DNA of 64,000 nucleotides. Origin: Branchiostoma lanceolatum. Taxonomy: Eukaryota > Chordata > Leptocardii > Amphioxiformes > Branchiostomatidae. A model generated the notes under the pieces. The model did no database searches and was not told the DNA's origin. It saw nothing but the letters and a program-made list of their open reading frames with translations. This document shows, one piece after another, positions 1-64,000 of the stretch. The stretch is taken from contig NC_089724.1 of assembly GCF_035083965.1 (NCBI RefSeq), positions 10,472,910 to 10,536,909 on the forward strand. Direction: 5' to 3'. Both the position numbers and the translations under genes were made by a program. Numbering within the stretch: the stretch's first letter is position 1; each line of letters opens with the position of its first letter.

Positions 1-2974
<2,974 letters not shown>

Positions 2975-3640
2975 ATTCGCTCTTCGTGCCAGAGATTACA
3001 AATTTTTACGCTTTTCAGACGCACTACTTGCTAGTGCTCCACTTCCGAATGCTTGAATGAACTATGATCGCAAGGTCCACCTGATTTACTATCGTGGTGT
3101 TAATTAGTAAACCATTTAGACTAGTAGGTAGACAAAGGTGTGAGATGCAGCAAATGTTTAAAGATGACTAGTTATTCATCTTCTTTTCTGATTAATCAAT
3201 CAACATCATTTACCCCCAAATAACCCCGCGAGGGGGAAAGTAGGGGGGGGGAGGTCCCAGGCTAAGGCGGGCAGGCCTCCAGCCTGGCGCGGAATGACTC
3301 AACTGTGGGAGCCGTAACAACAGCGCCAGGCAGGGCGTTCCACTCGGGGATGGCGCGGGGGAAGAATGAATTAATCATCAGAGATAAATCATAATCGAGG
3401 TGATTACACGTTATGGTTGTTCATGTTTCTATCTCTGTTGTCACTTTCTGCAAAGTTAACTAAGAAATGGAAGGAACAGGGAAAAAGTCAATAACATCGA
3501 TCGAAACACTTTTTCCTATGATTTAATTTCAAGACTAGATGTCTTTCTCTGCAGCTTTATACATCAGTTAATTAATAGCTAAATATCTATTTTGTATATT
3601 CTGCTGGCTACTGGTCCATGTTGTGTTTTCCCCTAGATCC
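2975..3640. other. Spacer between gene A start and gene B stop
   Basis: This holds the 5' flank of gene A (minus strand) and the 3' flank of gene B. It matches the gene C/D spacer at 16,111-16,596 except for one retrotransposon fragment at 3199-3369. No separate gene is visible. The cAMP-response-type palindrome found upstream of B and D is absent here. Confidence 0.5.
3199..3369 (-). mobile_element. 5'-truncated non-LTR retrotransposon fragment (ORF2 C-terminus)
   Basis: Read on the minus strand, the fragment encodes the end of a LINE ORF2 of CR1/L2/Jockey type. The typical signature SFFPRAIPEWNALP is followed by an APTVESFRARL-like tail and a stop. It is flanked by an 8-bp direct repeat ATTAATCA (3191-3198 and 3370-3377). 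The paralogous spacer near 16,325-16,340 has only one copy of this octamer and no insert, so the insertion followed the segmental duplication or was unique to this copy. Confidence 0.8.
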
Positions 3641-16110
<12,470 letters not shown>

Positions 16111-16596
16111 ATTCGCTCTTGGTGCCAAAGATTACAAACTTGTACGCTTCTCAGACGCACTACTTGCCAGTGCTCCACTTCCGAATGCTTGAATGAACTA
16201 TGATCGCAAGGTCCACCCCTGATTTACAATCGTGGTGTTAATTAGTAAGCCATTTAAACTAGTAGGTAAACAAAGGTGTGAGGTGCAGCAAATGTTTAAA
16301 GATGACTCGTTATTCATCTACTTTTCTGATTAATCATCAGAGACAAATCATAATCGAGGTGAATACACGTTATGATTGTTAATGTTTCTATCCCTGTTGT
16401 CACTTTCTACAAAGTTAACTAAGAAAAGGAAGGAACGGGGAAAAAGTCAACAACATCGATCGAAACAATTTTCCCTATGATTTAATTTCAAGACTAAATG
16501 TCTTTCTCGGCAGCTTTATACATCGGTTAATAGCTAAATATCTCTTCTGTATATTTTGCTGGCTACTGGTCCATGTGGTGTTTTCCCCCTAGATCC

Positions 16597-21128
<4,532 letters not shown>

Positions 21129-21417
21129 TTTCGCTCTTGATGCCGCAGGTTACAAGCGTGTGTGTGAGTGTTCCAAACGTACAAGCCGTGACTGGCACTT
21201 CTGACTGACGCCTGCATAAACTATTATCGTGACGTCAGTTTAAGCCCACCTGACTTAACTACCGTGGTAATGATTGAACCAGTAGGCAAACAGAGGCCCT
21301 GTATATGGTAATAAGTTAAAGACTGACTGATCATGACCAAAAAAAAAGAACAAAGCCTTATATACATGATCATCCGGGGTACCTGCGGCCTGGTTGCGCG
21401 GCACATTCAAACCAGGC
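21129..21417 (-). promoter_or_regulatory. Gene D 5' flank with CRE palindrome
   Basis: The flank is homologous to the B flank, with TGACGTCA at 21,230-21,237, about 102 bp upstream of the ATG. Genes A and C have a deletion or substitution at the same place (GATCGCAAGGTCCACC). Regulatory function is inferred from position and conservation only. Confidence 0.5.
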
Positions 21418-21734
21418 ACCTTTGCGGAATCATGCAATGACACGCAGATTTCAAGCTAAAGTTTTATGTAGTCATGGAAAGATATACGCTGAATCCATTG
21501 TTTCTTGGCCAGTAGCAAACGTCGTAAAAATTAAAACCATGACCTTTGGGATTATTACCAGTCACTGGAGTGGCTTACTCGCGGGCACCAATTTCAAACC
21601 ATGTAGCAAAAGTAAGACGTTTATAGGCAATACCCTGGAGATTGATCATCTGCTTTTCTACATGCAATGGGGCCATAGCCTACAGCATCGCATGTAGCAA
21701 AAGCGGATGAGCAGCCTGCGGATTAGCATATGAG

Positions 21735-22000
21735 TGAAGCCCTTATTAGTTGAACGACCCCCCTCCCCACCCCGCCCCGGCTAGTCACCCCAGTCTAATA
21801 TCGCCATCCTTCAACTCTGGCGTCTCTTTTCTCTGGGGAACTGTGATTGTTGACGTTACGTCTGTTTAGATTCACCTGACTTACTATCCTGCCGCCATGA
21901 TAAGTAAAGTGGGGAAACCAAGGTGGTTAATCCATTGTTCCAACCGCCTTCAGCAAACAAGAGCCCTGCCCATGGTGATAAGTTCAAGGAATGAGACGAA
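21735..22000 (-). pseudogene. Relic of a third PTGR 5' end (exon 1 remnant plus flank)
   Basis: A run resembling the exon 1 end and donor region of the PTGR genes (CGCCATCCTTCAACTCTGGC) lies at about 21,801-21,830. Left of it is the C-rich intron start seen in all copies. Right of it is decayed promoter sequence (GATTCACCTGACTTACTAT, AACAAGAGCCCTG...GGTGATAAG) matching the B/D flanks. The coding part of the exon is otherwise gone. From 22,000 to 22,219 I see nothing. Confidence 0.6.
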
Positions 22001-22219
22001 ACAAGTGCTTTTGGGAAAAAAGCTGGCATTTCGGCCTGATTGAGGTTGGTAAGCCTTTTTGTAGTAAAGCAATGAAGGTGAAGATGCGATAAGCCTTTAT
22101 AAGAAGGCTATTGACGGGATGCCGTCCTATCAATATTTTTCTTTACATCATCCATTATGTACACTGTCATTGATATATAGCTGTGGATTACTGTGAGTTA
22201 GAATTTTACATGCGCATAC

Positions 22220-24659
22220 TCATAGAGTAGTTTCACGTATAACGAACAATAAGGTGATGGTTTCTCTCTCAAATGTCACAGAGTGCGCATCGTCTTCCAA
22301 CTTGTCCCCAGCTTCTTCCGTTTTCCTTTTCGTGAAGCGCAGAATAAAGGGTATGAGTCCAGCTAGCAGGAAACAGACACCTGCTTGTAGGAACGTGGCG
22401 TCATAACTGCCTGTTCGGTCGTACAGCCAACCTGCGAAAGGAATTATAGGTCATGATCGATGAAATCCAGTGTAGTCAGGCGAAAAATTCAGGGCTTAGA
22501 AAGCAAACGATTCTTTCAAACACTATAGAAGCTACTCTTTCTATAAAGAATTAAACAAAGTATATTTTTTGATATAGGAATTGATCGAGAGGCATTGATT
22601 GAAGAGCAAATATATCTACCTGCGAAAGGTGGCCCGGTTAACGAGGCGAAACCTTGCACCAACATGTAGAGACCGACGGCGCCCGGCAGACGTTTGGGCC
22701 CGACCAGTTCAGCCAGACAGGTAAATGAAGTGGGGATGAAAGCACCATAGAAGAGTCCGTGTGCTACGGCGTAAGCTATCAGTCCAGGGTACGTTATGGC
22801 CAGCGGACAGACAAGATTGGTAAGTCCCAGCAAGCATAGGCTTAGTCCAAACTGGTCCAGTCGGGTAAAATATGGAGTATCTGGGATGGCTCCTACTGAC
22901 AGTCGACCTACCACGTCTGCGATAGAGCATATCGTGAGCAGAGAGGCTGCCTTGTAGTCCTCAATCTGGAGATATCTTGCACGAGGAACAATGTACATGG
23001 ACGGGACGATGAGGCTAAAAGCCAGTAGAAACAGCGACGTCAAGTATAAGGCCACAGATCTAATCTTCACTAGTTTGAAGTCCATGTCTGCCCATAGTTT
23101 CCTGAAAAATCGGACAACAGCCGCAGATCTCGTTTCCATTATGGCGTCATCGGTGTTGATTTGAAACTTCTCCGAGCTCGCTTCAGTTTCATTCCTGTGA
23201 AGTTCCAGTGGCCTAATCAACGCTCCAGCAACGATCACCTGCAGCATAACGCCTCCTAGAATGAGCAAGGCACCTTTCAGACCATATTCGTCCAGCAGGT
23301 ACTGAAACAACAATGGAAGCGTCATGGACGTGATGCTGGCGCCGAGCAGGGCAAGGCTATTGGCCACTGCCCGTCGTCTGGAGAAATACTGCCCAAGTAT
23401 CGCCATCATAGGACTAACCGTGAGAGCGCATCCCAAACCTGTGTGGATAGATGGAATAAACGAGTTGTCACTAATCTTGACCCATACGGTGTCATATGAA
23501 ACCATATCAATTGCTTCATACGAGTTTCAGTATTCTAGGTATTTTTACTGTTATTTACATTTGATGATGCTTACACATTTAACACCAAGAATGAAGAAGA
23601 GTAGTTGAGCGGGTAAATGGAAGATCTTTAAGCCATAAGAGCTTTAGCCTGCAGGAGAATGTCAGTAAACAAGAGCATAACTTAGAGTCGAGTATGCGCT
23701 CTTGGACTCCGACGTCATTCCAACGGATTCAGTGACGTGAGCCAATATTTCTTCACAGTTCACACACTCCTGTTTAGAGCGAAGATTAACAAGTGTAATA
23801 AGTATTACTGTAATGTCGTAACCGTACCTGTCAGACACCCTAAGGCCAAGTATAGGTGGTACACTCGACTTGCAAATACACCGATGATGCAGCCTGCTGC
23901 ACTGAGCACCCCGCCCAGCATGATGATGGGACGAGACCCAATTGTGCTGGCCAGGGCAGTGGCAAACGGTGCTATAATGGGTGTGGGATAATATCAGTGT
24001 TCCATAACTGTAACATAAGCTCGTGGTACTGATTTATACGAATACTACGAATACTCGACAAATTTATTGTGTTTTAATCTCTATATCACATATGGTGTAT
24101 TTTGCACTTTCAACACGTTGTTGAAACGCCAAAAATAGCTGTTGTTGAAACTACCATTTATCTACTATTCATCCACTGTCTGTTTAAGTTGCCGCTTGTT
24201 TAGTATTGGCCAAGGCTTGGTTTTATGAATGCATAACACCATAGAATAACATATTACATGAAGAATACTAGGGGGCCAAAACCTAATAATTTTGAGGTCT
24301 CATCAAGACCTTCTCACATACCAAAAAAAAAATCCATCCAGACATTCTCGAGTTATGCTGTCCATCCACATACAAACATACACACAAGCATGCACACATA
24401 CAGACTTTACCAGAAGCATAACCTTCTTGGCGAAGGTAATAATCGCAAACTTACCTAATAGGAACATGACGCACATCATGATAGAGGTTACCCACGCCGT
24501 CTCCGCGGAGCTGGCGCCAAACTGCTGGCGGAAAGCCAGGAACAACACTCCCAGAGATCGGAACGTCCCCGCCGCGCAGCCGTTCACAATGAACCCACCA
24601 ACCACCACCATCCAGCCCCAACCACCGTCAGGGGGGTCATGCAGATTAGACGTTGACAT
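22220..24659 (-). CDS. Monocarboxylate-transporter-like protein (SLC16 family), 4 exons, 459 aa
   Basis: Plasma-membrane carrier of the SLC16 family (major facilitator superfamily, 12 membrane spans), which moves small carboxylates or related solutes. Minus-strand exons: 24455-24659, 23828-23971, 22620-23438 and 22220-22431. They total 1380 nt with stop TGA at 22,220. The family signature DPPDGGWGW stands at residues 8-16 just before span 1. YFSRRRAVANSLA follows in the span 4-5 region, and a hydrophilic central loop (about 195-235) separates the two six-span halves. The cytosolic tail is short and charged. All junctions join in frame (phase 1). The length fits the family. The gene points away from PTGR gene E across a 1.7-kb shared upstream region. 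Substrate and exact SLC16 subtype cannot be read from sequence alone. Confidence 0.9.
24345..24446. repeat. Dispersed repeat tail next to the SLC16 exon 1 donor
   Basis: An ACAAACATACACACAAGC-type tract is followed by CATAACCTTCTTGGCGAAGG, ending about ten bases from the splice donor. The same module (CATAACCTTTTCGGCGAAG after a CATACAAAC tract) sits at 51,795-51,860, just before SLC22 gene I exon 9. It is the end of an abundant interspersed repeat. Confidence 0.55.
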
Positions 24660-25130
24660 GGTATTCGAAGGTCAACCTAAAACAATACAAATGTATAACA
24701 TACATCGTGTTATTGTATTAGTATATACATTAATAGCGCTCGGTCAAAATCATAATGGAGACGCAACAAATATACCATACGTACCGACACGACTGTTGAC
24801 AACAAATCTTATACTCTTACCATGCTTTAAATCCAGAGGACTCACACTACAAACATTGCACAGTGTAATAGCTGCTGTCATTGTTTAAGATACGTCATAC
24901 CTAAGCATGATGGTAGGCCCAGGCGTGGCAAACCACAGATTCCGATTCCGTCGAGTCATAAACACAGAAACAACCGCTTTTGTGTTCCTTTTCCTTTAAG
25001 TAATGGCGGGGTCAGAGTTCAGACGTAAGCAGGTTGGGAATCAGAAAACCGGTTCTTCAAGGCAGGCGAGTTGAAATGCAGTTATGGCAAAGGAGACAGT
25101 CGTGCTTCTACTATGTGCACAGATATGACA

Positions 25131-25393
25131 TATGTTGATATGATCATATGGATGACATCGTCTGGGGATAGCAAAGCTGATGCGAGCGTGCGAATGCCCA
25201 AAAAAAGTTTGGCAAAAAGAAAGGTGGCTTCATTATGAAATCTACATGGTCAGGAAGGGTAAACGAAACTAAACACACAGATTATGATATACCAAAATAT
25301 AGATTCTTCATCTACAGTATGGCTGAAAACGTTTTATTTTGGAAACGGACGAAAATTGATTCGCGCGCGCATGTCATCCATATCAACATGCCC
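25131..25393. mobile_element. MITE of the ATCCATATGATCAACATGGCC family
   Basis: Degenerate terminal inverted repeats: left GTTGATATGATCATATGGATG, right CATCCATATCAACATGCCC. The internal motifs CGGACGAAAATTGAT and GCGCGCGCATGTCATCC are shared with copies at 38,463-38,839, 39,246-39,622 and 48,714-48,787. It has no coding capacity. Confidence 0.6.
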
Positions 25394-25789
25394 TTTAAAG
25401 TTAGGTAAATGTGAACATCAGTATATATTATATGGGTTATGCAAGTTAGAACGTCATTATCATGATCAATGAAAAATTATACGCTTCCGACATACGGTGA
25501 CCGCCATATGATGAAGTGGATACAATCTGAGACCGTTGATTTGTATAAATCATGCTAATGACCTTATTTACATGATCAATTAATCATACAATACCTCAAT
25601 GGTACATAATAGGAAGTTCATTTGTGATATATGTGTGTTCGGTAGAGGTCAGCATCATTAGACATTGCAAACAAGGGAATCGTGATAAGTATATCGAAGT
25701 TATCATATTATGTTTATCATTATGATTACCTTTGTTTATATTTGTGCTCAGTTCATTCAATTAAGTTACAAAATTACATCCTCGTCATT

Positions 25790-26068
25790 TGGTATTACTT
25801 CTAGGTTTCCTTATATACAATAATCAATACAATGATTCCATTATTTTTTATGTTGACCTTTGACCTCTACGCTCACTTTTAAGTTCATCATATTTGATTT
25901 TCTTTAATTTACTGTCTAACAATTGTAGAAGTTTTTTCCTGTATTTGATTTAATTGTATTGTCCCGTTATTTGATAGAATTGTATTTAATGTAGGCGGAC
26001 TCAAGGAACATTAGTGTAAACATTGTACACTAATGGAGATCTGAATAAAACAAACAAACAAACAAACG
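25790..26068 (+). mobile_element. 3' end of a non-LTR retrotransposon with (CAAA)n tail
   Basis: An AT-rich 3' untranslated-type sequence ends GATCTGAATAAAACAAACAAAC, i.e. a simple (CAAA)n tail as in CR1/L2-type elements. No ORF2 part remains. The left boundary is a guess. Confidence 0.45.
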
Positions 26069-26355
26069 ATGGTCGGTGTTGGTTGAGCAAGGTCGACTGC
26101 TGTTTGCTGCTGGTTTGCGAGGATGGCTGCAGCAATGTTTCAAAATGTTTAGAACATCCGGGGTGGTTGGGAGTAAACTGGGAGATGATTGTCACGAAAG
26201 ATAGGCGTGGTCTGTAACTCAGGCCAGACTGCTCCTAACCAAGGACATTATGTCCTAACATACCGCAAACCGTGCATTGAATGGCAAGTTGTCGGGGGCA
26301 AAGGTCAACGGTCGGTCCTGAATGTGTGTCAAGGCTTTTCAAATCTGTGGTAAAT

Positions 26356-32825
<6,470 letters not shown>

Positions 32826-34266
32826 GGATCTAGGGGAAAACACAACATGGACCAGTAGCCAGCAGAATATACTGCTCTGAGGAGAAAACACAATATCTAC
32901 CGTACCAATACAATAGCCAGCACTCCTGGATCTTCGACGGAGATGTTTTGCTATCGTGTGATCGTTCAGGTTTTACGAAACCCTATTGAACAAAACATTC
33001 CATATTTCACACCTTTTCCATCATTTCCGTTATCATGTTTCCGTTTCGATATGAATTCAGGCTAAAATTCATTAGAGGGGAGGGATACAATTACCAAATT
33101 GGATGCCCAGGAATTAGAGGCGTTAAACGATGTTATCATCCGTAGAGATCAATTAGGTCAACCTTTTCCCAGGCCCCATAGGCCGCTGGCAAAAGGGTAG
33201 AAATTGTTCAAATGGAGAGGAGCTATCTGACTTGTGAGTACAGTTTGCAATCTGGCATATGTTGTATCTGTCCATTTGGCCAATTTCTACCATTTTTCCG
33301 CCGATATGCCTGATAGAGGCTACCATTAGGTACTTGTATGTATATTGTAGTTGATAAACAGAGCAAATTGCAAAGGATGAGTTTGCCCGTTGGTCACGTG
33401 GCGTACCCGTCTTTTGTCAAGGCACCTGCATTTAGGTTTATTGGTTTATTGGTTTATTGGTAAAGGGTTAGGTACACTTGAATATAAACAAAATGTTATG
33501 TAATGTTTTGATATGTAGAATTCACCGTATTATTCAAGAGTGGCTGTGTTGAAAATGAAGACTATTTCTTTCAAACCCCGTCTTTTATCCCTGTTGAATC
33601 TAAACCACACCTACAATGGAAAATTCAGGAACTGGCAATAGACGATAAACGTGTTAAAGCAACAGAAGGCAGACTGTAAAGTGGTTCGTCTAAATTTCAT
33701 GTTGGATTTTATCTTTATTCGTGCAGGAAAAGGACAAAATTCATTTCCCTCGACTGGAGCGATGACCACAGATCCACCTGGTAGTGAAAATGAAACATAA
33801 ATAATGTTGAATTCAATCATAAAGTACTCTAATAGCAGTCTTATTACAAACAGCACTTTGAAAAATTCTTGTCATTGGTAGTATTTTCAAAGCTATTGTT
33901 AGAGCATCAATAATTTGGTTGAATATACAACGATCTTGTCTACTATCTGATGATAACATCATATAGTCCTTAATGATCTAAGGCGTATTTTAAGGTTAAG
34001 CATTGTGCGAACTGAATGAATTAGCGAATCCTTACACGAAACAAAGACAGTACAAGATTCCAGAAATGTTTTATCTCAACTACTAATCTATCGATAGAAT
34101 CATCATGACTCATGCACATGATCTGATGGTACATTTCTTGTAATACTAAGCTTTATGCTAATTCTAAGCTTTAGCAAGTCAACGAGAAAGAATCAAACTG
34201 CATAAATATTAGATACCCAGTAAGAAACCAAACGGCACTCACTTCGCATCGCTACAGAAGCCCTGC
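32826..34266. other. Spacer between gene E and gene G; left border of the G/H tandem duplication
   Basis: It contains three copies of GGTTTATT near 33,436-33,460. From about 33,365 onward the sequence repeats at about 37,632 (AAAGGATGAGTTTGCCCG versus AAAGATGAGCTTGCCCG, then AATATAAACAAAATG...). Between about 33,617 and 34,253 there is a block absent from the second copy, with no recognised content. Confidence 0.5.
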
Positions 34267-36503
34267 TTATGGGGCGACAGGATTGAGCTGGCCAATCAGG
34301 TCTTCCATCAGGGACTGACCTGTGGTCCATGTTCTAAAGATGTAAAAGATGATTATCATTTTCTACATTTTTTGCCATGACTGAATGATAACCATTATTA
34401 AACAGTCAAATGGCAAATCACAGACCCAGACAGACAACGTTAACATATCGACAAAAGCATATTCGTAATATTCCACATTTCGACATTTTTCTCTGAGCAA
34501 TTAATCAACAGTGATACTCCGTTTAAATGAGGAGAACTTCCTGCTGTGCTGAAACGCTAGATAGTTGTGCAGTAGCTCTTCTGGATTTGATTAAAGAATA
34601 TGGGTAAAAATCCATACTAATCTTTCTTACTGTCCAGTACAAGGATCGTAGCAGGTCCCAGGAATACTCATGGTGCAGACCACTTGGCCAGCACAGCCCA
34701 GGTCGGGGTTGACGTTGGGAAAGAGAGCCCTGGCCGCAGCCGCCATCTTCTCCGCACACACAAGGTCACATTCGACAGTGTTGCCGTCCTTGGTTTCCTT
34801 GGTGATAGGGTGCAGGAGGTCAGGGAGAAGCTCAGATCCAGTTGTCCAAGTCCTAAGAAAATTTGTGACTGTCAGTAATACTAGAAAGGCAACATTTATA
34901 AGCAAATCTTTTCCTCCTCGATGCAAAAGTAGACCGTTCCAGAATCACCACGGTACAAAAATGGAACATTCCAAAATAACTTCTGCCAAAAAGTGAACTA
35001 TTGCAAAGTCAACCAAGTCCAAGAAGGAGATTTCTCAATTCGACCCCCGTGCAAGAATAGACTCTTCGAGTGGCACGTCCCTGTAAAATGGACCAGTCCA
35101 AAATTACTACGGCTGAAACATGAACTATTCTAAGATCACCACAGTCAACGCTAGAGTCCCAATTTGACTCCCAATTCAACAATGAACTCTTCCAGAACTT
35201 GACCAGCTTTTCGTCTACATTGGCAAAGAAATCCAAATATATATCATTTCGAAGTATGACAGACTTGTCATTAAATCCCTGTCGGCATATCCCCAAGGCA
35301 CCCTTGTACCAAATATCAGGTAATTTGGTTGTAATACCAGAGCACAGGGGGCCAAAATTTATATTTTTGGTCTAAAAATGGCACAAAAAAACTCAATAAA
35401 ATCACCTTTAAACCATGTATCAAAAACGAAATACAATTTCATTCACCGCTATGTACACTTTTATGAATATAAAGAACGATAGTAGGATCAGGATCTCTCC
35501 TAAGTTGCCTTCACGCTTCTTGGGCGAGTAGCCTGTGTTTACACATTCTCTCGCTGGCGGAGATAAATGACCCCCTCTTAGGGGGCGGTAAGGCCGGCCG
35601 CTAGGAGCGCCATAAATTTAGTCAGGCCACTTGGGCGAGCTGCTGGAAGCGTAATTTAGTTAGGCTTGATGGTAAGCAAGCAAAATCAAAATTGATTTTA
35701 TTTCTCTTTTATGCAGTACCACATGAAAAGGAATTCGAGTGGAGGCCTTATGCAGATGATGTTATAAATAGGAGTAGATTTCCAACGAAGCATACATGTA
35801 CATACCCAATGCAGGGGTTGTAGCAGGTTCCGGGGATGCTCTGCGTGCATACCGTGTAACAGTCCGGCCCTATCAGCGGGTCGATGGAACCGGTACCGAG
35901 AAGGGCAAGAGTACCTGGGACGGCGGCGGAGTGTACGAGTGTAAACACGTGTTTTGAATCCAAGGTATGTTACTAAGTTAATATATATATATATATACCT
36001 AGTGTGTACGCAAGTTGCAGTGAACGCGTGAAGGGTTAGCGAAAGTTTATGACAAGTTTAATTGCAGGTACATGTAACATGAAAGGACGGACAGGACAGA
36101 AAATTGGTGAATTGACTCCATACATACAACCAACACGTTCGCTCCCAGTTTGGCTGTTCTGACCAATGCTTCCCTTAATGAAATTGCCTGTTAACTTGAG
36201 ACGATGCCCCTCTTCCAACACATTGTTAAATGACTATCCGTTGCGCAGAACTGTTTTCATTATATTATCATCCAACTGTGTCGTTCTGCGGGAAAGACTC
36301 AATCTTAGTTCTGATTCCCTAACTAGAAGAAAAGATGTTCGTTGAAATACACGTACCATTTCGAAGCATTTATAAATACGCAGAGTATCTTTCTGAATTC
36401 GAAACAACTTTGTGAGCTAGCTTTAGTACACACCTTTCATTTAGAAAACACCAGATGCATCCTTACCTTGCAGAAGTACCGAGAGAAGAAAGAAACGCCA
36501 CAT
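34267..36503 (-). CDS. Gene G: secreted cysteine-motif protein, 4 exons, 144 aa, unknown family
   Basis: Minus-strand exons: 36467-36503 (MWRFFLLSVLLQ), 35806-35914, 34631-34852 and 34267-34333, total 435 nt, ending TAA. The start codes for a clear signal peptide (MWRFFLLSVLLQGTLALLG), so the product should be secreted. The mature part has two copies of a cysteine motif, C-x3-C-x7-C-x3-C (DCYTVCTQSIPGTCYNPC) and C-x5-C-x7-C-x3-C (ending SIPGTCYDPC). Each is followed by a TWTTG stretch. Half of a further motif (ECDLVC) lies between them. All GT-AG junctions join in frame and the tandem copy H confirms the plan. I do not recognise the family. The even cysteine spacing suggests a small disulphide-stabilised extracellular protein; no function can be assigned. 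Confidence 0.75.
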
Positions 36504-37866
36504 CTTGGTTACTTTTCCTGGCATCCACAACTCAATGTATAACAGACTGGCGCTGAGGACTTTCGGCTCAAATAGTTACCGTTATCTTTTGTAGATCCTG
36601 TGACCGGTTGTATGACGCGTGTTTTTGACAGGTGTATGTTCGCATTGGCTACATCATCTCTATATCCGACTAATAACGTTATCACAGTGGACACATTTAT
36701 GTATGTTTTCTAAAAATGAGCCTTGGTCATACAAAAAGGTAAATCTTTAAATGATTAAATCATTAAAAGAAGTTTAAATCTGCTTACGACTGAATAGTTC
36801 AAATAGAAAACGTATTCACAGAAAAATGATATTTCGTGATGTATCTTCGAAGTGTTCCCTGACTTTTTATAGCAAATTTACTTTTAACAAACAAACATCG
36901 CCATTTGCTTTGGGTCACACGTTACTCTGTACATCAAAGGCCAAGCGACGGATGGTGAAGTCAACCATTTGTGACCTTAACGGAAAATAGCGAAGTGTTC
37001 GCCGCCATATGCATGTCAACACGGTGTTTGTACTCCCAGCTGACTACTTTTGTTGCTAGAAAATTAAAGTAGACATTGGTAAAAGTTTACTATATCTAGG
37101 GAGAGTAATTTACCACTCCGTGGTAGGTACTCTGTCCTTCTCTGATTGGCTAACTTCTGGTTGGCGAACTAGTACTGTTCACCTCATTTGGCTAATCTCT
37201 TCTTATTTTTTCAGGATATTAACTTGAACCTGCACTATTAGCAACATACGTATCACCTGGAAATTGTGGTCACTTTTTGTGGTCCCATTGATCCAAGTAT
37301 AAAGCGTCCTGTCTACAGTAGCCACCTAGTACCACGGGCAATAGTCACGGAAATTGCGATATATTTGAATGGCCGTTTCCTACCTATCGCTCGTCCCTAC
37401 GGGATTTGCGATCGTTGTACGGCATCCGTTCGTGCTTTCGGCATCACTTCGGTTTACGCTCGGAAACTTCAATTCGGGTTAAGCTCGGAAGCTCGGCCCC
37501 AGCTTATGCTAGTACCTGTCCACTGCAAACGTTGTATTTCTTTCGATTCCCTAGATTTCAAACGGTGGTCGTCACGTTAGAAAATAGCTATTTCAAGCAT
37601 CACATGTTCATCAACAAGCTGTACCAAGCAAAGGAAAGATGAGCTTGCCCGATGGTCACGCGAATGCGTAATCGTGTTTTTGTCAATGCGCTTGCTTTAA
37701 TGTACAATTAGAATATAAACAAAATGTAATGTAATGTTTTGATATGTAGAATTCACCGTATTATTCAAGAGTGGTTGTGTTGAAAATAAAAACTATTTCT
37801 TTCAAACTCCATCTTTCATTCATGTTGAATCTAAACCACATCTACAATAGAATACAGAAGTCCTGC
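36504..37866. other. Gene G 5' flank and gene H 3' flank
   Basis: The gene G upstream region (about 36,504-37,630) has a second copy upstream of gene H in two pieces (40,717-41,000 and 42,650-42,870). Shared landmarks are AAGCCAAGCGACGGAT, GACCTTGACGG and AAAATAGCTATTTCAA. The tandem junction falls at about 37,632. I see no extra gene, although some open frames exist around 37,270-37,640. Confidence 0.55.
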
Positions 37867-40716
37867 TTATGGGGCAACAGGATTCATTTGGCCAATCAGG
37901 TCTTCCAGGGACAGTCCTGTGGTCCAGGTTCTGGAGAAGTAAAAAACTAGCATTAATTTCTCCATTTTTTTTGCCATGCCTGAATGATAATCATTAAACA
38001 GTCAAATGATGAATCACATCAGGTCAGACAAACAACGTAAATGTATCGTCAAAACATTATACTTTTCCACTTTTCGAAATTTTTCTGTGAGCAATTAATC
38101 AATAGTTATTCTCCATTTCAATGAGGAATGCTTCTTGTTGTGCAGTAACACTAGATAGTTGTGGACTAGCTTCTGGCTTTGATTAAAAATATATGGATAA
38201 AAATCCATACTAAATTTTCTTACTGCCCAGTGCAAGGATCGTAGCAGGTCCCAGGAATACTCATGGTGCAGACCACTTGGCCAGCACAGCCCAGGTCGGG
38301 GTTGACGTTGGGAAAGAGAGCCCTGGCAGCTGCCGCCATCTTCTCCGCGCTGACGGTCTTCCGACGGAACTGACTGTTCGATCGCGATCCGTCAGCATGG
38401 AATGGGTCATTTGTTCTGTGACAAAAGTTAGAGTTTCTGATATTTGCTCTTCGAAGCTAAGGCCATGTTGGTTTGATCATATGGATGGCGCATCAATTTT
38501 CGTCCAAAAAAAGAGTTTTCTACCATACTGTAAATCGTGCAAAGCAGCTACAAAATGAGCAAATATATGCCGTAAATTTCAAAAAGATATTTCGGAAAAC
38601 GCATACTAATGTCTAGAATGCCAATCTCAAGGAAGAAGATGTGAAAGGCCAAAAATGCACTAGAGAGTATCCATTATTTGGTTTACCATTATCTGTGTGT
38701 TTAATCATTTGTTTAACCTTCCTGACCACGTAGGTTTCATAATGAAGGCATTTTTAAAAAATCTATTCGCATGCTCGCATCCGTTTTGGGGCTCCCAGGG
38801 GATGTCATCCACATATTAATCAAATCAACATGGCCTAACAGATAAAACGGACCAGCACCAATAGAAAGACGTACGTGCAAAACGCCACACACTTGATGGG
38901 ACAATTTGTTCGTAATTTCTGCTATCGATGGGCATTTTCAGACTTGACGGGAACTTGCTAAAAGACCGAAAATATGCAGTATTTTATCACCTACATTATG
39001 CTAGACCGGACCAACACTTTTTTGCATGCCTTACTCACGGGAGGAGGTGGTCGCACGAATCCCAGCAGATCCCTGGAAAGGCACATATGATGCCGCACTC
39101 CACAGTGTTGCCGTCCTTGGTGATAGGGTGCAGGAGGTCAGGGAGAAGATCAGATCCAGTTGTCCAAGTCCTAAGGAACATCAATATGATGTATTGCACA
39201 ACGAAGCTTACGACCATCATGCGGAATACAATTTCATTCATGTTTAGGCTGTGCTGCTTTGGATTATATGAATGACATCCACGCGCGCATCAATCTTCGT
39301 CCGATTAAAAATTTAGATTTCGACCATGCTGTAAATCGTACAAAGCAGCTGCAAAATGAGAAAATATATGCTGTAAATTATAAAAAAACGGAAAACGATA
39401 CTAACATCGTAGAATGACAAAGTCAATTCCAAGACCAAAGAAGATGTAAAGAAATGAAAATAAAGAATCTACCATTCGCTATACCATACTCTTTTTATTT
39501 GATAATTTGTTCAACCTTCCTGACCGCGTAGATTTCATGATGAAGGCAACTTATTCGCACGCTCGCATCAGTTTTGGGCTTCCCAGAGAATGTTATCCAT
39601 ATAATCAAATCAGCATGGCCTTATTATTATAAAGAAAGAGGTTACGATTAGGATCTCTCCTAAGAATGGAATAGTAAGTACAGATTGAAACACAAACCAG
39701 CCCGATAAGGTGCCTTCAATGTTCTTAAGCGAGCTACTGGAAGCATAATTTAGTCAGGCTAAATAGATCCATAGCTAGCAAAACCAAAATTATTCTGTTT
39801 TCTCTTTTACGCAGGTGAAAATGACTTCGAGACTCCTAATGCTGATCATGTTATAATCAGGAGTGAATTTCCAACGAAAAAATATAATGTCATGTACATA
39901 CGCAATGCAGGGGTTGTAGCAGGTTCCAGGGATACTTTACTAATTTAGTCCGGGTCGATGGATATATTGCAAGCAAGCAAACGTTTTTTTCTCTCTCTCT
40001 TTTATGTTGTGCCACATGAAAAGGAATTCTAGTGGATGACTGATGTAGATCATGCTATAAACAGGAGTAGATTTCCAACGAAGCATACATGTACATACCC
40101 AATGCAGGGGTTGTAGCAGGTTCCCGGGATACTCTGCGTGCATACCGTGTAACAGTCCGGCCCTATCAGCGGGTCGATGGAACCGGTACCGAGAAGGGCA
40201 AACGCACCTGAGAAAGCCAATGGCGAAGAGTACGGGTGTAAACATGCGTTTGCATCCAAAGCATGCTACGTACAGTTGTCCGAGTACAGTGTGAACGCAC
40301 GGTGTAGTGGACACGTGAATTGACCCCATACATACAGCCTACAACGGTTTGCTCCTGGTTAAGACACAGTTTATCTGTTCTGAGTCTTCTGGCCAATGCT
40401 TCTTGATGAAGATGACCTGTTACTTAAGCAGATACCCATATTCCAACGCATAAATGCCCATGCTGTACCTTTGCGCAGAACTGTTGTCAGTATATTGTTA
40501 TCCATCTATGTCGTTCTGCAGTAAAGACTCAATCTTATTTCTGCATGGTTCTCTTGAAATAAATGTCTATTTAAGTACACGTCCCATTAATTATTAACAC
40601 ATCTTTCATCTTTTTTTCTAATTTGTGAGCTAGAGTGAGTAAACGCCTTTCATTCAGAAAACACCAGATATATCCTTACCTTGCAGAAGTACCGAAAGAA
40701 GAAAGAAACACCGCAT
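37867..40716 (-). CDS. Gene H: secreted cysteine-motif protein, 5 exons, 177 aa, tandem copy of G
   Basis: Minus-strand exons: 40680-40716, 40099-40207, 39039-39170, 38224-38415 and 37867-37930, total 534 nt, TAA at 37,867-37,869. Signal peptide MRCFFLLSVLLQGAFALLG. The mature protein has three cysteine motifs: DCYTVCTQSIPGTCYNPC (identical to G), ECGIICAFPGICWDSC (C-x3-C-x5-C-x3-C), and GCAGQVVC...SIPGTCYDPC. They are separated by TWTTG-containing linkers, plus a polar linker (TNDPFHADGSRSNSQFRRK) absent from G. Introns 2 and 3 each hold a MITE. The exons join in frame, so the gene looks intact despite the insertions. The family is unknown to me. Confidence is a little lower for the third and fourth exons, whose borders rest on frame and splice signals alone. 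Confidence 0.7.
38463..38839. mobile_element. MITE in gene H intron 3
   Basis: The terminal inverted repeats are about 30 bp, beginning AAGGCCATGTTGGTTTGATC and ending with a matching AATCAAATCAACATGGCC. It is the same family as the copies at 25,131, 39,246 and 48,714. Internal landmarks are GCATCAATTTTCGTCC and TTCCTGACCACGTAGGTTTC. Confidence 0.75.
39246..39622. mobile_element. MITE in gene H intron 2
   Basis: A second copy in the same orientation as 38,463-38,839 and of nearly the same length. Its internal landmarks correspond (GCGCATCAATCTTCGTCC, TTCCTGACCGCGTAGATTTC, end AATCAAATCAGCATGGCC). The two copies are clearly diverged, so these are separate insertions or an old duplication. Confidence 0.75.
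39897..39960 (-). pseudogene. Decayed extra copy of exon 2 in gene H intron 2
   Basis: The complement contains GGAACCTGCTACAACCCCTG, matching the GTCYNPC-coding end of exon 2, but the donor region reads GCGTATG instead of GGTATG. The 5' half has an internal deletion with in-frame stops. It lies 150 bp downstream of the intact exon 2 and shares the flanking sequence, so it is a local exon duplication that died. Confidence 0.75.
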
Positions 40717-41049
40717 GCTGGTTACTTCTATCTGAAATTCACAACCCAGTGTATGGCATTAGTTTAAACTGCGAGCTGGCGCTGAGGATTTTTGGCTTAA
40801 ATAGTTACCGTTATCTTTTTCAGACCCGGTGACCAGTGTTATATATATATGGTAGTTGTTTTTGCACCGACAGATGTATGTTCACATTGGTCACATCTAA
40901 TCTCCGTGTTTATCCGACTGTTGGCGTTCTCACGACGGACACCTGTATGTCAGAGTACTTTCTAATAATAAAGATGAACTTTCGCATCAGAAAAAAAATT
41001 CAAGAGACTACGTGCACGTTGAGCATCCATGCGACAAACCCCATAGGTA

Positions 41050-41437
41050 AGGTAAAGCAGGCATGCTCGATGCTATTGGTAGTGCAATGCATATGCGGCT
41101 TCGCTACGGCTCGCGTTTTGGGCCAAGCACACCGGGTAACCCCTACTCTTCTCGATAAGTGTGTTGGGTTGTTATCCGTGCAGAGGTTTGACGACACGCT
41201 TGTGGCTTATACCCAAAGCTCCCTCATACAGGTGGCTTTACGTCACCATCCGAAATGCAATCCAAAGCTCCCTCATACACGGGCTTTACGTCACCATCCG
41301 GAATGACGAATGCAATCCCTTACAACATGTCCGAGCTCAGGAGTCGACCCTAGGATTGAACTCGGGCCCCAGGATCCACGGAATTTGATCGAGATGGCGA
41401 AGCGGCGGGGTTGCGTTACCGCTTGCGCCACGGGGAC
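41050..41437 (-). mobile_element. tRNA-derived SINE
   Basis: Read from 41,437 downward, it starts GTCCCCGTGGCGCAAGCGGT, which contains an A-box-like element. A B-box-like GAGTTCAATCCTA follows about 70 bases later. A body follows with GACGTAAAGCC repeated twice (GTGTATGAGGGAGCTTTGG units), a common SINE core in lancelet-like genomes. The left end is approximate. The tRNA part is too degenerate to be a functional tRNA gene. Confidence 0.65.
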
Positions 41438-41559
41438 ATACCCATAAAAAGTTTAAATCTGATAGTTTTGAAAGAGAGAAAAATTATTCCTAGAAAATTG
41501 AACTACATCATGAATTGTGAAATGTGTTTGCCAACATTGTTCCTTTCTATTTTAGCAAC

Positions 41560-42650
41560 TTTATCTTTATAACTTTATTCAAAATATGCAGACTGGCAGG
41601 ATATCCTACTGGATATCCTGAATTGTTCTGACAGTAACAATTGTAGGTTCCACTAGTTATACAAAATACAGGTCACAGTTCAATTTGATCTAAAATGTCC
41701 TTGAACTATAAAATAATTGCAAGCTTGTGTGCGTTGCATCAAGAATAAACCGTCGGACAGGAATGACGAGTTTAAATAGCCATAAATATACATGTTAGGA
41801 CGATTTAAAGATCAATACAATTTAAAAACGATGGTTTTTACCACATTACACGTTTAAAAGTTCACGAAAGTGACTGGTTGTACAGTTTTGTGGCATGAAA
41901 CAGAAACGAGTTCTTCAGCCGTTCGGTCCTACAAGTAGGTAGAGTTCTATGGTTATGGTTTCTGAGAGTTCTGCCGGTTTGTTGTTGCCGACTGCTTGTT
42001 GTCATGTAGTGCAAGGGATGGTCTTCAGATTGCATCTGTTGAAAGAGTTTTAAGGCTGCTTCGTCACGTCTAGACTTGAGCGTTGGCAGGTGGGCTGTCG
42101 TCTGGATACCTCCATTCCCGTTGATAATCCTCGATGCTCTCTTCTGGACAGATTCGACTGTTTTTGACTGGGTTTTGTTACATCCGGCGTACACCACGTT
42201 AGCATATTCCAGAACGGATCTGATTAGGGTTGTGTACACTGTCGTGAGGTCGTCTGGGGGCATACCACCTTTAGCAAGTAAGCGAAGATAGTGGAGACGT
42301 TGTGATCCCTTTTTTGTCGCATGTGAAATATGGCTATCCCACTTAAGGTTAGAGGTCATCTTGAATCCGAGGTAGGTGGCGCATGTGACAATAGGTACTT
42401 CTTTCCCACCCAGTATGAGCGGTGGAAGGACTGGAGGTATTCTGGAGAAGCATATTCTGAGTTCGTACGACTTGTCGCCGTTCATGACCATGTTGTTCTG
42501 CGTTGCCCATGAGTCAAGGTGATCGGCTTCCTCCTGCATAGTATCGTCCGTTTCCGCGGTGACACAGGGCATGCATCTGGACAGTCCAATGTCGTCTGCG
42601 TATCCAATATTTGTAGTTGTTGCGTGATCTATAACAGTCATCAGTATAAA
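41560..42650 (-). mobile_element. 5'-truncated non-LTR retrotransposon, C-terminal half of reverse transcriptase
   Basis: An open frame at 41,862-42,641 (259 aa) encodes the reverse-transcriptase palm from its YADD active-site motif onward. The typical LINE tail follows (YLGFKMTSNLKWDSHI, then LIRSVLEYANVVYAG, QKRASRI). The 3' side ends with AATAAAG-type sequence near 41,570. The 5' half (endonuclease and N-terminal RT) is missing, as expected from incomplete reverse transcription. It belongs to the CR1/Jockey-like group by general appearance. Confidence 0.85.
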
Positions 42651-42880
42651 ACAATATTACCATTTGTTTTGAGTCACACCTTGCTGTACATCAAAAGCCA
42701 AGCGACGGATATTGTGAATTTGGCCATGGCCCTTTTTGACCTTGACGGAAGAAGTGTCCCTGGCCTAGAGTGAATGGCTATTATAGCCAGGGTTGGGGTT
42801 TTTTTCAAACGGCGCCGTCACGTTTGAAAATAGCTATTTCAAACATAACATGTTCATCGCAAGTAACACGCTCATATGTA

Positions 42881-43423
42881 CATACAGGTTAGGCACAGCC
42901 AGTGACTTTAAAATACGTAAGATTGGAAGTAGACTTTCTACGTAACACTTGCTGAAGGAACCGTGGCCGGTGGCTGTAAAATATCACTTCTCCGCCAGAC
43001 GTCGCTTCGTTCGAACATGGCGCAACGGCCATTGCGTCACCATTGTGTCGTGTTTGGATAGGTGATGTGACCACGTGACGTCGTTGGGTTAAAATTGACC
43101 AAGAGGTGTAAGGAGCAGCTGTTCAGTAATACCCCTAGAGCGTGGTGTTACCCAGTCTGAGATCGGCTAGCCTTTGCTACACGTCTGGCGTTTATCGGTC
43201 TTCGGAGATGGCCCTATTTGTAGTTTGTAACCATTCGAAGCCGGAAAATATCAACATTCAGGCCCCATTCGCGACTGCCTAACTGTGACGCTTTCCCGTC
43301 CCTACTTTTCCTAGTCGAACCCTGCGCCCAACATGTTTGCCAAACAAAGGCAAGGGCAAATTATATAGAAAACAAAGACTTCTGGCTTCCAATAGGCTGG
43401 AACTACTAGCAATAGGCAACGCG
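42881..43423 (+). promoter_or_regulatory. SLC22 gene I 5' flank
   Basis: This is the only gene-free stretch upstream of the gene I start that lies outside the G/H duplication. It includes a composite CCACGTGACGTCG at about 43,071-43,083 (an E-box-type CACGTG overlapping a CRE-like half). No TATA box is evident. The function of the composite site is inferred from its sequence only. Confidence 0.35.
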
Positions 43424-46400
43424 ATGGATTACGAAACAATTCTTAAGGATTATTTGGGTGAATTTGGCCGTTTCCAGAAAATAACGGCCTTTTGTATGGC
43501 AGTGATTGCGGCTCCTATGGGGTTCCACTCGCTGGCGATGGCGTTCCTCGCAGCCGTGCCCGAACACCACTGTCGGCTGCCCGGCGTGAACCTTCCCGAT
43601 GAACATCCATCTGCCTGGGCGGCGCATCTGAGCGGTATGAACGGCAGCGTTCCGTTGGAATTTGACGCTAGTGGAGAATGGGGGTATAGTAGATGTCAAC
43701 AGTTCAACTTTGATGGTTTGAACGTGACTACGGAGAACAGAACCCTCCAACACTGTACAGACGGCTGGGTGTACGATCACAGTCATTACGGAACAAGCAT
43801 CGTCACAGAAGTAAGAAAATTATCTTGAATTCTTACGCCTCTACATATATTTTCTGAAAGGGCCTACGGTGAGTGTCCAAAGTTCAAAAGTCAATAGCCA
43901 AGGACTGCCCATGTTTGATTAATTGCTAAGAGGTGAAGCCAGCTAGCCACTCCGTAAATACATCCCCTCAGCTATGTAATAACTGCATTTCACAAGACAT
44001 AACTGTGGCGGGCCGCCATTGTTCTAGCCTGCATGTTAGACCCCAAAACTCTGAAATATCTACCGGATAGATATGTTAGAGTTTGGGTGGTCTGGCATCC
44101 AGGCTACCGTTGTTCCAGTTACATCAGGATAGCGGACGGATGTAGTAGACGGCATTTGCCTCATGCAAGGTTGTACATGTCACCTCGACGAGTTGTTGAA
44201 TGATTGAGTTGCTTTACACCTTGTATACACCACACTACAGCATGCGTCTGGGCTATTCGGCTTTATTTCGAAGAATTTATAACGTTGGGTAACCTAAATT
44301 CGGGATTTTTCCGATAATGGTTGACTGAAATCAATCTAGCAGAACAATAAACCATCCTTTTTTTCTATTATTCTGTCAGTATCATGTACTATCTTTGCAC
44401 TAATCATATATATGGTAGATTTTGTCTCTAGTCGTGCTGACACCATAATATTTCAACTTGAAACTACCGTCCGCCGCACGCACAATGACAGTGCTGTCGG
44501 ACAGGGGGGCACATTAATTCGGGAGAGAAGATTCGTCTTGAATATCTTACCGCTAATCACATTTTATACAGCAGCTATTCGTTCCATCCTTGGCTTGAGG
44601 AGAGTGCTATGGATATAGACGTGTCCAAGTAAAAAAATACACGAAAAAACGGCCGCACCGCACACATCAGGCCTTTGCTAACATCCCGTTTGTTGAGTGG
44701 GTTGACCGTCACTCAAAGTCGATCCCCACCGTCATGGCAACGTGTACATTATTCATGGCAAGTTAGCTGGATGCCGTAGCAATGGTTATACTACTATGTC
44801 CATGTGTTCCTTGTTGTGTTAGGAGCAAACTTTGAGGAAAATATCGTCTTCAGTCCACTATCACACCCAACATTTAGACAAAAAAGTGTTCCTCACAAAC
44901 CTTTTGTCGTCTGCTTGACGACATGATTCTGGGCCGGTAACAATATGGCGGCGGGAAAATACACGTGCCGTAGGTTGTAGCAACAAAGAGGAGTTTTGAT
45001 GATTGATCACACTTAGAATCCAGTTGCAGGTTAGCAAAAGAGATTGTAATAAGTTGTCTTGTAAATAATTGTGTTTAGCAGGCAGGAGATGTGACATTTG
45101 TCTTATAAACCAGCGAACAACCGTGCAGTGTGAGTCTCCCACGAAGCCCCCAGACTCTGTCAATAAGGGACGGAGAGTTTTTGACGTCGCCAACTTCTAA
45201 TGCATGGTTATCGAAGCTTTTCAGGCAGTGTTCTGAATGTGTTAGTCTGTCAAGTTTGCATTTCTAGTGGTATTACTGATGTTGCATCTAGCACATATCC
45301 CTAAATACCCCGTTTTCGAAAAATCCCGAATTTAAGTACCCCACGAATTTATGTTACCCAACGTTACCTTTTTTAAATCATTATTATCATGGTTTTCTAA
45401 AATCACTATTCTGACAAAGCACATTACCCTCACTCTCCCTCTCGCCGCTTTGTCTCCGTCTTCCCCAAGGACTTTATCTGTCGTAATCAGATGCAAGAAG
45501 CTCGTCAAGCTTTGTTCTTTGTCTACAGGCGACATGAATTTTTGTCGCCAAACATTTGCATAAGGCTCCCCGCATAAGGTAAATACACAGTCATGTACTT
45601 GTCATCAACATGTTTTGCATCGACAGCAGCAAAAGACACTCGAGCTCACGCCGACAACTGAAATAGTACAATCACACAGCATTTTTATCTAATAACAGGC
45701 GAAAGGTGGTAATATGCTAATGGGGCTTCTCTGGAGCTTCTCTGGCTAGCATATACGATTTTCGCGCCCCGTGTAGATCTGCCTGGAGATTAGTAATATG
45801 CTATTCTTTATTAAAGGTGAGGCGGGGCGCACAAAGAGCTATCCTGTGTTGAAATATTCATATACAACACCGGGTCTGGGCTTCTGATCCCACGTTAATC
45901 TCTACAAACTTAATTATGTAATCAATGACAATTGAATTTCAAATATCAGAAGATCGATCTTGTTTTGTCGGCAAATGGCTTCCTCTTGGGTTTGATTGCT
46001 TTTTTCTTGAAATCAAAGCTTTGTTGTTGTTTTTTCTCATCAAGCAAGATCAACGTATATTCACCTGCCCTCAAATAACAAAGAATCGTTCTATTCTGGA
46101 TTCGTTCTAACGAGTGGATTGCGCAGAAAGCTGTAATAATGCTTTTTAAAAACCTGTGTGCACTCTTAAGTGTAAACGCAAACCAAGTCCTTGCCCAAAC
46201 CGTTAACCTCCTTGCCCAAACCAAGGAGGTTGAATACATTCTGTATTTAACCTCCTTGCCCAAACAAACCATGTTTATCGTCCGCCAGGCCCTGTCAAGG
46301 AATTAACAGCGTGACGTGCATTTCAAATAAGCAATTAACACCTTACTGGCGGATAAAGCTCGTGTGCGTAATCTCCAAGCAGATGTAAGGTGCAACTCAG

Positions 46401-49400
46401 TGTTATACGCGTGTTTTTCGCATAGCCTCCTTGGTCTTGCTAGTAGTCCAAGTTTTAGGAAAAGAGGTTGAAACGTGGACTACATGGAAGACGTACAAAA
46501 TTCCGTTAACACACTGAACTGGGCACTACGTCTGCTCGGAGCTTAGGAGGGACTGCTTGCTAGGAATTGTAATTTGTGAACAGATCGAGACCTCCCTTCG
46601 CACTCCTTCACTGAGCATGCCGGTATCGACGTGTATCCTAGCCCCCCCCCCCCCCCTTCCACTCCTTTGGTTGCCGAAGAAACGGTAGAACTTTGTTTTT
46701 GACAAAAGTATTGGGTGACTAATTAATTAATGGGGTAAGCCGGCAATGCAGTTACAGATTTGCAACCATTCTGCCGGTTATTCTATTGTATTCAAGTAAC
46801 TAAGTAAGTCTGGTGGAAAGTACCGCTACATTCCAACTACAGCCTATTCTAACCTCCTTGGGAAAGGCAAGGAAGACATTACACAACGTAGAAGGAATGG
46901 AGCTTAGCCCTCATTGGTGAATGCTTAGCCCTCATGAATGTTACATAGACGATTTCAAACTTATTAACCCCTAAAAGGCTAAACAATGTTTTTTCTGCTC
47001 TTGAATTTCAGGCCTCTAGTTCAAGATAATTGTCACAATAAACAGGCCTGTGACCAATGCGCTTTAAAGCTAGAGTTAAAAGTGTAGTATTTGCAATATC
47101 TGTCCTACCTAAGAAAAAGTAATACTTTCACAAAAGGCTACAAATTGCAAACTATCTTGTGATAACGTAGTTTGTTTTTACTAAGGCTTGCGTTGACTCA
47201 CTAGTACATGTACCTCTATCTTTGGCTCCAGTTTGATCTAGTCTGTGACCGGGCATGGCTGAGGGAGACTGCTCATGCCATCTTCATGCTGGGCTTCAGT
47301 TTTGGCGGGATGGTCTCAGGTGTTCTCTCAGACAGGTACGTTCGTTTTTCATCATCTACCCAGTCGTGAACAATTTATCGCCGTTAATTTTCTGACTGTG
47401 GCAATGTAAAAATGGCAGTGAATGAAATTCAATCAGAAAACAGTACGTACCCAGCAAGAGTTGCACGCTGGTATCCAAACCTATCATAGCTACCGAGTCT
47501 TTTTCGTCCTCTCAGCAAATAGAGGACAAAAGAGGCTCGGCAAATATGATAGATTTGCACGCCATGCTAAAGTTTGGTGAGTTGGGGTATTTGGATTTTA
47601 AAGCTCATTGCTTTTGAACTTGAACTTTATTGATACATCAGCTTGGCAGTCTCTCAGTCAGAGAGATTTAATTGCGCAGACCCACAGTTCGTCTTATACA
47701 CTGTATATACTTTTGACATGGCTGTCGTATTGTACCTAACGTCACGGCATGTAGTAACGATGTCATATACACCGAGGAGGGTCTCCTACCGTGAAGAACT
47801 CCAACGTGCAATTTTTGTATGTTAAAAGAGTTTCCGTTTTACTAGGTTCGGGCGCCGTCCGACCCTCTTGTGGTGCATTCTCCTCCAGCTCATCTTTGGA
47901 GTGGCCTCAGCTTTCTCTCACAACTACGTCGCCTTCGTCGTCATGAGATTCTTCCTGGGAGTCTTGAACGTCGGGATCTACTTTTCTGCCTTTGTGTTAG
48001 GTACTCCCTTCTGTAGCTGTAGCATATCTCAAATTGAACGGGTTTGTTTTGATGTTCTATAGACCTTTCTCACGCGGCGGACATGATAGAATGAAATCAA
48101 TCACAATTGGCCAGTTTAGCCAATGATTACCTGATAATTAGAGAATCGACCAATGAGGAAGTGGCTGCATGACCGACAAATATTTTCATTTCTATGTTTC
48201 TATTTTGCATTTCTACGTTTTGACGGAGAAGGGCGGGGACTATGGCATTCGGTCAACGAAGCTCTAAATTTCTGCATCTTTTTCGTGCACTACATTAGTT
48301 ATGATATTGATACTTGGATATCATATTCTAAAACCTTATGAGATTAAGGAGGAAAGCTAAATCTGTACATTATTTTGCTTCTTTGCCTCATTGGCCTCGT
48401 CTTTATTCTACTATGTCCGCCGCGTGAGAAAGGTGTATAATAGTTGTTTTAAGTATGTTCAAACACTTTCTTTGAGTATAAGGACAGTTACGTTATGGCT
48501 ATGATGTTTCTAAAGAAAACACTGTCTCCTAATACCTTGACAAACTCGAGCAGATAGCTGTTAGAGAAATTTCACCTGATTTCGATAGCTTACCAGTGCG
48601 AAAGTTGACATTGTAAAGAGTTTAAACGCTTTTCAGTATCCGATTTCCAAATTTTTTTTTGCAATTCACAGCATGTATTTTTATCATTTAGCAGCTGCTT
48701 TTTAACATCTACATTTTGGACGAAAACTTGGGGGAACGGACGAAAATTGATGCGCGCGCGTTTGTCATCCATATATCAACATGGCCTTACGGTCTCTTCC
48801 AACAGGTACAGAGATTCTGGACCAATCAAGGCGCACGATGTTCGGCCTGTCCATGGCGCTTTTCCTGGTACTGGGGTACATCGGCCTGGGCGTCGCGGCC
48901 TACCTCATCAGGGAGTGGTGGAAGCTGCAGCTGGCGATTTCTGCTCCCTTTGCAGTTTTCCTCAGTTACTGGTGGTGAGGACGTCATTTGTGGTTGTTAG
49001 CTTGCTTTCTTACGAGCAATTAGTACATGTCAAGAAGTAGGAAAGGCCGTTTCAAAAAAGAACTTTGAAATGAGTGGTCTTCATAACATTCGTATCTCAT
49101 ACCTTCGCCAAATGATTTGTTGCCATTCAAACTACTTATTCTAAAGGTTTCCCCTTTGATTATGCAAATAATGCCATCATTTGCATAAGACGTATTAGTT
49201 AATGACTTGCTGTACTACCAAATGACAAAAGTTGCCCAAGATATGAAAGTCTTATCTTAGCAAAGAAGGCTGTTGTAGCAATTTGTCATTGATTGGGCAA
49301 ATAAGGTCCTTATTTTCTTGATTTATATGTAATGATATTCATTACTTCAGAAAGAATAAATGACGTGATTTTTTGAATCTCCAGGTTAGCTCCAGAGTCG

Positions 49401-52400
49401 CCCCGGTGGCTGATGGCGAGCGGGAAGGTTGAAGAAACGAGGAAGACGATCAAACGTGCTGCCAGAATGAACGGAGTTGTTATCCCAGACAAAGTGTATG
49501 ACCTCATCAAGGGAAACATCACCTCTGACAAGGTTACGGTTAATTACATTGTCATCACCTCGCAAAACAACTTTGCAGTATCACCATCCTTGTAGCATAA
49601 GTCAGCACGTACATAGAAAATTCTATTTTTCTCGGGTTTGAGCAAGTGTTTCTTTCTGATAGCTAGCTCTCAGTGTCAATAACTTTTCACACATCCTTAA
49701 GCTTAAAGCCAGGTATGATGCTCAGGAAATCATGATGATGTTACTTCCGCATGCTGGACTAAGTTTGTAATAGGAAAAGCTCATTGGAACACCATGAACA
49801 TTCACAGGATACCGAATCCGCCGAGATGATCGAACGACGGTTCTACAGCATTCTGGACCTTGTGCGCACGCCTACTATGAGGAAAAACACCATCATAACG
49901 GCGTTTACCTGGTGAGTTGTCCACTGTGTGCCTAGTCGTGACATTGTAGATAAAATTTACGTAGGATTTGATTACAGAAAACTGTATTTGTATTTGTTTT
50001 TATTGACAATGAAAACAATTCATTACACCGGGTCAGCCTAGGCAGCTCTATCTGGCAACGGCTGACCCACAAAAATACAGACGAATGGAGTAAAAAATCA
50101 CGTAAAGATGTTAATGCCTCATACCTTCGCGTTCTGATAACGTGCTGTACGTACCGTCCTTCTTAGGTTCGCTATCAATGCTATATACTTCGGCCTGTCC
50201 CTCGGCGCACCTGAGCTTCCTGGTGACCCCTACTTGAACTTCATCCTCGGCTCGTGCACGGAAATACTCGCCATCCTGCTGGCCTGGTCCACTATGGACA
50301 GGTGGGGGAGGAAACCACCTGTTATAGCATCCCTCATTCTGGCAGGTGTAAGCTGTGGAGCAACAGCGGCTGTACCGAAAGGTTAAAGCCTTGTTTTACT
50401 GTATGCCGAGTGCTCAGTTTTATAAAGAATATCAAAGAATATCATATAATCCGAAGTCACTCACTGGTCGTCTATCACATCAAACAGATCGTATAACTAA
50501 TCTGAATAGTAAAAATTTCGAATGTGACAAAATTGAGGACAAAACTGTCACTAAGGCCCCCGGTCTATGTGACCGTGACTGGATTTGTGTAACCCTTAAT
50601 TTCACAATTAGAATTTCATAGAAAATCTAAAAGTATGACTGAAACACGAAAAGTGTAAAATAAATGTTTTAAATTTTATCTATGACATTCGTTGAGCGAT
50701 CTGTTAAATATTAGGTCGCAGCGACGTCTTATGGAATGGAGGTGAAGTTAGATTACAATGTTTTTCCCTTACTAATAACATTCTTTTGTCTATCCCAGAT
50801 TTGTGGAAAGTCTCCACCGGCCTTGCCATCGTTGGTAGGTTTGGGGTGAGCGTGACGTACGCTATCCTCCCGGTGTACTCAGCAGAAGTCTTCCCCACCG
50901 TTGTGAGGTAAGTGACTGTGATTCCCCAGAAAGGTTGTGAAACAAATCACAAAACCACTATAACAAAATATTTCTCTCACCAGTAATGGCCTTATGCGAA
51001 GAAGTAGGGATCTGTGTACTGACAAGCTACTATACATATATTATAAACAGTTTAGTCTTAAGTAGACTGAGTCTGTGGTCCAGGCACATCAGATTGTGTG
51101 TGTTTGGTGTTTATGGGGTGTGTATGGGATGGCTTGTTGCAAAAATATCCTTCTGCAGGAAGCTATTGTACCATTTCTTCATTAATTTTGCAAATGATAT
51201 CGATGTCAAAACTAACATAATCTATGATATTCACCTTTATCCAACATACATATATATATGCATGTTTCACTAGTATGGATATGCCAATATTTACCACTAA
51301 GGAATCATAAAATTTGATTTTCATGATATGAATTATTTGAATCAATTGATGTTCCTTTCTAACCAAGCTACATGTATGTAACGAGTATGAAGTTCCTGTC
51401 ATTCAGCACAATTGATAGATAATTTTTCCTCATCAATCATGCCAATAACGTCCTAATTTGCATGATTAACGTACTATTGCGGTGAACTTCATCAACGTTA
51501 CTGGCAGGCCAAAAGTTATACAAATCCATTCTTCCCGACTTATCCTGTTTCAAAGTCTGGAACTGAAACGCCCCTGCAGTTCCAAAAAAAGCTGCTAGAG
51601 GGCCCAAACTTGTGACAATTGCTTGCCGAGAACACGAGATGTCAAAGTCGAACGTTCTGCTGCTGTGACAAGGAAAACCGCCAGGGAGCGCAAAGCCTAA
51701 TAATTTATTCGATACGACTTGACCTAACCACATACCAAGTTTCATGACAATTCATCCTTAGCTTCTTGAGTGATGCTGCTAAACCCCGTGCATGCATACA
51801 AACTTACGTACCTACAAACGCTATCAAAAACATAACCTTTTCGGCGAAGATGATAACGGAGAATTAACATACACATCTACTCCACCAGGAACATGGGAAT
51901 CGGCACAGTCTCCATGCTGGCTCGAGCTGGTGGGATCCTCGCCCCGTTCGTGGCTCTGTTGGGGGAGTACTGGGCCCCCCTCCCCCTCCTCACCTTCGGC
52001 ATCCTGAGCTTCCTGGACGGAGTCGCCATCTTGGCTCTGCCCGAGACACTGGGCGTCCCGTTACCTAACACACTGGAGGATGCTGAGAACTTCAAAAGGT
52101 GCCGTTATATCCAAAGTTTTTAGTAATCGACTGCCTGTACGTACTAGATCTTTGTATGTTTTGTAAAACCATCCAGAGTGTACATGACCGCTTGTGCCCC
52201 CCGGCTATAACTAGATTGAGCATTCATCACTCCGCCTGGACCTTGCACTAATATACGTCACTCCACGTGTAAAATTAGTCAAACTTGGCATGTTTTCAAA
52301 ATCAGGAAAGAGAAGACTACACCGCCATTCTGCTGACAATGTATATTCAAAGGTGCGCTATTTTCTTCGCCTTGCCGATTGTAGGCACGATATACAGACA

Positions 52401-52613
52401 CAGATACAGAGTGCTGACTGCGATAATTTTTCCTTTGAATATACGAACACAAACTTTGCTACGAAATATTGATGATGCTTCATCATGAACACTGTTCTGT
52501 TCCTACCCTACAGCACGAAGGACAAACGGACCGAGACGCTGCTGACGGGAAAATCGGAAGAAAAACCAACACTATCACTGGCTAAGATTGTTGAGAGAGT
52601 TACTACACTTTAG
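43424..52613 (+). CDS. SLC22-family organic ion transporter, gene I, 10 exons, 566 aa
   Basis: Plasma-membrane carrier of the SLC22 family (organic cation/anion/zwitterion transporters, 12 spans). Exons: 43424-43810, 47232-47335, 47846-48000, 48806-48974, 49385-49532, 49808-49911, 50167-50381, 50799-50907, 51889-52098 and 52514-52613, total 1701 nt. Family features: FGRFQK start and span 1 (about 20-45), then a large extracellular loop with several cysteines and N-glycosylation sites (NGS, NVT, NRT). DRFGRRP follows span 2 (163-169), PESPRWL precedes the central loop (275-281), and DRWGRKPP lies in the second half (400-407). Exon 1 could start earlier at an upstream ATG in frame, but MDYETIL matches gene J. 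Intron 1 is 3.4 kb and rich in MITEs. Substrate unknown. Confidence 0.9.
44026..44108. repeat. Short fold-back element in gene I intron 1
   Basis: A single imperfect hairpin of about 40-bp arms, left TAGCCTGCATGTTAGACC, right its near complement ending GGCTAC, meeting at CCGG. It has the size and shape of a MITE end-to-end. Confidence 0.6.
44280..45366. mobile_element. Non-autonomous DNA transposon (1.09 kb) in gene I intron 1
   Basis: The terminal inverted repeat TAACGTTGGGTAAC is followed on both sides by AAATTCGGGATTTTTC. On the right a 20-bp stretch separates the two blocks. No transposase is seen, and the target duplication cannot be fixed. Confidence 0.65.
46195..46265. repeat. AACCTCCTTG inverted-repeat cluster
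   Basis: AACCTCCTTGCCC occurs twice, with an intervening inverted CCAAGGAGGTT. It is related to the palindrome in gene D intron 1 (20,750-20,800) and to a half site at 46,851. A run of 15 C follows farther on at 46,642-46,656. Confidence 0.5.
48059..48438. mobile_element. MITE with 27-bp inverted ends in gene I intron 3
   Basis: The ends are ACCTTTCTCACGCGGCGGAC (48,063) and its complement (to 48,434), extended outward by TATA on both sides, suggesting TA target preference as in Tc1/mariner-type elements. There is no coding capacity; open frames inside have no domain. Confidence 0.75.
48714..48787. mobile_element. MITE end fragment touching SLC22 exon 4
   Basis: It contains CGGACGAAAATTGATGCGCG and ends ATATCAACATGGCC, the end of the MITE family seen at 25,131, 38,463 and 39,246. 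Its end lies only 18 bases before the exon 4 start (48,806), so the polypyrimidine tract and acceptor directly follow it. Confidence 0.65.
49985..50085 (-). mobile_element. 3' end of a non-LTR retrotransposon in gene I intron 6
   Basis: Read on the minus strand it has GTGGGTCAGCCGTTGCCAGA and ends with AATAAAAACAAATACAAATA, a 3' tail typical of CR1/L2-type elements. It is a short fragment, no ORF. Confidence 0.5.
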
Positions 52614-55600
52614 AGGACGGACGCAGCGTGTTATTAAACCTTTTCATCCGTATGACATCACTGCATATGAACATACAGTCAAACTCCCATTAATGCAACG
52701 TGTATCAGGTACACTCCGGTGAAAATCAGGAACATACATATTTGGCTTTTCGGGCCTTTGGATGCAATTTACTGTGTTTATTTTCTTAGACTGATTACTA
52801 TGGTCAATTGAAATACACGGTAAAGCATGATCATGATATGATCATATTATTATGCAAATATATACGATTGAAAGTACGATAAAAGGACCAAATGTTTGAA
52901 ATATTAGTGAATGATACAACGTGAATAAACTGTAACACATGCGTCAGTTGGGAGATGTTTGCTTTGCTCTTTCTACATTCTATACAAACCGACCACCATT
53001 TGACAGCATATCGTAGAAAACTGTGTCATGAATTGACGAACCACACGGACAGATGCACACAGCTTTGCAAAATAGTAGGTTTGAGAGATCTCTAGTGCAG
53101 CACCTCCCAGGTATGCAAAGTTTAGATATACAGGAGTTTATTTGTTTATTTGTTTATTCATTTATTCATTTGGCATGCATTGTATTTACAAACATGCCAG
53201 GGTTGCCCAACTAGCTTAAGCTATTACAAAGGGCAACCCTGGGAGAAAAACGTTATCATTACAAATAACATACATAATCATTTCATTAAGCACACATAGA
53301 AATCACTACCAAATTAATTAAGAGGTTGACATACGTATTTACAATTATATACACGAATTAACTATTTTAGACAGTGTAGAGTAAAACTTCTTACATTCTA
53401 TTGAAATACTTGCGTGTAATCATAATGTTAACAGCTAGTGTCGCATAGAAGTGTATACATATGTATATTAACTTAGACCAAGAACGGGTCTCCTAGGGAG
53501 GCCCAAGCTTTTCCTCTGAAGGAGGATACAGAGGTAGCTGTACGTGTTTCTGGTGGAAGCAAGTTCCAGAGTTTGGTAGCCCTGTGGAAGAACGCTTTCT
53601 GAGTCCTAACGCTTTTGGGAGTTTGCACAGAGAGGTTATTTCCATTTCGGAGGGGATATCTGGAGTCTATGGAAGATGATCTTGTTGTTGGTAGAAGACT
53701 GAGTAGGTGGGGTGGGCAGTGTCCGTTCATGAGTTTGAAGAGGGTGGTGACTGTGTGGAATTTACGGCGGAAGGTGAGTGAGGGAAGACATAGTTGGGAG
53801 TAGACGGTTCGGTAGGAAGGGTAAGGGATTCCACGGTGTCCACTTATCATTCTAGCTGATCGGTGCTGGACAGATTCAACTGATCTTGCATCGCGTGCGG
53901 TGAGGCCTGACCATACTATGTCAGCATATTCTAAAACTGGTCTTATTATGATCTTGTATAGCTGTAGTAGAATGTTCTTGGGCACCTTCTTCCGTAGAGC
54001 ACAGAGCATTCCAGCCGTTCGTCTTGCCTTGTTTGTTGTGGCTTCAGCGTGCAAAGACCATGTGAGCTTGCAGGTTAAGGTCACGCCCAGGTGTTTGTGG
54101 CTGTAAACAACCTGCAGAATAGTACCGGCTAGGATAACTGGGGGGATCCTTTGTGGAAGGGGACGGGTAGTGAGAAACATAACTTTGCATTTGTCTCCGT
54201 TGGCCTCGAGTTTCCAGCTTTGTAGCCAGTCTGATACAGTGGCAAGGTCTTTGTTCAGTGAGTCTACAACAGTATTGATAGAACGGTGAGCTGCTGTGAG
54301 TGAGGTATCATCTGCGAACAAGTTCGCCACACAGGTTGTACATCTGGAGGGCAGATCGTTTATGTATAAAATGAAAAGTGTAGGTCCTAAAACAGAGCCC
54401 TGTGGGACTCCAGCAAGGGGGGTCTTCCAGTCAGATGTTGCGCCATTGACAACCACTCGTTGACGTCGTTCTGTAAGGTAACTCTGGAACCACTCAAGAA
54501 CCCGTCCACGAATTCCGTATCCTTCCAGTTTGGCTAAGAGGCCGTTGTACCAGACTTTATCAAAAGCCTTTCGTAGGTCCAAGAATACGCAGCCAACCAC
54601 CTCTCCTTTGTCAATGGCTTTGGTCCACTCGTCAACAAGTCGGACCAGTTGAAGAGTTGTGTTGTCCTGCGCTCGAAATCCACTTTGATACTGTGTCAGC
54701 ATTGGACGAATGTGTTCCATTAGGCGTTTGATATACAGGAGTGCATCATACTGGGGGATTTCGGGGTTGAGATCTGTTTGGACGTCTCTTTTCAGGGTGG
54801 CGGGATTATGTACCCGGGGTGAATTATGTTAACCTTAAAAGACTCTTGAAATGACCGAAAAGAACGATATACCAGATTTTACTCTATTATGTATTTTGTA
54901 CCATGTGTGTGCAATGATATATTTTTATAGATTTGTTACAAAAAACAAACCTTGAAACTGACATATTTCTTTAACATTACGGCCAGTTGGGGGCATATTG
55001 GCGTCTAATGGCACCAATCATGGAGCCAATATTAGGGTCTTAAGTTCGCAGCTAGATCGCGGCATTTTACCTCTTTAACGTTGTTTTTATCGCAATTTCA
55101 AGCGACACACTGGCGGCGATAGGGCGACAAGCTGGCGTTTGTGCACGGCACGTTGGCGGTAGCCATTGGCAAGCTGCCGCCAACGTGCCGCCGTCCGGTG
55201 AGATCTGGGCTTTACATAATGGAGAGAAATCAAATAAATATTTAGTTTTCCTGGCACGGTTTGTCGAATGTAAACACCTCCTCCTCAATATTCACCGTTG
55301 AGCGATATAAAATGCTCCACTTGGACCTTGCACTCATCTTTCTCACTTCACGTCTAAAATTGGTTAAACTTGGCATATTTTCAGAAACGAGTGTTATCAA
55401 GGTTAGTTGGGAAGCCTCATGATTTAACGTAATTGGTAATCCGCTCAGAGAATTTAACATAATCCTCAATCGGCGGAGAAAATGTTGCGTAATTCGTAAT
55501 CACTACCACTCCCACCCCCATGCAGGCCCTCAGGTAGCCCTCAGGTATATACAGTAGGCGCACCTGCTGTTTTCGCGGTCCGGTGAACTCATGACCTCAG

Positions 55601-55647
55601 ATGTTGCGTCGTCTGCTCAATAATCGGCCAGAAACCAAGAAGTCGCC
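52614..55647. other. Spacer between the two SLC22 genes
   Basis: It contains a retrotransposon (53,136-54,745), a GC-rich hairpin with 14-bp arms (55,146-55,159 and 55,177-55,190), and a repeat shared with gene I intron 9 (52,225-52,300 against 55,315-55,385, GGACCTTGCACT and AAACTTGGCAT blocks). The last 150 bases upstream of gene J have no clear core promoter element. Confidence 0.55.
53136..54745 (-). mobile_element. 5'-truncated non-LTR retrotransposon with most of the reverse transcriptase
   Basis: An uninterrupted frame at 53,473-54,720 (415 aa) reads as a LINE reverse transcriptase: YQSGFRAQDNT, FLDLRKAFDKVW, GVPQGSVLGPTLFILYINDL, and the active-site FADD, followed by the YKHLGV-like and RPVLEYADIVW tail motifs and a stop. 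The 3' region ends in an (AAATAAAC/AAATGAAT)n tail near 53,136-53,170. The endonuclease and RT N-terminus are missing. The frame has no stop, so the insertion is young. Group: CR1/Jockey-like. Confidence 0.88.
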
Positions 55648-56985
55648 ATGGAGTACCGGTACCGGAGAATCATACACGAAATTGGAGAATTCGGCCGTTT
55701 TCAGAAAAGTGTTGCATTCTGTTTAGCTGTTCTAGCTGTCCCTCACGCAATGCATGTTCTCTCTATGGCTTTTCTCGGCGCCCTACCTGAGCACCATTGC
55801 CGACTGCCTGCTGTGTCCACCCCCGACGATTTCCCCCCATCATGGCAGGACCAACTGGGCAGTTTCAACGGTAGCATACCACTGGAACTAGACGCTAGTG
55901 GGGAGTCCGGGAGGTACAGTAGATGCCAACAGTTCAACTTAACTGATGGTTTGAACGGGACTTCGGAGAACAGAACACTCCAACACTGTACAGACGGCTG
56001 GGTGTACGATCGCAGCCATTACGGAACGAGCATCGTTACCCAAGTGAGTATCTGATTGAAATACTATGAAACACAGGACAAAGTGGAGAGATTTGAAGAA
56101 AGACCGGTTGCAGCTGCAGAGTGGTCAGACCACTGCAGCAGCAGAACACATTGGACTACGTAAGGGTTAAGCACCTGTTTTGCCCTCCCTTTCGCATTGT
56201 TTGTGACAAATTCAAATAGAATAATAAAACAAACAAAAACAGTTAAAGGCATGTCAACAGTCTTGATCTTTGCACCGACCAACATCGGAAATTGTGGGCA
56301 CCAGAATGCTTATTACGAATGATCACGTTATACATGTATGGACGTTATAATTATCATGGCGTCCTAGTTTACCGTGATAAAGGATAACATGTCAAGTGGC
56401 ATTATTAGGGGTTCATTACAGATGAAAATTGCACTGAAAACCCCGGGACCTTAACTGAAAGCTGCCTTTTTCGATGAAGAACACACACACACACACTCAA
56501 ACACACACACCAGCCAACCTTCCCCTGTCAACAGCCGCGGTCAAAAGATCACATCCAATTTTTTAAAAAGCGAATAGTTATAGCTCTATACCAACCAGCC
56601 ACTTGCTTGCCAATAGGCCTTTTTATTGTATTGTAATGTTTTGTTCACACCAGTCGACCCCCAATAACCTGAAGGCAAATATTCTCATTTCAAGGATAGG
56701 CTCTTATTTGCCGTTTGCTCAATACCTGAAGAGCAAATATGCTTAGCCTCAGCCCTGGTCAGCTGGTTGCCGTGTCAGCACAACCCTTCCTTAGTTGGTA
56801 GGTGATGCGTAAATAGCAACTGTGCACTGCAAAAGTGAATCGTCACATGCACAGTGCGACATGGGGCCTAGCTGGGCATACATATCTGGGGACAACCAGG
56901 GAAGATTGAAGTGTTAACCGTTCTTTGCAGTTGAAGTTACAAAAACATGCAACTGTAACTTATAATGGGAAAGCACACACACACG

Positions 56986-57043
<58 letters not shown>

Positions 57044-57160
57044 GACACTCACGCACTACGCACGCACACACACACACACAAACACACACGCAAACACACA
57101 CACAAACACAAACACACGCACCGAGCACGCACATACGCGCACACGCACACACACACGCAA

Positions 57161-57225
<65 letters not shown>

Positions 57226-60200
57226 AACACACACACACACACACAACAGAGAACAAGAACCTTATAGCTAAAAGTATACATACTACATAATGTTAACCCA
57301 ATTCTACAGAATGATATATGTTATCATAAGTGTCTGCGGTCTCAGTCAGTTTTCTACCCTTTGCAGTTTGACCTGGTGTGTGACCGAGCTTGGTTGAGAG
57401 AATTTGCTCAGTCGGTCCACATGCTGGGCTTCAGCTTCGGTGCCATCACATCAGGAACCCTTTCGGACAGGTGGGACTGTCGTGTTGAGGCTGTTAACGT
57501 TCATACGGAGATCTGTTCCGTTTAGCAATAGATGAAGACATGTACATGTATAAACACAGGGCACGTGTGTTAAGCACTGAGCGCGCCTACCATGCATAGA
57601 AAACAAACAAATGAACAAGAAGATAAATAAATACCATATTGGTAACCATGAAATTTCACATTTGGATTTTCAGATTTTTCTTATGAGATCATTTGCATGA
57701 GCGAATCGACCATAGACATCCATATTTGCCAAGATGAAAATTTGAAGAAACGCACTGAGTCTGACCGAACCCATCATAAGGATTTAATATTGATGACGCG
57801 AGGATCAACTTTCATTACTTAGGTACGGCAGGCGTCCAACTCTTCTATGGTGCATCTTCCTCCTGGTGGCGTTCAGTGTGACGTCAGCTTTCTCGCCCAA
57901 CTACATCGTCTTCGTCATCCTGAAGTTTCTACTCGGAGCAGTCAACGTGTCCATCTACTACACAGCCTTTGTGCTAGGTACATGCAGATCTTTTTAAACG
58001 GCCAAGTTGTCCAAGAATGTACTTGGAAGATATAATGTTTTGACATTAAACGTCTTATAAGGTTGGATAGATAGGACATTTGTATTGTGGAGAAAGCAAC
58101 ATACATCTGCTGATTTGGATTTAGTTCAACAGTACCGACTTTATACAATATGCCTATCAAATCATCCATGGCTATTTGGTTAGTCCCTCTCTCAATATAA
58201 TTTTCACATTTCTATCCCTACTGATACTGCATTTTGATCTTCTTAGCAACTAGTCTACAGACGATATCTAAGCGTTATTTTTGTTTCCTTGAACAGGTAT
58301 GGAGGTTTTGGACCACTCTAAGCACACGATGTTTGGGATGTCCATGTACCTGTTCCTGGTCCTGGGATACATCGTACTTGGTGCCTTGGCTTACATCATC
58401 AGGGACTGGTGGAAACTACAGCTGGCGATTTCAGCTCCTTTCCTACTCTGCCTGAGCTACTGGTGGTAAACAGGTTATTTATTGTGACAGTTATAAAACG
58501 GAAGCTGCAATACATCAATTACATATCAGGTTTTACAAGTTAAAAAAAAACCCTCAAGATATCACATATAATACATTACACAAAACGTGTTACTGGTGGT
58601 AAACAGGTTCTTTATTGTTATAAAGCGGAAGCTGCAAATGCATCGATAACATATACGATTTTACAGGTTGAAAACACATCAAGATACTACATTTTTTTAG
58701 TTTATAACAAAGTCACACAACCCACTTGATACACACAACGTGGGCCGTGGGACATTTCATTATAGCCAATGCCAATAATGACCCATCAACAGTGATCGAT
58801 GTACGCAGTTGCCGTAGTACACTAGACACGCGGTGAATAGTTTCACCACATTAACAAATCACCTGAGAACAAAGTTCTTTGTACACAACCAGAGAGAATG
58901 CCTAGTCAACGTTTTGATGACCGCCTGTCACCTTCCACGGGGCCGACACTAGTCACTTTTGTTATTTCTATCCGCACTTTGAACACACTTTTCATTGCTC
59001 ACCTGTAGTTAGCTTTCGGTCATGAACTAGGTTGCTATCTCTATATTAACTTTTTTACAAAGCATGGAGAGAGTGGCTTGCTCTGCGATTATAGACAAAA
59101 GACCATGACATGCATTCGTGGTTGACGATGGCCGTGGCTTTCCATTAAAACATTTCACATTGAAGAACATTCAAGTCACCTGATCACGTTTAAGTAAAAC
59201 ATTGATACAGTATGCCCTATGGGTAAGGTAGAAGAATTTTATTACGCGACAATTGCAACAGGTACAATGTATGGCAACATGACAATCGAACTATAATAAT
59301 TTCTATTGTCTAACAATTCTAAAGAACTTATATGTCTTTGTCAGAAGAAATGAAACAGCCAGGTATCCAGGTATCGTAATAGAGGATCAGAAGAGATTGA
59401 CTGATAAACACATTTTAACGTAAAGGTGAAATGCCTGAAAAAATTATTATGGATGAATATATCGCTGCATGTTAGGAAGCGAAGGGTATGGTCTTTTTTT
59501 AAACCCCAAAAGATAGGGGAAGTTTATTGTGGCTGTTTGGCACTTATACCGACTTTGCCGTCAGGTTGTTGCCGGAGTCTCCGCGGTGGTTGATTGTTAC
59601 CGGGCGGATGGAAGACGCCAAAAGAGCCATCAAACGCGCGGCCAGAATGAACGGAGCTGACTTCCCGGATAAACTGTACCGTGAAATGGACTCCAACCTT
59701 ATCCAGGTGAGCATGAACACACACTCATAGAAGTTATAGAGAGAAACTTTACCCTAAATATCAAACACCATTCCCTTCCATTAGAATTGATAGAATTGTT
59801 TTGGGACAGGAATGCGAACTGATACTGAAATGAAGAACATTTTAATTTATTCTCTTCGTTCCAAGTAACGTTAACTCATTGTCGTTTTTGATAATCATAT
59901 GTTCTAAACTAAATGTGAGTGACGTCTAGCTATTGTGAGATCTGAGTTGATAATAAATAAAAGTCATGTTTTATATTTCATGATTATTAGAATCCATCTC
60001 AGCTAAAAGTATCTACTAGGTGATAATTGTCAACTCTAGACTACAGCCTGCTCAGTCACTGCATAGATCACATAATAGATGTATTTCCGAATAGAACGAT
60101 GGAAACGACGAAAAAGGAAGAAGAGAGCACAATCTGCTGGATCTGGTGCGCACACCCAACATCAGGAAAAACACGCTCATAGTTGGATTCACGTGGTGAG

Positions 60201-63200
60201 TAAAGAAGTACACGTTCTTCGAGCTCTGATCGTCTCCCTGTGTCTGTTGTACAATTCTTTGTCGTGCGTCATGTTACTTTAGAATTAAATTTCTTTATAT
60301 TAAAAGCCTTTTTCCTGACATCCCTCGTCATGCTATTAGATTGTTGTAAATAAACTAACTATATGCATATTTCGTAAATGACCCCTTTATTTTAGGAAAT
60401 ATGGATGTAGAAATCGCCAGTTTCTTTGACAATATGTTCTATTGAATAGATGGAGTATGATGCGTACTGCCTTCTCAGAGTCAGGAATTAGCAACGTAAA
60501 AAGAAATAAAAGTTTTCATGTCCTTTCCAGGTTTGTTATGATAGCTGTATACTTCGGCCTTTCACTCGGCGCACCAGAGCTCCCTGGCGACCCGTACGTG
60601 AACTTCATCGTGGGTTCCTGCATGGAGATTGTGGCTGTTGTGGTGGCCTGGTCCACCATGGACAGATGGGGGAGGAAGCCTCCTGTTATAGCGGCCTTCA
60701 TTGTCGCAGGAATAAGCTGTGGAGCCACTGCTGTTGTGCCAAAAGGTATAGAGATTCTTCAAATAATACCAAGCCGTATTCAAGCCAAGAACGATAGTTA
60801 GAGAAGATACAAGTACAGAGTGAAATATTCTATCTGCGAAAAATAACGTTACATCGCAAACAGAAACAGAGATACCTTTTAAACGCAACTTGATATAATT
60901 TTAGATAGCTAAACAGCTTTGGTTGTGTGTATCTATGGGTAACAGTGCCATGTGTACATAATTTATCAACTATTCTTCCTCAGAACTGTGGCAAGTGTCC
61001 ACCGGCTTATCAATGGTGGGCAAGCTTGGTGTCAGCGTTACGTACGCGATTTTCCCCGTGTACTCAGCAGAAGTCTTCCCAACAGTTGTCAGGTTCGTGA
61101 ACTATTCTAACGGAAACATGATAGGGTTTTAAATTTCGGTTGTGTGGCATTGGTACATTAGCCAGTCTAACTAGACTGGCCATGGGCTAAAAATGACGCG
61201 TTTCATTCAATTCAGAGATTCTAATCTCTCAGAGAATTACGCATACGTCATAGCACTACACTCCTTTGATTCTCAAATTAGTGTACAATGTATACCCTGC
61301 TTGGGGATTCCAGAAAATGAGCATTGCTATCCCTCAAAATGGTATGATGTCTGTCAATTGTAATAATTTACAAACAAACGTACTGGAATATATAACGTTA
61401 TATATATATATACATATGTATGTATGTATGTATGTTTGTATATATGTATGTACGTATGTATGTGTGTATGTATGAAAAAACTTATTTCTTATATGTTTTC
61501 TTTCGTAGAAATATGGGAATCGGAGTGGTCTCTATGATAGGCCGAGCTGGCGGGATCCTCGCCCCGTTCGTGGCTCTGTTGGCGGAGTACTGGGCCCCCC
61601 TCCCCCTCCTCACCTTCGGCATCCTGAGCTTCCTGGACGGAGTCGCCATCTTGGCTCTGCCCGAAACACTGGGCGTCCCGCTACCTAACACCCTGGAGGA
61701 TTCTGAGAACTTGAATAGGTATTGCTCACTCCTGTACTATTTTACATGAAATTCAGTTTCGCCTCATTGTTCTATCAGAATACAGACTTATCGTCTAGCC
61801 ACTTGCATTTTTTTTACCAAAGAGTAGTAGCCTGCATTAAATATAATGTCTAGAGACATTTCTTTGTTGTGTTGGTGGTGGAATCGATGGACTGTTGCCA
61901 AACATGGCTAAGTACGTATACGACGTTGCAGGTTTTTAGTTAGATATTGTACAGTACAGATGGATCTTGTAGCATTTTTAAGTTAAATGCCAGTGTTGGA
62001 AATACTTACATAAGTCAGCATGGGTGTTTTACCAGAGAGCAAAGGTCCATTAGGTGTAAACTATATATAGTCAGTATCTATCCTTGGTACTGGGTATGCC
62101 ATTTGTATGCACTGTTGATATGCTTAAAAGCAACGCTACTGTATGTGCACTGCAACGCTAGATATACTCAGTATCTGTCCTTGGTGCTAAATATGGCATC
62201 TTTATGTCATGCCTGGGCCTGATACGGGTGTTCCGGGCCGTGTGATAACTATCCGGATCACATAGGGTTCGGGAGGGTTATCACACAGGCTTCCATAGAA
62301 TATTTCGAACGCATTTCGAGCGCGCCGGTTGCGCGGCCGTCGGAAATTCGAATACCGGATTCGGAGATTGGAATAAATGTTGCTACAGTTTCTTGTTCGA
62401 GGACACAAAACTCCCTCAACTTCTGGCGCATTCCGCATTGAAATGTGTGTTTTCTCGGGTGGGTATGACCAAGGTATGACATAAATAAAATACAACACGT
62501 TGTATTCCGCATCACCCTCGGTCCCAGCCCTCCCGCGGGTCGGATCGCCCTCCGGCCTACGGCCGTCGGGCGATCCGACCCGCGGTCGGGCTGGTACCTC
62601 GGGTGATACGGAATACCCCGTGTTGTATTCTATATGTATGCACTGTTAGGATGCTAAAAAGCAATGGTACAATATTTCAGTGTAGTCAAGGTTTTCTATC
62701 AAATTGAATGGTTCTGACAGTATGTTCACAGTGCGAGAGGCAAATGATAATGAATGAGGAAATTCTGTAATTCTAGTGTTTCCATAATGGGACATTGATA
62801 CATGAAGCATATGTAATTTAAGGTAGGTGGAACATCAATAGATACAATATATGCAAAGATGGTCCTAATTTGCATAAATGTTTCAATTTTTAAGTTATTA
62901 CCCTATGCTAACTAACCACCTACCAAGCACAGCCGTTGTTCACTTTAGTATAATCTAGTAATTCATTCACGTGCACTCCATCTGCCTCCGGCCTCGAGCC
63001 AATAAACTGAAGTCACAAACCTGTTTTGACCTCAAGTAACCCCGCTCAAAGCAAATATATCCTTACAAGCACATCGCTAAGACAACATCAGGCTCCAACG
63101 TGCCATTTGCTCAATAGCTGAACAGCAGATACGTTTGTGTCCAGCCCCTGTCACTGAGCAGATCGCCGTGTCAGCAGTAACCTACGTTATCTTGTAGGTA

Positions 63201-63831
63201 ATATGTAAATAGCAACTGGACACAACGTGACAGTACACGTGATAGCTGGGGCGCTGATTAGCATACATTACTTATGCATCTCTAGGGACAGCCAGACAGA
63301 ATCAAAGTGCACAAGTTACAAAATTGCATCAGATTCTGTATCTCTTGATGTGAATGTTTACAGGACACATTTGTTCCATAGACTGGTAGCATGTATTTGT
63401 TTCTAGAGACCTTTCATTGCGTGTGTTGGCGGTGGAATCATCAATAAAACTGAGCCTAAACATGGCTAAGTACGGCATTCTTGCAGCTTTATAGTTGATT
63501 ACTATTCAGATGAATCTCGCTAAATGTCAATATTAGAAATACTTACAAAACTCAGTATAGTTATTTAATTTCGGCATCATCATATGGAGAAAAGCTCAAG
63601 TAGGTGTCTACTTTATACAACCAGTATCTGTTCTTGGTGCTGACATTTGTTTGCACTGTTAAGATGCTAAAAAGCTATGCAACAGTATTTCAGCGTATCC
63701 ATGACTAACAATAGTGCTGTTTGTTTTTCAGTGTTAGAGGCAAGAGTTCAGAGAACTCGGAGAAGATCTTGCCAGACGAGTTCCAGAAGACTGAGGAGAC
63801 TGAGATCTATGATAGGATCACAGTTTTGTGA
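55648..63831 (+). CDS. SLC22-family organic ion transporter, gene J, 10 exons, 566 aa
   Basis: Tandem sister of gene I with the same plan. Exons: 55648-56043, 57367-57470, 57823-57977, 58297-58465, 59565-59706, 60095-60195, 60531-60745, 60984-61092, 61509-61718 and 63732-63831, total 1701 nt, stop TGA 63,829. Six of the ten exons are the same length as in gene I with additional equality in exons 2-4; only exons 1, 5 and 6 differ (396/387, 142/148, 101/104). Motifs: span 1 after FGRFQK, glycosylated loop (NGS, NGT, NRT), DRYGRRP (166-172), PESPRWL (278-284) and DRWGRKPP. Exon 9 is almost identical to gene I exon 9, far more so than the other exons, which suggests gene conversion. Intron 9 is 2 kb and repeat-filled. 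Substrate unknown. Confidence 0.9.
56645..56920. repeat. Interspersed repeat copy 1 (gene J intron 1)
   Basis: It shares collinear blocks with 63,010-63,310: TTTGCTCAATA, CCGTGTCAGCA, GTAAATAGCAACTG, and AGCTGGG...GCATACAT. Both copies lie in introns of gene J. The boundaries are approximate and the element class is unknown. Confidence 0.6.
56970..57245. repeat. CA-rich microsatellite
   Basis: About 275 bp of (CA)n interrupted by CAAA, CGCA and similar units, in gene J intron 1. A smaller (CA)n lies at about 56,482-56,512. The open frames across it are composition artefacts. Confidence 0.95.
58457..58710. repeat. Tandem duplication including the exon 4 splice donor of gene J
   Basis: The block beginning TACTGGTGGTAAACAGGTT at 58,459 recurs at about 58,593 with the same downstream landmarks (TTTATTGTTATAAA, GGAAGCTGCAA, ACATAT, TTTTACA). 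The copy carries an identical donor TG|GTAAAC but no exon in front of it. Confidence 0.75.
61400..61475. repeat. (TATG)n/(TA)n microsatellite before gene J exon 9
   Basis: A tract of TATATATA then repeated TATG units ends about 35 bases before the exon 9 acceptor at 61,507-61,508. It may affect splicing only if its length varies; that is inference. Confidence 0.9.
62488..62638. mobile_element. GC-rich fold-back MITE in gene J intron 9
   Basis: Arms of about 65 bp: AATACAACACG...GTATTCCGCATCACCC...CGCGGGTCGGATCGCCC, and their complements around a short central loop with its own small palindrome (CGGCCTACGGCCG). Very high GC against an AT-rich intron. Confidence 0.75.
63010..63310. repeat. Interspersed repeat copy 2 (gene J intron 9)
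   Basis: Second copy of the repeat at 56,645-56,920. It lies between two halves of an older local duplication: 61,830-62,200 and 63,380-63,700 share GGTGGTGGAATC, AACATGGCTAAGTACG, CAGTATCTGTTCTTGGTGCT and GATGCTAAAAAGC blocks. Confidence 0.6.
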
Positions 63832-64000
63832 TAGAAAAAAGATTCTGCAGGAGTCAATACTGTGGGTAAATGGTATTAAAAAGAATTAAGATTCACCACA
63901 ATATGTCTGGCAGCAGGTATCAAGAACTGAAGAAGGGAACAGAACAAAAGGAAAGAAGGCTAGAACAACATAGCCTTAATACATGTACTGTCGTCCTTGT
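63832..64000. other. Gene J 3' flank
   Basis: The 3' untranslated-type sequence after the stop. No polyadenylation signal AATAAA is visible before the window ends and no further gene is seen. Confidence 0.4.

Follow-up and report, generated by a model that had tools for sequence, protein, structure and literature searches.

Two tandem genes, G and H, lie on the minus strand of the 64,000-nucleotide stretch of Branchiostoma lanceolatum DNA analysed here (the window), and we put at about even the chance that their products are secreted, modular inhibitors of serine proteases with two canonical (standard-mechanism) heads each. In both genes, units 1 and 3 each hold a nine-residue Cys-bounded loop, C-T-P1-S-I-P-G-T-C, in which P1 is Gln in unit 1 and Met in unit 3. 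Since this loop, apart from Gly at P4', fits the canonical reactive loop of Bowman-Birk inhibitors, protease inhibitor appears the best reading of the protein sequences and would sharpen the initial annotation, which had suggested immune effectors, digestive or signalling peptides. The Bowman-Birk likeness is taken as convergent and not as membership of the plant family.

By splice-chain reading, G has four exons encoding 144 amino acids and H five exons encoding 177, with GT-AG introns and frames open through to the stop in both chains. The exon-end phases are 1, 2, 2 in G and 1, 2, 2, 2 in H. Position 34267 is the final base of the G stop codon and position 40716 the first base of the H ATG, both on the minus strand. 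The initial proposal of two tandem genes with signal-peptide-like first exons was thus confirmed, with exact coordinates, consistent splicing and matching phases; the signal peptides and their cleavage sites were assigned by eye. The features are as follows (window positions).

36467..36503, minus strand: G exon 1, with the start codon and MWRFFLLSVLLQ, resembling a signal peptide whose cleavage would probably follow ..GTLA (by eye); donor gtaaggat, phase 1
35806..35914, minus strand: G exon 2, unit 1, CYTVCTQSIPGTCYNPC; loop CTQSIPGTC, P1 Gln
34631..34852, minus strand: G exon 3, with a TWTTG linker, an additional Cys pair (ECDLVC) and unit 3, CAGQVVCTMSIPGTCYDPC; loop CTMSIPGTC, P1 Met
34267..34333, minus strand: G exon 4, TWTTGQSLMEDLIGQLNPVAP and stop
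40680..40716, minus strand: H exon 1, with the start codon and MRCFFLLSVLLQ, resembling a signal peptide whose cleavage would probably follow ..GAFA (by eye)
40099..40207, minus strand: H exon 2, unit 1; loop CTQSIPGTC, same as in G
39793..39936, minus strand: open stretch within H intron 2 containing SIPGTCYNPCIA, an incomplete and dead duplicate of exon 2
39039..39170, minus strand: H exon 3, with unit 2, CGIICAFPGICWDSC, behind a TWTTG linker; shortened loop CAFPGIC, in which the P1-P1' site has no counterpart
38224..38415, minus strand: H exon 4, TNDPF... linker with a basic FRRK stretch and unit 3, CAGQVVCTMSIPGTCYDPC; loop CTMSIPGTC
37867..37930, minus strand: H exon 5, TWTTGLSLEDLIGQMNPVAP and stop

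The repeat described initially, C-x3-C-x(5-7)-C-x3-C, holds for exon 2 of G and H (x7) and for H exon 3 (x5) but not for G exon 3 and H exon 4, where unit 3 is spaced C-x5-C-x7-C-x3-C. Four of the five living copies have its PGTCY[ND]PC core, replaced by PGICWDSC in H exon 3. TWTTG linkers open exons 3 and 4 in G and exons 3 and 5 in H but not H exon 4 (TNDPF), and all four occurrences of TWTTG in the window are at the start of a G or H exon. One motif per exon is correct for H exons 2-4 but not for G exon 3 with its additional Cys pair, and this exon resembles a fusion of H exons 3 and 4. In unit 2 of H the nine-residue Bowman-Birk pattern is absent and the ring is two residues shorter; this middle unit probably serves as a structural head or as an altered one. 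Among 2867 six-frame peptides, a profile covering all three unit types found six sites (E <= 1.3e-6), all within G and H, matches that arise by construction as the profile was made from these units; the next-best site had an E-value of 0.88.

The plant Bowman-Birk loop is nine residues long with the formula CTP1SXPPXC (PMC7760496). Units 1 and 3 agree with it in ring size and in T at P2, S at P1' and P at P3', and differ at P4', where Gly replaces Pro. The loop of the sunflower peptide SFTI-1, CTKSIPPIC (PMC7760496), is identical to CT[Q/M]SIPGTC at six of nine positions. The P4' deviation may well be tolerable, because monocyclic SFTI-1 with P4' Pro changed to Ala remains active, inhibiting trypsin at 0.0017 nM (PMC7760496 Table 2). 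SFTI-1 also tolerates Ala at P3' (trypsin, 0.035 nM; PMC7760496), so the conserved loop residues are not all necessary for inhibition. In Cys-fixed shuffles of mature G, CT.S.P..C arose in 248 of 200000 and CT.SIP..C in 25 of 200000, a test framed after the match had been seen.

The initial annotation had recognised no known family, and indeed no Pfam family reached its cut-off for whole G or H, mature G or single units. The top match of G was Bowman-Birk (PF00228; E 0.045, 14.5 bits), and mature G scored E 0.033 and 14.9 bits against it, both below the gathering cut-off of 20.4 bits. H matched Lipoprotein_15 first (E 0.5) and Bowman-Birk second (E 0.57, 11 bits), and the three single units had no Pfam match; Lipoprotein_15, with E-values of 0.5 to 1.1, was taken as chance. 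In the PDB, the top match of unit 3, a query picked after the Pfam match was known, was the Bowman-Birk inhibitor 2r33 (E 0.24, sub-threshold), the alignment running through the VCTKSIPPQC and CTFSIPGSC loops of that inhibitor. No PDB match came from unit 1 by itself or from a profile of two units, and whole H matched only inositol-3-phosphate synthase (E 0.45), which was rejected. Chains of envelope glycoprotein gp160/gp140 (E 0.56 and 8.8) were taken as chance around GCAGQVVCT. When mature G was shuffled 20 times with its cysteines fixed, Bowman-Birk was never matched in Pfam (best E for any family, 0.18), and 60 such shuffles of single units matched nine unrelated families once each, the best E-values being 0.018, 0.047 and 0.057.

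These searches bear on a rival explanation, in which G and H are lineage-specific modular disulphide-rich secreted peptides of antimicrobial, mucus-structural or signalling function, the PGTCY-x-PC turn is a structural core and the Bowman-Birk likeness is coincidental. It carries real weight, though we lean clearly against it. The lack of any inhibitor family above the Pfam cut-off, the PDB results for unit 1, whole H and the two-unit profile, which gave nothing beyond chance, and the comparable E-values reached by shuffled single units are consistent with coincidence, while the single inhibitor family topping the matches of both G and unit 3, which whole-protein shuffles never approached, argues for a real resemblance. 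The FRRK stretch of H, as a candidate cut site for a processing enzyme, would suit a peptide precursor, and frog peptides with a Bowman-Birk-like loop have also been reported as antimicrobial (PMC7760496 section 5.8). Mature G and H, however, are acidic (4 Lys+Arg versus 13 Asp+Glu in G, 7 versus 15 in H), unlike typical cationic antimicrobial peptides.

Codon comparison also speaks against coincidence. Comparison of unit 1 with unit 3 in G shows five silent codon changes in the nine-residue loop and a sole replacement (CAG to ATG), which falls at P1, the position that determines specificity. Over 13 codons there are 11 nucleotide changes and 2 replacements where 6.9 are expected, and replacements were as few in 3 of 20000 simulations. 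A canonical inhibitor is expected to keep the loop fixed and to vary P1, and the pattern in G would fit this expectation, an argument that turns on one single change.

Descent from the plant Bowman-Birk inhibitors, very old or through horizontal transfer, would explain the resemblance of the loop to those of 2r33 and SFTI-1. In the Bowman-Birk scaffold, C-x-C flanks stand on either side of the loop, as is visible at loop 1 of 2r33 in the PDB alignment. These flanks are absent from G and H, in which the loop is preceded by C-x3-C or C-x5-C and followed by C-x3-C. Furthermore, at least 19 canonical families evolved convergently, SFTI-1 and the frog peptides being independent of the plant inhibitors (PMC7760496), and we consider true homology the most improbable of the explanations weighed here.

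As in the plant inhibitors (PF00228; MEROPS I12; e.g. BTCI of black-eyed pea, 2r33), the G and H loops have nine residues with T at P2, S at P1' and P at P3', Ile-Pro-Gly is shared with loop 2 of 2r33 and there are two heads per molecule, but the flanking cysteines are four or six residues from the loop, the linkers are long, each exon holds one head and P1 is Gln or Met. SFTI-1 likewise presents the loop without the Bowman-Birk scaffold and has an aromatic residue after the last Cys (Phe, with Tyr in G and H), but it consists of only 14 residues in a cyclic backbone, with a single disulphide and Lys at P1. The frog-skin peptides (MEROPS I99) share animal origin and T-P1-S-x-P in a disulphide ring; they are peptides of 16-20 residues with an eleven-residue ring, CWTP1SXPPXPC, and P1 Lys in almost all (PMC7760496). 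The G and H loops depart from that formula in their nine-residue ring and in having no W after the first Cys and no P before the last.

Structure prediction gave poor models. The model of unit 1 was weak (mean pLDDT 59, about 70 over residues 21-35), and DSSP assigned strand or bridge to Y19, V21-C22 and C30-Y31 and no helix, a pattern as might be expected of a hairpin; a Foldseek search with this model had no match. The model of G exon 3 was poor (mean pLDDT 38), with a helix at residues 26-43 (pLDDT < 50) lying outside the unit 3 loop. Some alpha-hairpinins, helix-loop-helix modules with two disulphides found in plant modular defence peptides, are trypsin inhibitors. Unit 1 and H unit 2, two of the three unit types, have the 4C spacing published for them, CX3CX4-20CX3C, and in the excerpted text of PMC11591084 alpha-hairpinin precursors are modular with varying module number, a further likeness. 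Unit 3 of both genes begins with CX5C and does not fit this spacing, PG before the third Cys and Pro in the last CX3C are ill-suited to helices, the weak unit 1 model is helix-free and the weak exon 3 helix misses the loop. An alpha-hairpinin-like fold is therefore improbable.

Under the inhibitor reading, a disulphide between the two inner cysteines of each unit would close the loop and one between the outer two would lie behind it, so that the unit forms a small beta-hairpin with two disulphides. The hairpin would offer the P1-Ser bond to a protease, and very slow cleavage followed by religation would leave the enzyme blocked. Gln lies outside the usual Bowman-Birk P1 residues (PMC7760496 section 4.1). 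According to the excerpted text of PMC10004685, two silkworm TIL inhibitors became stronger against subtilisin and elastase with Gln at P1, and the Streptomyces subtilisin inhibitor has P1 Met. By analogy, Gln and Met at P1 suggest targets of elastase or subtilisin type, and from these residues the likely role would be to block elastase-type proteases, whether microbial or the animal's own, at a secreting surface. Beside SFTI-1 and the frog peptides, G and H may thus represent a further separate origin of the Bowman-Birk loop outside the plant scaffold: an animal two-disulphide hairpin on phase-2-joined exons, copied within and between genes, with P1 alone changing in the loop (units 1 versus 3) and aimed at elastase or subtilisin types instead of trypsin. 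This fuller proposal is plausible, but we incline slightly against it. If true, the case for repeated convergence on the Bowman-Birk loop is strengthened, with almost the same nine residues arrived at in legumes, sunflower, frogs and lancelet on unrelated scaffolds, and exon-sized heads differing at P1 would illustrate how exon copying can provide a multi-headed inhibitor with new targets. Moreover, inhibitors of elastase or subtilisin could gain a novel scaffold with two disulphides, and an unnamed animal gene family would gain a concrete, cheap functional test.

As far as tested, in Pfam, the PDB, viral and prokaryote contigs and literature text, the view that G and H form a new-looking family of small, modular, secreted proteins with Cys motifs is supported. 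Viral contigs searched with the exon 3 alignment gave 22 pattern matches and prokaryote genome contigs searched with the unit 1 alignment gave 20, none of them confirmed. In literature text the loop sequence was not found, nor any work linking Bowman-Birk with amphioxus; the excerpts of PMC5691223 mention Branchiostoma and Bowman-Birk in unrelated places. A Dumpy-like silkworm protein annotated 'Bowman-Birk', described in the excerpted text of PMC3278429 as having at least 11 domains among EGF and other modules and an unclear function, was set aside and taken as a warning on false Bowman-Birk calls.

The fast evolution suggested initially was not borne out for sequence, because dN is well below dS (NG86, G versus H: 0.036 versus 0.184). 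Across the 140 codons that can be aligned, 28 nucleotides and 10 amino acids differ between G and H, whereas 19.6 +/- 2.3 amino-acid changes are expected and none of 5000 simulations gave as few as 10; with ten alignable codons omitted, the 130-codon set has 22 nucleotide and 6 amino-acid differences (15.5 expected). G and H evolve under purifying selection, while exon content and copy number do change. This selection, together with the intact splice sites and frames, makes it very unlikely that they are dead or dying tandem copies yielding no protein, as the dead exon copy, the MITE-like insertions in H introns 2 and 3 and the fused exon of G might suggest.

The dead exon duplicate reported initially was upheld: two in-frame stops stand just upstream of it and its first two Cys are missing. 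A duplication of exons 3 and 4 inside H was rejected as the source of the similar introns, because the similar segments, 38488-38836 and 39285-39621 (74% alike), are copies of a repeat with inverted ends, of which partial further copies lie at 25132-25395 and 48635-48789.

Two neighbouring genes coding for small, putatively secreted proteins with cysteine motifs, here called H and G, lie head to tail on the minus strand, H first:

40716-37867, minus strand, gene H, 5 exons, 177 aa
36503-34267, minus strand, gene G, 4 exons, 144 aa

Introns of both genes are GT-AG throughout, with intron 1 in phase 1 and the remainder in phase 2, and each protein opens with a short hydrophobic segment, with GTLA or GAFA at its end, that is signal-peptide-like as judged by eye. 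In blastn the 3.3-kb G region aligned with the H region over about half its length, in pieces of 70-91% identity, showing the two genes to be a tandem duplication and confirming the tandem gene pair proposed in the initial annotation. The approximately 630 bases 3' of G (33622-34252) were unmatched elsewhere in the window and the duplicated flank 3' of H is uninterrupted, so the difference probably reflects either inserted sequence at G or lost sequence at H. The proteins are composed of cysteine-motif repeats of three types:

Unit 1, exon 2 of G and of H, CYTVC-TQSIPGT-CYNPC
Unit 2, exon 3 of H, in H only, CGIIC-AFPGI-CWDSC
Unit 3, exon 3 of G and exon 4 of H, CAGQVVC-TMSIPGT-CYDPC

The sequence TWTTG starts exons 3 and 4 of G and exons 3 and 5 of H. 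G exon 3 resembles H exon 3 at its start (TWTTGSELLPDLLHPITK...DGNTVEC) and H exon 4 at its end (AEKMAAAARALF...), but three parts present in H are missing from it: the half-unit FPGICWDSC, the intron, and the greater part of the TNDPF stretch. The simplest reading is that two exons were fused by a deletion in G, because H unit 2 is a complete four-cysteine relative of the other units; the reverse direction is conceivable. Intron 2 of H holds an additional, dead, partial copy of exon 2.

Across the full set of 140 codons alignable between the two genes, 28 nucleotide differences come with 10 amino-acid differences (dN 0.036, dS 0.184), compared with 19.6 +/- 2.3 amino-acid differences expected from 28 randomly placed changes (none of 5000 simulations was as low as 10). 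G and H are genes, and a chance origin is rejected. A search of the 2867 six-frame peptides of the window with a profile for the three unit types returned six sites at E 1.3e-6 or better (next-best E 0.88). All lie within the two genes, five being living units and the sixth the dead copy; because these units themselves went into the profile, its informative part is the absence of further matches in the window.

The cysteine-bounded loops of unit 1 (CTQSIPGTC) and unit 3 (CTMSIPGTC) resemble the plant Bowman-Birk loop, for which PMC7760496 gives the nine-residue formula CTP1SXPPXC, P1 being the specificity position at the protease-facing bond. Ring size, T at P2, S at P1' and P at P3' are shared, I at P2' is also found in the sunflower trypsin inhibitor SFTI-1, and the sole departure from this formula is Gly in place of Pro at P4'. 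Pro is dispensable there, since a monocyclic SFTI-1 variant carrying Ala at P4' blocks trypsin at 0.0017 nM (PMC7760496, Table 2), and the P3' Pro is non-essential in SFTI-1, as inhibition persists with Ala at P3' (0.035 nM, same table). A frog-type inhibitor was rejected on ring size, the frog formula CWTP1SXPPXPC in this source having eleven residues. Among 200000 shuffles of mature G with cysteines fixed, CT.S.P..C occurred in 248 and CT.SIP..C in 25, in a test devised post hoc, once the match was known; the loop pattern is stronger support than the database scores.

The most telling result is the codon pattern, which is suggestive of a canonical-inhibitor loop. When units 1 and 3 of G are compared, their nine loop codons show five silent differences and one replacement, at P1 (CAG to ATG), and in H four silent differences accompany the identical P1 replacement. 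Over 13 codons of the G units, 11 nucleotide changes gave 2 replacements against 6.9 expected (3 of 20000 simulations as low). P1 is named the main determinant of inhibitor-protease interaction in section 3 of PMC7760496, and thus a constant loop with a changing P1 fits the standard mechanism; the codon evidence falls short of proof, because a single independent P1 change underlies it.

In Pfam, the Bowman-Birk family was the top match of whole G (E 0.045; 14.5 bits, cut-off 20.4), was retained by mature G (E 0.033) and came second for H (E 0.57) after Lipoprotein_15 (E 0.5), while units 1, 2 and 3 queried singly gave no match. The like-for-like control, 20 shuffles of whole mature G with cysteines fixed, never matched Bowman-Birk and hit six families once each (lowest E 0.18). 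Nor was it matched by 60 Cys-fixed single-unit shuffles searched out of 80 generated, which hit nine other families once each (E 0.018 to 1.1). The G score therefore beats chance in a small control, yet is weak. Against the PDB, whole H matched solely an inositol-3-phosphate synthase (E 0.45), and unit 1 alone and a two-unit profile matched nothing; unit 3, in single-unit queries chosen after the Pfam lead was known, had the plant Bowman-Birk inhibitor 2r33 as top match (E 0.24, via VCTKSIPPQC and CTFSIPGSC). Membership of the Bowman-Birk family was rejected, given the score below cut-off and the different flanking cysteines. Searches of viral and prokaryote contigs found no relative.

The AlphaFold model of G exon 3 was unusable (mean pLDDT 38). 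That of H unit 1 (mean pLDDT 59, about 70 across residues 21-35) assigns strand or bridge to Y19, V21-C22 and C30-Y31 and contains no helix, and would agree weakly with a hairpin that a C22-C30 bond closes; Foldseek matched this model to nothing in the PDB. The 4C spacing of alpha-hairpinins described in PMC11591084 is present in two of the three unit types, but unit 3 departs from that spacing and the helix-free model, weak as it is, speaks mildly against an alpha-hairpinin fold. On the Pfam, PDB, viral and prokaryote searches, G and H are classed as a new, canonical-inhibitor-like family that is probably convergent, and we regard the chances of a canonical-inhibitor function as evenly balanced.

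The P1 residue of unit 1 is Gln and that of unit 3 Met, neither of which is in the Bowman-Birk sets listed in section 4.1 of PMC7760496 (Lys/Arg for trypsin; Phe/Tyr/Leu/Trp for chymotrypsin). According to PMC10004685, P1 Gln gives stronger inhibition of subtilisin and elastase in two silkworm TIL inhibitors, and the Streptomyces subtilisin inhibitor has a native P1 Met and is very strong against subtilisin as a P1 Gln mutant. By analogy, elastase- and subtilisin-like proteases are the predicted targets. The seven-residue ring of H unit 2 (CAFPGIC) is without a P1-type site, and this unit is probably no canonical head.

Seven of ten open frames scanned near G and H matched Pfam (parts of zinc-binding dehydrogenase, MFS and sugar transporters, reverse transcriptase, ALKBH8_N) and three did not; taken together with the introns, this content suits an animal genome, conceivably that of a lancelet. 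Further features of the window were:

241-7288 and 13357-20110, direct segmental duplication of ~7 kb, pieces of 93-95% identity
12292-12457 and 9909-10263, tandem arrays of 41-base (TGTATGCAGTGCAAATTTTTGCACTGC...) and 128-base units
38458-38836, 39266-39623, 25132-25395 and 48635-48789, copies of a MITE-like repeat
29501-30358 and 30977-31848, inverted copy pair of ~870 bases, 94% identity, spacing ~620 bases
41862-42656, minus strand, retroelement-like frame, sole Pfam match ALKBH8_N (E 1.4e-5)
53473-54828, minus strand, retroelement-like frame, RVT_1 reverse-transcriptase domain (E 1.1e-28)

The MITE-like repeat reaches about 380 bases in length and lies in introns 2 and 3 of H, with two partial copies in other parts of the window. 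Its ends are inverted over 29 bases, as shown by an inverted match of one copy's start to another copy's end. The 7-kb duplication carries, by Pfam matches on the first copy, zinc-binding dehydrogenase exons that resemble prostaglandin reductase 1. ALKBH8_N matches are frequent in the tail parts of retroelement frames, and both retroelement-like frames look like retroelement remains.
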